The translations under genes were made by a program, and so were the position numbers. A stretch of DNA of 64,000 bases from the NCBI RefSeq assembly GCF_002119405.1, contig NZ_MTBG01000001.1, positions 62,001-126,000 on the forward strand, read 5' to 3'. This stretch comes from Pseudoruegeria sp. SK021. Lineage in GTDB: Bacteria; Pseudomonadota; Alphaproteobacteria; Rhodobacterales; Rhodobacteraceae. Positions within the stretch are counted from its first letter, which is position 1. Each line of letters begins with the position of its first letter. The notes under the pieces were generated by a model. The model saw nothing but the letters and a program-made list of their open reading frames with translations, did not search any database and was not told the origin of the DNA. Shown here piece by piece: positions 1 to 64,000 of this stretch.

Positions 1-2
1 CC

Positions 3-1193
3 GCCATGTGCTTCATTGCTACCGGCTGTCCCGGCTTGGACGCAGCCCTTCACGATCTGGCCAAGGCTGGGGGCGCGCTGGTGAACGTGGTCGATCAACC
101 AGACCTGTGCGACATCACCACCCCGTCACTGGTGGATCGCGACCCGGTGGTCGTGGCCATTGGCACCGAAGGCACAGCCCCGGTTCTGGCCCGCCAGATC
201 AAGACCCAGATCGAGACGCTGCTGCCTCCCGGCTTGGGCGGCTACGCGGCGCTAGCAGGCCGGTTGCGCGGCGCGGTGGCCGCCCGGGTCCCGAAACCGG
301 CGCGGCGTGCCTTCTGGCGATGGGCCTTTGCCGATGCGCCCCGCGCAGCATGGATGCGCGGGGCCGAACGCGAGGCCGCCCAGACCCTGAAGGCCGCGAT
401 TGCTGTGGGCCATGCCCCGGATGACCGCGGCACAGGGTCGATTGCCTTGGTCGGCGCTGGCCCCGGCGCGCGCGATCTGCTCACCTTGCGGGCGGTGCAG
501 CGTCTGCAGGAAGCCGACGTGATCTTTTATGACCGGCTGGTTGACCCAGACGTTCTGGAGCTGGCCCGGCGCGACGCCGAACGCATCTTCGTCGGAAAGG
601 TGGTCGGCGCGTCGGCATGGCCGCAAGCTCGGATCGACGCTGTAATCGTGGCGGCGGCCCGGTCTGGACAGCGAGTGGTGCGCCTGAAATCCGGCGATCC
701 GGCGATCTTTGGGCGCGCTTCCGAAGAACTGGCGGCCGCCCGGGCCGAGGGCATCCCGGTCGAGATTGTCCCGGGTGTCACTGCGGCCTCGGCTGCGGCG
801 GCAAGCCTTGGTCAGTCCCTGACCGAACGCGGCCGCACCGATACCATCGTTTTTGCCACCGGCGCCTGCCGCGACGGCGACCCCCAGCCCGATTGGGGAC
901 GGCACGCCGCCCCCGGCACGGTTCTGGCCTATTACATGGCAGTGGCCAGCGCCCCTGACCTGCGCGACAGCCTTCTGGCGGCGGGTGTCGCCCCCGATAC
1001 CCCGGTTCAGATCGCCGTCGCCGTCAGCACGGTGCGCGAGCGGACCATCCATTGCGCCTTGGCCGATCTTCCCTCGGCCCTCAGGCGGGATGCCGTCACC
1101 GGTCAGGCGGTTATTCTTGTGTCGATCGACAAACGCCGTCCGATGGGCGCAGCCCGGCCCCTGCCCTTACGTGCCCCTGCCAGAATCGCCTGA
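3..1193 (+). CDS. cysG: Siroheme synthase, 5' truncated by window edge (uroporphyrinogen-III C-methyltransferase part complete)
   Basis: The reading frame is open from the window edge, so the N-terminus is missing; the ATG at 6 is internal. The first ~95 residues match the end of the CysG-N/SirC precorrin-2 dehydrogenase/ferrochelatase domain (VVNVVDQPDLCD-like stretch, VAIGTEGTAPVLARQ). From about residue 140 comes a full tetrapyrrole methylase domain with the SUMT glycine-rich start (LVGAGPGARDLLTL) and the GDPAIFGR motif. CysG proteins methylate uroporphyrinogen III with SAM, oxidise it and insert iron to make siroheme, the cofactor of sulfite and nitrite reductases; it acts in the cytoplasm. 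The downstream gene is convergent. The family call is firm. Whether the missing N-terminus is complete cannot be seen. Confidence 0.93.
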   Translation, partial: AMCFIATGCPGLDAALHDLAKAGGALVNVVDQPDLCDITTPSLVDRDPVVVAIGTEGTAPVLARQIKTQIETLLPPGLGGYAALAGRLRGAVAARVPKPARRAFWRWAFADAPRAAWMRGAEREAAQTLKAAIAVGHAPDDRGTGSIALVGAGPGARDLLTLRAVQRLQEADVIFYDRLVDPDVLELARRDAERIFVGKVVGASAWPQARIDAVIVAAARSGQRVVRLKSGDPAIFGRASEELAAARAEGIPVEIVPGVTAASAAAASLGQSLTERGRTDTIVFATGACRDGDPQPDWGRHAAPGTVLAYYMAVASAPDLRDSLLAAGVAPDTPVQIAVAVSTVRERTIHCALADLPSALRRDAVTGQAVILVSIDKRRPMGAARPLPLRAPARIA

Positions 1194-1203
1194 ACCCGCC
1201 GCG

Positions 1204-1674
1204 TTAACAGCCGTTTGGCACCGCATCTTCAGCCGCTCCGCTGGCCGGAGCCAAGGCCCCTGACTTAATGGCGATGGGGGCGAAGGGGGGCACGGCCTGC
1301 ACGGCGGGCTGAGGTTGGAACAGCGTATAGCATCCCGCGAACACGCTGACCTTGCCGTCGAGGGCCGCAGCCGCGATCGCAACAGGAACCTGCCAATAGA
1401 TCGTTCCGGCGGCGCCATCACTGGCCACGGCCCCCACATGAAGCGTCACCGCGGCGGTATCGGTATAGCCTGCGGTAAAGCCGGATAAGTCCGGGCGGTC
1501 ATCGGGCGCAAAATAGCTCCAGCCGCGCAGGTATTCATGGCGGTTGATGGCATTATAAAGCGACCGGACCACCTGTTCGGGCGAACTGCGGTCATCAAGG
1601 TAGTCCGGCAGGCTTTGACCGATGCCGGGACCGGCACTTAACACCAAGATCAGGGCAATGGACGGCAGGCGCAT
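1204..1674 (-). CDS. Small exported protein of unknown function
   Basis: A 156-residue protein. The start at 1674 was chosen because a GGAG sits 8 bases upstream and the first ~20 residues (MRLPSIALILVLSAGPGIGQ) form a signal peptide; longer upstream starts would bury this. After it comes a mixed alpha/beta region with SPEQVVRSLYNAINRHEYLRGWSYF, which resembles the opening helix of NTF2/SnoaL-like folds, then a strand-rich second half with one internal Cys and a C-terminal Cys. It is convergent with the siroheme synthase gene, and its upstream region runs into the 5' side of radA. I do not recognise a specific family. It is probably a periplasmic or lipid-free secreted protein. Confidence 0.7.
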   Translation of the reverse strand: MRLPSIALILVLSAGPGIGQSLPDYLDDRSSPEQVVRSLYNAINRHEYLRGWSYFAPDDRPDLSGFTAGYTDTAAVTLHVGAVASDGAAGTIYWQVPVAIAAAALDGKVSVFAGCYTLFQPQPAVQAVPPFAPIAIKSGALAPASGAAEDAVPNGC

Positions 1675-1883
1675 AGGGGAACTCCGGCAGGGATCGCCCT
1701 GACGATTGCTGAATTGGGGCCATATGTCGAGCCGCCTTTGGTGCCAGCGCCCATGGTGTTGCCGGGGCGGAGGATCCAGTGGCAGCAAGACTGCCTGTGC
1801 TTTGCGATCCGCAGCGCATGGTCTTTGCGCCGCAAATGCGCCCTGGCTCTTGCCCCCGCCGCCGCGATGGGCGACGAAGCGCT

Positions 1884-3245
1884 ATGGCCAAACCGTCCTC
1901 CTTCTCTTGCACCGAATGCGGTGCCACCACCGCGAAATGGGCCGGCCAATGCGAGGCCTGTGGCGCGTGGAACTCCATCACCGAAGATCAGCCCCTGTCG
2001 GCTGGTCCCGGAAAAAGCCTTGGGCTGGCCCGGGGCCGCAAAGTTCCCCTGACCGAGCTGTCCACCTCAGAAGCACCGCCGCCGCGCACCTGCTCCAATG
2101 TCGCAGAGCTGGACCGGGTGCTGGGCGGCGGGCTGGTGCCAGCGTCGGTCACCCTTGTCGGCGGCGATCCCGGCATCGGCAAATCGACCTTGCTGTTACA
2201 GGCCGCTGCCGCCTTCACACGCCGGGGCATGCGCACCGTCTATGTGTCAGGCGAAGAGGCCGCAGCCCAGATCCGGATGCGCGCCAGCCGTCTTGGCCTT
2301 GAGAAAGCAACGGTCAAACTGGCCGCCGAGACCAATCTGCGCGACATTCTGACCACGCTTGAGGCCGATACCCCCGATCTGGTGATAGTCGATTCGATCC
2401 AAACCATGTGGCTGGACACCGTCACCAGCGCGCCGGGATCGGTGGCGCAGGTCCGCGCCGCCGCGCATGAGTTGACCACCTTCGCCAAAACCCGCAACGT
2501 CGCCGTCATTTTGGTCGGCCATGTCACCAAGGACGGCCAAATCGCTGGGCCACGGGTGATCGAACACATGGTCGACACTGTGCTGTATTTCGAAGGCGAG
2601 CGCGGCCATCCGTTTCGAATTCTGCGTGCCGTCAAAAACCGCTTCGGCCCAGCCGATGAAATCGGGGTCTTTGAGATGACCGGCGCGGGCCTGTCGCAAG
2701 TATCGAACCCGTCCGCGTTGTTTCTGGCCGACCGGGGCGCGCCAGTGGCCGGATCGGCGGTTTTTGCCGGGATCGAAGGCACCCGGCCTGTCCTGTGCGA
2801 ATTTCAAGCGCTGGTGGCCCCGGCCCCGCACGGACAGCCGCGCCGGTCGGTCGTGGGCTGGGATGGCGGGCGGCTGGCGATGATTTTGGCGGTCTTGGAA
2901 TCGCGCTGTGGCATCCCGTTTGCCGGGCTCGACGTCTATCTCAATGTCGCCGGTGGCCTGCGCGTTTCAGAGCCGGCGGCCGATCTGGCCGTGGCCGCCG
3001 CCCTGCTTTCCGCCCGCGAGGATGTCGCACTGCCGCCTGAAACCGTGGTTTTCGGAGAGATTTCCCTCTCTGGGGCTATTCGTCCGGTCTCGCAGACCGA
3101 AAACAGGTTGAAAGAAGCCCGGAAACTTGGTTTTTCCAACGCAATCCTGCCGAAGGGCAGCAAAACGGGATCCGGCAACGAATCCACATTACAAACCATG
3201 GCAGACCTGACCACGTTTGTCGGCGATCTGTTCGGGGCCGGATAA
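1884..3245 (+). CDS. radA: DNA repair protein RadA
   Basis: A 453-residue protein, close to the usual RadA length. An N-terminal zinc finger has Cys9, Cys12, Cys23 and Cys26. Next is a RecA-like ATPase with Walker A GGDPGIGKST (about 93-102) and a Walker B VIVDSIQT (about 167-174). The RadA-specific KNRFG motif is at 251-255, followed by a Lon-protease-like C-terminal domain. RadA drives branch migration of recombination intermediates. The frame is open further upstream, but the ATG at 1884 begins with the canonical MAKPSSFSCTECG start and has a purine-rich site before it. cvpA follows 19 bases downstream on the same strand, a pairing common in alphaproteobacteria. Confidence 0.96.
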   Translation: MAKPSSFSCTECGATTAKWAGQCEACGAWNSITEDQPLSAGPGKSLGLARGRKVPLTELSTSEAPPPRTCSNVAELDRVLGGGLVPASVTLVGGDPGIGKSTLLLQAAAAFTRRGMRTVYVSGEEAAAQIRMRASRLGLEKATVKLAAETNLRDILTTLEADTPDLVIVDSIQTMWLDTVTSAPGSVAQVRAAAHELTTFAKTRNVAVILVGHVTKDGQIAGPRVIEHMVDTVLYFEGERGHPFRILRAVKNRFGPADEIGVFEMTGAGLSQVSNPSALFLADRGAPVAGSAVFAGIEGTRPVLCEFQALVAPAPHGQPRRSVVGWDGGRLAMILAVLESRCGIPFAGLDVYLNVAGGLRVSEPAADLAVAAALLSAREDVALPPETVVFGEISLSGAIRPVSQTENRLKEARKLGFSNAILPKGSKTGSGNESTLQTMADLTTFVGDLFGAG

Positions 3246-3264
3246 CGGCGAAAGGGGTTAGGGC

Positions 3265-3825
3265 ATGGATGGTTTCACGATTGTGGACGGGGTCGTTGCG
3301 GCGGTGATCGTCGTCTCGGCGCTGCTCGCATATTCGCGCGGGCTGGTGCGGGAATTGATGGCAATTGCCGGCTGGGTCGCCGCGGCGGTTCTGGCCTATT
3401 TGTTTGCCCCGCAGGCCGAGCCATTGGTCAAGGAAATCCCCTATGTGGGCGATTTCCTGCGCGACAGTTGCGAATTGTCGATCATCGCGGCCTTCAGCGC
3501 GGTCTTTGCCCTGTCGCTGGTGGTGGTGTCGCTGTTCACGCCGCTGTTCTCGACACTGGTGCACCGGTCGGCACTTGGGGCGGTCGATCAGGGTGCAGGC
3601 TTCATCTTCGGCGCGCTTCGCGGCATTCTTCTGGTTGTGGTCGCCTTGGTGGTGTTCGACCGGGTGGTGGTGTCGCAAAACGTGCCGATGGTCGACGACA
3701 GCCGGACCGCAAAAATCTTTGCCGGTATCCGCGGCAATGTCGAAAGCCAGATCCCCGAGGATGCGCCAGGCTGGATCCTGATGCGGTATGAAACCTTGGT
3801 CGGCACCTGCGGCACCGCGACCTGA
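3265..3825 (+). CDS. cvpA: CvpA family inner-membrane protein
   Basis: A 186-residue protein with four predicted membrane segments (around residues 8-28, 33-50, 68-92 and 110-130) and the CvpA-type start in which a short acidic/hydrophobic helix is followed by YSRGLVRELMAIAGW. CvpA proteins are named for colicin V production. Related proteins are linked to envelope stress or membrane homeostasis, and the precise activity is not settled. It lies 19 bases after radA and is probably cotranscribed with it. In many bacteria cvpA precedes purF; here the next gene is convergent, so that link is absent. A hairpin just after the stop probably ends the operon. Confidence 0.88.
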   Translation: MDGFTIVDGVVAAVIVVSALLAYSRGLVRELMAIAGWVAAAVLAYLFAPQAEPLVKEIPYVGDFLRDSCELSIIAAFSAVFALSLVVVSLFTPLFSTLVHRSALGAVDQGAGFIFGALRGILLVVVALVVFDRVVVSQNVPMVDDSRTAKIFAGIRGNVESQIPEDAPGWILMRYETLVGTCGTAT

Positions 3826-3845
3826 CCACTAGGTCAAACTCTCAC

Positions 3846-3868
3846 GGCGTCCGATCCGTTCGGGCGCC
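3846..3868. terminator. Candidate bidirectional hairpin between cvpA and a convergent gene
   Basis: A 9-bp stem (one G-T wobble) with a 5-base loop: GGCGTCCGA pairs with TCGGGCGCC. It sits in the 46-base gap between convergent genes. There is no good T-tract on either strand, so termination efficiency is uncertain. Confidence 0.45.
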
Positions 3869-3871
3869 GGT

Positions 3872-4165
3872 TCAGTGCAGACGGGCCTGCGCGCCCGCCG
3901 CTGTCAACGTGACGGTCGAACTGTTGCCAGTCATGTGAATCCCAGTCACAGTCATAGGTCGGACCCCCTGCCCGTTGGCCCAAACGTCAACCGCAGCAGT
4001 CCCGCCAAAGGTCGCATCCAACACCGACGCAAGCGCAGCACCCGACAGTCGTGCGATCACGCCGCCTTCGGTCACCTGTAGGTCTGAGGCCACGATCCGG
4101 GTCGTTCCAACGATCAATTCCAACGGTCTCTCCTTGCCCATCCGGCCTCGGCCCGATCCGGCCAT
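3872..4165 (-). CDS. Hypothetical protein, about 89-97 residues
   Basis: The frame encodes up to 97 residues. It is rich in short beta-strand-like stretches (LELIVGTTRIVASDLQV, AVDVWANGQGVRPMTVTGI, SSTVTLTAAG). It has no signal peptide, Cys or membrane segment. The start is ambiguous. The ATG at 4165 has GGAGG only one base upstream, which is too close. The internal ATG at 4141 has GAGG at a better distance and gives 89 residues. It is convergent with cvpA and followed upstream by a 430-base stretch without genes. I do not recognise a family. The regular composition suggests a real all-beta protein, but a chance frame in GC-rich DNA cannot be excluded. Confidence 0.45.
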   Translation of the reverse strand: MAGSGRGRMGKERPLELIVGTTRIVASDLQVTEGGVIARLSGAALASVLDATFGGTAAVDVWANGQGVRPMTVTGIHMTGNSSTVTLTAAGAQARLH

Positions 4166-4568
4166 GCCTCCGCTCTAACCGATTCATTCCGCAAGGGAAT
4201 CGTCTGGCTGGCGTGCCGCCCTTGGTGTCAGATTCGTCCCGCCCGTGCGAGTCCTGAGTCATATTTTCGCAGGAAATGAATCACATACGCGGGCCAGTCC
4301 ACGGAATCCGGACATCAAGGCAACGCAGCGGGCTGCAGGCCGTCGGCGCAGAATCAGGTTGGAAATATACGGGCCACTGAGGGATCGCCATGCCGCGCCA
4401 CGGACCGCACTTGCCGTCCGCGACGGACCACGCAGAACCGGCATCCCAACACGGGCACCGCCGCCGAGATAAGGGCATCACCCCATCCACCGCAGGGCCA
4501 CACAGTAAGATGTAAATCAGAAGACCCCCCGGCTTTGGCCAAGCTATGGCCGCAGCGCGGGATTAGGA
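4166..4568. other. Gene-free stretch between hypothetical gene and tRNA-Tyr
   Basis: About 400 bases with only short overlapping frames (up to ~75 residues) on both strands, none with a credible ribosome site or recognisable product. It may hold a promoter for the leftward hypothetical gene. I see no repeats or mobile-element ends. Confidence 0.5.
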
Positions 4569-4596
4569 ATTTACCTATTGCAACCAATAGGTAAAT
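4569..4596 (-). terminator. Perfect 12-bp hairpin immediately 3' of tRNA-Tyr
   Basis: ATTTACCTATTG (4569-4580) and CAATAGGTAAAT (4585-4596) are exact reverse complements around a 4-base loop. Read leftward, the hairpin begins at the last base of the tRNA CCA end. It is AT-rich and not followed by a T-run, so it may be a processing or stability element rather than a standard intrinsic terminator. Confidence 0.5.
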
Positions 4597-4679
4597 GGTG
4601 GGCGACCCTGGAATCGAACCAGGCGTGGGTCTCCCCGGCGGAGTTACAGTCCGCTGCCGCACCTTGCAGCACGTCGCCC
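4596..4679 (-). tRNA. tRNA-Tyr (anticodon GTA)
   Basis: Read on the minus strand, the acceptor arms GGGCGAC and GTCGCCC pair. The anticodon arm GCGGA-CTGTAAC-TCCGC carries GTA. There is a long class II variable arm with a GGG/CCC stem, and a T arm CCTGG-TTCGATT-CCAGG. The 3' end ACCA is encoded. The short D stem and the long variable arm are as expected for bacterial tRNA-Tyr. Total length is 84 bases including CCA. Confidence 0.96.
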
Positions 4680-4802
4680 TAATAAGCCGGGGGATAGCCG
4701 CCCCTCGTGGGGGCGTCAACCAGAAAATCCTCTCTAAAGCCCTTGCTCGGGATCGACTTGCGTTGCATTGTCCCGGCCTTGCGCAAAACAGGGTGATAGT
4801 CC

Positions 4803-5591
4803 GTGAAAAAACCAACTTGGGTGATCGAAAAAGAACAGGCACGGCGAGCCTCGGCACAGGAGACGGTGTGGCTGTTCGGTTTGCATGCGGTGCGAGACGC
4901 CCTGCTGAACCCTGCCCGCACCCGGCTGCGCTTGGTGGTGACCAAAAACGCGGCGGACCGTCTGGCCGAGGCCATCGCAGAATCGGGCATGGAGCCCGAG
5001 ATCGTTGATCCGCGCAAGTTCAACGCGCCGCTCGACCCCGGCTCTGTGCATCAGGGTGCCGCGCTTGAGGCCAAACCTCTGGATTGGGGCACCGTGGCAG
5101 ACCGCTGCATGGCCCGCGACGGGCAAGTGCCCATGGTGGTGCTGCTGGACCGGGTAACTGATCCGCACAATGTCGGCGCTGTGCTGCGCTCGGCGGAAGT
5201 GTTCGGTGCGCTGGCGGTGATTGCCCCGCAACGCCATTCTGCGCCCGAAACCGGCGCGTTGGCCAAGACCGCCTCTGGGGCCATGGAACGGCAACCCTAT
5301 CTGCGGGTGCGCAACCTTGCGACGGCAATGGAAGAGCTGCAAGGCATGGGCTATCGCCTGTTCGGGCTGGCTGGCGAAGCGGATCAGGACATTGCCCCCG
5401 CCCTCGCCACGGAAATCGGCCGCCCGATTGGCTTGGTTCTGGGGGCAGAGGGCCCCGGTCTGCGCGAAAAGACCCGCGAGACCTGCGATCATCTGGTGCG
5501 CATTCCCAGTTTCGGGGACTTCGGGTCCCTGAACGTGTCCAACGCCGCCGCTGTCGCGCTTTATGCGGCATCGCGAAGCAACGACACCTGA
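4803..5591 (+). CDS. rlmB: 23S rRNA 2'-O-ribose methyltransferase RlmB/TrmH-type (SPOUT)
   Basis: A 262-residue protein. An N-terminal substrate-binding domain contains FGLHAVRDAL. The SpoU catalytic domain has all three motifs: LDRVTDPHNVGAVLRSAE with Asn123 and Arg129; LVLGAEGPGLR near 215; and IPSFGDFGSLNVSNAAAVALY near the end. RlmB methylates the 2'-OH of G2251 in the 23S rRNA peptidyl-transferase region using SAM, with a knotted SAM-binding fold. The closest alternative is another TrmH-family rRNA methylase, since substrate cannot be read from sequence. The ATG of the next gene is one base past the stop, which suggests coupled translation. Confidence 0.9.
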   Translation: MKKPTWVIEKEQARRASAQETVWLFGLHAVRDALLNPARTRLRLVVTKNAADRLAEAIAESGMEPEIVDPRKFNAPLDPGSVHQGAALEAKPLDWGTVADRCMARDGQVPMVVLLDRVTDPHNVGAVLRSAEVFGALAVIAPQRHSAPETGALAKTASGAMERQPYLRVRNLATAMEELQGMGYRLFGLAGEADQDIAPALATEIGRPIGLVLGAEGPGLREKTRETCDHLVRIPSFGDFGSLNVSNAAAVALYAASRSNDT

Positions 5592-5592
5592 C

Positions 5593-5892
5593 ATGGCGGC
5601 CGGGACCAAGATTGCGACCTGCTGCTATTGCGGCGCACGCGCAGCTTTGGTCCTGACCGGGACGGTGCGCCACGAATTGGCCTGCGCAAGCTGTGGCGCA
5701 CCGCTGCATGACCTCAAGGGACTGCCGATAGCGGCACCAAGTGCCCCGATCCGCGCCCGGCCCACGCGCCCCACATCGCTGCGGCCGAAGAAACAGGCAA
5801 AGACCAAAAAAGCGAAACGGCCCAAGGCCTATCGCAAGGCGCGCGGCCTTTTCTCGGACGCGTTTGATTTGCTAGAGGACCTCTTCGACTGA
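5593..5892 (+). CDS. Small zinc-ribbon protein with basic linker and acidic tail
   Basis: A 99-residue protein. The ATG at 5593 follows the rlmB stop with one base between, so translation is probably coupled; an upstream in-frame ATG at 5563 lies inside rlmB. Two CxxC pairs (Cys10/Cys13 and Cys31/Cys34) predict a zinc ribbon. Residues ~55-85 are rich in Arg, Lys and Pro (RPKKQAKTKKAKRPKAYRK), and the C-terminus ends in the acidic/hydrophobic stretch FSDAFDLLEDLFD. The layout suggests a nucleic-acid or ribosome contact, which fits its position after an rRNA methylase, but this is inference. I do not recognise a named family. Confidence 0.8.
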   Translation: MAAGTKIATCCYCGARAALVLTGTVRHELACASCGAPLHDLKGLPIAAPSAPIRARPTRPTSLRPKKQAKTKKAKRPKAYRKARGLFSDAFDLLEDLFD

Positions 5893-5972
5893 GGCATCCG
5901 CAGTCAATTAACTGTGATTCTTTGGAAACGCCGGGCCGCGCCCCTGTCATTCGGCCAAACCCATCCTATCTA

Positions 5973-6066
5973 ACAGAGCGAGGCTGCAAGACTGGAACCC
6001 TTGCAAGACTGCCTCACTGTCCCTCGTTCCAAACTAGCGCCCGCAACAGTTCGGGCGCTTTTTTTT
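5973..6066 (+). ncRNA. Candidate structured small RNA ending in an intrinsic terminator
   Basis: No reading frame explains 5893-6095. It contains a long stem-loop: ACAG (5973-5976) with CTGT (6017-6020), GAGGC (5980-5984) with GCCTC (6011-6015), and TGCAAG (5985-5990) with CTTGCA (6000-6005). It is closed by a terminator hairpin. A weak sigma70-like promoter (CTGTCA at 5944, 17 bases, TATCTA at 5967) would start a transcript close to 5979. It could instead be the 3' UTR of the rlmB operon. The 5' end is a guess. Confidence 0.4.
6036..6066 (+). terminator. Rho-independent terminator
   Basis: AGCGCCCG (6036-6043), an 8-base loop and CGGGCGCT (6052-6059) are followed by a T-run through 6066. 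This is the clearest intrinsic terminator in the window. It ends the rlmB/zinc-ribbon transcript or a separate small RNA. Confidence 0.92.
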
Positions 6067-6095
6067 GGCCACCCTTCAACCGGATCGGACCTGCC

Positions 6096-6542
6096 ATGAC
6101 CGACGACGACACCCGTTTGACCGAAATTCTGACCCGCACCCGCATCATCGCCTGCGTCGGCGCGTCACCCAACCCGGCGCGGCCAAGCCACTATGTCAGC
6201 CTGTTTTTACAAGCCCAAGGCTATCGCGTGATCCCGGTCAACCCGGGTCAGGCCGGAAACACCCTGTTCGGCGAACGCGCTTACGCCCGCCTGTCCGATA
6301 TTCCATCCGTTATCGCGGTTGATTTTGTCGATGTCTTCCGCCGATCCGAAGAGGTGCCAGCGGTGGTGGACGAGGCGCTGGACGCTTTGCCCCATCTTAG
6401 GACCATCTGGATGCAAATCGGCGTCCAGCACGCGGATGCCGCGCGCCGGGCCGAGGCCGCAGGCGTTCAGGTGGTCCAGAACAGATGCCCAAAAATCGAT
6501 ATTCCGCGCCTTGGCCTGCTCGATCACAGACCCGCCCTCTAG
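6096..6542 (+). CDS. CoA-binding domain protein (YccU type)
   Basis: A 148-residue single-domain protein with the CoA_binding Rossmann fold. ACVGASPNPARPSHYVSLFL at about 20-39 matches the nucleotide-loop signature of the family. It is followed by GYRVIPVNPG, AVDFVDVFRR, and the C-terminal VVQNRCPKID with a conserved Cys. These are soluble cytoplasmic proteins related to the CoA-binding part of succinyl-CoA synthetase; their physiological role is unknown. The start at 6096 follows the terminator by 30 bases. The frame is open upstream, but that portion overlaps the terminator and is not protein-like. It is convergent with hisE. Confidence 0.88.
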   Translation: MTDDDTRLTEILTRTRIIACVGASPNPARPSHYVSLFLQAQGYRVIPVNPGQAGNTLFGERAYARLSDIPSVIAVDFVDVFRRSEEVPAVVDEALDALPHLRTIWMQIGVQHADAARRAEAAGVQVVQNRCPKIDIPRLGLLDHRPAL

Positions 6543-6558
6543 CCGCCGCGGAATTGAG

Positions 6559-6867
6559 TTAACGCGATGCCTTTTCGGCGATCCCGGATTGGCCCATCCG
6601 CGTCTCTAGTACGGCCAAAACGTCGCTTAGAGCCACGTCGCGCGACGCCAGCATGACCAGCAGGTGATACAGCACATCGGCGGCTTCATTGGTCAACTCG
6701 TCACGGTCATTCTTGACCGCCGCGATGATCGCCTCGACCGCCTCTTCACCGAATTTCTCGGCGCATTTGTCTGGGCCTTTGGCAAACAGCTTGGCCGTCC
6801 ATGAACTGTCCGGATCCGCAGCGCGGCGGGCGTCAATCGTGTCATACAAACGGGTGAGCGTGGTCAT
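6559..6867 (-). CDS. hisE: Phosphoribosyl-ATP pyrophosphatase HisE
   Basis: A 102-residue MazG-like protein with the HisE helices and metal-binding acidic motif ([37 protein letters not shown]). It hydrolyses phosphoribosyl-ATP to phosphoribosyl-AMP and pyrophosphate, the second step of histidine biosynthesis. Its ATG overlaps the hisF stop in an ATGA arrangement (6864-6867), so translation is coupled to hisF. It is a stand-alone HisE rather than the HisIE fusion found in enterobacteria. Confidence 0.96.
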
Positions 6868-7625
6868 GTCAGCCTCATGGGAATACCGGCCGCGGCCATA
6901 TGGGCCTTGGCTTCGCCGATGGTGAAATCGCCAAAATGGAAAATCGACGCCGCCAGCACCGCACTGGCCCCGCCTTTGGTTACACCTTCGACCAAGTGAT
7001 CCAACGTCCCGACCCCACCAGAGGCAATCACCGGCACCGGCACGGCATCACTGATCGCCTTGGTCAGCGGCAGGTTGAACCCGGCCCGGGTGCCGTCCCG
7101 ATCCATTGAGGTCAGCAGGATCTCGCCCGCGCCCTTTTCCACCACAGTCCGGGCAAATTCCACCGCGTCAATACCGGTGGCCCGGCGCCCGCCATGGGTG
7201 AAAATCTCCCACCGGCCCGGCGCAACGGTTTTGGCATCAATCGCCACCACGATACATTGCGAGCCAAAGCGCAACGCCGCCTCTGCCACCACATCGGGAT
7301 TGGCCACCGCCGCCGAGTTGAAACTGACCTTGTCGGCCCCGGCCAGCAGCAATTTCCGCACGTCCTCATGGCTGCGCACCCCGCCGCCGATGGTCAGCGG
7401 CATGAAACAATGCTCGGCCGTTCGGGTCGCCAGATCATACATGGTGCCGCGATTTTCATGGGTCGCGTTGATATCAAGGAAACATAGCTCGTCCGCCCCA
7501 GCCGCATCATAGGCTTTTGCGGCCTCAACCGGGTCGCCGGCATCCACCAGCCCTTCGAAATTTACGCCTTTGACGACACGGCCGTCTTTGACGTCGAGAC
7601 AGGGGATGATGCGAGTCTTCAGCAT
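6864..7625 (-). CDS. hisF: Imidazole glycerol phosphate synthase subunit HisF
   Basis: A 253-residue TIM barrel that starts canonically with [20 protein letters not shown], placing the catalytic Asp at residue 11. Later phosphate-binding loops are visible ([26 protein letters not shown]). HisF makes imidazole glycerol phosphate and AICAR from PRFAR using ammonia delivered by HisH. The ATG at 7625 has GGAGG 4 bases upstream; the longer open frame upstream has no protein character. It is the first gene of a hisF-hisE unit divergent from purC. hisH and hisA, usually directly upstream in this group, are not in the window. Confidence 0.97.
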
Positions 7626-7873
7626 ATGGCCTCCGGGCGGTGTTCTGCGCCCTGATACGCAAGGTGCCCGCAAAAGGAAAGTCTGGCGGTGGGTTGCGCC
7701 TTGGGACAGACAGACGCGCGGCGATCCCCGGCGCCCCCACACCGCCAAGCTGACGCCATCACAAGAAAACCGTGGATCGCGTGCGATTGGCAGTGCCGCG
7801 CACGTGGAACTTCCATCTCAGAGTGTGATAGGCAATTGCAGCACCATTCGCGCTTCATTCAGGACAGGCCGCC

Positions 7874-8836
7874 ATGACCCACCCCGACCGCGTGCTCGAT
7901 CACGCGCGCATCCCCGAGCTTCGCAACCCCTATTTCGGCAAGGTTAGGGATTGCTATGACCTGCCCGAGCAGCGGCGCATTCTGATTGCCTCGGACCGGA
8001 TTTCCGCGTTTGACCGCATTCTTGCCGCCATCCCGTTCAAGGGTCAGGTCCTGACCCAAATGGCGCGCTTCTGGTTCGAGAACACCGGCGACATCTGTGC
8101 CAACCATGTTCTGGAATACCCCGATCCCAATGTAGTGATCGCCAAGAACCTGACGATCCTTCCGGTGGAGATCATTGTTCGCGGCTATCTGGCCGGCAGC
8201 ACCAGCACCTCGATCTTGCCCCGGTACAAGCGCGGCGAGCGGGTGATCTATGGTCATAGCTTTCCCGATGGTCTGCGGGATCACGCGCCGCTTCCGACCC
8301 CGATCATTACCCCCACGACCAAGGCCTTTGACGGCGAGCACGACGCGCCACTGACCGCGGATGACATCCTATCACAAGGCTTGTTGACCCAAGACCAATG
8401 GGACACGGTTTCGGCCACAGCCTTGGCGTTGTTTGCCCGGGGTCAAAAAATCGCCGCCGAACGCGGGTTGATCCTTGCCGATACCAAGTACGAATTTGGC
8501 ACCGATGCGGATGGTGCCATCATTTTGGCCGATGAAATCCATACCCCCGACAGTTCCCGGTTCTGGCTGGCCGATGGCTATGAGCGTGCCTTTGCGGACG
8601 GAACGCGGCCGCCGTCCTTTGACAAGGACATCATTCGCTCGTGGGTGGATGCCCGATGCGATCCCTATCACGATGACCTTCCCGTCATTCCGGAAGATCT
8701 GATCAACGCCACATCGCAAGTCTATATCGACGCATATGAAGCCATCACCGGCCAAGCGTTTGTGCCGGATATGTCTGGCGCGACACCTTTGGACCGGGTT
8801 CGGACCAATCTGGCCAGTTACTTTTCCGCCTCCTAG
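7874..8836 (+). CDS. purC: Phosphoribosylaminoimidazole-succinocarboxamide synthase
   Basis: A 320-residue SAICAR synthase. The N-terminus contains GKVRDCYDL and [12 protein letters not shown]; the signature [14 protein letters not shown] lies at about 97-110; LADTKYEFG and [12 protein letters not shown] follow. It condenses CAIR with aspartate using ATP, step 8 of purine synthesis. The length matches the longer alphaproteobacterial/yeast-like form, which has a C-terminal extension compared with the ~237-residue E. coli PurC; Rhodobacterales often carry a second, shorter purC elsewhere. It is divergent from hisF. AICAR produced by HisF feeds the same purine pathway, which may explain the proximity. 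Confidence 0.94.
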
Positions 8837-8848
8837 AGCACCGCATCG

Positions 8849-8894
8849 CCGCTGGAGCCAACGCACGCAGCCTTGCGTGCCGCGGCTCCGGCGG
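8849..8894. terminator. Nested long hairpin between purC and the asparaginase gene
   Basis: The outer stem CCGCTGGAGCC/GGCTCCGGCGG (one wobble) encloses a perfect inner stem GCACGCA/TGCGTGC with a 4-base loop. It lies in the 82-base gap between convergent genes, so it probably terminates both; no strong T-run is present. Confidence 0.6.
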
Positions 8895-8918
8895 CAATCG
8901 ACGGCCACCGCGCACCGG

Positions 8919-9869
8919 CTAGTCCAGCATCTCACCGCATTGATCGGTGCCAAGGTAGCCGCGCCGCGCCTCGAACTCATCGAACTGGCTCAGCGCGAAC
9001 TGCATTTTCACAAAAGCCATGTCTGCGGTCATCGCGCGCCCATCGATGACGCCGCCATCGCGCAGGATCTTGCCCGCGGCATAGGTTCCCAGTTTCATGC
9101 CGCCTTCGGGACATTGACTGACCGCGATTACGGGCACCTGCATCGCCCACGCCTTTGCCAAGACGGCCTGCATGGCGGGCGTATCCGGCGCGGTGCCAGA
9201 GCCGAAGCAGCGCAACACCACCCCGTCGCAGGTCGCCGCAGCATGAAGCGCCAGGTCCGCGCAAAACCCCGGCGTGACCGTCAAAACGCTGACCCGATGC
9301 GCTTGCACCTCGACCAAGCCGGGCTGTGCTGCCGTAATCATTGGGGGTACGGGGCTTGGGGTGGCCTCGAACGCTGCCCGCGCGTGTGAATGCGCTTTAC
9401 GCACCCGCCCACCATGCAGCAGGCGACCAGCAAATTGCACCCAGACCCCGGGCGGTGCCGTTGCCGCCGCCGCGAATGCGTCAATCAGATTGTGGCGGCC
9501 GTCACTGTCCGCGACGGTCAGCGGCAGCATGGACCCGGTCACGATCACCGGCATGGCCACACCCGGCAACGCCAGACAAAGCGCGGCAGCCGTAAAGGCA
9601 AGCGTATCGGTGCCGTGGGTCACGATGACGGCGTCATATGCGTCCCGAGCACCGTGGATCGCCTGCGCCACGCGGTGCCAATCCTGCGGCGTCGCCTGCG
9701 CGGAATCAATCAAGGGCTCCAGCCGGACGATATCCACCGACGTGCCGATATGCCCTGCGGCGATCAGCTCTGCCACGGCGTCCTCGACGATCCCGACCTG
9801 TGGCGCAAACCCATCTGCGGTGGCCTGCATCCCAATTGTGCCGCCAGTGTGAACCACCAAGATCGCCAT
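8919..9869 (-). CDS. Type I-like (cytoplasmic) L-asparaginase
   Basis: A 316-residue protein without signal peptide. Both catalytic motifs of the AnsA/AnsB family are present: TGGTIGM at 8-14 with nucleophile Thr11, and HGTDT at 85-89 with the Thr87-Asp88 pair. The C-terminal part has GVVLRCFGSGTAP and VIAVSQCPEGG. It hydrolyses asparagine to aspartate and ammonia. Absence of a signal peptide points to the cytoplasmic, nutritional type rather than the secreted high-affinity type. The ATG at 9869 has AGAAGG a few bases upstream; the longer frame to 10001 lacks protein character. It could also act on glutamine, since specificity cannot be read here. Confidence 0.9.
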   Translation of the reverse strand: MAILVVHTGGTIGMQATADGFAPQVGIVEDAVAELIAAGHIGTSVDIVRLEPLIDSAQATPQDWHRVAQAIHGARDAYDAVIVTHGTDTLAFTAAALCLALPGVAMPVIVTGSMLPLTVADSDGRHNLIDAFAAAATAPPGVWVQFAGRLLHGGRVRKAHSHARAAFEATPSPVPPMITAAQPGLVEVQAHRVSVLTVTPGFCADLALHAAATCDGVVLRCFGSGTAPDTPAMQAVLAKAWAMQVPVIAVSQCPEGGMKLGTYAAGKILRDGGVIDGRAMTADMAFVKMQFALSQFDEFEARRGYLGTDQCGEMLD

Positions 9870-9978
9870 AATTTTGCCTTCTAAAAGTGCTGCGGCGCGA
9901 CTAAAAAACGCCCGAAATGACATATGCCAAGGGCGCGCCCAGCACCGGATGGCCGTCAGACGCGCCCCCTCATCGCAA

Positions 9979-10010
9979 GGCAGGCGGACGGCTGATGCCA
10001 CCCGCCTGCC
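9979..10010 (-). terminator. Candidate hairpin downstream of gamma-glutamyltranspeptidase
   Basis: GGCAGGCGG (9979-9987) pairs with CCGCCTGCC (10002-10010) just after the ggt stop, read leftward. There is no clear T-run. Confidence 0.5.
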
Positions 10011-10018
10011 CGCTTGGT

Positions 10019-11746
10019 TCAGTAGCCGCGCGCGGCCGAGCTTGTTTGCCGGGTATCGGCACCGCCAAGCAGCAGTCCGCTGTCGGCTTCAACCACCACG
10101 GATTGCGCCGAGCCCATGGTCGACATCACCTCGACCACATGCCCCTTGGCCTCCAGTGCGGCGATGGTGTCCGGGCTGATGCCCTCTTCCACCCGCAGGA
10201 CCTCAGGCATCCACTGGTGATGGATACGCGGTGTCACGGTGGCCTCAGCGATGTTCATGCCATGATCAATCACATTCATGATGATCTGGATGACGGTCGT
10301 GATGATCCGCGACCCACCGGGGCTACCGGTAACCAAAAAGACCTCGCCATCTTTCATCACGAGGGTCGGGCTCATTGAGGACAAGGGCCGTTTGCCCGGC
10401 TCCACCGCGTTCGCATCGCCGCCAATCAGGCCATAGGCATTCATCACACCGGGCTTGGCGGCGAAATCATCCATCTCGTTGTTCATCAAGACGCCGGTGC
10501 CGTCCGCCACCATGCCCGACCCATAGGAGAAGTTGATCGTATAGGTGTTGGACACTGCGTTCCCGTCTTTGTCCACGATCGAGAAATGCGTCGTCTGATC
10601 GCTTTCATAAGGGGCCAGATCCGCCGGTTTGATCTGCTCCGACGGGGTCGCCCGGCTTAACGAGATGCCCTTGCGGATGTCCGCCGCATAGTCCTTGGAC
10701 ATCAGCTCTGCCTGCGGCACGTCGTAAAAATCCGGGTCACCCAGATATTCCGACCGGTCCGCATAGGCCCGCTTCATCGCCTCAGCCATCAGGTGGATGG
10801 TATCGGATGAGTTGGCGCCCAGAAAGCCAATTGGATATTCCTCTAACGTGTTGAGGATCTGAACAATGTGGATCCCACCCGAGGACGGTGGCGGCATCGA
10901 CACGATCTCATAGCCGCGATAGGTGCCACGGACGGGATCGCGGCTCAGCGCCTCGTAACCGGCCATATCGTCCATGGTGATGCGGCCACCAGAGGCTTGA
11001 ACCGCATCGACGATGCCTTGGGCCGTCTGGCCCTTATAGAACCCGACCGGACCCTCATCCGCGATCCGCTGCAGGGTGGCGGCAAGGTCGGATTGGATCA
11101 GCACATCGCCGGGCTCGTAAAACGCGCCGCCCTCTTTGAAAAAGATTGCTTCCGAGGCGGGCCATTTTTTCAGGCGCTTTTCGAGCCCTTTCAGGCTGTC
11201 GGCCAGATCGGCGGTCACGACGATGCCGTCGCGGGCCAGCCCGATGGCCGGTTGCAGAACCTCGGCAAGGGTCATGCTGCCGTATTGATCTAGAACCATC
11301 TGCATTCCGGCGACGGTGCCGGGCACGCCAGTTGCGAGGCCGGTAAAGCGGGACTTTTCGCTGTCGGCATCGCCCGCCTCATCGAGAAACATGTCGCGAT
11401 CCGCGCTCATCGGGGCCATTTCGCGGTAATCGATGGCCTTTGAGACGCCGGTCTCGGCATCGTGCACGATCATGAACCCGCCGCCACCAAGGTTGCCGGC
11501 CCGGGGCAAGGTCACCGCAAGGGCGAAGGCCACGGCAACGCCCGCATCCGCCGCATTGCCCCCCGCCTCTAAAATATCGCGCCCGATCGCGGCGGCCAGC
11601 TCTTCCTGAGCCACCACCATGCCGTTTGCCGCCCAAGCCGGATGGATGCGATCCATGCCGCTGTAGATCGCCGCCTCTTGCGAGACCCCGACCGCTGGGG
11701 CCAACGCCAACGCGCCACTGACCACTGCTGCAAATGTCCGTTTCAT
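10019..11746 (-). CDS. ggt: Gamma-glutamyltranspeptidase
   Basis: A 575-residue NTN-hydrolase precursor with a signal peptide (first ~22 residues, ending GVSQEA). The autocleavage site is DQTTHFSIVDKDGNAV: Thr385 becomes the N-terminal nucleophile of the small subunit after self-processing in the periplasm. Oxyanion-loop and substrate residues are visible (MNNEMDDFAAKPG, RPLSSMSPTLV, GSPGGSRI). The enzyme removes or transfers the gamma-glutamyl group of glutathione and related compounds. GGAGG lies 7 bases before the ATG at 11746. In this window it lies near the gamma-glutamylpolyamine genes and a ChaC-type cyclotransferase, though not in one operon with them. It is a single intact copy. Confidence 0.96.
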   Translation of the reverse strand: MKRTFAAVVSGALALAPAVGVSQEAAIYSGMDRIHPAWAANGMVVAQEELAAAIGRDILEAGGNAADAGVAVAFALAVTLPRAGNLGGGGFMIVHDAETGVSKAIDYREMAPMSADRDMFLDEAGDADSEKSRFTGLATGVPGTVAGMQMVLDQYGSMTLAEVLQPAIGLARDGIVVTADLADSLKGLEKRLKKWPASEAIFFKEGGAFYEPGDVLIQSDLAATLQRIADEGPVGFYKGQTAQGIVDAVQASGGRITMDDMAGYEALSRDPVRGTYRGYEIVSMPPPSSGGIHIVQILNTLEEYPIGFLGANSSDTIHLMAEAMKRAYADRSEYLGDPDFYDVPQAELMSKDYAADIRKGISLSRATPSEQIKPADLAPYESDQTTHFSIVDKDGNAVSNTYTINFSYGSGMVADGTGVLMNNEMDDFAAKPGVMNAYGLIGGDANAVEPGKRPLSSMSPTLVMKDGEVFLVTGSPGGSRIITTVIQIIMNVIDHGMNIAEATVTPRIHHQWMPEVLRVEEGISPDTIAALEAKGHVVEVMSTMGSAQSVVVEADSGLLLGGADTRQTSSAARGY

Positions 11747-11896
11747 CGACAATCCTCCTCTGGTTGCCCATTGCCCGGAAAGCCTAGCCAAGGTTCAGCG
11801 GTTCGACAACCGGCGCGACAGCCTGAACCGATCCTCAGATCCGCGCCGCCGCTCGGGATGGCCCCGCTGCGCGACCTGCGCGGCGACCACACTGCC

Positions 11897-12199
11897 CTAC
11901 ATTTGCTTCAGATAGGCCGCCGAGACATAGCCCTTGAGGTCCCGGGCCCGGTCTAGGGAAACCCGGCACCAGCGGGTTGCCCCTGTCCGTTCGCAGCTTT
12001 GGACCTGCAAAACGGTTCCGTTCGGAAGGCCGACGATCACGATATAGCCGACACCGGGCCCGGCCCGCATTTTCAGCATGTCATCCTCATCGACGCCAAC
12101 CACTTCAAAGCGGCCAAGCCCGCCTGCCGTGGCGGGTTCGGCGGCAGGCAATGCCGCGAAAAGCATGACCGCCAGCGCGGCAACGATGGGTTTGCGCAT
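11897..12199 (-). CDS. Secreted SH3-domain protein
   Basis: A 100-residue protein with a signal peptide (MRKPIVAALAVMLFAALPAAEPATA) followed by one bacterial SH3 domain containing the usual LKMRAGPGVGY motif, the GTVLQVQSC strand, a WCRV strand and the C-terminal KGYVSAAYL. Cys residues near 69 and 78 could form a disulfide. Such domains bind peptidoglycan or proteins in the periplasm; the specific role is unknown. A strong purine-rich ribosome site (GGAAGGGGAA) precedes the ATG. It stands alone between ggt and the MYG1-family gene, all on the same strand, with gaps too large to assume one operon. Confidence 0.85.
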   Translation of the reverse strand: MRKPIVAALAVMLFAALPAAEPATAGGLGRFEVVGVDEDDMLKMRAGPGVGYIVIVGLPNGTVLQVQSCERTGATRWCRVSLDRARDLKGYVSAAYLKQM

Positions 12200-12296
12200 C
12201 GTGTTTCCCCTTCCAAACGCCTCGCATCACAGCGTCGGTCTGACCTGACGAAGGGGGCGACCGGCCCAGCGGATCACCCGCCCCTTTCGATCCAGC

Positions 12297-13223
12297 TTAA
12301 GCGGCGGACAGCGCCTGCTCCACCGCAATATTGGCCATCGCAAGAATTGCTTCGCGGCTGCGTGCGGTGGCGATAAAGCGGCCAGTGTGGCAGAAAATGG
12401 CCCCGTCGACCCCAGAGGCTTGCTCAAGCGCGCTATCGGTCAATCCTGCCCAAGCAGCAGGCAGATCGGCACGCTGGGCAAACCCGTCATCCTTCAGCCG
12501 GATGCCCCCCAACGACCACTCGTCACCCCGAGGCGTCACCACGAACAGCAGATGATCGGCCCCGGCCTTGACCACAGCCGGGCGGAACGGCATCCCCATT
12601 GGCAATTCCAGCACCCGGCCCTCACCGGCGCGTTCGATCGCGGCCAAGACCATCGCTTCGGCCCGAAGCTTCGCAGCACTGCGCGCCACCCGCGCTTCAA
12701 CAAAGCTGCGCGCGATGCTGACTGCGGTGTGAAAGCCGCGCAATTCGGCCTCTGGATCGGCCTCATCAAAGACCGGTTTCAGCGTTTCGATCAAACCGGG
12801 CAGCGTCATTGCCGACAGCGGACCGGCCGAACCCGGCGACAGGGTTCCGGTATCGACCATATCCACCGGCACCACAAAAGCACCATCAAAACTGGCGTGA
12901 ACCGCTTCAAGATCGGCTTCAGGCACGCCGAGCAGGCCAAGATAGGCGCGTCCGAACTGCCGCCAAATCAGACCAAACGAACTGAACGCCTGACCGTCCT
13001 CGCGCACCGGTGCGCCGCGCTGGTGGTGATCAAAAATCCCCGCCTCGGGATCAAAGACACCGCCTACGTCATAGATGACGCGGTCCGGTCCGGGGGTGAT
13101 CCACTCGGGCTTGCGGCTGCGAACAATCTCGGCCTCAGGGTAAAGGCGGGTCAAAATGACAGAGGCAAGCACTTCGTCAGCATGAAAGCCGCCGGAATGA
13201 GTAACGAGGTAACGCAGGGACAT
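12297..13223 (-). CDS. MYG1 family protein (DHH-like metal-dependent phosphohydrolase/exonuclease)
   Basis: A 308-residue protein of the MYG1/UPF0160 family. The N-terminus THSGGFHADEV (His9, His14, Asp16) and the DHH motif at 65-67 form the metal site. Eukaryotic MYG1 is a 3'-5' RNA exonuclease in nucleus and mitochondria; bacterial members are uncharacterised, so an RNA-degrading role here is an inference. The start is uncertain: ATGs at 13232 and 13223 both lack a clear ribosome site, and I prefer 13223 because family members start directly before the HSGGFHADE strand. The frame extends to 13424 without protein character. It lies 182 bases after the decarboxylase gene on the same strand. 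Confidence 0.85.
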   Translation of the reverse strand: MSLRYLVTHSGGFHADEVLASVILTRLYPEAEIVRSRKPEWITPGPDRVIYDVGGVFDPEAGIFDHHQRGAPVREDGQAFSSFGLIWRQFGRAYLGLLGVPEADLEAVHASFDGAFVVPVDMVDTGTLSPGSAGPLSAMTLPGLIETLKPVFDEADPEAELRGFHTAVSIARSFVEARVARSAAKLRAEAMVLAAIERAGEGRVLELPMGMPFRPAVVKAGADHLLFVVTPRGDEWSLGGIRLKDDGFAQRADLPAAWAGLTDSALEQASGVDGAIFCHTGRFIATARSREAILAMANIAVEQALSAA

Positions 13224-13405
13224 GAGAGGCATCGCAGTTGTGAAAAGGTCGGTCCAGTTAGTCTGCACCGTCCGGGGGAACAAGCCGTCATCGCCCCCGC
13301 CCGGGGCAGGCCAAAGCCAGAGCGAACCGTTGCCCATCCGCAGGGTGCGGGGCCAACGCGGGATCGCCTCTGGCCCAGCGCGGGGATTGGATGACCCGCC
13401 GCCGT

Positions 13406-15700
13406 TTAGTCCTTTGCGACGCAATCCGCGAAATATTGCATCTGGCCCGTCTCATCCGGTTCTTGGACGAGGCCATGAATATCCGTCTCGAACCCCGGAC
13501 ATTTCAGGGCAAACGCCCGGTTGAATTTCAGGTACTCCACGATCTTCTTGTTGAACACCTCGCCCGGGATCAACAACGGAATGCCGGGCGGATACGGCGT
13601 AACAAGGCTGGTGGTGATCCGCCCTTCAAGGTCATCAATCGGCACCCGCTGTGTCGTCCGGGCCGCGATATGGGAAAACGCATCGCTGGGCTTCATCGCG
13701 GGCGTCAGATCGCTTAGGTACATCTCGGTCGACAGGATCGCCACATCATACTTTGCGTAGAGCGAATGAACATGCTGGCACAAATCCCGCAGGCCCATTT
13801 TCTCGTAATGCGGGTGCTTGGCGCAGAACTCGGGCATGCAGCGATACATGGGCTGGTTCTTGTCATAGTCGTCTTTGAATTGCTGCAATCCGGTTAGCAA
13901 CGAATTCCAGCGCCCTTTAGTGATACCAATCGTGAACATGACGAAGAAGCTGTAAAGCCCGGTCTTTTCGACAACGACGCCATGCTCGGCCAGATATTTG
14001 GTGACAATCGACGCGGGCACGCCGGTTTCCTCAAAGCGGCCCTTCAGGTTCAGACCGGGCGTGATCAACGTCGCCTTGATCGGGTCGAGCATGTTAAAGC
14101 CCGGGGCCATATCGCCGAACGCATGCCAAGATTCTTCGCCGTCGGACGCTTGCACGCCTTCGGTGTCGGTCTTTTTCAGAACCCAATTGCCGGGGTGGTC
14201 AATGCCCTCTTCATCCAGTTCCTCAGGACCCCAGACCTGGAACCACCAATCATCCGCGCCATATTCGTCGTCGACCTTGCGCATGGCACGGCGGAAATCC
14301 AACGACTCGAGGATGCTTTCTTCCACCAAGGCGCGCCCGCCCGGCGGCTCCATCATCGCGGCGGCCACATCGCAGCTGGCAATGATGCTATATTGCGGGC
14401 TGGTGCTGGAGTGCATCAGGTAGGCTTCGTTAAACAGATGCCGGTCCAGTTTGGTGGTCTGGCTGTCTTGCACCAGAACATGGCTGGCCTGACTGATCCC
14501 GGCCAGCAGCTTGTGGATGGATTGGGTGGCATAGGTGACGGAATGGGTCGGACGGGTGCGTTTCTGGCCCATGGAATGGAAATTGCCATAGAACGGGTGG
14601 AACGACGCATGAGGCAACCACGCCTCGTCGAAATGCAGGTTATCGACATATCCATCGAGCAGATCTTTGATCGTCTCGGTGTTGTAGAGCACCCCATCAT
14701 AGGTGGATTGGGTGAGGGTAATGATGCGAGGCTTGACCGTGTCGGCATCGACATGAGCCAAAAGCGGGTTGGCCCGAATCTTGTCCTTGATCGCATCGAT
14801 TTCAAATTCCGACTTCGGGATCGGGCCGATAATGCCGTAATGATTGCGCGTCGGCTTCATGAAGACCGGAATGGCCCCGGTCATAATGATGCTGTGCAAG
14901 ATCGATTTGTGACAGTTCCGGTCGACCACCACCACATCGCCCGGGGCGACGGTATGATGCCAAACCATCTTGTTCGAGGTGCTGGTGCCATTGGTGACGA
15001 AGAAACAGTGGTCGGCATTGAAAATCCGCGCCGCATTGCGTTCAGACGCCCCGATTGCGCCGTTGTGATCCAGCAGTTGGCCCAGTTCCTCGACCGAATT
15101 GCACACATCGGCGCGCAGCATGTTTTCGCCATAGAACTGGTGATACATCTGCCCAATCGGGCTTTTCAAAAATGCGACACCCCCGGAATGCCCCGGGCAA
15201 TGCCACGAATAGGACCCGTCTTCCGCGTAATCCAGCAGCGCCTTGAAGAACGGCGGCTGGATGCCTTCCAGATAGGCCTTGGCATCCCGAATAATGTGCT
15301 TGGCGACAAATTCGGGCGTGTCCTCGAACATGTGGATGAAGCCATGCAGTTCGCGCAGAATGTCGTTGGGCAGATGGCGGCTGGTTTTGGTTTCCCCGTA
15401 AATGTAAATCGGAACGTCTTCGTTCTTCCACCGGACTTCCTCGATGAAATTGCGCAGGTTCACCACTGCAGGGTCCAGATCCGGCCCGGGGGTGAATTCC
15501 TCGTCATCGATGGACAAGACGAAAGCACTGGCGCGCGATTGCTGCTGGGCAAACTTCGACAGGTCACCATAGCTGGTGGTGCCCAAAACCTCGAAGCCTT
15601 CGCTTTCGATGGCTTCGGCAACGGCGCGGATGCCAAGGCCGGACGAATTGTCCGAACGGAAATCCTCGTCAATGATGACGATCGGAAAGCGAAATTTCAT
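13406..15700 (-). CDS. Orn/Lys/Arg-type PLP-dependent amino acid decarboxylase
   Basis: A 764-residue fold-type I decarboxylase. A flavodoxin-like N-terminal wing spans ~1-140. The large PLP domain contains WHCPGHSGG (about 166-174), the FVTNGTSTSNK cofactor loop, HFDEAWLPHASFH and the PLP lysine at 397 in SIHKLLAG. The C-terminal Orn/Lys/Arg domain starts around residue 600. The size and layout match the inducible-type lysine, ornithine and arginine decarboxylases. The exact substrate cannot be told from sequence. Product would be cadaverine, putrescine or agmatine, which fits the divergent gamma-glutamylpolyamine genes next door. The start at 15700 was chosen because MKFRFPIVIIDEDF is the usual N-terminus. 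Confidence 0.9.
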   Translation of the reverse strand: MKFRFPIVIIDEDFRSDNSSGLGIRAVAEAIESEGFEVLGTTSYGDLSKFAQQQSRASAFVLSIDDEEFTPGPDLDPAVVNLRNFIEEVRWKNEDVPIYIYGETKTSRHLPNDILRELHGFIHMFEDTPEFVAKHIIRDAKAYLEGIQPPFFKALLDYAEDGSYSWHCPGHSGGVAFLKSPIGQMYHQFYGENMLRADVCNSVEELGQLLDHNGAIGASERNAARIFNADHCFFVTNGTSTSNKMVWHHTVAPGDVVVVDRNCHKSILHSIIMTGAIPVFMKPTRNHYGIIGPIPKSEFEIDAIKDKIRANPLLAHVDADTVKPRIITLTQSTYDGVLYNTETIKDLLDGYVDNLHFDEAWLPHASFHPFYGNFHSMGQKRTRPTHSVTYATQSIHKLLAGISQASHVLVQDSQTTKLDRHLFNEAYLMHSSTSPQYSIIASCDVAAAMMEPPGGRALVEESILESLDFRRAMRKVDDEYGADDWWFQVWGPEELDEEGIDHPGNWVLKKTDTEGVQASDGEESWHAFGDMAPGFNMLDPIKATLITPGLNLKGRFEETGVPASIVTKYLAEHGVVVEKTGLYSFFVMFTIGITKGRWNSLLTGLQQFKDDYDKNQPMYRCMPEFCAKHPHYEKMGLRDLCQHVHSLYAKYDVAILSTEMYLSDLTPAMKPSDAFSHIAARTTQRVPIDDLEGRITTSLVTPYPPGIPLLIPGEVFNKKIVEYLKFNRAFALKCPGFETDIHGLVQEPDETGQMQYFADCVAKD

Positions 15701-15746
15701 GGAACACTCCGACAGGGAAACATCGATCAACCTCCGACACACGAAA

Positions 15747-15762
15747 CCCCGACACGGCGGGG
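15747..15762 (-). promoter_or_regulatory. Small GC hairpin in the decarboxylase leader
   Basis: CCCCG and CGGGG pair around a 6-base loop about 50 bases upstream of the decarboxylase start. Read leftward the stem is followed by TTT. It could be a leader attenuator, but it is short and common by chance in GC-rich DNA. Confidence 0.2.
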
Positions 15763-15956
15763 CCGTCTTTCGTCTTCGAGAGTAAGAAAACAGACCGCCC
15801 GCCCTATTTCGGCATTGATGGCCGCGCCGTCAAGGTCCACTGCCACCCCGCAGCCGTCTGAACCCTGTTTCATTTTGCACAGGATCGGTTTACCTCAATT
15901 CCATTGACCGTCCGACGTCAGCCAGAATGCGCCGCAGACAGGCTGATCCGTGACCG

Positions 15957-17330
15957 GTGACCGAAAAGGATATCCCCGAAATGCCTGCGACCAATATCAG
16001 AAAATGGCTTCAGGAGCGCCCTGAAATCGAGACTGTTTTTGCCTGCGTCTGCGACCTGAACGGCGCGATGCGGGGCAAGCGCCTGCCAATCGAAAAGGCC
16101 AAAGAAATCATGGATGGCGGGCTGCGGATGCCGCTGTCGGTGCTGAGCTTGGATATTTGGGGCGAAGATATCGAAAACAACGAACTGGTGTTCGAAACCG
16201 GCGACGCGGACGGCATCTGCGAATTCACCGGGCGCCCTATCGTCATGGTCAATTGGACCAGTCGGCCCTCTGCGCTGGTGATGTTCTGGATGGACACCGA
16301 AGATGGTCAGCCCTTTCCCGGGGACCCGCGCCATGCGCTGTCCAATATCGTCGAACGCTACAAGGCGTTGGGCTTGACCCCGGTCGTGGCCACCGAGCTT
16401 GAGTTTTATCTCTGCGACCCCACCGACGCACAGCCGCAGCCCCCCTGCTCGCCGGTCACTGGCAAGCGGCTGGATTCTGACGGGGCGCTGTCATTGGATG
16501 AATTGCAACATTTCGATGCTTTCCTGAATGACGTCTACGATGCCTGTCAGGAACAAGGCATCCCGGCCGATGCGGCGATCTCGGAGAACGGCGCCGGGCA
16601 GTTTGAAATCAATATGGTGCATGTGGCGGACCCGTTGCAGGCCGCAGATGATGCGGTGTTGTTCAAACGCTTGGTTCACGGCATTGCGCGCAAACACGGC
16701 ATGGCCGCGACCTTTATGGCCAAGCCCTATGGCGATCGGTCGGGCAACGGCTTTCATGTGCATTTCAGCCTTGTGGACGAAAACGGCGTGAACCTGTTTG
16801 ACAATGGCGGCGACGAAGGCACCGAGTTGATGTTGAATGCGGTGGCCGGGTTGTTGGTCACGATGCAGGAAAATACCCTGACTTTTGCGCCGCACCAAAA
16901 CTCTTACCGGCGGCTGTTGCCCGGCGCTCATGCGCCCACCAGCGTGGCCTGGGGTTATGAAAACCGCACCGCCGCGATCCGCATCCCCGGCGGCAGTCAC
17001 AAGGCACGGCGGATCGAACACCGCGTGGCCGGGGGGGATGCAAACCCCTATCTGGTGCTCAGCAGCATTCTGGGCGGGGCGCTGGTCGGGATCGAAGGCA
17101 AGATGCAGCCCGCCGCGCCGATTGTCGGTGATGCCTATAGTCAAAAACTGGATCACCTGCCGCTGGACTGGGCCACCGCGATTCAGGCGTTTCGCCGCGG
17201 CCCCCATGTGCAGGACGTCTTTTCGAAACGGCTGCAAACCATGCTGGTCGAGTGCAAGATGCAAGAGCTGAAGCGGTTCTCACGCTACGTGACCGATTTT
17301 GAATATGACAGCTATCTGGAGTCGGTGTGA
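15957..17330 (+). CDS. Glutamine synthetase family protein, probable gamma-glutamylpolyamine synthetase
   Basis: A 457-residue protein with the GS beta-grasp and catalytic domains: metal-binding ATELEFYL, ENGAGQFEINM, ATP-site NGFHVHFSL, and PGAHAPTSVAWGYENRTAAIRIP carrying the substrate arginines. Its length and the divergent active-site loop fit the PuuA/GlnA3-like group, which ligates glutamate to putrescine or another amine, rather than true glutamine synthetase. The neighbouring FAD oxidase and amino-acid decarboxylase support a polyamine role. The start is either GTG at 15957 or ATG at 15981, which has AAGGA upstream; both keep the catalytic domains intact. Its stop overlaps the next ATG by one base. 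Confidence 0.88.
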   Translation: MTEKDIPEMPATNIRKWLQERPEIETVFACVCDLNGAMRGKRLPIEKAKEIMDGGLRMPLSVLSLDIWGEDIENNELVFETGDADGICEFTGRPIVMVNWTSRPSALVMFWMDTEDGQPFPGDPRHALSNIVERYKALGLTPVVATELEFYLCDPTDAQPQPPCSPVTGKRLDSDGALSLDELQHFDAFLNDVYDACQEQGIPADAAISENGAGQFEINMVHVADPLQAADDAVLFKRLVHGIARKHGMAATFMAKPYGDRSGNGFHVHFSLVDENGVNLFDNGGDEGTELMLNAVAGLLVTMQENTLTFAPHQNSYRRLLPGAHAPTSVAWGYENRTAAIRIPGGSHKARRIEHRVAGGDANPYLVLSSILGGALVGIEGKMQPAAPIVGDAYSQKLDHLPLDWATAIQAFRRGPHVQDVFSKRLQTMLVECKMQELKRFSRYVTDFEYDSYLESV

Positions 17331-18640
17331 TGGCGATCGAAACCTTTGCCCGCAACGGCCAGACCAAGCACACCGGCAGCTATTATGCGGCAAGTGCCAA
17401 CCCCGCGCCGGAACGCCCTGCCCTGATCGGCGACACCCATGTGGACATCTGCATCGTCGGTGCCGGTTACAGTGGCCTGTCCACCGCGCTGCATTTGGCC
17501 GAAAAAGGCTATCAGGTCGCGATTGTGGAAGGGGCGCGGGTCGGCTGGGGCGCATCGGGGCGCAATGGCGGCCAGATCGTCAATGGACTGAACGCCAGCT
17601 TGCAGACGATCAAGGGGCGGTACGGCCAGGACACGGCGAATTTCGTCGCCTCGTTGGTGCAGGAAGGCGGCGAGATTATCCGCGAGCGGGTCAGCACTTA
17701 TAAGATTGCCTGCGACCTGAAACCGGGCAACATCTTCACCGGCCTGACCGCCGCGCATATGAAAGAGCTGGAGGCCCGCCGCGCCCTATGGGCCAGCTAT
17801 GGCATTACCAATCAAACAATGCTGGATAAGGCACAACTGCGCGACCACATCGGGTCCGACGTTTATGCAGGCGGCCTGATCGACCCGACCGGGGGCCACA
17901 TGCACCCCTTGAACCTGTGTCTGGGCGAGGCGGCTGCGTTTGAATCGCTGGGCGGGGTGATCTATGAGCAATCCCCGGTCCTTCATGCCGATACCGAAGC
18001 GGCAAAGCCGGTGGTGACAACTGCGGGCGGCACCGTGACCTGCACCACCTTGGTGCTATGCGGCAACGCCTATCTTGGCCATGTGGTCCCGGCGCTTGAA
18101 TCCCGAGTGATGCCGGTATCGACCCAGATGATGGCGACCGCGCCACTGGGTGACGACCGGGCCAACGCCCTTCTGCCCACCGACAAATGTGTCGAAGATA
18201 TCCGGTATATTCTGGATTATTTCCGCCTGACGGCCGACAAGCGCCTGATTTTTGGCGGCGGCACCGTGTATGGCGGCACCGATCCCGCCGATGTCGAAGC
18301 AAAGCTGCGCCCCGCCATGGAAAAGGTCTATCCCAGCCTGAAAGGCGTCAAGATCGACTACGCCTGGAGCGGAAACTTCGCGCTGTCCTTCAGCCGGGTG
18401 CCGCAATTGGGTCGCCTCGGGGCCAACACCTATTTCGCCCATGGCTATTCCGGTCACGGCGTCACCGGATCGCACACCTTTGGCAAAATCCTCGCCCAAG
18501 CGATTGATGGCGACAAAACCCGGTTTGACGTGTTCGCCAAAGTGCCTTGGCTGCCCTTCCCCGGGGGCCGGACGCTGCGGGTGCCCTATTCGATGATCGG
18601 CTCGTGGTATTATGCGCTGCGGGACCGGTTGGGGGTGTAA
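17330..18640 (+). CDS. FAD-dependent oxidoreductase, probable gamma-glutamylputrescine oxidase type
   Basis: A 436-residue DAO-family protein. The dinucleotide-binding IVGAGYSGLSTALHLAEKG lies at about 42-60, followed by GWGASGRNGGQIVNG, a second FAD contact in TLVLCGNAYLG, and the C-terminal YFAHGYSGHGVTGSHTFGK. This is the PuuB arrangement, in which a gamma-glutamylated polyamine is oxidised to an aldehyde with release of peroxide. The ATG at 17330 shares one base with the stop of the synthetase gene (TGATG), so translation is coupled. The later Puu enzymes (aldehyde dehydrogenase, gamma-glutamyl-GABA hydrolase) are not adjacent. A related glycine/D-amino-acid oxidase activity is possible. 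Confidence 0.88.
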   Translation: MAIETFARNGQTKHTGSYYAASANPAPERPALIGDTHVDICIVGAGYSGLSTALHLAEKGYQVAIVEGARVGWGASGRNGGQIVNGLNASLQTIKGRYGQDTANFVASLVQEGGEIIRERVSTYKIACDLKPGNIFTGLTAAHMKELEARRALWASYGITNQTMLDKAQLRDHIGSDVYAGGLIDPTGGHMHPLNLCLGEAAAFESLGGVIYEQSPVLHADTEAAKPVVTTAGGTVTCTTLVLCGNAYLGHVVPALESRVMPVSTQMMATAPLGDDRANALLPTDKCVEDIRYILDYFRLTADKRLIFGGGTVYGGTDPADVEAKLRPAMEKVYPSLKGVKIDYAWSGNFALSFSRVPQLGRLGANTYFAHGYSGHGVTGSHTFGKILAQAIDGDKTRFDVFAKVPWLPFPGGRTLRVPYSMIGSWYYALRDRLGV

Positions 18641-18759
18641 CGCAGCAATCAGCGGAAAGCGGCGGATCGCGGGCACCGCGTCCGGCGCGGACTGCGCCCC
18701 CTTGGCGGGCGTGTAACGCCGATGTATCAAGACGATCCCAGCTTCGGAAGGACCGCGCC

Positions 18760-21078
18760 TTGACCTCAGCCACAGACCGCATCGCCCATACCATCGCCGT
18801 CGAGATCGGGGCATCCACTGCTCAGGTCACCGCGACGGTGGCTCTGTTGGACGGGGGGGCGACCGTGCCGTTCGTCGCCCGTTATCGCAAAGAAGCGACC
18901 GGCGGTTTGGACGACACGCAGTTGCGCACCTTGGCCGACCGGCTGGGCTATCTGCGCGAGATGGAAGCCCGCCGCGCCACCATCCTGCAATCCATCAAGG
19001 ATCAGGGCAAACTGACCGATGCATTGGCACGGTCGATCGGGACGGCAGACACCAAGGCGACGCTGGAAGACATCTATCTGCCCTTCAAGCCCAAGCGCCG
19101 GACCAAGGCGATGATTGCCCGCGAAAAAGGGCTGGAACCGCTGCTGCGGGCCATTCTGGCCAACCGCAATGCAGACCCCGAAACGTTGGCCCAAGGCTAT
19201 CTGACCGAGGCCGTCGCCACCCAAAAAGACGCCCTAACCGGGGCCCGGGATATCCTTGCCGAAGAACTGAGCGAAAGCGCCGCCCTGCTGGGCCGGCTGC
19301 GGGACTTCATGTACGCTGAAGCCGATATCGCCTCGCGGGTGTTGCCCGGCAAGGAAGAGGCTGGCGCGAAGTTTTCCGACTATTTCGACCATCGCGAAAA
19401 GTGGTCCAAGATTGCCTCGCACCGGGCGCTGGCGATTTTGCGCGCCGCCAAGGAAGACATCGTCAGCATTGAGATCGCCCCGGATCCCGAAACCGGCATC
19501 CCGCGTGCGCAAGGCATCGTTGCCGCCGAGATTGGCATTCGCGGCACCGGTCCGGGCGATCAGTGGCTGCGCGCTGCCGCCGAATGGACGTGGCGGGTCA
19601 AGCTGAGCCTCAGCATGTATATGGATCTGATGGGCACCCTGCGCCGCCGCGCCCATGACGAAGCGATCGAGGTCTTTTCCCGCAACCTCAAGGACCTGCT
19701 TCTGGCAGCGCCTGCCGGGCAGCGGGCAACACTGGGGCTGGATCCGGGCATTCGGACCGGGGTCAAGGTGGCGGTGGTCGATGCCACCGGCAAATTGCTG
19801 GAAACCGCTACCGTCTACCCGTTCCAGCCCAAGAACGACTTGCGCGGGGCCGAAGAAACCTTGTTGCATCTCATCCGCAAGCATCAGGTTGACCTGATCG
19901 CCATCGGCAACGGCACCGCCAGCCGGGAAACCGAACGCCTGACTGCGGACGTCCTGAAACGCCTGCCGGCAGGCACCCCCAGCCCCACTAAGGTGATCGT
20001 CTCAGAGGCCGGGGCCTCGGTCTATTCCGCCTCAGAACTGGCGGCGAAGGAATTCCCGGATGTGGACGTTTCGCTGCGCGGGGCCGTCTCAATTGCCCGG
20101 CGGTTGCAGGACCCGTTGGCGGAACTGGTCAAGATCGAACCCCAATCCATTGGGGTCGGACAATACCAGCACGACGTCGATCAGCGCCGTCTGGCCCAGA
20201 CCCTAGAGGCCGTGGTCGAAGACGCGGTGAACGCGGTTGGTGTCGATCTGAACACCGCGTCGATCCCGCTGCTGTCGCATGTGGCAGGCCTTGGGCCGTC
20301 CTTGGCGCAATCCATCGTGACCCACCGGGACACCAACGGCGCGTTTCCGTCGCGCAAGTCGCTGCTGAAGGTTGCCGGGCTCGGGCCAAAAGCGTTCGAG
20401 CAATGCGCGGGATTTTTGCGCATCCGTGATGGGGCCGAACCGCTGGATGCGTCCTCGGTCCATCCCGAAGCCTATGGCATCGCCCGCCAGATTGTGAAGG
20501 CCTGTGGCCGCGATATCCGGGCGATCATGGGCGACAACAGCGCCCTGAGCGGCGTGCGCGCCGAAACCTTCGTTACCGACACTTTCGGCCTGCCGACGGT
20601 GCGCGACATCCTGTCAGAACTGGAAAAACCCGGCCGCGACCCCCGCCCCAGTTTCCGCACAGCCACCTTCGCGGACGGAATCAACACCCTGTCCGATCTG
20701 CGGCCCGGGATGCTGTTGGAGGGCACGGTGACCAATGTCGCCGCCTTCGGCGCATTCGTTGATATCGGCGTGCATCAGGATGGTCTGGTGCATGTCAGCC
20801 AACTGGCAGACCGGTTCGTCAAGGACCCGCATGAGGTGGTCAAAGCCGGGGATGTGGTCAAGGTGCGCGTCACTGAGATCGACATCCCGCGCAAGCGCAT
20901 CGGCTTGAGCATGCGCAAGGATGGCGGTGGCGATGCGGCCCCCAAAAGCGCCCCGAAATCCACGCCGCAACCCAACCAGCGCGCGGTGAAAGCCCATTCC
21001 ACCAGCAAACCCAAAGCCGAACCTGCGGTGGGCGGCTTGGGCGCCGCCCTACAAGCCGCGATGAAGCGCAAGGATTGA
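18760..21078 (+). CDS. tex: Transcription accessory protein Tex
   Basis: A 772-residue RNA-binding protein with the full Tex architecture: an N-terminal helical domain containing PFVARYRKEATGGLDD; a YqgF/RNase H-like domain starting near residue 326 (LGLDPGIRTGVKVAVVD); tandem helix-hairpin-helix around 500-560 (NTASIPLLSHVAGLGP); and a C-terminal S1 domain around 650-720 (GTVTNVAAFGAFVDIGVHQDGLVHVS). A Lys/Pro/Ser-rich tail follows. The start is a TTG at 18760 with GGAAGG 8 bases upstream and the expected N-terminal TSATDRIAHTIAVE; no ATG fits. Tex affects transcription and RNA decay and is widely conserved. Confidence 0.95.
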   Translation: MTSATDRIAHTIAVEIGASTAQVTATVALLDGGATVPFVARYRKEATGGLDDTQLRTLADRLGYLREMEARRATILQSIKDQGKLTDALARSIGTADTKATLEDIYLPFKPKRRTKAMIAREKGLEPLLRAILANRNADPETLAQGYLTEAVATQKDALTGARDILAEELSESAALLGRLRDFMYAEADIASRVLPGKEEAGAKFSDYFDHREKWSKIASHRALAILRAAKEDIVSIEIAPDPETGIPRAQGIVAAEIGIRGTGPGDQWLRAAAEWTWRVKLSLSMYMDLMGTLRRRAHDEAIEVFSRNLKDLLLAAPAGQRATLGLDPGIRTGVKVAVVDATGKLLETATVYPFQPKNDLRGAEETLLHLIRKHQVDLIAIGNGTASRETERLTADVLKRLPAGTPSPTKVIVSEAGASVYSASELAAKEFPDVDVSLRGAVSIARRLQDPLAELVKIEPQSIGVGQYQHDVDQRRLAQTLEAVVEDAVNAVGVDLNTASIPLLSHVAGLGPSLAQSIVTHRDTNGAFPSRKSLLKVAGLGPKAFEQCAGFLRIRDGAEPLDASSVHPEAYGIARQIVKACGRDIRAIMGDNSALSGVRAETFVTDTFGLPTVRDILSELEKPGRDPRPSFRTATFADGINTLSDLRPGMLLEGTVTNVAAFGAFVDIGVHQDGLVHVSQLADRFVKDPHEVVKAGDVVKVRVTEIDIPRKRIGLSMRKDGGGDAAPKSAPKSTPQPNQRAVKAHSTSKPKAEPAVGGLGAALQAAMKRKD

Positions 21079-21082
21079 TCGC

Positions 21083-21115
21083 AGATTGGGCGCGCGGTTC
21101 CAGCGCGCCCAATCT
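21083..21115. terminator. Perfect 13-bp bidirectional terminator hairpin
   Basis: AGATTGGGCGCGC (21083-21095) and GCGCGCCCAATCT (21103-21115) pair exactly around a 7-base loop. It sits between the convergent tex and RraA-fold genes and probably ends both. Confidence 0.75.
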
Positions 21116-21151
21116 AAACAGTTGGCTGCTTAGGCCGCCGGGGTCCTGCCG

Positions 21152-21877
21152 TTACCGGCCATTGGCCGCCCGCCATTTGGCAAACTCTTCAAGGTTTTCA
21201 TCTTTGGTCGCCGGATACAGACCAATGATCGTCGCCCCGGCCTTGACCTTGCTCAGGACAAAATCTTCGAATGCGGTCATCTCGACGGCTTCCTTGGCCA
21301 CCTCATCCGCCATATGCGCCGGGATGATGATGACGCTATCGTCATCGCCCACCACAATGTCGCCCGGAAAGACCGGCGCATCGCCACAGCCGATCGGCAC
21401 GTTGATGTCGATGGCTTCATTGGTGGTCAGGTTGGTCGGACTGGAGGGCCGGTTGTGGTAGGCGGGCATCTCAAGCTCGCCAATATTCATTGCATCACGA
21501 AAGCCGCCATCGGTCACGACGCCAGCAGCGCCGCGCATCATCAGCCGGTTGATCAGGATATCCCCCGCCGACGCCGCGGTCGCGCTTTTCCGGCTGTCCA
21601 TCACCATCACATGACCCGGAGGGCAGGTTTCGATGGCATGACGCTGAGGATGCTTGGGATTTCTGAATTCGACCAGTTGATTGCGATCTTCGCGGGCGGG
21701 CATATAGCGCAGGGTAAAGGCCGGTCCGACCATGTTCCGGCCCTTGCGTGTCAGCGGCTGAACATCCTGAATAACCTGATTGCGCAGGCCGCGCTTGAAC
21801 AGCGCCGTCGCCAGTGTTGCGACAGAAACCGTTTCCAGCAACGCTTTTGTTTCTGGCGATAGAGTATGCTCCGTCAT
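21152..21877 (-). CDS. RraA-fold family protein (probable aldolase/demethylmenaquinone methyltransferase-like)
   Basis: A 241-residue protein of the RraA/HMG-CHA aldolase fold: HVMVMDSRKSATAASAGDILINRLMMRGAAGVVTDGGFRD contains the GG-x-RD signature used for metal and carboxylate binding. GCGDAPVFPGDIVVGDDDSVIIIP follows. Members include RraA (RNase E inhibitor) and divalent-metal class II aldolases acting on 4-hydroxy-4-methyl-2-oxoglutarate type compounds. The N-terminal ~55 residues extend beyond the E. coli RraA length, which favours an enzyme over the RNase regulator. AAGGA precedes the ATG at 21877. It is the last gene of the same-strand ABC transporter operon (134-base gap), so its substrate may be what the transporter imports. 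Confidence 0.8.
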   Translation of the reverse strand: MTEHTLSPETKALLETVSVATLATALFKRGLRNQVIQDVQPLTRKGRNMVGPAFTLRYMPAREDRNQLVEFRNPKHPQRHAIETCPPGHVMVMDSRKSATAASAGDILINRLMMRGAAGVVTDGGFRDAMNIGELEMPAYHNRPSSPTNLTTNEAIDINVPIGCGDAPVFPGDIVVGDDDSVIIIPAHMADEVAKEAVEMTAFEDFVLSKVKAGATIIGLYPATKDENLEEFAKWRAANGR

Positions 21878-22010
21878 CGGATGTCCTTCTTTGTGATGAT
21901 GCGGCTGTGGATCGCGCCCCAACTCTGGCACGCGGTGTGGGTTGTGGGTCTGACACGTCCTGAAACCGGCAAGACCCTGTGGGGGCACTGCTGCCCCCCA
22001 ATTGGCAGGC

Positions 22011-23642
22011 TCACGATGCCGCCTCTTGCAGATCGTGACGCGCCATGCGCCGGGATGCCTGAATCTCGGGGTCGGGGCTTAGGCTGGCGGCGATCAGGTT
22101 GCGGGTATAGGCTTCGCGCGGGGCCTCGAAGATCTGCTGCACTGGCCCCTGCTCGACGATCTTGCCACTTTTCATGACAATCACCCGATGGGCGAAATCC
22201 CGGACCAGTGGAAGGTCATGGGCGATAAAGAGATAACTCAGCCCCAGTTCGTTCTGCAATCCGGTCAACAGCGCCAGAACCTGCGCCTGAATCGACACAT
22301 CCAGCGCAGACACCGCTTCGTCGCAGACGATCAGTTTCGGCTCCAAGGCCAAGGCCCGAGCAATGGCAATTCGCTGGCGCTGACCGCCGGAAAACTGGTG
22401 CGGATAGCGGTACATGTGCTCGGGTTTCAATCCGACCTGTTCCAGCAACTGACTTACCCGGGCCTTCCAGTGCGGTTTGGCCAAGATTTCCGGATGGATC
22501 ACAAACGCTTCCGCGATAATGTCGAAGATCGTCATGCGCGGGTTCAGAGATTGTGTCGGGTCCTGAAACACCATCTGGATGTCGCGCCGGGTATGGAACA
22601 GCTCTTTCGGGGACATGGTGACAAGATCACGGCCCTCAAACAGGGCCGCGCCGCTGGTCGCCTCTTCAAGCCGCAGCACCGTCTTCGCCAGCGTCGACTT
22701 GCCCGACCCCGACTCGCCAACAATCGCCACCGATTCCCCCGGCAGAACCGTCAGGCTGACTTGATCCAAGGCGACAAAGGCCGCGTAATGTTTGGTCAGC
22801 CCCGAGATTTCAAGGATCGGCTTAATGCCCGTGTCCAGTGGCGTGGCCATCGCGCCATTGCCCGGGATCGCCGCAATCAGCTTCTTGGTATAGGGGTGGG
22901 TCGGGTTGTGATAGACATCGCGGGCCGTCCCGGTCTCGACGATTTGGCCAGAGTTCATCACCACCACCCGGTCCGCCACTTCGGCCACCACCCCAAGATC
23001 ATGGGTGATCAGCAACAGGCCCATGCCGGTCTCTTGCTGCAATTCCTCCAACAGGGCGAGGATCTGCGCCTGCACGGTCACATCCAACGCCGTCGTCGGT
23101 TCATCGGCGATCAAAATGTCCGGCTTCAGCGCCAAGGCCATCGCGATCATGATGCGCTGACGTTGACCGCCCGAGAATTGGTGCGGATAGGCGTCAACCT
23201 TGGTCTCTGCATCCGGGATGCCGACCCGTTTCAACAACTCGATGGTCCTTGCGCGGGTCTGCGCCCGGCTGACCCCATGCGCTGTCATCGTCTCTGCGAT
23301 CTGAAAGCCAACGGAATAGACCGGGTTCAAATGGCTGAGCGGATCCTGAAAGATCATGGCGATGCGGTGGCCGTTCAGTTGCCGGCGGTCCTCGGCCGTC
23401 ATCTCGAAGAGATTGCGGTTCTCGAACAGAATCTCGCCCGATGTGATCTCGCCCGGGGGCATGTCGATCAGGTTCAGGATCGCCGAGGCCGACACGGATT
23501 TCCCGGACCCGGATTCGCCCAAGATGGCCAAGGTCTCGCCGCGATCGAGATGCCAACTGACGTCGCGGACGGCGTGCACGGTGCCCTGCGAGGTGTGGAA
23601 ATCCACCGAGAGGTTCCTGACCTCGAGAAGTCGGTCACCCAT
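22011..23642 (-). CDS. Fused double ATP-binding subunit of a peptide-type ABC transporter
   Basis: A 543-residue protein made of two complete ABC ATPase domains, DppD-like then DppF-like. Walker A GESGSGKS is at 42-49 and again at ~309-317; the signature FSGGQRQRI appears in both halves (about 156 and 422), as do the Walker B motifs (ILIADEPTT and LIVCDEAVS). Each half ends in the oligopeptide-family C-terminal region ([31 protein letters not shown]). It powers import through the two permeases encoded just upstream on the same strand; its start overlaps the stop of the second permease by 8 bases. Single-chain double ATPases of this kind are common in Rhizobiales and Rhodobacterales. Confidence 0.94.
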
Positions 23643-24570
23643 TTTTCTTCCTCACATTTTCAAGCCGCCAGCGTTGCGCGGGATCAAGCGCCGTCCGCAT
23701 CCAGTGCGATAGCAGGTTCAGCGACAAGGTGGTCAGGATGATGGCCAGCCCGGGCCAGAAAGACAGCCACCACGCCGTGGTCAAATACGGCCGCCCTTGC
23801 GAGACCATCAGCCCCCATGTGATCTCAGGCGGTTGGATGCCAATGCCAAGAAACGACAGTGCCGATTCCGCCAGCATGACAAAGGCAAAATCCAACGTCG
23901 CAATGGTGATCAAGGTCGGGAACACCACCGGCAGGATGTGCCGGAAGACAATTCTGCGTCCCGAGGCGCCCATCACCCGGGCGGCCTGTACGAACATCCG
24001 CTCACGCACCTCAAGGGTCTCGGCCCGGGCGGTCCGCAGATAGACCGGGATGCGGGTAATCGCCAGAACGATCACCAGATTGAACACCGAACTGTCCAGC
24101 ATGAACAGCACGATCACTGCCAGCAACAGGGACGGAAACGACATGATGATGTCGGCCAGCCGCATGATGATCTGGCTCCACATCTTGGACGTGTAGCCCG
24201 CGATCAGCCCCAGCACCGTGCCAATGGTCAGCGAAAAGAACACCGCGCCTGCGGCAACGAAAATGGTATTCTGCGCCGCGACAATGATCCGGGGCAACAG
24301 CGGACGGCCCAGCGCATCTGCACCCAGCCAATACAGCCAGTCCCGTGAGAAATCGAACGGCGGCGCATTGCGCCCGCGCAGGTTCTGTTTCGTGGCAAGG
24401 TCTTCCAGCAGCATCGGCCCGAAAATCGCTGAAAACAGCACCAGCAGCAGAAAGATCACCGACACGAATGCGAACTTGTCCCGCCACAGCATCAGAAAGG
24501 TTTGGACAACCGGATTGGGGGCTGTGGGAGCAGTCAGACCGTCGGTATCTTTGTCGTGCATATGAGCCAT
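23635..24570 (-). CDS. Peptide-type ABC transporter permease, DppC-like
   Basis: A 311-residue inner-membrane protein with an N-terminal cytoplasmic tail, a first membrane segment at about 38-60, and five more in the BPD_transp_1 domain. The EAA loop is recognisable as ARVMGASGRRIVFRHILPVVFPTLI. A GIGIQPPEITWGLMVSQGR motif near the end is typical of DppC/OppC proteins. It lies 3 bases after the DppB-like permease stop and overlaps the ATPase gene by 8 bases, so it is firmly within one operon. The substrate cannot be inferred from the permease alone. Confidence 0.92.
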   Translation of the reverse strand: MAHMHDKDTDGLTAPTAPNPVVQTFLMLWRDKFAFVSVIFLLLVLFSAIFGPMLLEDLATKQNLRGRNAPPFDFSRDWLYWLGADALGRPLLPRIIVAAQNTIFVAAGAVFFSLTIGTVLGLIAGYTSKMWSQIIMRLADIIMSFPSLLLAVIVLFMLDSSVFNLVIVLAITRIPVYLRTARAETLEVRERMFVQAARVMGASGRRIVFRHILPVVFPTLITIATLDFAFVMLAESALSFLGIGIQPPEITWGLMVSQGRPYLTTAWWLSFWPGLAIILTTLSLNLLSHWMRTALDPAQRWRLENVRKKNG

Positions 24571-24573
24571 GGG

Positions 24574-25488
24574 TCAGTACCTGATGCGGGGATCGAGGAT
24601 CGAATACAGAATATCGATCAAAAGATTCATGACGAAGATCGCCGTGGCGGTGACCATGATTGCCGCCATGACCACGGTGAAATCGCGTTGCAGGATCGAA
24701 TCGATCATCAGTTTTCCGACGCCCGGAAAGCCAAAGATGGTCTCGACCACGACCGCCCCGTTCAGCAGGGCTGCGGCCTGATCCCCCACCACCGTAATGA
24801 CCGGCAACATCGCATTGCGCAGCGCATGCACGAAGATGATGGCGCGGTTCTTGATCCCTTTTGCCCGGGCGGTTTTGACATAGGCCGAACTTAGCGCTGT
24901 GATCATCGATCCGCGCACGATCTGCACAATCAGGCCGAACGGTCGGATAAACAGCACCGCAATCGGCAAGATCCAGTGGGCAACGCTGCCGGTGCCCGAG
25001 GTCGGCACCCAGCCCAAGGTCACCGAAAAGATCACGATGGCGACGATGGCGACCCAGAAATCCGGCGCGCTGGCGCCAATCAGGGAAAAGAACGTCGCGA
25101 TCCGATCAAAGATGCCGCCGACGTGAAATGCCGCCAAAGACCCGACGACGATGGCGCAGGACACCACCAGCATCATGGTGAGGGTGCCCAGTTGAAGCGT
25201 CCATGCGAAGGCGCGCAAGACCACATCAATCGCCGGTTCAGAGCGCCGGATCGAGTCGCCAAAGTCAAAGCGGATCAGGTCGCCCATATAGGAAAAGAAC
25301 TGGACGATCAGCGGATCGTTAAGCCCGTGGATTTCTCGAAACTGCATCCGGCTTTCTTCCGAGGCATCAAGTGGCAGGTACAGGCCAGTTGGATCGCCGG
25401 TCAGACGGCTCAGGAAGAATACCAGCAACACCAGCCCGACCAGAGAAATCCCACTGGCAATCGCGCGCTTGCCCAAAAAGTTCAGCAT
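24574..25488 (-). CDS. Peptide-type ABC transporter permease, DppB-like
   Basis: A 304-residue inner-membrane protein with six predicted membrane segments. The first, near the N-terminus, is followed by FFLSRLTGDPTGLYLP and a periplasmic segment starting ASEESRMQFREIHGLNDPL, as in DppB/OppB. The EAA loop is YVKTARAKGIKNRAIIFVHALRNAMLPVIT, and the C-terminus LLIDILYSILDPRIRY is diagnostic of the family. AAGGA lies 8 bases before the ATG. It pairs with the DppC-like protein as the translocation channel and lies between the substrate-binding gene and its partner on the same strand. Confidence 0.93.
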   Translation of the reverse strand: MLNFLGKRAIASGISLVGLVLLVFFLSRLTGDPTGLYLPLDASEESRMQFREIHGLNDPLIVQFFSYMGDLIRFDFGDSIRRSEPAIDVVLRAFAWTLQLGTLTMMLVVSCAIVVGSLAAFHVGGIFDRIATFFSLIGASAPDFWVAIVAIVIFSVTLGWVPTSGTGSVAHWILPIAVLFIRPFGLIVQIVRGSMITALSSAYVKTARAKGIKNRAIIFVHALRNAMLPVITVVGDQAAALLNGAVVVETIFGFPGVGKLMIDSILQRDFTVVMAAIMVTATAIFVMNLLIDILYSILDPRIRY

Positions 25489-25512
25489 GGAGGCGGTCCT
25501 TCATCAAAGGGT

Positions 25513-25542
25513 GGCTACAGGCAGCGCAAGCCGCCCGTAGCC
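25513..25542 (-). terminator. Intercistronic hairpin between the binding-protein and permease genes
   Basis: GGCTAC (25513-25518) and GTAGCC (25537-25542) enclose smaller GGC/GCC and GC/GC pairings. It has no T-run. Such stems after binding-protein genes often stabilise the upstream mRNA or partly stop transcription, giving more binding protein than permease. Confidence 0.45.
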
Positions 25543-25551
25543 GGGTTCAAT

Positions 25552-27057
25552 TTACTTGAACTCGATTTGCGACAACTGAAGTTCGCTGTTGGTGCGGATC
25601 GACGGTGCGAAATCCAAACGCTCGTTGACGCGGCTAAACCCGACCATGTGGAACAACATCACATCTGCAATGATCTCGTCATGCAGATAGGCGAACAACT
25701 CGCTCCATAGGGCGGCACGTTCGTCGCCGGTGGCGGCAGTTGCTTGGGCAATCATCTCATCGACCTTGGGATCGGTGATGCCCGACTGCTGACCATCCGA
25801 GTGATACTTGAAGTACATCGAGAACACCGGGTCGCCATTGGCATTGTCATGCTGCGCCTCGATCAGTTCCGGACCCCGGTTTTCGGGGAACGGCTTGGCA
25901 TAGCGTTCCAACCATTCAGCCACTTCGACCATCTCGAGCTTCATGTTGAAGCCGACATCCTGATACATCGCCAGCAGGGCTTCCATCATCTCCAGCACGT
26001 TGCCGAAGTTGTTGGTCCGACCGATCAGCGTGATTTCGGTATCAATCGGCACCCCATCCGCTTGCGCCTCTTCCAGCAGGGCCCGCGCCCGATCCGGATC
26101 GAAGGCATAGGGCGACAGATCGTGATTGTAACCGATGGTCGATGGCGGTGTGATCCCGGTCGCCAGCAATGTTCCATTCGCAAGGATGGTTCCAACGAAC
26201 GCTTCGCGGTCCACAGCCAAGTTCAGGGCTTCGCGCACGCGCAGGTCATTGAGCGGCGCTTGTTCATGCTCAATGCGCAGGAACACGGTTTCCGAATTGG
26301 GATAGGAAAAGTCCATCGACGGATCAACGGCATCCTGCAGCGCGATGCTGGGCGCGATGTCGGCTTCACCGGCGGCGACCATCGCGGCCCGTACGGCGCT
26401 GTCGGCACGGAACAGATAGGTTGCGGATTGAACGGTCGGCTGTTCGCCCCAATAGTTCGGGTTGGCCGACAGTTTGATATACTGACCGCGCTCATATTCA
26501 TCAAACGTGTACGGACCGGTGCCAATCGGATGATCGACGAACTTGTCCAATGGCGTATCCGAAGGGGTGACCGTCACGGTGGACATCAACATCGGCAGGA
26601 TCGGCTGTGGCGGGTTCGCGGTCACATCGATGGTGGTCGGGTCGATAATGTCGGTGGTAATATCGATACCACCGAAGAACTTTGCGCCAATCTCACAGGC
26701 GATCGCGGGTGATTTCACCCGCACCAGCGAATGGGCCACATCTTCGGCATCCATGGTCGAGCCGTCACTGAACGTCACGCCCTCGTTCAAATGGAACCGC
26801 CACGTGCCGTCGCCCATATCTTCCCAGCTTTTGGCCAGACGCGGCTGAAGCCCGGTTTCCGGGTCCATTTCCGTCACGGTCTCCGAGATGTTCTGGAACA
26901 GAACCCGGCCGACATTGGATTTGGTCGCGGAACACGGTTCGACGATTTCAAGTTCCTCTGACAGTACGATGGTTACGGAATTGTCTTGCGCCTGCGCGGC
27001 AAAGGCGCATGCCGACGCAAGGGCCGACACCATAAAGATGTGCGGTTTTCTAGTCAT
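25552..27057 (-). CDS. Periplasmic substrate-binding protein of a peptide-type ABC transporter (SBP family 5)
   Basis: A 501-residue protein with a signal peptide (about 23 residues, ending AFAAQAQ) and the SBP_bac_5 fold: VTEMDPETGLQPRLAKSWEDMGDGTWRFHLNEGVTFSDGS near the N-terminus is the family signature, followed by GTGPYTFDEYERGQYIKLSANPNYWGE. It captures the substrate in the periplasm for the DppBC-type permeases. The mature N-terminus lacks a lipobox Cys, so it is soluble. GGGAGG precedes the ATG by 5 bases. It is the first gene of the operon and is divergent from a LysR regulator. Family 5 members bind peptides, nickel, opines or sugar derivatives, and the RraA-fold gene in the operon argues against a simple peptide. 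Confidence 0.93.
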   Translation of the reverse strand: MTRKPHIFMVSALASACAFAAQAQDNSVTIVLSEELEIVEPCSATKSNVGRVLFQNISETVTEMDPETGLQPRLAKSWEDMGDGTWRFHLNEGVTFSDGSTMDAEDVAHSLVRVKSPAIACEIGAKFFGGIDITTDIIDPTTIDVTANPPQPILPMLMSTVTVTPSDTPLDKFVDHPIGTGPYTFDEYERGQYIKLSANPNYWGEQPTVQSATYLFRADSAVRAAMVAAGEADIAPSIALQDAVDPSMDFSYPNSETVFLRIEHEQAPLNDLRVREALNLAVDREAFVGTILANGTLLATGITPPSTIGYNHDLSPYAFDPDRARALLEEAQADGVPIDTEITLIGRTNNFGNVLEMMEALLAMYQDVGFNMKLEMVEVAEWLERYAKPFPENRGPELIEAQHDNANGDPVFSMYFKYHSDGQQSGITDPKVDEMIAQATAATGDERAALWSELFAYLHDEIIADVMLFHMVGFSRVNERLDFAPSIRTNSELQLSQIEFK

Positions 27058-27227
27058 TTCGTCCTCCCTAATGATGTCAAAGCAGCGGTCCGCTTTTTGA
27101 TCGAACGCGCCGAATTAACGTGCGCAAATTCGGGGCTATGCCGACATTTGTAAATTCCAATTTTAGATTGTTATGATACACAAATTATATCACCGGTGTG
27201 ACCGCGCCCCAATTTGAGGACATCACG
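27058..27227. promoter_or_regulatory. Divergent regulatory region between ABC operon and lysR-type gene
   Basis: A 170-base gap with a markedly AT-rich core (about 27140-27190), unlike the rest of the window. ATTTGT (27146-27151) and ACAAAT (27180-27185) form a spaced inverted repeat that may be bound by the LysR protein. It must contain promoters for both directions. Confidence 0.5.
27148..27177 (+). promoter_or_regulatory. Candidate sigma70 promoter of the lysR-type gene
   Basis: TTGTAA (27148-27153), an 18-base spacer and TATGAT (27172-27177), about 50 bases upstream of the lysR start. The -10 matches consensus at 5 of 6 positions. Confidence 0.45.
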
Positions 27228-28154
27228 ATGGCCCAAGGCCAGTTTGAATACTTTCAAATGCGGTGCTTCGTTGCGGTCGCGGAAGAACTGAGCTTTCGCC
27301 GGGCAGCGGATCGGTTGAACATGACGCAACCGCCGCTGTCCCGGCAGATCAAAATCTTGGAAGAGCGGATCAATCTCAAGTTGCTAGAGCGCGACAACCG
27401 CCATGTCCGCCTAACCTCTGCCGGAGAAAGCTTTTACCAAAGCGCCGTCGACATCATCAAACGCTCGGAACATGCTGTCTTGAATGCACGTCAGGCGGAA
27501 CGGGGAGAAACCGGCAGCATTGCCCTGGGGTTCGTCCCGTCGGCCGCGTTCCGGTTTGTGCCGCTGATCGCGCAACGAATGACCGCAGAGATGCCGAAAG
27601 TCACGCTGACCCCGATTGAGATGATGGGCTACGAGGTGATCGAAGCCCAGCGATCTGGACGGATTGACTTGGGGCTGACCCGAATGGAAAGCCCGCGGGG
27701 CGAGATCGAACGCACCCGCGTCGTCAGCGAACCCTTCGTTCTGGCGATTCCAAAGCACCATCCGCTGGCGCACAAACCGGACCTATCCATTTCGGATTTC
27801 GACGGTGAGCCGTATATCTCGTTCGCCAAAGACCGGGGCGGTTATCTGAAAGAGACGCTCGATGCACTGTTCTTTGCCTGCAATATCCTGCCCGACACAC
27901 GTCTGGGGGTCAGTCAAACCCATGCTGTCATCAGTTTGGTCAATCACGGGTTGGGGTTCGCGCTGGTGCCCAGATCCGCGCAGGTTATCCAGATGACGCA
28001 AACGGTCTATCGCGAGATCACCCTGCCCTCGCAATTTCGATCCGACATGTACCTCGTGACAAAATCAGGACAGGACTCGGTCGTCCGGGATCAGGTCAAG
28101 CGGCTCATTCTCAGCGTGCTGCAGCCGTTCCGGGAACCCGACGGCGCGTCCTGA
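27228..28154 (+). CDS. LysR family transcriptional regulator
   Basis: A 308-residue protein. The N-terminal winged HTH spans about residues 5-64 (MRCFVAVAEELSFRRAADRLNMTQPPLSRQIKILEERI), followed by the linker helix and an effector-binding domain with the periplasmic-binding-protein fold. The ATG at 27228 has GAGGA 7 bases upstream and fits the LysR start; the GTG at 27198 in the same frame has no ribosome site. It is divergent from the ABC transporter operon and is the obvious candidate regulator of it, sensing an unknown small molecule, perhaps the transported substrate or its RraA-processed product. The effector is not identifiable from sequence. Confidence 0.93.
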   Translation: MAQGQFEYFQMRCFVAVAEELSFRRAADRLNMTQPPLSRQIKILEERINLKLLERDNRHVRLTSAGESFYQSAVDIIKRSEHAVLNARQAERGETGSIALGFVPSAAFRFVPLIAQRMTAEMPKVTLTPIEMMGYEVIEAQRSGRIDLGLTRMESPRGEIERTRVVSEPFVLAIPKHHPLAHKPDLSISDFDGEPYISFAKDRGGYLKETLDALFFACNILPDTRLGVSQTHAVISLVNHGLGFALVPRSAQVIQMTQTVYREITLPSQFRSDMYLVTKSGQDSVVRDQVKRLILSVLQPFREPDGAS

Positions 28155-28181
28155 TCTCACCGCTTCATGGCGCAATTAACG

Positions 28182-28215
28182 TCCTTCCCCTCCAGAGGGG
28201 TCTGGCGGGGAAGGA
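28182..28215. terminator. Compound hairpin between lysR-type gene and alginate lyase gene
   Basis: TCCTTCCCC (28182-28190) pairs with GGGGAAGGA (28207-28215), enclosing a smaller CCAGA/TCTGG hairpin. It is located between convergent genes and probably stops transcription from both sides. Confidence 0.6.
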
Positions 28216-28279
28216 TTGTCTCAGGTTGGGGCTGTGTCATTCGTCATGATCGACAGCCGCCAGCGATCTGCCCGATTGA

Positions 28280-30565
28280 TTATGGCAGGACCTCAATTGT
28301 CACGTTGGTGAAGTCGATCCCATTATCCGGCGTGTCCGTGTCCTTGGACGCACCGAAAGTCTTGCTGTTGACGTGGAAGGCCAGCATCCCGAACGTATCC
28401 ACATCGCTGCCCTCGTCCACCAGACTGACCTCACTCAGAATGCTGCCATCCTGACTGAGCGACCCGGCGATCTTGACGCCCTCCGCAAGCTTCTGGATCG
28501 CGATCACGCCGGTATAGGTCTGTTCGGGCGCAAACTGGTAGGCCGCGCCGCCGCCACCAAGATTGTCATACCCTTTCGTCGTCCCCAACAGGCGCCCTTG
28601 GGTGTCCTGCTTATGCTTGCGGATATCGATATTGGCCGCCGCCGTATCGGCAAGATTGACATCGAAATCAATCATATAACCCGGAAGACCATCATACAGC
28701 GGATTGGGAGTGTCTGAGGATGCCGACAGGTCAGCCTCCAGCCCGGCCCGGCCCAGCGTGTCATACAAGCCGATGCGGAACGCGGACTCCCGATCCTCTC
28801 CGATCGTTGCCGGTGTGATGAAAGTAAACGTGGCTTGTAGGGTCTGCCCTTCTGCCAAAGCTTGCGGTGCGAACGTGGTTCGAATGCCGCGGCCCGACCC
28901 GCCCGACACCAGACCAAGGCTGCCAGTGCTGACTTCGATGGCGCTGCTGGCGGTGGTTGTCAACCAATTGGAATCGGCCGCATCCGCGCCGTCATCCCGA
29001 CCCCCATCTGTGAAGCTGTCATTGACCACGACGCCCGGGGTTGCAAGGGTTGCGGCCACGGGCGCGCGCTTTGCAGGCGCGTCAGGTTTGCCTGCCCCAA
29101 GCGCCGGTCCTTCGGCAGGGGCCGGATCGTGCGACACATCCAATGCGTAGAAGATGACCTTGTCAAAATCGGTTTCCGGCTCTGGGCTGGTGTTATTGCC
29201 CGCATAGGCACCGGCCTTGAAGAACATAAATTCGTCTTCAACGCTGAAACCGCTGTCGCGCATATCGAACGGCTCGGCCTTCACCACGCTGCCATCGTCG
29301 CGAATGATGGTCAGGTACAGCATCGGGATGATTTGGTCGCCTTCCGGCGCGCCCTTGACTTCAATCTCGTAAGTAAAGACCTCGTCCAACGCGATGCCAT
29401 CCTCAGGGTTGTCGATCCGATCCCCCCGGCTGCCGATCACGTCCACCCACGCTTCTTTGCCCACCTCTGGGTCATGCGCAAAATACAGCGAGCCGTATTT
29501 GTTCTGCGGCAGCTTCCGGTAATACAGCCGGATCGGTTCGTCGTTCTTGGCGTGGATCTGGCCAATCACCACACGACCCACCTGATAGGCCTTGCCCAGA
29601 CGCGTCACCTGATTGACCGCAAGGGTCGCGGTCATCTTGCCATCGACTCCGCCCGAGGCCGCCTGCGCCGAAAGCGGCGCCGACGAGAACACCCAGTTGT
29701 TTTTATTCGGGTATCCGCCGTCCACACGGGTCTCGATCGTGTCGTCACCGCGCCGCAACATGCCGCGCAATTCGGTGCGGGTATAGCTGGTATTGGCCGA
29801 GGTTTTTGCCCCTGCGGGGGTAACGCGGAAGACCATACCGCCGGTGGCCGGGTCGGTGTAGAAATAGCGCGGGTCAGTCCATCCGGCGGCCAACGCGGTC
29901 TCATAGACGCTGTCGGAAATACCGTCGCCATCATCGTCCGCCGGGGTTGTCACATACCAGCCTAACAGGTCGAAATTCTCACCGGGGGATGCTTCGGGGT
30001 CGAGACCGAACATGCCCGATCCCCGGCGTTCGGTCACCACCGGCTGGTCCGGCTTGTCGACGGCAACACCACAGCCAAAGGCCGCGACCTCGACAATACT
30101 GTTCCAATCGTTGGCCTCATTGCCGTTATTGAGGAGGCGGATGAACTGCGCCGCGACGGGATCGAAGGCAAAGGCTTCCAGCGCAGAGGAAGTGCCGCCA
30201 GACGCCTGTTCGGGCAGAAGGATGTCGTAAGCAACCCCATCGGTCGAAACTTCAACCGCGAAATTCGATTTACGAGTATCGCCATTATACCACGCGATGC
30301 TCAAAGATTTCAGGGTCTGCTTCGCACCCAGATCCAGAAGAAGCGTCTTGGGTGCGCCCTGCGATTGATTGGACCAGCGCGAGTCCGAGTCCAAATTGCC
30401 GTCAATGGCATTTTCCGGACCATGCGTTTCTTCATACAGCCCATCATCGGTCGCAGAAATGATGGTCAGCGGATCCGAAGCATCGCACGCTGTATTGGCG
30501 ATGGCTTGTGATCCATAAACAGACGCGAGACAGAAACAGATTGTTGTCCAAGAACGTTGCGCCAC
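28280..30565 (-). CDS. Secreted alginate lyase, polysaccharide lyase family 7, with discoidin-like domain
   Basis: A 761-residue protein. The start is a GTG at 30565 with GGGAGG 5 bases upstream; it gives a signal peptide (about 24 residues, VYGSQAIA-N), while earlier ATGs would place charged residues in front. Domains in order: an F5/8 type C (CBM32-like) carbohydrate-binding domain at ~27-166 (GPENAIDGNLDSDSRWSN); a PL7 lyase at ~185-465 with all three catalytic motifs, RTELR (263-267), QIH (336-338) and FFKAGAY (about 440); an Ala/Pro-rich linker; and a C-terminal concanavalin-like domain at ~510-761 that I cannot name. PL7 enzymes cleave alginate by beta-elimination, and QIH is usually linked to guluronate-containing substrate. 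No uronate pathway genes adjoin it. Confidence 0.9.
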   Translation of the reverse strand: MAQRSWTTICFCLASVYGSQAIANTACDASDPLTIISATDDGLYEETHGPENAIDGNLDSDSRWSNQSQGAPKTLLLDLGAKQTLKSLSIAWYNGDTRKSNFAVEVSTDGVAYDILLPEQASGGTSSALEAFAFDPVAAQFIRLLNNGNEANDWNSIVEVAAFGCGVAVDKPDQPVVTERRGSGMFGLDPEASPGENFDLLGWYVTTPADDDGDGISDSVYETALAAGWTDPRYFYTDPATGGMVFRVTPAGAKTSANTSYTRTELRGMLRRGDDTIETRVDGGYPNKNNWVFSSAPLSAQAASGGVDGKMTATLAVNQVTRLGKAYQVGRVVIGQIHAKNDEPIRLYYRKLPQNKYGSLYFAHDPEVGKEAWVDVIGSRGDRIDNPEDGIALDEVFTYEIEVKGAPEGDQIIPMLYLTIIRDDGSVVKAEPFDMRDSGFSVEDEFMFFKAGAYAGNNTSPEPETDFDKVIFYALDVSHDPAPAEGPALGAGKPDAPAKRAPVAATLATPGVVVNDSFTDGGRDDGADAADSNWLTTTASSAIEVSTGSLGLVSGGSGRGIRTTFAPQALAEGQTLQATFTFITPATIGEDRESAFRIGLYDTLGRAGLEADLSASSDTPNPLYDGLPGYMIDFDVNLADTAAANIDIRKHKQDTQGRLLGTTKGYDNLGGGGAAYQFAPEQTYTGVIAIQKLAEGVKIAGSLSQDGSILSEVSLVDEGSDVDTFGMLAFHVNSKTFGASKDTDTPDNGIDFTNVTIEVLP

Positions 30566-30991
30566 AGTGACCTCCCTGAGCAGTTTTATCAGACAAGGAT
30601 CGGTACCGACGTTCCGTCCGACCCGAACTGATTCCCTGATGCTGATCATGCACAAGATCATACTAGTAGCCTAGTATGATCTTCATTGCCGCATTTGGAC
30701 GCGCGAGAAATCGCTCAGCATGAGGATACGTTTTCGCCACGTGAGGCTTGCCGCCCGAAATGCGGAACGAACCAACCCGCTCAGGGTTGGCCTGCCTCGA
30801 CACTCCACTAATGAATTTCGCGCGGGGGGGGCCGGTCAAAGGTGCACCACACATTCATCCCGGCACGCACTGCCGCCTCAACGACAATAGAAACGCGCCA
30901 ATGATCGGCAGTGTCTAGAAAATAGTGGGGGGAAGCAGGGTGTAGCGATCGTCGTCTTTTGAACGAAATCTGCCGCCCAAAAAAGGTAAGG
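30566..30991. other. Gene-free stretch upstream of the alginate lyase gene
   Basis: 426 bases. The part nearest the lyase gene holds its ribosome site and the palindrome at 30654-30683. The rest (30684-30991) has only short frames of up to ~65 residues without ribosome sites or recognisable products, and a run of eight G at about 30822. No repeats or mobile-element ends are seen. Confidence 0.5.
30654..30683. promoter_or_regulatory. Perfect palindrome, candidate operator of the alginate lyase gene
   Basis: AAGATCATACTAG (30654-30666) and CTAGTATGATCTT (30671-30683) are exact reverse complements around TAGC. It lies about 90 bases upstream of the lyase GTG. Read leftward, TATGAT within the right half of the palindrome (plus-strand 30657-30662) makes a good -10 hexamer, so a repressor bound here would block the promoter. 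The regulator is not in the window. Confidence 0.6.
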
Positions 30992-31081
30992 TGGCGGAGA
31001 CGAAGGGATTCGAACCCTCGAGACCCTTCCGGGCCTACTCCCTTAGCAGGGGAGCGCCTTCGACCACTCGGCCACATCTCC
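30992..31081 (-). tRNA. tRNA-Ser (anticodon GCT)
   Basis: On the minus strand the acceptor arms GGAGATG and CGTCTCC pair (one wobble). The D arm region is TGGCCGAGTGGTCGAAGGC, the anticodon loop CTGCTAA carries GCT, the long variable arm is class II, and the T loop is TTCGAAT. The 3' GCCA end is encoded. Total length is 90 bases including CCA. Confidence 0.97.
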
Positions 31082-31331
31082 GCGGACCCGTTTAGAGATC
31101 AATCCAGCCCGGAACAAGCCCAAAATGACCCCTTGCGCAAATTGCTCTGCGACACGACTTCTGGCCTGAATACATAAGAAAAACCCAGGAAATTATACGC
31201 TTCATGGCACGGGGGTGCGGATTGGGGCGACCGGCACGCATCAGTGAGGCGCCCGCCCGAGGCCCCGTGATCCGGTCATCTCTTTGGTGACGAGCAATGG
31301 GGTCGCGTGCAGCATCCGCCCCCTGCCCGGT

Positions 31332-31934
31332 TTAGCGCACCCAGTCGCCCCGAGCCCGAATCTCGGTCGAGGACATGTCGACTTGCGGTCCCTCAAGATA
31401 ACACCAGACCGGCGGGGCGGCACCGCCTAGTAACGTGGATTGCTGCACCCGCAATCTTTCCGCCCGATAAATCCGGGCGGCATGGGTCAGACGTGCCGAT
31501 AGTGGCTCGCCCGGGCGGGCAATCACCCCGACGGGCGCGAGTTCGAAAATACTGCGCCAATGATCCCAAAGGTGAATGCTGGCCAGATTATCTGCCCCCA
31601 TCAGCCAAGTGAATCGGACGCCCGGGTACTGGCCAATCAGGGCTTTCAGGGTCGCTGCGGTAAACCGCGTACCCAAGCGCCGTTCCAGATCTGTGACTTG
31701 AACCCGCGGATGCTGCATCAACGTCCGCGCTGCGGCTAGTCGCCGGTCCAATGGTGCTGGTCCTTCAGTCTTCAACGGATTTCCCGGTGATACCAACCAC
31801 CAGACAACGTCCAACCCGAAGCCCCGCAGGGCCGCCATTGTCAGATGCACATGGCCGGCATGGGGCGGATCGAATGACCCCCCGAGCAATCCAATTTTCT
31901 GCCCGGCCCGCGCCAGAGGCATACCAGCCCGCAT
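31332..31934 (-). CDS. nadD: Nicotinate-nucleotide adenylyltransferase
   Basis: A 200-residue nucleotidyltransferase. The N-terminal GLLGGSFDPPHAGHVHL contains the H-x-G-H motif (His25, His28), and the C-terminal SSTEIR (about 190) is the second nucleotide-binding motif. NadD adenylates nicotinate mononucleotide in NAD synthesis. GGAGG lies 6 bases before the ATG at 31934; a second ATG four codons later is possible. In many relatives nadD is followed by rsfS and rlmH; here tRNA-Ser follows instead, about 250 bases further on. Confidence 0.95.
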   Translation of the reverse strand: MRAGMPLARAGQKIGLLGGSFDPPHAGHVHLTMAALRGFGLDVVWWLVSPGNPLKTEGPAPLDRRLAAARTLMQHPRVQVTDLERRLGTRFTAATLKALIGQYPGVRFTWLMGADNLASIHLWDHWRSIFELAPVGVIARPGEPLSARLTHAARIYRAERLRVQQSTLLGGAAPPVWCYLEGPQVDMSSTEIRARGDWVR

Positions 31935-32077
31935 TGCGGTTCCTCCGTCCGGCGTACCCCCCCGCTAAAGCATGCAGATCAGTGGCGCGCAAGTCTGGCC
32001 TGACGTGGAAGCCCCACATCAGCCGGCATTCCACTGTCAGGCAGGCCGCTTAAGCAGGGCTTGGTCGCGCCCCCGCC

Positions 32078-32944
32078 CTATCTTTCAGTTCGGGCCGTTT
32101 GAACCGCCAAAATACCTGCCGTGACCACCAAGACCCCCACCGCGTCCATCACGCGCACTTGCTCGCCCAAGATAATCGCCGCAATTCCAACGCCAAAAAC
32201 CGGGTTCAGGAAATGGAAGGTCGCCGCCCGCACCGCGCCGATCCGGTTCACCAGCAGGAACCAGACCACCGTCGCCAACAAGCCGGGCACCAACGTGGTA
32301 TAGATCATCGCCCAGATCAGCGGCGCCGTTATCTGAACCTGCAACGGCTCGGTCATCACTCCGACGACCGCCAATACCACCGCGCCGATCAGCATTTGCA
32401 GGCCGACGATCATCAGGACATTCCCCCCCGATGTCGCGCCCCGAACGGACAGCGTCGCCACGCTGAGCGCGATCACCCCGCCGACGCAGAGCAGCACCCC
32501 CTGAAGGTCTGCGCCACTGCTCAGGCGGGTGCCCATGATCAGCAGCACGCCTGCCAGCCCTGCCAACAAACCGGCCACGGCCCGCATGGGCAACCGCTGC
32601 CCCAGCACCGCCCATCCGATCATCGCCACCAGCAAAGGCATGGATGACGCCATGATCGAAGCCAGCGAGGCCTCAATCGTTTTCATCGCGGTGAAAAAAA
32701 GCCCCAGATACAGCGCGTTTTGGCAAAGCCCGAAAATAACGGTGGCCCGCCACTGGGGCCGGGTCAGCCGCCAGCTTTGGCCCAAGGCTTTCGCGACCCC
32801 CACCGCGATGACGCCCGAGACCGCGAACCGTACCGCCAAAGACAGCATCGCTGGGGCGTCGGCGACAATAATGCGCGCCGAGGTGAATGCCGACGACCAC
32901 ATCAGCGCGAAGGCCACGCCCATTGCAAGAGCCTTGATATCCAA
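32078..32944 (-). CDS. DMT superfamily (EamA) transporter
   Basis: A 288-residue membrane protein with ten predicted segments in two EamA repeats (starting near residues 8 and 150), typical of drug/metabolite exporters such as RhaT/YdcZ relatives. Examples of segments are AGLLAGLAGVLLIMGTRL and AVGVLVVTAGILAVQTA. The start is a TTG at 32944 with GGGAG 7 bases upstream and the first residues MDIKALAMGVAFALMWSSAF; no ATG fits better. Substrate is unknown; family members export amino acids or metabolites. It lies downstream of HU on the same strand but is separated by a terminator hairpin. Confidence 0.88.
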   Translation of the reverse strand: MDIKALAMGVAFALMWSSAFTSARIIVADAPAMLSLAVRFAVSGVIAVGVAKALGQSWRLTRPQWRATVIFGLCQNALYLGLFFTAMKTIEASLASIMASSMPLLVAMIGWAVLGQRLPMRAVAGLLAGLAGVLLIMGTRLSSGADLQGVLLCVGGVIALSVATLSVRGATSGGNVLMIVGLQMLIGAVVLAVVGVMTEPLQVQITAPLIWAMIYTTLVPGLLATVVWFLLVNRIGAVRAATFHFLNPVFGVGIAAIILGEQVRVMDAVGVLVVTAGILAVQTARTER

Positions 32945-32965
32945 AGCGGTTCTCCCAAATGCTAA

Positions 32966-32985
32966 GGGTCGCCAGTTGGCGACCC
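32966..32985 (-). terminator. Terminator hairpin of the HU gene
   Basis: GGGTCGCC and GGCGACCC pair perfectly around a 4-base loop, about 40 bases after the HU stop read leftward. It is followed by TTAGCATTT rather than a pure T-run. Confidence 0.6.
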
Positions 32986-33023
32986 CATTGCACGTACTCC
33001 GATCGAGGAAACCCCCGACAGGA

Positions 33024-33311
33024 TCAGACGTTGACGCTGTCTTTCAGCGCCTTGGCCAGCGTGATCTTGACCACCTTGTCGGCGTCTTTCTTGATCTGCT
33101 CGCCAGTGGCGGGGTTGCGCACCATCCGCTCCGGACGTTCGCGGCAATAGAACTTGCCAACGCCGGGAAGGGTCACGGCACCGCCGCCTGCAACTTCTTT
33201 GGTGATCAGGCCGGTGATTGCATCCAGCGCCGCACCAGCGGTCTTCTTGTCCGCACCCATTTCTTCGGCAAGAGCCGCGACCAACTGGGTCTTTGTCATT
33301 GGTTTTGTCAT
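33024..33311 (-). CDS. HU family DNA-binding protein
   Basis: A 95-residue histone-like protein. The N-terminal helices (TKTQLVAALAEEMGADKKTAGAALDAITGLITKEV) form the dimer core. The DNA-binding arm follows LPGVGKFYC and contains RNPATGEQI, where the conserved Pro intercalates in DNA. The arm ERPERMVRNPATG differs from the E. coli HU arm and is the form common in Rhodobacterales. The ATG at 33311 is preferred over the adjacent ATG at 33314, because GGAGG is 5 rather than 2 bases away. It compacts and bends DNA in the nucleoid. The gene is monocistronic. Confidence 0.93.
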   Translation of the reverse strand: MTKPMTKTQLVAALAEEMGADKKTAGAALDAITGLITKEVAGGGAVTLPGVGKFYCRERPERMVRNPATGEQIKKDADKVVKITLAKALKDSVNV

Positions 33312-33438
33312 CATAACCTCCTCAATGCGTCCTTATTTTCAGTCTGTTCCGGCATCTAACGGCAATGGAATATGACGCACAACGGCCTAGGCGCCAGATG
33401 TTGCCCGAAAACGTCGGTTTTTAGGTGTTTTTCGACCT

Positions 33439-34935
33439 TTAAAGGAAGGCCGTCTCTTCAAACGACCGCAACTTACGCGAATGGATCCGCTCAAGCGGCA
33501 TTTCCCGCATCAACTCCATCGCGCGGATCCCGATTTCAAGGTGGCGTGCGACCTGCGTGCGATAGAAATCCGACGCCATTCCCGGCAATTTCAGCTCGCC
33601 ATGCAAGGGCTTGTCGGACACACACAGCAAAGTTCCATAGGGCACCCTGAACCGAAACCCGTTGGCCGCGATGGTGGCGCTTTCCATGTCCAACGCCACG
33701 GCGCGGGATTGGCTGAGCCGTTGCACCGGCCCGGACTGGTCGCGCAATTCCCAGTTCCGGTTGTCAATGGTGGCGACAGTGCCGGTCCGCATGATCCGCT
33801 TCAACTCATAGCCTTCCAGCTTAGACACCTCGGCCACGGCTTCTTGCAACGCGATTTGGATCTCGGCCAAAGGCGGGATCGGAACCCACAGCGGCAGATC
33901 GTCATCCAGCACATGATCTTCGCGCAGATAGGAATGGGCCAGCACGAAATCGCCCAGCCGCTGGCTGTTTCTCAACCCGGCGCAATGCCCGACCATCAGC
34001 CACGCATGTGGCCGCAGCACCGCGATATGGTCGGTCGCGGTCTTAGCGTTGGACGGCCCGACCCCGATATTGACCAATGTGATGCCGGACGAGTCAGCCC
34101 GCTTCAGGTGATAAGTCGGCATCTGCGGCAGTTTCGCAGGATGCAACAACTCGGCATCCGGTTCCGAGATCACCGCGTTGCCGGGGCCGACAAAGGCAGT
34201 ATAGCCGCTCTCGGGATCCGCCAGCATCCGCCGTCCGAAGGCTTCGAACTCTTCGACATAGAACTGGTAGTTGGTGAACAGAATATGGTTCTGAAAATGC
34301 TCGGCATCGGTCGCCGTATAATGGCTCAGCCGCGCCAATGAATAGTCGACCCGCTGGGCCGTGAACGGCGCAAGCGGCAACGACCCATCCGGGCCGCGCA
34401 AGCTGGTCCCATTGACGATATCATCGTTGGTCGTGGCCAGATCCGGCACATCAAAGACATCGCGCAGCGGGAACAGCAGCGCCCCGTCATGGGGCACTGA
34501 CTGGCCAGCGGTGGCGAAATGTACCGGGATCGGGGTCTTGGATGGGCCGATGGTCACCGTCACCCCATGGTTCTTTTGCACCAATTTGATTTGTTGGCGG
34601 AGATAGTTCTCGAACAGGTCTGGCCGGGTCACGGTGGTCGTATACAGCCCCGGGCTGCCGACATAGCCATAGCTCAGGCGGCTATCGACGGCGGCGTAAC
34701 TGCTGACCTGCACCCGAATTTCCGGATAGAACGCCCGATACCGGCCTTTCGGGGTGCCTGACCGGATGGTTTCGGTAAATGCCTCGGCCAAAAAGCTGGT
34801 GGCTTGGTCGTACAGCTCTTGCAGATAGACGACGGCGTCGTCGGCGGTCGAGAATTGGCGTTCGGGCATGTCCTCGGGACAGATCACCCCGGTCGACGTG
34901 ACCGTCGTGGGCAACAAAGCACTGGCATCGGTCAT
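33439..34935 (-). CDS. amn: AMP nucleosidase
   Basis: A 498-residue protein with the N-terminal AMN domain (ADDAVVYLQELYDQATSFLAEAF, then RYRAFYPEIRVQVS) and a C-terminal nucleoside phosphorylase-like catalytic domain (SSGITLVNIGVGPSNAKTATDHIAVLRPHAWLMVGHCAGLR; AVALDMESATIAANGFRFR with the active-site Asp). It hydrolyses AMP to adenine and ribose 5-phosphate. The ATG at 34935 follows the adenine deaminase stop by 4 bases, and GGGTGAG serves as the ribosome site. With adenine deaminase it would convert AMP to hypoxanthine: AMP to adenine here, adenine to hypoxanthine by the upstream gene product. Confidence 0.95.
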   Translation of the reverse strand: MTDASALLPTTVTSTGVICPEDMPERQFSTADDAVVYLQELYDQATSFLAEAFTETIRSGTPKGRYRAFYPEIRVQVSSYAAVDSRLSYGYVGSPGLYTTTVTRPDLFENYLRQQIKLVQKNHGVTVTIGPSKTPIPVHFATAGQSVPHDGALLFPLRDVFDVPDLATTNDDIVNGTSLRGPDGSLPLAPFTAQRVDYSLARLSHYTATDAEHFQNHILFTNYQFYVEEFEAFGRRMLADPESGYTAFVGPGNAVISEPDAELLHPAKLPQMPTYHLKRADSSGITLVNIGVGPSNAKTATDHIAVLRPHAWLMVGHCAGLRNSQRLGDFVLAHSYLREDHVLDDDLPLWVPIPPLAEIQIALQEAVAEVSKLEGYELKRIMRTGTVATIDNRNWELRDQSGPVQRLSQSRAVALDMESATIAANGFRFRVPYGTLLCVSDKPLHGELKLPGMASDFYRTQVARHLEIGIRAMELMREMPLERIHSRKLRSFEETAFL

Positions 34936-34939
34936 CGTC

Positions 34940-36742
34940 TCACCCTTCAAATAAATCCGTCAGTTCAAAGCGCGTGACATCCACCAGCCCCATATCCGAC
35001 AGGCGCAATTCGGGAATTACCACCAGCGCCAGCAGGGAATGCTGCATATACGCGTTGTTCAGGTTGCAGCCGCAGTCGGCCATGGCCGCGACCATTCGGT
35101 CGGCACTTGCCGCCACCTCTTGCGCCGGGGCGTCAGACATCAGGCCCGCCACCGGCAAGCGCACCAGCGCCAGCTCCTTCCCGTCTTTCCAGACGGTGAT
35201 ACCGCCGCCAACCTCGCCCAGCCGGTTGGCCGCCGCCGCCATATCGGCGCGCGAGGTGCCAACCACGATCATATGGTGGCTGTCATGCGCCACGGTCGAG
35301 GCAATCGCCATATTCCCGGTATAGCCAAACCCCGAAACGAAGGCGTTCTGCACCGCGCCAGTGCCGCGATGGCGTTCGACCAAGGCGATCTGGCAAACAT
35401 CGGCGGCAGGATCCCCCTGCACACAACCATCCGTGACCGGCAGTTCACGGATCAGCGCCTTGGTGGGGGCTTGGTTCTCGACCACGCCGATGACCTTGGC
35501 GGTGACCCGATTGGCCCCTTCGGGCGCGGCAATCTGGAAATCCTTATCGCTGAGGGTCTTGCCCAGATGTACCGTGTTGCGGGCATCCTCGGGCCAGTCC
35601 AGATGCGGGCAGTCGACGCGAATCTCACCGTCCTCGGCCACCAGAACGCCGCCTGCGAAGACCTGCTCGATCGGCAGGGTGGTCAGGTCAGAGGTCAGGA
35701 TCACATCGGCCCGTCGCCCGGGCGCGATGCTGCCCAATTCGCGTTCCAGCCCGAAATGGGTGGCGGTGTTGATCGTCGCCATCTGCAAGGCGATCAGCGG
35801 ATCGCAGCCGCAGGCAATGGCGTGCCGCACTACCCGGTTCATATGGCCATCATTGACCAGCGTGCCGGAATGGCTGTCGTCGGTGCACAGGATGAACCCG
35901 CGCGGGTCCAGCCCCTTTTCGGTGACCGCTGTAATTTGAGTTTCGACATCGTACCACGCCGAGCCGAGCCGCATCATCGACCGCATCCCCTGCCGCACCC
36001 GGGCAATGGCGTCGGCCTCGCAGGTGCCTTCATGGTCGTCAGCCGGGCCGCCCGCCGCATAGGCGTGAAAGGCCGGCCCCAGATCGGGGCTGGCATAGTG
36101 GCCACCCACCGTCTTGCCCGCCCGCTGTGTCGCAGCAATCTCGGCCAGCATCTTGGGGTCACCCGCCACGACGCCGGGAAAGTTCATCATCTCGCCCAGA
36201 CCGATAATCCCGGGCCAGTCCATCGCTTCGGCCACGTCCTCGGCGCTAATCTCGTAGCCAGTGGTTTCCAGACCCGGCGCAGAGGGCGCGCAGCTGGGCA
36301 TCTGGGTAAAGATGTTGATCGGCTGCATCAGCGCTTCGTCATGCATGAAGCGCACGCCGCGCAGACCCAGCACATTGGCGATCTCATGCGGATCGGTGAA
36401 CATGGTGGTGGTGCCGTGCGGAATGACCGCGCGGGCAAATTCCGCCGGGGTCAACATGCCGGATTCGATATGCATATGACCGTCACACAGGCCCGGGATC
36501 ATAAAGCGCCCTTCGGCCTCGACCACCTTGGTTTCTGGTCCGATGCAATGGCTGGCATCCGGGCCGCAATAGGCAAAACGCCCCGCCACGATGGCCAGAT
36601 CATGATCGGGCAGACACTCGCGGGTGTGGACATTGACCCAAACGCCGCCCCGGATCACGAGGTCAGCAAAACTTCGGCCAGAGGCCACATCGATCAGGCG
36701 GGGGGCAACAGAGGCCCAGCTGGATACTTTGGACATGACCAT
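34940..36742 (-). CDS. ade: Adenine deaminase
   Basis: A ~600-residue amidohydrolase. Metal ligands are visible in DGHMHIESG (about 90-98), TDPHEIANVLG, GGHYASPDL and ILCTDDSHSGTLV; the C-terminal Adenine_deam_C domain begins with NRVTAKVIGVVEN, and the terminal part contains MADCGCNLNNAYMQHSLLAL. It deaminates adenine to hypoxanthine and ammonia with a manganese/iron centre. The start is unclear: GTG at 36751, ATG at 36742 and ATG at 36736 are in frame and none has a strong ribosome site. It is translationally close to amn (4 bases apart), forming a two-gene purine salvage operon. Confidence 0.95.
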   Translation of the reverse strand: MVMSKVSSWASVAPRLIDVASGRSFADLVIRGGVWVNVHTRECLPDHDLAIVAGRFAYCGPDASHCIGPETKVVEAEGRFMIPGLCDGHMHIESGMLTPAEFARAVIPHGTTTMFTDPHEIANVLGLRGVRFMHDEALMQPINIFTQMPSCAPSAPGLETTGYEISAEDVAEAMDWPGIIGLGEMMNFPGVVAGDPKMLAEIAATQRAGKTVGGHYASPDLGPAFHAYAAGGPADDHEGTCEADAIARVRQGMRSMMRLGSAWYDVETQITAVTEKGLDPRGFILCTDDSHSGTLVNDGHMNRVVRHAIACGCDPLIALQMATINTATHFGLERELGSIAPGRRADVILTSDLTTLPIEQVFAGGVLVAEDGEIRVDCPHLDWPEDARNTVHLGKTLSDKDFQIAAPEGANRVTAKVIGVVENQAPTKALIRELPVTDGCVQGDPAADVCQIALVERHRGTGAVQNAFVSGFGYTGNMAIASTVAHDSHHMIVVGTSRADMAAAANRLGEVGGGITVWKDGKELALVRLPVAGLMSDAPAQEVAASADRMVAAMADCGCNLNNAYMQHSLLALVVIPELRLSDMGLVDVTRFELTDLFEG

Positions 36743-36751
36743 AGCTGACAC

Positions 36752-37255
36752 AGGCCGCCCCAGATGAACAAGGCCTATTCATGTGCAAAATCATCGCAAC
36801 TTCGGACCGAGCCTCTCGCCATCCATGATCGGGACCGCCCGCGCGAAAATGGCCCAGACGGAAACGATTTATTAACCACGCAGGCTCTAGGAAAGAACGG
36901 TCGGAAACGATGTCGGAAACGACGGGTGCAAAAGGCACCATACTGGCGCACAACGCGTCTTGCCTACATGCTGGGGCCGGCGGTTAAAAACCGCCCGCCC
37001 CTGTGACCTGCCCCGCGTCGCCCCGTGCCCGGCAGCCGCACGCGCCAGCCCCGTCCGTCCGGGGACCCGGCTGGGGACAAGCGGCGGCTACAGGCCGGGC
37101 GCCCCCCCCTTCCCCCAGTCCAAGCCCAAAGGCAGAAACCGGCCGACAGCCGTTCCGCTTGGTTCTGCGGACGAATCGCGTGGCAAATGCGGTCTGGGCA
37201 ATTGAACCACCGGTACGGACCTGACAGAGTCCCGCGCAGTATTCCGGGAGACAGA
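36752..37255. other. Divergent gene-free region between ade and the GDPD gene
   Basis: 504 bases without a credible gene. It contains three copies of CGGAAACGA (36859, 36902, 36914), a stable hairpin (GGCGGTT/AACCGCC at 36979-36995 extended by GGGG/CCCC), and a C-rich stretch around 37100-37120. Promoters for both flanking genes must lie here. Confidence 0.6.
36973..37001. repeat. Hairpin in the ade/GDPD divergent region
   Basis: GGCGGTT (36979-36985) pairs with AACCGCC (36989-36995) around AAA, and GGGG/CCCC extends the stem across small internal loops. It has no T-run on either strand; the role is unknown. Confidence 0.45.
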
Positions 37256-39091
37256 ATGTTTATCCACGATTATATCCGTCAGGTGTGGCACCTGCGCTGG
37301 CCGCTGCTGGCCACACACGTGACCGTCTCGGTGATTGCCCTTGCGCTGATTTCGCCGCTGATCGGCGGTACGCTGCAACTGGGTCTGTCGCTGGCGGGGC
37401 AATCCGCCCTTGCCGATCAGGACATTGCGATGTTCCTACTCAGCCCCGCGGGCGTGATCGTGTTCTTGCTGATCGGCAGCTTGGTGTTGACCGCTGCGGT
37501 GATCGAACTGTCCGCGATGATGTGGGTACAGGTCTCGGCCAAAGGGGACCGGCGGAAATGGGGGCCAGCGGCGGTGCGTCAGGTGATCATGAAGGGTCCC
37601 AGACTGCTGCAATTCGCGGCCCACTTGATCGTCCGGCTGCTGGCGTTGTTTCTGCCGTTTCTAGCTGTGGCCGGGCTGATCGCCTATCAGCGCCTCAGTG
37701 CGCATGACATCAATTACTACCTCACCCTGCGTCCGGCTGAATTTCAGACCACCCTATACATCATCGCCCCCATTCTTGGGATCGGCGCACTGCTGGTGCT
37801 TAATCGTCTGGTGGCGTGGTCAATGGCCTTGCCGGTGGTGCTGTTCCGCCCAGGCCCGACCCGGCGCGCCTTTGGCATCAGCGCCCGCCTGACCAAAGGG
37901 CACCGACTGGGCCTCGCCTTGCGGTTCTCGCTATGGGCGCTGGTGGTGCTGGCGGTCGGGGCGCTGGTGACCTTGGGCGCCACCGGGCTTGCCCATCTGG
38001 CCGAAGGCTTTGGTCAGGCCGGAATTCGGCAGTTGGTCACCGTGGTGGGGACGGTCGTCGTAATCTGGGCCTTGGTTCTGACGGCGACCTCGACCCTGAC
38101 CACCGCTGGTTTTGCCGCCCTTCTGCTTGAGCGGTTTGCCCGCCTCGACACGGATCCCCTGCGCCTTCCCGACAGCAACACCCCCCTTTCGGAAAGCCGG
38201 ATGGCCCAATTCGGACTGACCCTGATCTTTATTGTGGGCTTCGCCGGTGCCCTTGGCGTGTCCCTGTTCGAAACCCTTAAATCCGTGGATCAGGTGCAGG
38301 TCATTGCCCATCGCGGCGCGGCGGGTCTTCGGCCAGAAAACACCTTGGCGTCGATCCAGAAGGCCATTGATGACGGCACCGATTGGGTCGAAATCGACGT
38401 TCAAGAAAGCGCCGACGGTGAAGTGATCGTCATCCACGACAGCGATTTCATGAAAATTGCCGGCATTCCGGTCAAGGTCTGGGAGATCACCCGCGCCGAG
38501 CTGGACCAGATGGATATCGGCAGCCATTTCGACCCGGCCTATTCTGCTGAACGGGTGCCCTTGTTGAAAGACGTGCTGGACGTGGCGCGGGACAAGGCCA
38601 AGGTATTGATCGAGCTGAAATATTATGGCCACAGCGATCGACTGGAAGAACGGGTCGCCGAGATCGTCGAAGCGGCCGGAATGGCCGACCAGATCGCGGT
38701 GATGTCACTAGAGGCCACGCAGGTTGCCCGGATGAAAGCCCTCCGTCCAGATTGGGATGTCGGCTTTCTGGCGGCGACCGCTGTCGGGGATCTGACCCGG
38801 CTGAATGCTGATTTTCTAGCGGTCAACACCGGCTTGGCCAAACCCAGCCTGATGCGCCACGCCAAATCGGCAGAGCAGCCGGTTCTGGTCTGGACCGTGG
38901 ATGACATGGTGACAATGTCCCAGATGATTTCACGCGGCGTATGGGGGCTGATTACCGACTATCCCGGCCGCGCCCGCGAGGTGATCGCCGCCCGCGAAGG
39001 TCTCAGCACCGGCGAGCGTCTGCTGATCGAACTGGCCGATCTGATGGGGCTGGAAATTGACCTGCCCATTCGGATGACCGATGGGGCGTAA
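37256..39091 (+). CDS. Membrane glycerophosphodiester phosphodiesterase
   Basis: A 611-residue protein in two parts. The first ~345 residues form a GDPD-associated membrane domain with about 6-8 predicted segments. The rest is a GP-PDE TIM-barrel domain starting VIAHRGAAGLRPENT (catalytic His near 353), with the metal-binding VEIDVQESADGEVIVIHD and later LIELKYYG and VWTVDD. Such enzymes cleave glycerophosphodiesters to glycerol-3-phosphate and alcohol. The orientation places the catalytic part on one side of the inner membrane; which side cannot be read with certainty. GGGAGA precedes the ATG. The following phospholipase-like gene overlaps by 11 bases, so both are likely cotranslated. Confidence 0.92.
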   Translation: MFIHDYIRQVWHLRWPLLATHVTVSVIALALISPLIGGTLQLGLSLAGQSALADQDIAMFLLSPAGVIVFLLIGSLVLTAAVIELSAMMWVQVSAKGDRRKWGPAAVRQVIMKGPRLLQFAAHLIVRLLALFLPFLAVAGLIAYQRLSAHDINYYLTLRPAEFQTTLYIIAPILGIGALLVLNRLVAWSMALPVVLFRPGPTRRAFGISARLTKGHRLGLALRFSLWALVVLAVGALVTLGATGLAHLAEGFGQAGIRQLVTVVGTVVVIWALVLTATSTLTTAGFAALLLERFARLDTDPLRLPDSNTPLSESRMAQFGLTLIFIVGFAGALGVSLFETLKSVDQVQVIAHRGAAGLRPENTLASIQKAIDDGTDWVEIDVQESADGEVIVIHDSDFMKIAGIPVKVWEITRAELDQMDIGSHFDPAYSAERVPLLKDVLDVARDKAKVLIELKYYGHSDRLEERVAEIVEAAGMADQIAVMSLEATQVARMKALRPDWDVGFLAATAVGDLTRLNADFLAVNTGLAKPSLMRHAKSAEQPVLVWTVDDMVTMSQMISRGVWGLITDYPGRAREVIAAREGLSTGERLLIELADLMGLEIDLPIRMTDGA

Positions 39092-39635
39092 GTGGTCGGG
39101 TGCCGTTCTGCTGTGGGGCGCGCTGTCCGGTGGCCCGCTTGCTGCCCAAGACGGGCTGTGGATGGAGGTCTGGCTGCACGAGCCGCTAATGACCCAAGTC
39201 AATGCGCCAGAGCCACAGCTTGCGCCCTTTGAAACCGACGGGTGCAGCGGCGGCATGACCGATGCGTGGACCACCCTTGCCGGGATTTCACCGGCCTTTG
39301 CGGGACAGAATGGCGCCCGCCCCCCGTGGGAGCCATGCTGTGTCGCCCATGACCACGCCTATCACAATGCCGGTGGCACCACGACGGCGGACGCCAGTGC
39401 TGCTGCGCGCTTATCCGCAGACCAAACCCTTCGAACCTGCGTCGAAGGCTGGGCCGAGCGCGATACCTCGCCCGCGATTGAGACCTACGGGCTGACCCCG
39501 GCGCAATTGGCCCAGAACTATTCCGCCCTCGCGCTGGCGATGTATCAGGCCGTGCGCCTTGGCGGTGCGCCCTGTTCGGGCTTGCCGTGGCGCTGGGGCT
39601 ATGGCTATCCGCAGTGTTCGCCTTTAGGCGAGTGA
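39081..39635 (+). CDS. Secreted phospholipase A2-like protein
   Basis: A 184-residue protein with a signal peptide (about 22 residues, ending GGPLAAQ). It contains a calcium-loop-like DGCSGG (53-58) and the PLA2 helix CCVAHDHAYH (86-95) with the His90-Asp91 dyad. A later Asp114 in the ADQTLRTC helix resembles the distal catalytic Asp. Cys55, Cys86, Cys87, Cys120, Cys165 and Cys179 could form three disulfides. This supports a PLA2 fold, but activity is an inference. It overlaps the stop of the membrane GDPD gene, suggesting joint phospholipid turnover. Both family calls rest on motifs only. Confidence 0.75.
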   Translation: MGRKWSGAVLLWGALSGGPLAAQDGLWMEVWLHEPLMTQVNAPEPQLAPFETDGCSGGMTDAWTTLAGISPAFAGQNGARPPWEPCCVAHDHAYHNAGGTTTADASAAARLSADQTLRTCVEGWAERDTSPAIETYGLTPAQLAQNYSALALAMYQAVRLGGAPCSGLPWRWGYGYPQCSPLGE

Positions 39636-39693
39636 CGTTTTCCGCGCCTTCCCCCGTGACAGCCCGCACCGACTGTGCTTTAACGCCGCTCTA

Positions 39694-39773
39694 AGACAGG
39701 GGCGCCCGTTGTGATGGGCTGAGATCGTACCCTTTGAACCTGACCCGGTTAGTCCCGGCGTAGGAAGTCTTTC
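39694..39773 (+). promoter_or_regulatory. TPP riboswitch (THI element)
   Basis: The conserved core is clear: the GGGGCGCC helix, GGGCTGAGAT, GTACCCTTTGAACCTGACCCGG, and the closing GTAGGAAGTC. It binds thiamine pyrophosphate. It sits upstream of thiY-tenA-thiZ-thiX, which fits thiamine-precursor salvage, and is followed at once by a terminator, the likely expression platform. Confidence 0.95.
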
Positions 39774-39779
39774 GCAGAC

Positions 39780-39797
39780 AAGGGCCGCGCCCTTTTT
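39780..39797 (+). terminator. Terminator of the TPP riboswitch expression platform
   Basis: AAGGGC, a 3-base loop, GCCCTT and further T residues, directly after the aptamer. Ligand binding would favour this hairpin and stop transcription of the thi genes. Confidence 0.75.
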
Positions 39798-39997
39798 GCG
39801 CCAGCTTCCGATTGACAAAGGAGGCTGGACAACGATGCCAACACATCTGCCCGACCCATAAGCCCCGCACCGCGATGTGCCGGTGGGGGCGATGCTGTGT
39901 GCCGCATCTGGGCCAACACGCTGTCCGGCATCCAAGCCCCCAGCCCCCCCTTAAACGACATCTGATCTTCTGATTATCCGACCCAAAAGGACCCCTG

Positions 39998-40933
39998 ATG
40001 AAACATCTCGCCCTCGCCTTTGGCCTGCTCACTGCCACTCCTGCATTGGCGCAGGACCAAATGTCCCTGATCCTCGATTGGTTCGTAAACCCCGATCACG
40101 CGCCGATCATTGTGGCCCAAGAACTGGGGTATTTTGCGGACGAAGGCCTAGAGGTCGAAATCATCGCCCCGGCCGATCCGGCCGATCCGCCCAAGATGGT
40201 CGCCGCTGGCCGTGCAGATTTGGCCGTGTCCTATCAGCCGCAAATGCATCTTCAGATCGCCGAAGGGCTGCCGCTGGTCCGCGTCGGCACGCTGATCGAG
40301 ACGCCACTGAATTGCCTGTTGGTCCTGGAAGACGGCCCGATCAAAACGCTGGCAGACCTAAAGGGCAAGAAGATCGGATATTCCGTCGCCGGTGTTGAAG
40401 AGGCGCTTTTGGGGCGACTTCTCGGCAATAATGGCCTCACACTGGACGATATCACGCTGGTCAACGTCAACTGGTCGCTGTCCCCGGCCCTGATGGCCGG
40501 TCAGGTGGATGCCACCATCGGCGCTTACCGCAATTTTGAGCTGAACCAGATGGAGATCGAAGGTGTCAACGGCACCTGCTTTTTCATCGAAGAAGAAGGC
40601 ATCCCTGCCTATGACGAGTTGATCTATGTCGCCAATCCCGACCGGATGGATGCGGACAAAATCCGCCGGTTCCTTGCCGCCACTGAACGCGCGGCGCATT
40701 TCATCGTCAACCACCCGCAGGACGGCTGGGACGCCTTCAGCGGCTACGCCGCCGAATTGCGCGATGAGTTGAACGCTATGGCATGGGACGACACGTGGCC
40801 CCGTCTGGCCCTGTCGCCATCTGGGCTGGATGCCGGACGCTATGCCCGCTTCGACACCTTTTTGTTCGAGGCCGGCCTGATCGACGCCACCCGCCCTGTT
40901 TCGGACTTGGCAATTGATCTGGGGGCCCAATGA
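39998..40933 (+). CDS. thiY: Thiamine-precursor ABC transporter substrate-binding protein (ThiY/NMT1-like)
   Basis: A 311-residue protein with a signal peptide (19 residues, ending ALA-Q) and the NMT1/THI5-like fold: LILDWFVNPDHAPIIVAQELGYFADEGLEVEIIAPADPADPPKMVAAGRADLAVSYQP. The family binds formylaminopyrimidine or a related HMP precursor. AAAAGGA precedes the ATG by 6 bases. It is the first full gene after the TPP riboswitch, and its stop overlaps the tenA start (ATGA). ThiY-type rather than ThiB is chosen because of the adjacent tenA and the NMT1 fold. Confidence 0.92.
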   Translation: MKHLALAFGLLTATPALAQDQMSLILDWFVNPDHAPIIVAQELGYFADEGLEVEIIAPADPADPPKMVAAGRADLAVSYQPQMHLQIAEGLPLVRVGTLIETPLNCLLVLEDGPIKTLADLKGKKIGYSVAGVEEALLGRLLGNNGLTLDDITLVNVNWSLSPALMAGQVDATIGAYRNFELNQMEIEGVNGTCFFIEEEGIPAYDELIYVANPDRMDADKIRRFLAATERAAHFIVNHPQDGWDAFSGYAAELRDELNAMAWDDTWPRLALSPSGLDAGRYARFDTFLFEAGLIDATRPVSDLAIDLGAQ

Positions 40934-41616
40934 CCCATCCAGATTACGGCCGCGCCTTCGGGCTGTTTCGCGACGCGGCCGGTCCGGCATGGACCGACTA
41001 CACCCGGCACGCTTTTGTGCAAAAACTGGGGGATGGCACGCTTCCGCGCGCGGCATTCCTGCATTATCTGGTGCAGGATTATGTCTTTCTGACCCATTTC
41101 ACCCGGGGCTGGGCCTTGGCCATCGTCAAGTCCGAAACCCTAGAGGAAACCCGCCTTTCCGCCAGCCTTGTGCAAGGGCTGGTACATGGCGAGATGCAGC
41201 TTCACGTCAAGATCTGCGCCGATGAAGGCATTTCCGAGCAAACCCTGTTTGAGGCAGCGGAATCGCCCGCAAATCTGGCCTATACGCGCTATGTGATGGA
41301 TGCCGGGCAAGCCGGGGATCTGTGCGATCTTCTGGCCGCCTTGGCACCTTGCGTCTTTGGCTATGGCGAGATCGGGCTGCAACTGGCCCAAACCCGCGCC
41401 GCCGACACGCCCTATGGCGATTGGATCGATACCTATGCCGGGGACGACTATCAGGCGTTGTGCCGGGATGTTGGCGTGATGCTGGACGGCGCGTTGACCC
41501 GCCGGATCGGATCGCCCTTAGACCTTGCGCCCCGATGGCCGCGCCTGTGCAAGCGGTTCAGCACCGCCACCGCGCTCGAGGTAGGGTTCTGGCAAATGGG
41601 GCTGGACCAAACATGA
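40930..41616 (+). CDS. tenA: Aminopyrimidine aminohydrolase TenA
   Basis: A 228-residue all-helical protein of the TenA/THI-4 family. The catalytic Cys (141) lies in ALAPCVFGYGEIG and the conserved Glu (217) in ATALEVGFWQMG near the C-terminus. TenA hydrolyses amino-HMP to HMP so that degraded thiamine can be reused. It overlaps both neighbours by ATGA junctions (40930 and 41613), so the four genes form a tightly coupled operon under the TPP riboswitch. This is consistent with import of formylaminopyrimidine and conversion to HMP, though a deformylase (ThiF-type/YlmB) is not seen next to it. Confidence 0.94.
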   Translation: MTHPDYGRAFGLFRDAAGPAWTDYTRHAFVQKLGDGTLPRAAFLHYLVQDYVFLTHFTRGWALAIVKSETLEETRLSASLVQGLVHGEMQLHVKICADEGISEQTLFEAAESPANLAYTRYVMDAGQAGDLCDLLAALAPCVFGYGEIGLQLAQTRAADTPYGDWIDTYAGDDYQALCRDVGVMLDGALTRRIGSPLDLAPRWPRLCKRFSTATALEVGFWQMGLDQT

Positions 41617-42338
41617 CCGTTGGGCCCGGCATCCAGTTGCAAGGCTCGGCCCAGCTTGGCGCTGATCTGTTGTTTCCGACCACCACACTCGATCTGGTGC
41701 CTGGCGGCTGGACCTGTCTGCTGGGCCCATCCGGGATCGGGAAATCAACGCTGCTTCGGCTGATTGCCGGGCTGCCCACTGGCGCCACATTTAACGGAAC
41801 GCTGCGGGCCAGCGACGACGCTGCTTTGGATGGCCGCGTCGCCTATATGGCGCAGGACGATCTGCTGTTGCCGTGGCTGAGCGTGCGCGAGAACGTCTGC
41901 GTTGGCGCCCGCCTACGCGGCACCCGGCCCGACCTTGGTCAAGCGGACGCGTTGATCGCCCGGGTTGGCCTGAGCGATCAGGCCAGCCGCCGCCCCGCCA
42001 CCCTGTCGGGGGGACAGCGTCAGCGGGTGGCCCTCGCCCGAACCTTGATGGAGGATCGGCCCATCGTGCTGTTGGATGAACCGTTCTCGGCGCTGGATGC
42101 CCGCACCCGCGCCGACATGCAGGAACTGGCCGCCGAAACCCTCCACGGCCGCACCGTCCTGCTGGTCACCCATGACCCGTGGGAGGCGGCACGCCTCAGC
42201 CACCGGATTTATCTGATGCGCCGCACCGGGCTCGAGACGATGCCCGCCCCGCCCGGCACCCCGGTCCGCGCCGTAGAAGACCCCGCCACCCTGCGCTATC
42301 AAGCCGAACTGTTGGGCCTGCTGAGGTCCGAGCCATGA
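41613..42338 (+). CDS. thiZ: Thiamine-precursor ABC transporter ATP-binding protein
   Basis: A 241-residue ABC ATPase of the nitrate/taurine/HMP-precursor type: Walker A GPSGIGKSTLLRL (about 38-50), signature LSGGQRQRVALARTL, Walker B IVLLDEPFSALD, and the H-loop VTHDPWEA. It powers the permease encoded just downstream. The ATG overlaps the tenA stop and the stop overlaps the permease start (42335-42338), both as ATGA. Membership in the riboswitch-controlled operon supports the thiamine-precursor assignment. The frame reads open upstream inside tenA but without protein character. Confidence 0.92.
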   Translation: MTVGPGIQLQGSAQLGADLLFPTTTLDLVPGGWTCLLGPSGIGKSTLLRLIAGLPTGATFNGTLRASDDAALDGRVAYMAQDDLLLPWLSVRENVCVGARLRGTRPDLGQADALIARVGLSDQASRRPATLSGGQRQRVALARTLMEDRPIVLLDEPFSALDARTRADMQELAAETLHGRTVLLVTHDPWEAARLSHRIYLMRRTGLETMPAPPGTPVRAVEDPATLRYQAELLGLLRSEP

Positions 42339-43084
42339 GCCCGTTGATGACCCGAATCGCCGTATCAGCGGCCATTACGGCGCTGCTGCTTGGCCTGTGG
42401 CACACTTTGGTGGTTCTGGCAGACTTGCCACCGTTCATCCTGCCGTCGCCTTGGCGCGTCGCCACCGCATTATGGTCAAATGCCGGACTCATTGCGCGGA
42501 ACGCGTGGGTGACCCTGACAGAGGTGCTGATTGGTCTGGTACTGGGCGCAAGCCTTGGCGCCGCCACCGCCCTATGGCTGGCGGTATCGCCCATGGCCCG
42601 GGTGCTGATCCGGCCTGCATTGGTGCTGACCCAAGCCCTGCCCGTTTTCGCGCTGGCCCCGATCCTGACCCTGTGGTTGGGCTATGGCCTGTGGTCGAAA
42701 GTTCTGATGGCGATCTTGATCATTTATTTTCCCGTCGCTTCGGCCTTTTTCGACGGGTTGATGCAGACACCGCGTGGCTGGCTGGATCTGGCTCAAGCCA
42801 TGCAAGCCACCCGGTCCCGCACCCTGTGGCGCATTCGGGTGCCCGCAGCCCTGCCATCCTTGGCATCTGGACTGCGTCTGGCGGCGGTCTATGCCCCCAT
42901 CGGGGCGATTATCGGGGAATGGGTCGGGGCCAGCAAGGGACTTGGCTATCTCATGCTACTGGCCAACGGCCGCGCCAAGATCGACCTGATGTTCGCGGCA
43001 CTCGTGGTGCTGGCGACAATGACGCTGCTCTTGCACCGGGCGGTCGGTTGGGCTTGCGACCGCATGACCGCCCGGTTGGATTAG
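42335..43084 (+). CDS. thiX: Thiamine-precursor ABC transporter permease
   Basis: A 249-residue BPD_transp_1 permease with six predicted segments. The N-terminal segment (VSAAITALLLGLWHTLVVLADLP) is followed by the periplasmic FILPSPWRVATALW found in SsuC/TauC/ThiX. The EAA loop is DLAQAMQATRSRTLWRIRVPAALPSLASGLRLA. It completes the thiY-tenA-thiZ-thiX unit. The ATG at 42335 overlaps the ATPase stop, and the longer upstream frame lies inside thiZ. A hairpin directly after the stop separates it from the convergent mechanosensitive channel gene. Confidence 0.92.
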   Translation: MSPLMTRIAVSAAITALLLGLWHTLVVLADLPPFILPSPWRVATALWSNAGLIARNAWVTLTEVLIGLVLGASLGAATALWLAVSPMARVLIRPALVLTQALPVFALAPILTLWLGYGLWSKVLMAILIIYFPVASAFFDGLMQTPRGWLDLAQAMQATRSRTLWRIRVPAALPSLASGLRLAAVYAPIGAIIGEWVGASKGLGYLMLLANGRAKIDLMFAALVVLATMTLLLHRAVGWACDRMTARLD

Positions 43085-43093
43085 ACTTGGCAG

Positions 43094-43119
43094 AGACCGG
43101 GGATCAATCGCCCCGGTCT
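43094..43119. terminator. Bidirectional hairpin between thiX and the MscS gene
   Basis: AGACCGGGG (43094-43102) pairs exactly with CCCCGGTCT (43111-43119). It spans the end of the mscS coding region. There is no strong T-run. Confidence 0.6.
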
Positions 43120-44603
43120 TCGTTCTCACTTTCACCGTCACCGTCTTCGCCGCGCGCAATGGCGGCCGCGGTTTGACTGCGGGTCCCCCCGGTTGCGGCC
43201 GCGGCTGGTGTCGGCGCGGTCGGTGTCGGCGCAGTCAGCGCAGCTGGCTCTGCCCCCGGAAACACAGCACCATCCTGCTTCATATGCACGTGGAAGTCGG
43301 CCTGCGGATAAGGGATCGAAATCCCGGCCTTATCGAAGGCTTCCTTAACCTGACGGGTCAGGTCCCATTTCACCGCCCAGTAGTTCGAGGTGGTGGACCA
43401 CGGACGACAGATGAAGTTCACCGAGCTATCGGCCAATTCATCCACCCGAATGGTCGGCGCAGGGTCCTCCAGAACAAGCGGGTGCATCGCCACCACTTCC
43501 TCAAGGATTTTCTGCGCATCGGCGATCGAATCCTCATAGCTGATCCCAAAGACCATATCGACCCGGCGCGTTGCGCTGGCAGTAACGTTGGTGATTACGT
43601 CGCCCCAAACCTTGCTGTTCGGGATCACGATGATCTGGTTGTCCGGCGTTGTGACGGTGGTCGACACGATCGACACCGCTTTGACCGTGCCGCCGGTTCC
43701 GGCGACTGTCACATAGTCCCCCTCATCGAAGGGCCGGTTGACCATGATCATCAGGCCTGCGGCAAGGTTGCTGAGCGTTTCCTGAAAGGCGAACGCAATG
43801 ATGAAGGAGGCACCACCGACCAGAGCAAAGACCGGCGTGATGTCAATTCCAAGACTGGACAGAACGATCATCAGACCGAAGGCGATGACCACCCAATATA
43901 CCAGCATGGCCAGAAAGCCTTGCAGCAGCTTGGACAGGTCCGGCACCCGGCCAAAGAACCGGCGTGCAACGCGGCGGACAATGCCAGCAAGGGCCATCAG
44001 CGCGATGAAAGAGCCCACGATGACGGCGATGCGCAGCCCAAGCTCAATGCCGCCATCACGCGACAGCGTCCAGGACACGGCCATCTTGTACAGGGTTTGC
44101 CAGTCGGCATTCTGCTTCTCGTCCACGACGATGGCGTTGCGATAGGCGCGATAGGACGCGACTTTGGCCTCGTCGCCACCCTTTTTCGCCAGATTGTCGA
44201 CAACGGTTGTATATCGATCAAAGGCTTGGCCGCGCTGATCCGACAAGCCGGTCAGGACTTCACGCGCGGCATCCGCTTCGCTTCCCGACAGGGTCGGGAT
44301 GACCAGCTGCTGCTCGACCACATCTGTGGTTTGCTCTTTGACGATCATCAACCACGAATCGGCCAGTGCGGTCAGTTCATCGGTCGTCAGCGGGATCACC
44401 CGCAAGGTCAGTTCGCTGACCGGAATTTCTGGGTTGTCGAGGCCCGCCGGATAGGCCGGAGCGGTCTCTTCAACCGGCACGTCGGTCGCGGCAGCGACCT
44501 CGGGCGCATCGGCGTCCTGTGCGAAACTGGGAAGCGCCCAAGCCACACATAAGAATAACGCAAGCAACGCTGCCGAAACAGCATATCTAGGGGAAAAGGT
44601 CAT
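43104..44603 (-). CDS. MscS family mechanosensitive channel protein
   Basis: A 499-residue protein with a signal peptide (to about FAQDA), a periplasmic helical region of ~170 residues, then four membrane segments around 200-310 and the MscS domain. The pore-lining TM3-like segment contains GIDITPVFALVGGASFIIAFAFQETLSNLAAGLMIMVNRPFDEGDYV, and the beta-domain has TVTTPDNQIIVIPNSKV. A Pro/Ala/Thr-rich then acidic tail ends it. It would open under membrane tension to release solutes during hypo-osmotic shock. The longer open frame is rejected in favour of the ATG at 44603 with AAGGA upstream and the signal peptide. It is monocistronic and convergent with thiX. Confidence 0.9.
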   Translation of the reverse strand: MTFSPRYAVSAALLALFLCVAWALPSFAQDADAPEVAAATDVPVEETAPAYPAGLDNPEIPVSELTLRVIPLTTDELTALADSWLMIVKEQTTDVVEQQLVIPTLSGSEADAAREVLTGLSDQRGQAFDRYTTVVDNLAKKGGDEAKVASYRAYRNAIVVDEKQNADWQTLYKMAVSWTLSRDGGIELGLRIAVIVGSFIALMALAGIVRRVARRFFGRVPDLSKLLQGFLAMLVYWVVIAFGLMIVLSSLGIDITPVFALVGGASFIIAFAFQETLSNLAAGLMIMVNRPFDEGDYVTVAGTGGTVKAVSIVSTTVTTPDNQIIVIPNSKVWGDVITNVTASATRRVDMVFGISYEDSIADAQKILEEVVAMHPLVLEDPAPTIRVDELADSSVNFICRPWSTTSNYWAVKWDLTRQVKEAFDKAGISIPYPQADFHVHMKQDGAVFPGAEPAALTAPTPTAPTPAAAATGGTRSQTAAAIARGEDGDGESENEDRGD

Positions 44604-44858
44604 CGGGAGGTCCTTCAGTCCACATCGCGGGAAATCACAAAAGCCGGTCACAACAATCGCGGCAACGCGGCACATAAGTCGTTGGAGCGGGGGATCGGGC
44701 ACAACAAGACGGTCATCCTTGGCCGGAAAATGTGCGGTTTTTTAACGAATACGCAGCCCGCGACAACAAATGACCGCGGACTGCTGTGTCTGTTCAAATA
44801 ATGAAGGTATTTGTGCCAAATCGCAAGCAACCACAGAGGCGGCAGCGCGATCTGGGCC

Positions 44859-45254
44859 CTACTCCATGTCTTCGAGAAGTTTGACCAGATCGGCGACAAA
44901 TTTCTCGGCACCGTCCTTGGCATCGGCTGACGCTTCGGATGCGGTCTTGCGCGCCTCATCCAGATGCGCCGTAATGATCGGCTTGTGATCGGCATGGCGC
45001 GGGACGGCACGCTCGGCAATCACGGTCGTTGCTTCGGCAGTGATTTCGGCAAAGCCGCCGGTGACCGCGAAGTCTTCGGCCCCATCTGGCCCAGTGACGC
45101 GGATAACCCCGGGCCGCAGGTTGGTGATCAGCGGCGCGTGGTTCGGCATCACAGTCAGATCGCCTTCCACACCGGGAAGCTGGACCGACGTCGCCTGCAT
45201 CGAAGCAAGACGGCGTTCCGGCGACACCAGGTCGAATTGCAGAGTATCGGCCAT
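44859..45254 (-). CDS. atpC: F1F0 ATP synthase epsilon subunit
   Basis: A 131-residue subunit with the N-terminal beta-sandwich (MADTLQFDLVSPERRLASM, VEGDLTVMPNHAPLITNLRPGVIRV) and a C-terminal helical region. It is the last gene of the F1 operon and regulates rotary catalysis on the central stalk. The C-terminal helix pair is shorter and more acidic (ASADAKDGAEKFVADLVKLLEDME) than the E. coli two-helix inhibitory domain, as is usual in alphaproteobacteria, where inhibition is instead by the zeta protein. The operon end is not marked by an obvious terminator. Confidence 0.96.
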   Translation of the reverse strand: MADTLQFDLVSPERRLASMQATSVQLPGVEGDLTVMPNHAPLITNLRPGVIRVTGPDGAEDFAVTGGFAEITAEATTVIAERAVPRHADHKPIITAHLDEARKTASEASADAKDGAEKFVADLVKLLEDME

Positions 45255-45333
45255 TCGTTCGGTTCCCTATGCAGGTTGTCGGGGAGCATGCGTCAACGCA
45301 CACTCCCCTCTTCTAGAGGTCTTCGGTTCGCGA

Positions 45334-46776
<1,443 letters not shown>

Positions 46777-47646
46777 TTAGAGCGCCTCAGCGCCCGAGAT
46801 GATTTCGATAAGCTCGTTGGTGATGACGGCCTGACGCGAGCGGTTGTACTGAATGGTCAGCTTGTCGATCATGTCGCCAGCATTCCGGGTTGCGTTGTCC
46901 ATAGCGGACATCCGCGCCCCTTGCTCCGATGCGCCATTTTCCAGCAAGGCTGCGTACACCTGCGTCGCCACACCGCGCGGCAGCAGATCGACAAGAATGC
47001 CTTCTTCGCTCGGCTCGTAGTCATAAAGCGTGCTGACTTCGACCGCTTCACCAATGCTCGCCGGGATGATCTGCTGCGCCGAGGGCACTTGGCTGATCAC
47101 ACTTTCGAACTTCGAGTAAAGGAGCGAGCAAACGTCGAATTCGCCGTCCGAGAACCGCTTCAGAATCTCTGCAGCGATGCTTTTGGCATCCTCATATCCG
47201 ACACGTTTGACCGCCGACAGATCCACATGGGCGACCATCAGATCCGCGAAATCACGCTTCAGCGCCTCGCGACCTTTCTTGCCGACCGTGAGAATTTTCA
47301 CCGTCTTGCCCTGTGCCTTGAGCGACCGAATTTGCAGTCGCGCAAGACGTGCGATGGACGAGTTGAAGCCGCCGCAGAGACCGCGCTCGGCCGTCATGAC
47401 CACCAAAAGGTGGACCTGATCCGAACCGGTCCCGGCCAGCAGTTTCGGCGCCGTCGGACTGTCCCCGACCGAAGCCGCCAACCCGTTCATCACGTCGTTG
47501 AACTTTTCGGTATAGGGCCGTGCCGCCTCGGCACTCTCCTGGGCGCGGCGAAGCTTCGCCGCCGCGACCATCTGCATGGCTTTCGTGATCTTGCGCGTGT
47601 TCTTGACGCTCGCGATCCGATTCTTGAGATCCTTAAGGTTTGGCAT
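46777..47646 (-). CDS. atpG: F1F0 ATP synthase gamma subunit
   Basis: A 289-residue central-stalk subunit with the N-terminal helix [36 protein letters not shown] and the C-terminal helix [50 protein letters not shown], which together form the coiled coil inside the alpha-beta ring. The middle Rossmann-like part has the family signature around [16 protein letters not shown]. It couples proton flow to catalysis. The gap to atpA is 22 bases. Confidence 0.98.
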
Positions 47647-47668
47647 GGGCGCTGTCCCTCAGGTTAAA

Positions 47669-49207
47669 TCAAGAAAAGCTGGCGGCGAATTCGTCGAGCG
47701 CGGCCCTGATCTTGTCCTCAAGTTCACCTTTAACCTTGCGGTCATTGTTGGTGATGTCGTCCAGCAGATCCTTCTTCTGGTTCCGCAGGAAGGCAAGCAG
47801 ACCTTTTTCAAACCGGCCGACTTCCTTGACGGCAACCTTATCCAGATAGCCTTTGGTCCCGGCGAAGATCACGCAAACGATCTCGGCATTGGACAGCGGC
47901 GAATACTGGGGCTGCTTCATCAGTTCGGTCAGACGGGCACCACGGTTCAGCAAGCGCTGGGTCGAGGCGTCAAGGTCCGAGCCGAACTGAGCGAAGGCCG
48001 CCATTTCGCGGTACTGCGCCAATTCCAGCTTCACCGGACCGGCAACCGACTTCATCGCGTCGGTTTGTGCCGACGAGCCAACCCGCGACACCGACAGACC
48101 GGTGTTCACGGCCGGACGGATGCCCTGATAGAACAGTTCGGTTTCCAAGAAGATCTGACCGTCGGTGATCGAGATCACGTTGGTCGGAATAAACGCCGAC
48201 ACGTCGCCGCCTTGGGTTTCGATGATCGGCAGCGCCGTCAACGAGCCCGAGCCGTTTTCTTCGTTCAACTTCGACGACCGCTCCAGCAGGCGCGAGTGCA
48301 GATAGAACACGTCACCAGGGTAGGCTTCACGTCCGGGCGGGCGACGCAGCAGCAGCGACATCTGACGGTAGGACACAGCCTGCTTCGACAGATCATCATA
48401 AACGATCAGCGCGTGACGGCCATTGTCGCGGAAAAACTCTGCCATTGCCGTTGCCGAATAGGGGGCAAGGAACTGCATCGGTGCCGGGTCAGACGCGGTG
48501 GCAGCCACAACGATCGTGTATTCGATCGCGCCGCTTTCTTCCAACTTCTTCACCAGCTGCGCCACGGTCGACCGCTTTTGGCCGATTGCAACATAGATGC
48601 AATACAGCTTCTTGCTTTCGTCGTCGCCAGCTGCGTCGTTATACGACTTCTGGTTCAGAATGGTGTCCAGCGCGACAGCGGTTTTGCCGGTCTGACGGTC
48701 ACCAATGATCAGCTCGCGCTGGCCACGGCCAATCGGGATCATGGCGTCGACGGATTTCAGACCCGTCGCCATCGGCTCGTGCACCGATTTACGCGGAATG
48801 ATGCCCGGTGCCTTGCTGTCAGCAACGCGGCGCTCGGAGAAATCAACCGGACCTTTGCCGTCCAGCGGGTTACCCAGACCGTCCAGAACGCGCCCCAACA
48901 GACCGTTGCCCGCAGGCACGTCCACGATGGAGTTGGTCCGCTTGACGATATCGCCTTCTTTGATGTCACGGTCGGCACCGAAGATCACGACACCGACATT
49001 GTCGGACTCGAGGTTCAGGGCCATCCCGCGGATGCCACCTGGAAATTCGACCATCTCGCCGGCCTGAACATTGTCCAACCCGTAAACACGTGCGATCCCG
49101 TCCCCGACGCTCAGCACACGGCCGACTTCAGCAACTTCCGCTTCCTGTCCGAAATTCTTGATCTGTTCCTTTAGGATAGCAGATATTTCGGCTGCCTGGA
49201 TTCCCAT
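47669..49207 (-). CDS. atpA: F1F0 ATP synthase alpha subunit
   Basis: A 512-residue subunit starting [20 protein letters not shown]. Walker A is [15 protein letters not shown] (about 169-183), with [42 protein letters not shown] as the conserved catalytic-interface segment. It binds nucleotide at the non-catalytic sites and alternates with beta in the F1 ring. Its ATG shares one base with the atpH stop (TAATG), so translation of the two is coupled. Confidence 0.98.
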
Positions 49208-49767
49208 TATCCGACCTCTTTCATTGAATTCTGGAGGTTTGCGAGCTTTGCGGCGATCGACGAGTCGATCATTCGCGAGCCAACTTTTACAACAAGACCG
49301 CCGATGAGACTCTCATCAACAGTCGCTTTGATCTTCACAGTTTTGCCGACGGCCGACTTCAGCGTTTTGGCAAGCTTGTCCGATTGCGCGTCGGTCAACT
49401 TGACCGCCGACGTCACTTCTGCTGTCGTCTCGCCGTTTTCCTCAGCAATCATCTCGCGCAGCGCGAGCAGGAACTGCGGCAGGACGAACAAACGGCGCTT
49501 AGAGGCGATCAGCGACAGCGTGTTCGAAAACAGGGGGGACAGCTTCATCGCCTTGGCGACGGCAGTGATTGCCGATTGCTGGGCATCCCTTGCATAAAGC
49601 GGCGAGCGGATCATCGCCTGCAGGTCCGCGCTATCATGCAACGCCGCATCAAGCGCGTCCACATCTGCTTCGAGTGTTGGCAATTGACCGTCGCTTTTGG
49701 CCAGCTCAAACATGGCTGTGGCATAGCGCGCAGCGATGCCGGATGAAATCGAAGCTGGTTCTGACAC
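49207..49767 (-). CDS. atpH: F1F0 ATP synthase delta subunit
   Basis: A 186-residue peripheral-stalk subunit: helical N-terminus ([35 protein letters not shown]), [26 protein letters not shown] in the middle, and the C-terminal [35 protein letters not shown] typical of AtpH/OSCP. The start is a GTG at 49767 with GGAAGGGAC upstream. It is the first gene of the F1 operon; the membrane Fo genes (atpIBEF) are encoded elsewhere, as is usual in alphaproteobacteria. A possible promoter lies about 100 bases upstream. Confidence 0.97.
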
Positions 49768-50110
49768 GTCGTCCCTTCCGATGTCATGGCCCGGCTCGCT
49801 TTCTCAACGAGGACGCAGGCGGAATTCCAGCCTCACACCGTCGTGAAGCCGTTAAAATCAGCGTGGGTGTAGCAAAGGGCTTGTGCTGTAGCAACCGTTC
49901 AGAGCCACCTCGATTGCGCAACCATTCGTTTGATTTAAGGAACTGCGAAAGGGTGCGACCCTATGTGCATGGCCCAACTCACGAATTATGCCGGTTCCTG
50001 CGGGTGGCCCGCCGAATCCCCGGCACCGATTAATATCACTTAGCCCGCCCTGCAGCCGGTCGATCAGCCATTCTGGGGTGAACTTGCGCGCCGTGCCGGC
50101 GGCATTCTTG
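49768..50110. other. Gene-free region between the ATP synthase operon and a methyltransferase gene
   Basis: 343 bases without a credible gene. It carries the atp promoter candidate and two TGTAGCAA direct repeats 19 bases apart (49868 and 49887). The rest up to the methyltransferase stop holds nothing I can name. Confidence 0.55.
49866..49894 (-). promoter_or_regulatory. Candidate promoter of the F1 ATP synthase operon
   Basis: Read leftward: TTGCTA (49894-49889), a 17-base spacer, then TACACC (49871-49866), about 100 bases before the atpH GTG. The -10 match to consensus is only partial. Confidence 0.3.
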
Positions 50111-50878
50111 TCACGGCGAGGTCACAACCAAGGTCGCCGGCTTGCGCGCGGGCTTGGCAATCCCTTCCAGAATCCGGATCGGATCGGCAAGTTGATCGCG
50201 GATTTCGGTGCCGGTCGGCTGGAAGGTTTGCTTGGTCGCCTCGACCAGCAATACGCCGCCCGCATAGCGATTTGAAATGCGCTGCCCGACCCTCTCGCAA
50301 AAGGCAGCCGTGCGCAGCCAGACCTTCTTGTGCGATGGCGGCTGGAACAGGGCCACCTCATGGCGGGTCAGATGAAAGCCGTGTCGCTTGAGCTGCTTTT
50401 CCATCTGCGACAGACTATAGGGGCGCCCAAATCCGAACGGCGTCTGATCGCTACGTGCCCACAGCCCGGCCCGGTTCGGAACCACGAACAAAACCCGCCC
50501 GCCCGGCCCCAGCACACGGCTGCATTCGTCCAGAACTTCTGTTGGATGCTCTGACGTCTCCAGCCCATGCAGCATGATCAATTTGTCGACCATGCCGGTC
50601 GCCAGCGGCCACAGCGCCTCTTCGCACAGGACCGACACATTCGGCAGCCCCATCGGCCATGCCATCACCCCTTGCGGCGCGGGCATCAGCCCCACCACCC
50701 GGCGCGCGGTTGGCAAGTAGGGGCGCAGCAACGGCACCGCAAAGCCGAAGCCCACAATCGTCTGACCCTGCGCCTCGGGCCAGATTTGCAGGACCTTTTC
50801 CCGGATCGCCTTTTGCGCCGCTCGGCCCAGTTGGGTGCGGTAATAGAAAGTTTTCAAGTCCTGCACGTCGAGGTGCAT
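50111..50878 (-). CDS. Class I SAM-dependent methyltransferase, Methyltransf_11-like
   Basis: A 255-residue protein. The nucleotide-binding region reads [28 protein letters not shown], with GFGF in place of the usual GxGxG but followed at the right distance by VGLMP for the acidic-loop strand. [44 protein letters not shown] matches the Methyltransf_11 C-half (motif post I/III). The glycine loop is degenerate, so catalytic activity is likely but unproven. AGGAG lies 7 bases before the ATG. It is divergent from glyoxalase II; this pair is common in Rhodobacterales. The substrate is unknown. Confidence 0.82.
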
Positions 50879-50943
50879 TGCGAAGCTCCTGCAGGTCGGC
50901 GTACCGTTCAGACCCGATGATAGCTGATCCCGAAGGGAAAACC

Positions 50944-51711
50944 ATGCCTCTTACTCTGGACACAGTGCCCTGCCGATCTGACAACTATGCCTTTCTGATT
51001 CACGATGATGCAAGCGGCGCGACGGCTGTGGTCGATGTTCCGGACGCTGCGCCTGTTCTGGCCGCACTGGAGGCGCGCGGTTGGCACCTCAGCGATATCT
51101 TGATCACCCATCATCATGGCGACCACATCGACGGGGTTGACGCCCTTCGTGCGGTCACTGGGGCCGCGGTGTGGGGCGCGGCCGCAGATCAGCACCGCCT
51201 GCCGGCGCTGGACCATAGCCTTGCCCCCGGCGTGGCTCAGCACCTCTTGGGCGAGACGATGACGGTGATCGACGTGCCCGGCCATACCGTCGGCCATATC
51301 GCCTATTATTTCCCGAAATCGGCTCTGCTGTTTTCCGGCGACAGCTTGATGGGCCTTGGATGCGGGCGTTTATTTGAGGGAACCCCCGATCAAATGTGGG
51401 CCAGCCTGTCGCATCTCGCAGGTCTGCCCGACGACGTGACGGTGTGCTCTGGCCACGAATACAGCCAGTCAAATGCCCGGTTTGCCCTGTCCATCGACCC
51501 AAACAACGCAGCATTGCAGGCCAGAGCAACAAAAATTGATCGCGACCGGGCCGCGGGAAAATCGACCATTCCGACCGAACTTTGGCTGGAAAAGGCGACA
51601 AATCCATTCCTGCGGGCGGCCGATCCTAGCCTCAAAGCCGCCTTGGGACTGTCAAATGCGGCGGATTCTGCGGTTTTCGCCCAGATGAGACGCATGAAAG
51701 ACAATTTCTGA
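50944..51711 (+). CDS. gloB: Hydroxyacylglutathione hydrolase (glyoxalase II)
   Basis: A 255-residue metallo-beta-lactamase-fold protein. The metal-binding THHHGDHID lies at 55-63, with further ligands in [26 protein letters not shown] and the HAGH-specific C-terminal region [30 protein letters not shown]. It hydrolyses S-lactoylglutathione to lactate and glutathione. The ATG at 50944 has GAAGGGAA before it; the longer upstream frame overlaps the divergent methyltransferase gene and is not protein-like. With ggt and chaC it is the third glutathione-related gene in the window, though they are not in one operon. Confidence 0.95.
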
Positions 51712-51801
51712 TCATTTTGCTGGCAAGGCAGCCCGAGCGCGGATCCGAGCCGCATAATCTAACGTCAACTGTCTTTTCTCCCCGACCGCACAGAAAAAAG
51801 A

Positions 51802-51828
51802 CTTGAAGACGCCCGCGGAAAACCAAAC
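51802..51828 (+). promoter_or_regulatory. Weak candidate heat-shock promoter of clpA
   Basis: CTTGAA (51802-51807), a 15-base spacer and CCAAAC (51823-51828), resembling a sigma32-type CTTGAA-N-CCATAT promoter, about 70 bases upstream of the clpA GTG. The -10 part is a poor match. Confidence 0.25.
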
Positions 51829-51896
51829 CTTAAGACAAGGAGCCCACGGTTGGTGCGGGACCTTCCCGATCCGGCCCTGTTTAAAAGGAGCACGGC

Positions 51897-54218
51897 GTGC
51901 CTTCATTCTCGAATACGCTTGAACAAGCCATTCATGCGGCTCTGGCCTTGGCAAATACACGGCGCCATGAGCTTGCGACCCTAGAACATCTGCTGCTGGC
52001 GTTGATTGACGAACCCAACGCCGCAAAAGTCATGCAAGCTTGTGGGATCGACTTTGACGTTCTCAGAAAATCGTTGACCGATTTCATCGACGAAGAACTG
52101 TCGACGCTGGAAACCGACGTGGACGGTTCCGAAGCCGTACCAACCGCTGCGTTTCAGCGCGTCATTCAGCGTGCGGCGATTCACGTCCAATCGTCTGGCC
52201 GGACTGAAGTCACCGGCGCCAATGTTCTTGTCGCCATCTTCGCCGAACGGGAAAGCAATGCGGCGTTCTTCCTGCAGGAGCAGGATATGACCCGCTATGA
52301 CGCCGTGAACTTCATTGCACATGGCGTTGCCAAAGACCCCAGCTTCGGGGAGCCCCGGCCGGTATCGGGCACGTCGGAGTATGAAGAGGAAACCACCCAG
52401 TCGACCGAATCCGAGGGCAAAGAATCCGCGTTGGGCAAATATTGCGTTGATCTGAATGCGAAGGCCAGCAAAGGCGATGTCGATCCGCTGATCGGCCGCG
52501 AGGAAGAGGTCGAACGCTGCATTCAGGTCCTGTGCCGCCGCCGTAAGAACAATCCGCTTCTGGTCGGCGATCCGGGCGTTGGCAAAACCGCGATTGCCGA
52601 AGGTCTTGCGCTGAAGATCGTTCGCGGCGAAACGCCTGAGGTTCTCGCCAAGGCGACCATTTTCTCGCTCGACTTGGGGGCACTGCTTGCCGGAACGCGC
52701 TATCGCGGCGACTTCGAAGAACGTCTCAAAGCCGTTGTGGATGAATTGGAAGAGCATCCCGATGCGGTGCTGTTCATCGATGAAATTCACACCGTGATCG
52801 GGGCCGGGGCCACCTCAGGCGGCGCGATGGATGCATCAAACCTGCTGAAGCCCGCGCTTCAGGGCGGGAAGCTGCGATGCATGGGATCCACCACCTACAA
52901 AGAATACCGGCAGCATTTCGAAAAGGATCGGGCGCTAAGCCGCCGCTTTCAGAAAATCGACGTCAACGAACCCACTATTGATGACACCGTGAAAATTTTG
53001 AAAGGGCTCAAGCCCTATTTCGAAACCCATCACGACATTCGCTATACGATGGATGCCATCCGTTCAGCGGTGGAACTGTCGGCGCGCTATATCAATGACC
53101 GTAAATTGCCCGACAAGGCCATCGACGTGATCGACGAAGCGGGCGCGGCCCAGCACCTTGTGCCCGACAGCCGCCGCCGTAAGACCATCGGCACCAAAGA
53201 GATTGAGGCCGTCGTCGCCAAGATTGCCCGGATCCCGCCGAAAAACGTCAGCAAAGATGACGCCGCGATCCTCAAGGATCTGGATCGGTCGTTGAAGCGC
53301 GTGGTGTTCGGTCAGGATGCGGCGATCGATGCGCTGTCTTCGGCGATCAAACTGGCGCGTGCCGGATTGCGCGAACCCGAAAAGCCAATTGGCAACTATC
53401 TTTTTGCTGGACCGACCGGGGTCGGCAAAACCGAGGTCGCGCGCCAACTGGCCGATAGTCTGGGTCTTGAATTACTCCGCTTCGACATGTCGGAATACAT
53501 GGAGAAACATGCGGTCAGTCGCCTGATCGGTGCGCCCCCCGGTTATGTCGGGTTCGATCAGGGCGGCATGTTGACCGATGGTGTCGATCAGCATCCCCAT
53601 TGCGTTCTGCTTCTGGACGAGATCGAGAAAGCTCACCCGGATGTTTACAACATCCTGTTGCAGGTTATGGATCACGGCAAACTGACCGACCATAATGGCC
53701 GGACGGTGAACTTCTCGAATGTGATCTTGATCATGACCTCCAATGCAGGCGCTGCTGAGCAGGCCAAATCGGCTATCGGGTTTGGCCGGGATCGGCGCGA
53801 GGGAGAAGATACCGCAGCTATTGAACGGATTTTCACCCCCGAATTCCGGAACCGTCTGGACGCCATCATAAGCTTCAAGCCGTTGCCTGAAAGCGTCATC
53901 ATGCAGGTGGTCGAAAAATTTGTGCTGCAACTGGAAGCGCAATTGATGGACCGAAACGTCGCTATCGAACTGTCGCCTGAGGCCGCCGAATGGCTGGCAG
54001 TCAAAGGCTATGATGACCGGATGGGGGCCCGCCCCTTGGGCCGGGTCATCCAAGAATACATCAAGAAGCCGTTGGCCGAAGAGTTGCTGTTCGGGAAACT
54101 CGCAAAAGGCGGCTTGGTGCGGGTGGTGTTGAAGGACGGCGAGATTGTCCTGATCAGCACGCCACCCGAAAAGGCCCGCCTGTCCGGGGACAAGCCGCCC
54201 CTTCTCACGGCGGACTGA
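51897..54218 (+). CDS. clpA: ATP-dependent Clp protease ATP-binding subunit ClpA
   Basis: A 773-residue AAA+ unfoldase. The N-domain (~1-145) binds the adaptor ClpS. The first AAA+ domain has [13 protein letters not shown] (about 225) and [20 protein letters not shown]; the second has [14 protein letters not shown] (about 505), [24 protein letters not shown] and FRNRLD. The residues after the second Walker B match ClpA rather than ClpB, which would have a middle coiled coil. It unfolds substrates for ClpP. The start is GTG at 51897 with AAAAGGAG 6 bases upstream. clpS, which precedes clpA in many relatives, is absent here; gloB precedes it instead. Confidence 0.96.
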
Positions 54219-54266
54219 TCGTCGACCCAACCATGGCGCGACACAGCAAAAGGTTCGCACTCACAA

Positions 54267-54303
54267 TCACCCCGTCTGCTTGCAGGCGGGGTGATGTTTT
54301 TCT
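54267..54303 (+). terminator. Intrinsic terminator of clpA
   Basis: TCACCCCGTCTGC (54267-54279) pairs with GCAGGCGGGGTGA (54282-54294, one wobble) around a tight loop, followed by a T-rich run. It lies about 50 bases after the clpA stop and may also serve the convergent gene. Confidence 0.88.
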
Positions 54304-54314
54304 GGGCGGGGTGC

Positions 54315-56042
54315 CTAGCGTTCGGTCAGCTTGAGTTCAATCCGGCGGTTCTGCGCCCGCGCCTCGGGCGTACTCGCTGAATTGACCGGCTGAAACTCTG
54401 CAAAACCGGCAGCGGCCAGACGATCTGGCGGAAAGCCGAACACGTCGACCATAAAGCGCACAACGGACAGCGCCCGTGCCTGGCTGAGTTCCCAATTGTC
54501 CGAAAAGCGCCCGCCCGTGGACAGCGGAACATCGTCAGTATGTCCATCGACGCGGATGATCCAATCAATGCCCGATGGGATCACCGCCGCGACCTCTTGC
54601 AAAATCCGGGCGACTTTGGAAATCTCGAACCGCCCCTCTTGCGAGAGGTCCGCCGACCCAGAGGCAAACAACACCTCGGAATCAAAGACAAAGCGATCCC
54701 CGACCACCTTGACGCCCTGTTGATCGCCCAGAACCTCGCGCAGTCGGCCAAAAAACTCGGATCGGTAATTGGCAAGCTGTTTGGCTTCCGCCTCAAGCCG
54801 GGTCCGCTCGGCCGCTTCCAGTTCGGCGCGGCGTTTCTGCTCGGATGCGACCCGGGCCAGCGCCACATTCAGGTCCGCCCCCAGCGACTGAATGCGTACG
54901 TCCGCGGCGACGTCGTCGGCTTTGGCGCTGTCGAGAAGGTCTTGCAAGCTTCCAACCTGACGCCGCAAATCCGCGACCTGCGCATTCAACGCGGCCATCA
55001 TCCGCTTATCGGCGTCGCTTGCGCCCTCAAGATCGGACAGTTCGGTCTTGGCCAAGGCCAACAGACGATTTTGCCGCTCTGCGTCTGTCAGGGCTTCCTG
55101 TGCAGCCGTCTCGGCGCTTTGACGTGCCAGAATGGCTGCCGCCAGATCCTCGGCAGTAGCCGCGCTGTCGGACAGCGCCGCGGCCAATCGCGCATCCAGA
55201 TCCTCCCGCGCCGCAGTCGCCGCCGCCAACAGCGTCAGGGTATTCTCCGCCTCCTTGCGCTGCGCTTCCAAGGACAGGGTCATGGCCGTCAGTTCCGCGT
55301 CAGAGGCCTGCAAGCGCGCCCGCAAGGCTTCGGCCGCCGCCGCCTCGGCCAGTTTCGCGGCCTCTTCTTCCGACAACGCCGCCGTGACTTCGGAAAGTTG
55401 TTCTTCGCTCTGCGCAAGCGCGGCCTCAGCACCCGCCGCATCGCGCCGCAGATCGGCAATCAGCGCCTCAAGCGCCTCTCGCCGGGCCGCAGCCAGCCGC
55501 GCCGCTTCGGTTCCGGCATCTACTTCACTGCGGGCCAAGGCCAATGCGGTTTCCAGCGCATCGCGTTGCTCGGTCTGCTCGGTCACCGTCACTTGCAGGT
55601 CGGCGACCTGATCCCGCGCAGTATCCCGATCCACCAGCAGTTGCGTGACTTGCGCCTCATAAGCCGTGATCTTGGTCTGAGCATCACTCAGTGCGGCGTT
55701 GCGCCGTTCAATTTCCGTGGTCAGGGTTTCCACCAAACGGGTCTGAAACGCAGTGTCGGACAAGGCCCCTTGCAGATCAAGCCCCAGCTTATCCATCTGA
55801 TCTTGCAAAGCAAAATTGCGCTGCTGTTCCCCGCCAAGCGCCTGAGACAGGTCGTTAATCTGCTGCGACAGGCTGTCTAGTTCAGTTTCCTGACCTGTGA
55901 TCGTCTCGGTCTGGATCGATTGAACCACCATAAAAATGGTCAACACAAAGATCAGAACCAGCAACAGCCCCGTCATCGCGTCGACAAATCCGGGCCAGAT
56001 CGAAGCCTGAAACCGTTGCCCGCTGCGTCGATTCAGAGCCAC
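54315..56042 (-). CDS. MotB/OmpA-like protein with one membrane anchor and a very long coiled coil
   Basis: A 575-residue protein. A single membrane segment spans ~17-42 (WPGFVDAMTGLLLVLIFVLTIFMVV), where Asp21 corresponds to the proton-binding Asp of MotB/TolR/ExbD. About 380 residues of Ala/Glu/Leu/Arg-rich coiled coil follow. The C-terminus (~440-575) is an OmpA domain for peptidoglycan binding (FASGSADLSQEGR; VDGHTDDVPLSTGGRFSDNWELSQARALSVVRFM; RRIELKLTER). The start is GTG at 56042, three bases after the preceding stop, with GAGAGG in the upstream gene end. It forms a stator-like unit with the MotA/ExbB-like neighbour, anchored in the wall and driven by the proton gradient. Its target is unknown. 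Confidence 0.85.
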   Translation of the reverse strand: MALNRRSGQRFQASIWPGFVDAMTGLLLVLIFVLTIFMVVQSIQTETITGQETELDSLSQQINDLSQALGGEQQRNFALQDQMDKLGLDLQGALSDTAFQTRLVETLTTEIERRNAALSDAQTKITAYEAQVTQLLVDRDTARDQVADLQVTVTEQTEQRDALETALALARSEVDAGTEAARLAAARREALEALIADLRRDAAGAEAALAQSEEQLSEVTAALSEEEAAKLAEAAAAEALRARLQASDAELTAMTLSLEAQRKEAENTLTLLAAATAAREDLDARLAAALSDSAATAEDLAAAILARQSAETAAQEALTDAERQNRLLALAKTELSDLEGASDADKRMMAALNAQVADLRRQVGSLQDLLDSAKADDVAADVRIQSLGADLNVALARVASEQKRRAELEAAERTRLEAEAKQLANYRSEFFGRLREVLGDQQGVKVVGDRFVFDSEVLFASGSADLSQEGRFEISKVARILQEVAAVIPSGIDWIIRVDGHTDDVPLSTGGRFSDNWELSQARALSVVRFMVDVFGFPPDRLAAAGFAEFQPVNSASTPEARAQNRRIELKLTER

Positions 56043-56045
56043 GGC

Positions 56046-57245
56046 TCAACGCCTCTCGGTGTCGGTCGGGATGGCGGCAGCGATCTCAATCACCCGGGTC
56101 AACCGCGCCAAATCCTTACGCAAATCGGCCGTCATTTCCTGACGCCCCGCCGTGACCTCTTCCAGAACACGCAACAATTGGACATCGATACTACGCAGAC
56201 GCGCCCGCGCTTCGGCTTGCTGCGCCTCGGCCTCAGCAAGGGGCCGCGCGACCGAGGCGGTCAGTGCCGCCACCAGCGCCTCTTGCCCGTCGGCAATACG
56301 GGTCAACGCGGCTTTGGTATCGGCATCCTCGGTCAACTTCTGGGTCATGCGATCCAGTGATCCGGCCAGCGCACTCAGCTTTTCATCCACCAAGCTTCGG
56401 CTACGGTCCGACTGCATGAACGTCGTGTGCAATTGGTCAAACTGCTCGGTCATTTGGTCCATCAGGGTGGCGAACATGCCGCTTTCGGCGCTGCCACCCT
56501 CGGAATCGCCAGCCGAGTACCCAACCCGGGTGATCGAGGACAGCCATTCTTCTAACTCGCGATAGAACCGGTTTTGCCCGTGCCCTGCGAAAAGTTCCAA
56601 CAAGCCGACCACCAGTGACCCGGCCAACCCCAGCAAAGAGGACGAAAATGCAGTGCCCATGCCGCCAAGCTGTTTCTCGAGGCCGGTGATCAGCCGTCCG
56701 AACACTTCGGTCGAGCTTTCCCCCGGTGCCGGTGCAAGCGAGCGCACCGTGTCAACAACCGCAGGAATTGTCGTTGCCAGACCGTAAAACGTCCCAAGAA
56801 GGCCAAGGAAAATCAACAGACTGGTAATATAGCGCGTGATATCGCGTGCCTCGTCCAGACGGGTCGCCACCGAATCGAGGATCGACCGCGACGACGACGC
56901 GCCAATTTGCATCTTCGCGCCACGGGACCGGAGCAGCGCCGCCAGCGGAATCAGCAACCGAGGCGGATGTTTCAGGTCGAACCCCGGACGGCTATGCGCG
57001 AAGCCTTCGATCCAGCTGACCGATGAGATCAGCTGAAAAACCTGAAGGAAACAGGCCAAAACGCCAAAAACGAAGACCAGCACGATCGCGCCATTCAGCC
57101 ACGGGCTGGACAGAAAGACCGACGACACCTTCGGATACGCCACATATGCCCCGATCGCGAAAGCGACCACGACAATGAGCATCAACAGGATCTGGCGGAT
57201 GGGCTGCGAAAATTGCGCCCTGACCTCGCGGTCCCTGTAAACCAT
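56046..57245 (-). CDS. MotA/TolQ/ExbB-type proton channel protein
   Basis: A 399-residue inner-membrane protein with membrane segments at about 17-38, 48-70, 135-160 and 192-220. The MotA_ExbB motif region (GLLGTFYGLATTIPAVVDT; GMGTAFSSSLLGLAGSLVVGLLEL) carries the channel helices. A cytoplasmic C-terminal tail of about 170 residues is largely helical (FDQLHTTFMQSDRSRSLVDEKLSAL to the end), longer than in ExbB. With the downstream MotB/OmpA-like protein it resembles a five-to-two stator complex. GAGGCGAAA precedes the ATG. It follows chaC on the same strand at a gap of about 70 bases. The cargo is unknown. Confidence 0.85.
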   Translation of the reverse strand: MVYRDREVRAQFSQPIRQILLMLIVVVAFAIGAYVAYPKVSSVFLSSPWLNGAIVLVFVFGVLACFLQVFQLISSVSWIEGFAHSRPGFDLKHPPRLLIPLAALLRSRGAKMQIGASSSRSILDSVATRLDEARDITRYITSLLIFLGLLGTFYGLATTIPAVVDTVRSLAPAPGESSTEVFGRLITGLEKQLGGMGTAFSSSLLGLAGSLVVGLLELFAGHGQNRFYRELEEWLSSITRVGYSAGDSEGGSAESGMFATLMDQMTEQFDQLHTTFMQSDRSRSLVDEKLSALAGSLDRMTQKLTEDADTKAALTRIADGQEALVAALTASVARPLAEAEAQQAEARARLRSIDVQLLRVLEEVTAGRQEMTADLRKDLARLTRVIEIAAAIPTDTERR

Positions 57246-57311
57246 TGTTTCGCCTCTTTCCCTAAGTCAACGCAGCATAGGCTGCACTGCAAAATCTGCA
57301 AACACGCATTG

Positions 57312-57890
57312 TCAGTGGTCGGCGGTGCGGTTGACGTCTGTCAATTCCAGCACTCGCGCCACCAGCCAATCCAATTCCGGGTCCTCAAGGCCAAGTTGGC
57401 TGAGGTGGCTGGCCGTATGGATCAGATAGTCTGCGTTCGGCCCGCGCCCGCCATGGGCCCGCGCGATGATCGCGGCCTGTTCGTCCAACGGCAGACCGCC
57501 GCAATACTGGCCGTGGTCTGGGTCCACCACATAGGTCAGCGCCGACACCTCCGGCCCGTGGTCGAGGCGCACGTCGAGGCGCATTTCCAGATAGGCCGAG
57601 GACACCAGTTCCCGTTCGCGTAGATCAAACAAAGTTTGCTCGACCGCCGCGGGGGCCACCCCAAAGGCTACCCCGGAACACGCCGCATCGGGCCGCGGAT
57701 CCAGCGCCAGCACCAAGCCCGGCGCGTCAACCGTGCCGCGATGGTGGATGGAGCGCATACAGAACGACCGGTGATACCCGGGCAAGGTCGCCAGCTCGCG
57801 CCGGACAAACGGAAACCCGGGGTTCCAGACCAGCGATCCATAGCCGAAAACCCAAAGGGCGACATCCGAAGTCTGATCTGGTGTGTTCAT
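57312..57890 (-). CDS. ChaC-type gamma-glutamylcyclotransferase
   Basis: A 192-residue protein with WVFGYGSLVWNPGF at about 12-25, the substrate loop of the GGCT fold, and a conserved acidic residue in the YLEMRLDVRLD region as the candidate catalytic base. ChaC enzymes release 5-oxoproline from glutathione or other gamma-glutamyl compounds. The ATG at 57890 was chosen because the upstream extension overlaps the divergent DUF2125 gene and lacks protein character. It forms a same-strand group with the stator-like pair. Whether it acts on glutathione or another gamma-glutamyl peptide cannot be told. Confidence 0.92.
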   Translation of the reverse strand: MNTPDQTSDVALWVFGYGSLVWNPGFPFVRRELATLPGYHRSFCMRSIHHRGTVDAPGLVLALDPRPDAACSGVAFGVAPAAVEQTLFDLRERELVSSAYLEMRLDVRLDHGPEVSALTYVVDPDHGQYCGGLPLDEQAAIIARAHGGRGPNADYLIHTASHLSQLGLEDPELDWLVARVLELTDVNRTADH

Positions 57891-57953
57891 GGCACTGGCC
57901 CTTGCATGGTCCCCTCTGTAAACACGGGAGGAGCGAACGGAAAAGGCCCGACA

Positions 57954-58964
57954 ATGCGAATTCTTCTGGCAGTGATTATTTTGGCAGCCCTCGGCTGGAC
58001 CGGATATTGGTTTATCGGCGCCCGAACCGCCGAAACAGCCGTGCAGGATTGGCTCGCCATGCGCGAGGCCGAAGGCTGGGTCGTCAGCGCCTCGGATGTC
58101 TCGACGGGGGGCTTTCCCTACCGGTTCGACACCAGCATTACCGATCTTGATCTGGCCGACCCCGACACCGGGCTGGCTTGGCGGGCGCCGCTGTTCCAGA
58201 TTCTCGCGCTCAGCTACAATCCCAATCACGTGCTGGTCTTCTGGCCCGAGCGGCAAAGCATCGCGACACCGCTTCAGACGATCACCGTCACCAGCAACAA
58301 CATGCGCGGCTCGGCCATCTTTCATCGCGGCTCTGACCTTGAGCTAGACCATGCCACGATTGAGTTCGACACCGTCGGGTTGGTTTCAACCCTTGGCTGG
58401 AACGCCGCGCTGGATCACGGGCAGTTCGCCATCCGGCAAACCCCGGTCAGCCCGCTCAGCTATGACATCGCGCTGGATGCCCGCGACCTGATCCTGCCGG
58501 ATCGCCTGACGGAACCGCTGCGCGCGCGCGGCATGGCCAGTGATACGGTCCAAACCCTGAAACTGGATGCCACCGTCACCTTCGATGCCCCGTGGGACCG
58601 TCTGGCCATCGAACAGCGCCGTCCGCAGCCCACCCGCATCAAACTGACGACAGCACGGGCCAGTTGGGGCGAGCTTGACCTTCAGATCAGCGGCGATCTG
58701 GCCATCGACCCGCGTGGCACGCCCAGCGGGGAGATCACGATCAAGGCCCGAAACTGGAAGGACATGCTGCAACTGGCGCGCAATGTCGGGGCAATTCCCG
58801 ACAGCCTGTACCCGATCATCGAAAGCGGCCTGTCGACGCTGGCCCGTCTGTCGGGAAGTGCCGACAAAGACACGATCACAGCACCGCTGACCCTTCGCGA
58901 TGGCCGCGTCACCTTGGGCGGTCTGATCCCGCTTGGCCCGACCCCGCGCATGATCTTGCGTTAG
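57954..58964 (+). CDS. DUF2125 domain membrane-anchored protein
   Basis: A 336-residue protein with an N-terminal membrane anchor or uncleaved signal (MRILLAVIILAALGWTGYWFI) and a long periplasmic beta-rich region: VSASDVSTGGFPYRFDTSITDLDLADPD is the DUF2125 signature. The family is uncharacterised and common in Rhodobacterales and Rhizobiales. It is reminiscent of AsmA-like and other lipid-transfer or envelope repeat proteins, but this is only a structural analogy. AAAAGG precedes the ATG at 57954. It is divergent from the chaC/stator-like cluster, and its stop is one base from the convergent extensin-like gene. Confidence 0.85.
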   Translation: MRILLAVIILAALGWTGYWFIGARTAETAVQDWLAMREAEGWVVSASDVSTGGFPYRFDTSITDLDLADPDTGLAWRAPLFQILALSYNPNHVLVFWPERQSIATPLQTITVTSNNMRGSAIFHRGSDLELDHATIEFDTVGLVSTLGWNAALDHGQFAIRQTPVSPLSYDIALDARDLILPDRLTEPLRARGMASDTVQTLKLDATVTFDAPWDRLAIEQRRPQPTRIKLTTARASWGELDLQISGDLAIDPRGTPSGEITIKARNWKDMLQLARNVGAIPDSLYPIIESGLSTLARLSGSADKDTITAPLTLRDGRVTLGGLIPLGPTPRMILR

Positions 58965-58965
58965 A

Positions 58966-59775
58966 TCACCGGCAATACGCGCCGCCGCTATAGCGCGCCG
59001 TATCGAAATGCAGGTGGTCCTGATGATGCCGGTCGGCGCCCGGCCCAAGCACCGTGCCAAACACGCCGCAGGCAGAGCTGTGCATCGACCGCAGCACCTT
59101 GCCTTGGGCCGGATCCTTCCAGCCGGTCAGCACGGTCATGTAGACACCGTTGCGCAACGCTATGCCCGAGATATCAATGGCCCGCCCGCGCCCGTGCTCT
59201 GACACCTTGGCCCCGGCCTGATTGTTTCTGGGCCGACAGCTGTAATGCGCCGCAACCTGAATTTCCTGAACCCCGCCGCCGGTGCGCCCGACAGCCGGTT
59301 TCAAGCCGCCTCGCACCCATGTCAGCAGCGCCTGCGCGGTAGGACAATCCAGCGTTGCGGGTTGTGACAGGGCGATGCCATCCACCGCCGTGATCAAAAC
59401 GCCGTCGCTCAGCCCGCAGCCCGCAGTCTTGGCGGCGATCGGCGCAATGGGCCGGCCGCTAAGGCCCGACACCCCGCACAGCCCGCCTGTGGCGCCTTTG
59501 CCGCTGGTACCACCTTTGCCGGGCGACCGGACCTGTGGGGCCGGAACAGGCACGAACCCGGCCTGACGCACCGCAGTCTTGCGTTTCAGATTGTCCGGCC
59601 GCAGTGCCGGGCGCGGCGAGACCAGCGTCGCCCCGGTTTCCTGCGGAATAGCCCGGGCGCCGGTGTCGCCATCAAAGGGCCGCACCGTCGGTCGCGGCGA
59701 CAGGTCCGTAGCCGCCGGGAGCGCCGAAGCCGACAAGACCAACAGCCCTGTCAGCAACGCGGCCCGGAACCCCAT
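58966..59775 (-). CDS. Extensin-like C-terminal domain protein
   Basis: A 269-residue protein with a signal peptide (about 21 residues, LSASALPAA). A Pro/Arg/Gly-rich linker extends to ~105, followed by the extensin-like_C domain (residues ~110-269): a Cys-rich region, VQEIQVAAHYSCRPRNNQAGAKVSEHGRGRAIDISGIAL with the SEHGRGRAIDI motif, and the terminal DHLHFDTARYSGGAYCR. This resembles D,D-carboxypeptidase/MepA-like metal sites (the H-x-H near the end), so a peptidoglycan-modifying role is possible. Its ATG shares one base with the tyrA stop. Association with amino-acid biosynthesis genes appears to be chance operon structure. Confidence 0.85.
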   Translation of the reverse strand: MGFRAALLTGLLVLSASALPAATDLSPRPTVRPFDGDTGARAIPQETGATLVSPRPALRPDNLKRKTAVRQAGFVPVPAPQVRSPGKGGTSGKGATGGLCGVSGLSGRPIAPIAAKTAGCGLSDGVLITAVDGIALSQPATLDCPTAQALLTWVRGGLKPAVGRTGGGVQEIQVAAHYSCRPRNNQAGAKVSEHGRGRAIDISGIALRNGVYMTVLTGWKDPAQGKVLRSMHSSACGVFGTVLGPGADRHHQDHLHFDTARYSGGAYCR

Positions 59776-60695
59776 CAGACCTTGCGACCCGAGCGCCCGA
59801 AATCAGGCGCATCCGTGTCCTGACCGGCCGAAATGATGCCCCGACGAATGGCCCTCGTCCGGGTAAAATAGGCATGCAAGTGATCGCCGTCACCTGTACG
59901 GATCGCCCGCTGAAGCGCGAACAGCTCTTCGGTGAATCGCCCCAGAATTTCCAATGTGGCGTCTTTGTTGTTCAGGAACACATCCCGCCACATGGTCGGA
60001 TCCGACGCCGCAATCCGGGTAAAATCCCGAAAGCCCGCTGCGGAATACTTGATGACTTCGCTATCGGTCACCCGGCGCAAATCGTCGGCAACACCGACCA
60101 TCGTATAGGCGATCAGGTGGGGCGCGTGGCTGGTGACGGCCAAGACAAGATCATGGTGATCCGCGTCCATTTCGTCCACGTTGGCGCCAAGGCCTTCCCA
60201 GAACTGCCGCAATCGCAACACGGCCTCCGGGTCACTGTCTGGCTGGGGCACCAACAGGCACCAGCGATTGTCGAACAGTTCTGCAAACCCAGAGCGCGGC
60301 CCCGAATGCTCGGTCCCGGCCAGAGGGTGCGCCGGGATAAACTCGACATAATCGGGCAGATGAGGCTGAACCGCCTCAATCACGGCGCGCTTGACCGACC
60401 CCACATCAGTGACGGTCGCGCCCCGTGCCAGATGCGGGCCGATCTCTGCCGCCACCTGCCCCATTGCGCCCACCGGCACACAGAGCACAACCAGATCCGC
60501 GCCCTTGACGGCGTCAGCAGCGGTTTCCGTGATCCGATCACACAGCCCGATCTCGACAGCGATCTGACGGGTCGCCGCCGATCTGGCGGTGCCGACAATC
60601 TCGCCCGCCAACCCTTGGCGCTTCATCGCCAAGGCCATTGACGACGCAATCAGGCCAAGGCCGATCAGGGCAACGCGGTCATAAATCGGGGTCAC
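59775..60695 (-). CDS. tyrA: Prephenate/arogenate dehydrogenase
   Basis: A 306-residue protein with Rossmann [18 protein letters not shown] (11-28), the conserved [14 protein letters not shown] and [15 protein letters not shown] segments, and a helical dimerisation region. It oxidatively decarboxylates prephenate or arogenate in tyrosine synthesis with NAD(P). No chorismate mutase fusion is present. The start is a GTG at 60695, overlapping the hisC stop (GTGA). It is grouped with hisC, whose aminotransferase may also serve aromatic amino acids. Confidence 0.94.
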
Positions 60696-61780
60696 GCTGC
60701 TGCCGCCTTGAATGCGGCGATGACGGCGGCGACCCGGCGGCAGGCCGCTTCATCCCCGATCGAAATGCGCAGGCAGTGTGGCAGGCCATAACCGGCGACC
60801 CGCCGCACAATCAGTCCGTTTTCCTGCAACTTCCGGTCACACGCCTCGGCCTCGGCGGCATCGGCAAAGCGGGCCAGAATGAAATTGCCAAATGACGGAT
60901 CAGACGGCACCCCGACAGCTTCAAGCGCCTGTGCCAGCCAATCGCGCCACTTTGCGGTCTCGGCACGGCAGTAATCGGCATAATCCGTATCGGCGATGGC
61001 GGCCGTCGCTGCGGCCTGTTGGGTCTGCGACAGGTTAAATGGCCCCCGCACCCGGTTCAGCACATCAATCACCGCCTTCGGACCATAACCATAGCCGATC
61101 CGAAGCCCGCCCAACCCGTAAAGCTTTGAAAAGGTGCGTGTCATCACCACATTGTCCCGCGCGTCGATCAACGCCGCACCGCCGTCATAGCCGTCGACGA
61201 ACTCGGCATAGGCACCGTCCAGAACCAGCAGCGCGGCCGGGGGAAGGCCCTCGGCCAGACGGGTTAATTCTTCCATGCCCACCATCGTCCCGGTGGGGTT
61301 GTTCGGGTTGGCAACAAAGACCAGACGGGTCCGGTCGGTTGCCGCCGCCAACAGCGCATCCACATCGGTCCGGCGCGCAGTCTCAGGGGCCGCCACGGGG
61401 GTCGCCCCAGCCGCAAGCGCCGAGATTTTGTACATCAAGAACCCGTGCTCGGGGTACAGCACCTCGTCGCCGGGTCCGGCATAGGCCTGACACAGAAAGG
61501 CAATAATCTCATCCGAACCGGCACCACAAATCAACCGCGAGGGATCCAGCCCCAGTACATCCCCGATGGCCTGACGCAATTCGGCATGGTCGGTCGGGGG
61601 ATAGCGGTGCATTGCCGCCAGACTGCGTGTGGCGGCCTCGATGGCGCGGGGCGACGGGCCATAGGGGTTTTCGTTCGACGACAGCTTGATCACTTGCTGA
61701 ACGCCGGGAATTTTATCGGCGCCGCCCTCGTAAAGCGCGATCTCCATGATTCCGGGTTGCGGCATTAAGGCGGAGGACAT
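60692..61780 (-). CDS. hisC: Histidinol-phosphate/aromatic aminotransferase
   Basis: A 362-residue class I/II PLP aminotransferase: [13 protein letters not shown] near the N-terminus, [11 protein letters not shown] (156-166), and the PLP Lys219 in [22 protein letters not shown]. It converts imidazole acetol phosphate to histidinol phosphate, and in organisms that pair it with tyrA it may also make tyrosine or phenylalanine. Start choice: ATG at 61780 ([10 protein letters not shown]) or 61765; neither has a strong ribosome site. It overlaps tyrA by 4 bases and precedes it in the operon, while the other his genes are far away. Confidence 0.93.
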
Positions 61781-61845
61781 GCTGACGGCTTTCTCTACGG
61801 GGTGAATATCGCCGGAATTACCGGGTTTTCGGCAAACCGCAAACA

Positions 61846-61880
61846 CAAAAAAGGCCGCGTCGGGAATCCCGGCGCGGCCT
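61846..61880 (-). terminator. Intrinsic terminator of rpsD
   Basis: AGGCCGCG (61852-61859) pairs with CGCGGCCT (61873-61880) with a further GGGA/TCCC in the loop, followed leftward by a T-run. It is the expected end of the leftward rpsD transcript. Confidence 0.9.
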
Positions 61881-61900
61881 GATACCTGCTCGGGAACCGA

Positions 61901-62521
61901 TTAGTTCTGAGCGTAATATTCGATCACGAGGTTCGGTTCCATCATGACGGGGTACGGCACATCACCCAGACCCGGGGTGCGCACGAACGACGCGGTCATC
62001 TTGGATTGGTCGACCTCAAGGTAGTCGGGAACGTCACGCTCGGCCAACTGGCTGGCTTCCAGAACGAATGCCAACTGCTTGGACTTGGTGCGCACTTCGA
62101 TCACGTCACCTTCTTTGACCCGGTAGGACGGGATGTTGACCCGCTGACCGTTCACAGTGACGTGGCCGTGGTTCACGAACTGGCGGGCCGCAAAAACGGT
62201 TGCTACGAACTTGGCACGGTACACGACGGCGTCCAAGCGACGCTCGAGCAGACCAATCAGGTTCTCACCGGTATCACCGCGCACACGCTCGGCTTCGGCG
62301 AAGATGCGGCGGAACTGCTTTTCAGTCAGGTCGCCGTAATAGCCTTTGAGTTTCTGCTTGGCGCGCAGCTGCAGACCAAAGTCAGACACTTTGCCCTTGC
62401 GGCGCTGGCCGTGTTGGCCGGGGCCGTATTCACGGCGATTCACTGGCGACTTCGGACGGCCCCAGATGTTTTCGCCCATGCGGCGGTCAATTTTGTACTT
62501 GGCAGACGTGCGTTTGGTCAC
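61901..62521 (-). CDS. rpsD: 30S ribosomal protein S4
   Basis: A 206-residue ribosomal protein: [25 protein letters not shown], the [40 protein letters not shown] segment, and the S4 RNA-binding domain ([53 protein letters not shown]). It is one of the first proteins bound in 30S assembly and can repress its own operon. The start is a GTG at 62521 with AAGGAG 7 bases upstream; the long frame before it is not protein-like. It stands alone, not in the alpha operon, as is usual for this group. Confidence 0.97.
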
Positions 62522-62750
62522 GGCTGATCTCCTTCGATGTGGCGCCATGAGGGCGGCGCGGTGTAGAAGGGCGTTGTCCTCTCCCGGTTCGGTGGCCCGA
62601 TCCGGTCGACAGGCAATTCCTTGCGGAAGCCACCAACACCAATGCTTCCGAGAAAATCCCGGAAGTCGCTGGCTAGAAGTGTTGCGCTGTGGTGTCAAGG
62701 GATTTCGCCGGTGCCATTGAAACCCACCGGCCATCCGTCTGGGCGGGCGT

Positions 62751-63605
62751 CTAAAGATCGTCGCGCAGCACGACGATCTCGATCCGGTTGTTGCGGAGGC
62801 TCATCCGGTTCAGATCGGCAGGTTTTCGATCTGCAAAGCCGGTCACGCGCTGGATGCGCCGGGGATCGAATCCAGACCCTTCCAGCATCGCGCGCGCCGT
62901 GTCAGCCCGTGATGTTGACAGATCCCACACCGGGTTATCCCGCACCACGATCGGGCGGGCAGCCAAATAGCCCGCGACCGAAATGTCATTCGTCACCAAT
63001 CCCAAAAGGCTGGCGACACTGGCCAAGGTATCCTCAAGCAGCGGAGTCGGGCGCGTGGTCCCGGGGTCAAACAACTGGGCTGAAGGACTGTCGAAAATGT
63101 CGATCACCAACCCCTCATCAGACAGCCGCGTCACCACATGACGGGCCTCTTTCAGGGCCGCCATGCTTTCGCCCCCCCGCGCTGTCAGGGTTTCCAGCAG
63201 GTCCTCAGCCACGGCCAGCGCGCCGGGTCCAGACGACCCCTGCCCTGCGCCGCCAGCCTCTAGGGCAAGATCGCCCCGGGCCTTGTTCATTTCCGCCTGA
63301 AATTCCTTTGATGCACCAGTGCCGGTCTGGGCCAGCGTATCCTCAGAGAACACGTCATCCCCCCAGAACGAGCCATCGCCGCCGCCCGACATCTTGGTGA
63401 TCGGAATGGTCGGCGAAAAATAATCTGCCAACCCTTTGCGTTGCTGTTCGGTGGTAGCATTCAGCAACCACATCAACAAAAAGAACGCCATCATCGCGGT
63501 GACGAAGTCGGCATAGGCAACTTTCCATGCGCCACCATGATGGCCGCCGCCCGCCACGACCTTCTTTCGCTTTATGATTATCGGCGCAAGTGCCTCACTA
63601 CTCAT
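62751..63605 (-). CDS. motB: Flagellar motor protein MotB
   Basis: A 284-residue stator subunit: a short cytoplasmic N-terminus rich in Lys and His ([17 protein letters not shown]), the single membrane helix [20 protein letters not shown] with the conserved Asp for proton passage, a linker, and the OmpA peptidoglycan-binding domain (YFSPTIP plug region; later [12 protein letters not shown] and the NNRIEIVV end). It anchors the flagellar stator to the wall. The ATG at 63605 follows GGGGTGTG. motA is not in the window, and the downstream neighbour is rpsD across a 229-base gap. It is distinct from the MotB-like gene at 54315. Confidence 0.93.
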
Positions 63606-63728
63606 CACACACCCCACAACTCACCCGTCGCCTAGGTAGCATTCCGGGGATGAAGGTGAGCTTAAGCCGGAGCAGAGCCATCCATCATTCGTCAACGATG
63701 GTTAAGATCGCGCCTGTGCCCAGCGGCG

Positions 63729-64000
63729 TCAGACGCCAAGATACTGCGCAGTGATCTCGGGCCCAAGCTGCGAAAAGGACCCGGACCAGACGGTTCGGCC
63801 CCGTTGCAGGATGGTGGCAGTATCGGCGACGCGGGCCAGATCGGTCAGCGACTTGTCGACCACAAGGATCGACAGCCCGGTTTCGACCTTCAGTCGGGCG
63901 ATCGCATCCCAGATTTCCTGCCGCACGATCGGGGCCAGCCCTTCGGTCGCTTCATCCAGAATCAACAGGCGTGGGTTGGTCATCAAGGCCCGACCGATGG
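63729..64000 (-). CDS. Branched-chain amino acid-type ABC transporter ATPase (LivF-like), N-terminus cut by window edge
   Basis: Only the C-terminal ~90 residues are inside the window. The Walker B region LLILDEATEGLAP matches LivF-type ATPases with the characteristic TEGLAP continuation, followed by the H-loop-equivalent VDKSLTDLARVAD and the terminal TVWSGSFSQLGPEITAQYLGV. The His of the H-loop appears replaced by Lys (VVDKSL), as in many LivF proteins. The frame is open to the last base of the window, so the real start lies outside it. It would power import of branched-chain amino acids, urea or amides, depending on the operon beyond the edge. Confidence 0.9.
   Translation of the reverse strand, partial: IGRALMTNPRLLILDEATEGLAPIVRQEIWDAIARLKVETGLSILVVDKSLTDLARVADTATILQRGRTVWSGSFSQLGPEITAQYLGV

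Follow-up and report, generated by a model that had tools for sequence, protein, structure and literature searches.

The closest described relatives of the gene pair reported here are the TolQR/ExbBD systems, the flagellar stator MotAB and the ZorAB component of the type I and type III Zorya systems. An aspartate in the transmembrane (TM) helix of the B-type subunit is a feature of the TolR/ExbD family, and Zorya systems show a patchy, island-borne distribution. The accessible text of one survey (PMC12505986) describes non-flagellar B subunits as having no homology to OmpA. NCBIfam holds a protein family, PRK09039 'peptidoglycan-binding protein' (NF006542 to NF006546), which is a name alone, with no description of an A partner, gene order or variation in the coil. 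An adjacent pair named for motility, 'motA' (348 aa) and 'motB' (321 aa), has been studied in Komagataeibacter hansenii, an organism without flagella; in the accessible part of that report (Jacek 2019, PMC6570709) MotA is predicted to have four TM helices, and MotB carries an OmpA domain and is 46–48% identical over 95–99% to proteins from Rhizobium, Rhodospirillum and Magnetospirillum. The same part records that cells overexpressing motA/motB were longer and joined in chains, that their colonies spread threefold, that there was no change in E. coli and that GFP fusions were polar.

We have analysed two adjacent genes, A and B, in a window of 64,000 nucleotides from Pseudoruegeria sp. SK021. 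They form a real, conserved stator pair that is functionally uncharacterised. The same contig encodes TolQ (C1:180707) and TolR (180199), about 61 kb from the pair, and MotA (491270), and the window itself holds a motB (62751–63617) with MotB_plug (PF13677) and OmpA domains in Pfam. With these genes separate in the genome, A and B constitute a third stator-type pair. A stator-like pair had been proposed in the initial annotation, and the domains present, a fold of A nearest to TolQ and ExbB, and Asp21 of B support that description.

Organization of the locus

Both open reading frames are on the minus strand at the positions first assigned to them. Gene A (56046..57245, 399 aa, ATG start) encodes a TolQ/ExbB/ZorA-type channel subunit and gene B (54315..56042, 575 aa, GTG start) a peptidoglycan-binding protein with a TM segment, a long coiled coil and an OmpA domain. 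By these coordinates the start codon of B lies three bases past the stop of A. The genes flanking the pair in the Pfam/NCBIfam scan are chaC, DUF2125, clpA and an extensin-like gene, with chaC and DUF2125 present as originally noted; tolA, tolB and pal are not found directly beside the pair, among these neighbours and motB. Directly upstream of A on the same strand is chaC (57312..57890, minus), its start deduced from the conserved portion of a longer reading frame (57312–58325). Between B and the convergent clpA there is a 13-pair hairpin (54266..54295), terminator-like on the plus strand only, which might also end the A–B transcript; the scan returned six terminator-like sites against 4.3 in shuffled sequence, a weak signal.

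The A subunit

Gene A is single-copy in this genome. The protein gives no match to Pfam or NCBIfam models at E 0.001 and fails to pass PF01618 (MotA_ExbB) in the Pfam scan, a model that the Sinorhizobium meliloti orthologue barely passes (23.9 bits, cut-off 22.9). An AF2 model (pLDDT 73) has long helices at residues 16–46, 48–83, 116–168 and 178–244, all four probably transmembrane to judge from the sequence, followed by a helical tail at residues 253–391, which bears out the long tail first described for this protein. Residues in TM3 and TM4 are invariant in an alignment of 24 A proteins.

The closest solved folds are TolQ and ExbB, with VIA Z values up to 11.9 over about 190 residues; ZorA follows at about 9.4–10.2 and MotA/PomA at 8–9.7. 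Helical bundles reach Z values up to about 13 with this tool through their common arrangement, a designed three-helix bundle scores 10.6 against the A model and the values for A are below the safe level, so the fold alone is suggestive. The best Foldseek E-value is just 8e-3, and the 60 matches listed for the A profile among PDB sequences align the coiled tail with unrelated helical proteins. The homology to MotA, TolQ and ExbB expected of the A subunit in a 5:2 proton-driven motor is found in the PF01618 match of the orthologue, the ZorA model and the folds.

The B subunit

B is a member of PRK09039.1-1 (NF006542; 763.2 bits, cut-off 388), and the S. meliloti orthologue is assigned to NF006544 (692 bits, cut-off 362). 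Residues 20–43 (55914..55985, minus) form a probable TM helix on the combined indications of sequence, alignment and the AF2 model. This segment includes Asp21, within the motif IWPGFVDAM, the conserved acidic residue that a 5:2 proton-driven motor carries in the TM helix of B; it is invariant in all 18 aligned B proteins, as are W16, P17 and V20. The OmpA peptidoglycan-binding domain occupies residues 458–566 (54345..54671, minus; PF00691, 63.8 bits, cut-off 27.2). That Asp21 and the OmpA domain are intact had been claimed at the outset, and the alignment and the Pfam match agree.

In the AF2 model (pLDDT 73) helices 20–174, 179–291 and 297–438 precede the OmpA fold, and pLDDT falls under 50 at the helix break, residues 173–179. 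The coil was originally described as running for some 380 residues; the model upholds that length, not the continuity, since it splits the coil into three helices. Fully extended, at 0.149 nm for each of about 390 residues, the coil of this protein would measure about 58 nm. The periplasm is roughly 20–30 nm wide, so a straight rod does not fit the wall-spanning device first suggested; the coil has to double back or lie flat.

Sequences of B came from the window and from 114 of 130 loci and, with two duplicates (L115, L148) removed, 113 proteins were compared; loci without both end motifs were left out. Lengths in this set, in which a few proteins are ended by contig ends, range from 303 to 1440 residues with a median of 611. 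The longest B of all, 2363 residues, is at L046, one of the loci left out, which has about 6–7 copies of a 339-base repeat unit.

Two conserved islands serve as markers within the coil. Island 1 (residues 179–194, EAARLAAARREALEAL; 55461..55508, minus) comes directly after the predicted helix break at 175–178 and could be located in 93 of the 113 proteins; island 2 (residues 251–259, LTAMTLSLE; 55266..55292, minus) was located together with island 1 in 91. The islands were chosen by conservation, and the modulo-7 test was run after the pattern had been spotted by eye. The spacing from the TM motif to island 1 ranges from 135 to 198 residues and equals 2 mod 7 in all 93 measurable proteins, with nine distinct lengths that all differ by heptad steps. 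Between the islands 87 of 91 spacings are heptad-quantised and from island 2 to the OmpA domain three phases cover 84 of 98. The sequences are related rather than independent and the distinct lengths are therefore the fairer measure; between the islands 17 of 20 of these conform. The pattern in these sequences shows that B has a real coiled coil with its register kept, as is expected of coiled coils generally.

Distribution and gene order

The pair is a class-wide feature, conserved in many Alphaproteobacteria. Among 61 relatives 48 have a match to A, made up of 35 of the 37 genomes of the window's own family and 13 of the 24 from elsewhere in the class; the two family genomes that lack one are G014 (82% complete) and G029. 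The A family profile matches 250 of 385 sampled class genomes, leaving 135 without, and among the matches listed there are 12 genomes of 1.0 Mb or less. In a sample of the phylum, at E 1e-10, A is found in 99 of 398 genomes: 26 from the family, 61 from the rest of the class and 12 from outside it. Of these last, six give strong matches, with E between 3.8e-96 and 1.4e-128, and the other six are weaker, with E between 1.3e-11 and 2.9e-30. Two of the weaker matches (G435 and G716) are ZorA3 according to PADLOC, and one of them adjoins ZorB3 and ZorG3.

The 80 loci from named records are the best of at least 590, hence close relatives; nearly all bear Rhodobacterales names, one (L118) has a Sphingomonadales title and three (L122, L147, L162) are titled at class or phylum level only. 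B directly follows A on the same strand in 79 of the 80, the remaining locus ending at a contig end; this order, like the heptad quantisation of the coil, goes beyond what chance would give. Directly upstream of A, chaC is present in 73 of the 78 loci with enough sequence, while beyond B there is a convergent clpA in 51 of 80 (not every locus extends far enough) and a gene for an M23 peptidase in 36 of 80.

Outside the family the surroundings change. In 26 such loci within the class, tallied by eye, suhB is upstream of A on the same strand in 20, and efp is upstream in 18. Fourteen loci encode a secreted Pro-rich OmpA protein (c16) in the interval from suhB to A, and four (L036, L038, L164, L181) have a sel1 gene further upstream. 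An adjacent chaC is seen in none of the 26, with one distant copy in L037. B follows A in 22; of the others, no B was found alongside in L039 and L172, that of L043 is on another contig (L044), and the contig of L042 ends before B could be seen. In each of the five loci that come from beyond the class, A and B are again adjacent. Within the window's family, suhB and efp are still nearby in L045 and L047, and as these are the earliest-branching family rows in the tree described below, the chaC–A–B order looks derived. The initial annotation placed the pair next to chaC and DUF2125. With a class-wide pair that usually has suhB and efp for neighbours outside the family, a functional tie to either gene is not supported, and we reject both as functional partners.

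Possible links to wall growth

The gene order in CP090106, an S. meliloti sequence that carries the label pSymB, is thiE, a sel1-repeat gene (381 aa), suhB, A (368 aa) and B (342 aa). The sel1 product has Sel1 repeats and a signal-peptide-like start, and by locus numbering the gene would be SMc03995 (rgsF). Domain content, signal peptide and numbering together make this identification probable. As described in the accessible part of Krol et al. (PMC7327166), RgsF is a periplasmic protein with one TPR and six Sel1-like repeats that co-localises with RgsP at the growth pole and septum; attempts to knock out rgsF failed and depletion of RgsF led to short round cells. The A–B pair is not named among the interaction partners in the accessible main text of that paper. 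The sel1 genes in four of the 26 class loci outside the family and the M23 peptidase genes beyond B in the named-record loci point towards envelope growth as well.

The K. hansenii pair probably belongs to the same family as A–B, going by the accessible part of its published description (PMC6570709): the genes are adjacent, A has four predicted TM helices and B an OmpA domain. It differs in that its B is shorter, in being named as motility genes and in having been studied by overexpression and localisation. We found no loss-of-function or deletion study of A–B in the literature searched; the accessible parts of PMC12204202, PMC10470522 and PMC9275681 contain nothing on the pair and PMC10746171 has no mention of related terms.

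Assessment of function

Several questions bear on what the pair might do. Is it a motor? Does it act on the wall, on the outer membrane or against phage? Is it a variant of a stator already known?

The reading we favour, and consider probable, is that A–B is a housekeeping, proton-driven envelope motor anchored to the wall, perhaps for wall growth or division. Homology makes it likely that the pair is a motor. With TolQR, ExbBD, MotAB and ZorAB as models, five copies of A in the inner membrane would enclose the TM helices of two copies of B, and proton flow past Asp21 would make the complex turn or rock. The coiled-coil rod of B could then carry the motion across the periplasm to the OmpA domain on peptidoglycan, coupling proton-motive force to wall growth, septation or the coordination of wall and outer membrane. 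The pair would add a third system of the stator type to Tol and the flagellar stator. We infer the 5:2 stoichiometry, the use of protons, the membrane topology and the role in wall growth, this last being a reasoned guess from the neighbouring genes of a few genomes and from one study of overexpression and localisation. Counting against the favoured reading are the 135 class genomes without a match, the loci in which A has no B beside it, the presence of a sel1 neighbour in just four of 26 loci and, for the K. hansenii pair, the increased colony spreading and the lack of effect in E. coli. The distribution of A and its recurring neighbours argue for a housekeeping role despite the kinship with ZorA. 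The force device first suggested is plausible as one that is linked to the wall.

A different role is conceivable though rather unlikely: the pair may energise the outer membrane in the manner of Tol/Ton, its coil reaching a partner there and pulling or releasing it. The Pro-rich OmpA protein c16, whose gene is upstream of A in other families, might be that partner. The fold of A is nearest to TolQ and ExbB and c16 lies between suhB and A in over half of the class loci outside the family (14/26). Against this, none of the 37 family genomes has a good match to c16 (three have weak matches), so that it is not upheld as a fixed partner, and six genomes without A (G038, G040, G053, G055, G057, G058) have a c16-like match. 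The B subunit also differs, having its own OmpA domain and a coiled coil. ExbD/TolR (PF02472) is absent from its Pfam matches, and the sole match in the genome is the TolR at C1:180199. We therefore reject membership of Tol/Ton, in line with the initial annotation.

A more elaborate arrangement, which we regard as quite unlikely, would make B a folded-back lever with which the motor shifts the outer membrane relative to the wall; Alphaproteobacteria would then have a third system that exerts force across the envelope. The first rod of the coil, fairly constant at roughly 20 nm, would extend as far as the outer membrane, the conserved island 1 would form the tip and contact a partner there, and the chain would return for the OmpA domain to bind peptidoglycan.

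The excessive length of the coil for a stiff, straight rod might instead indicate a passive wall tether or a gated proton leak rather than a motor. We judge this improbable as the invariant TM aspartate of B and the TM3/TM4 residues of A recall the working parts of motor families and the register of the coil is preserved from the TM helix to island 1.

The initial annotation had drawn a loose resemblance to Zorya. As homology the resemblance stands. With the A family profile, two ZorA3 proteins reach 58 bits, and the TolQ and MotA of the window's genome 5 and −0.6 bits respectively, the PADLOC ZorA1 model matches all 24 A-family members examined, and ZorAB likewise has an OmpA-type B subunit and a helical tail on A after the last TM-like helix. 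In a tree of 58 rows, from which L211, whose frame is doubtful, and L188, almost identical to L187, had been removed beforehand, A and ZorA are split from 29 TolQ/ExbB-type rows by a very long branch with 100/100 support, and the A family is not one clade apart from ZorA. With that long branch, a single MotA row and bootstraps that had not settled, the tree is weak support for the grouping. On sequence, ZorA may be the nearest characterised kin of A.

As function the resemblance is unlikely to hold. A Zorya-like anti-phage sentinel, in which perturbation would open the channel or signal through the tail of A, is very improbable. The best PADLOC score of A, 45 bits with ZorA1 (PADLOC gives no cut-off), is weak beside the 815 bits of the ZorA3 adjoining ZorB3 and ZorG3, and A has 399 residues against 675 and 958 for two ZorA3, the long coil here being in B. 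None of the effectors ZorC/D, E or F/G was recognised by Pfam/NCBIfam in the flanks of the pair, as the initial annotation had noted; a whole-genome search with PF15611 (ZorC) found no match anywhere, and none in controls either, and is given no weight. A has no match in phage records. The distribution is of a housekeeping kind and not patchy (35/37 family and 250/385 class genomes, with recurring neighbours), usually with one locus per genome and genomes under 1 Mb included. We thus reject membership of Zorya and keep the kinship.

An accessory flagellar stator is scarcely credible: A does have four TM-like helices, B matches flagellar MotB/MotD models via its OmpA domain and the flagellar motB is about 5.5 kb away, but the genome has its own motA and motB, the plug domain (PF13677) of the window motB is missing from B in the Pfam scan, motB is near the pair in only five of 50 relative loci (L051–L055), all of the window's genus, and there is a probable orthologue in Komagataeibacter, a genus without flagella, so that membership is rejected here as it was in the initial annotation.

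Conclusions

The A subunit is present in about two thirds of the sampled Alphaproteobacteria, some of them with genomes under 1 Mb, and yet the proteins are filed under labels like 'MotA/TolQ/ExbB' or 'peptidoglycan-binding protein'. The family looks like an exception to the statement, in the accessible text of PMC12505986, on non-flagellar B subunits and OmpA, with the caution that the sample of that survey may not have included it. The kinship with ZorA gives a defence motor a housekeeping relative and, if the folded-back lever were true, ZorAB would be a defence offshoot of, or a sister to, a housekeeping stator. The heptad-quantised coil offers a direct test of force transfer across the periplasm by such motors, and the neighbourhood of the pair in Rhizobiaceae hints at an essential network of wall growth.

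Variation in the gene pair and its surroundings

Three relatives (L043, L039 and L172) carry gene A, encoding the TolQ/ExbB/ZorA-type channel subunit, with no neighbouring gene B, which encodes the coiled-coil protein with an OmpA domain. In the genome having A at L043 (G041), B is located on a different contig (L044); it was not found in the stretches around A of L039 (G042) or L172 (G661). The B orthologue of L046 (7906-14994) consists of 2363 amino acids, and its coil contains some six to seven near-identical repeats with a unit of 339 bases (113 residues).

An M23 peptidase gene is convergent with B at L048 (4105-5049) and in 36 of the 80 named-record loci, themselves the best 80 of at least 590, whilst in the window clpA occupies the place this gene holds in many relatives.

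The suhB-A interval of L031 (gene at 6103-7509), L033 (9505-10845), L036 (6124-7008) and 11 further loci encodes a secreted, variable protein. This is mostly proline-rich, with a C-terminal OmpA-like domain, and 285 to 843 residues long in the nine open reading frames read.

The flagellar motB of the window (62751-63617) adjoins a gene (61901-62734) that, judged by sequence appearance, resembles that of ribosomal protein S4. A motA match lies approximately 366 kb from this motB in the same genome (G000, contig C1, 491270-491563).

Occurrence beyond the class

Six genomes outside the class (G478, G538, G571, G552, G778 and G674) give strong A-family matches. A and B are adjacent in all five out-of-class loci examined (L166-L170), and neither efp nor suhB was found in those stretches. 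Transfer or an older origin are possible explanations for these out-of-class matches.
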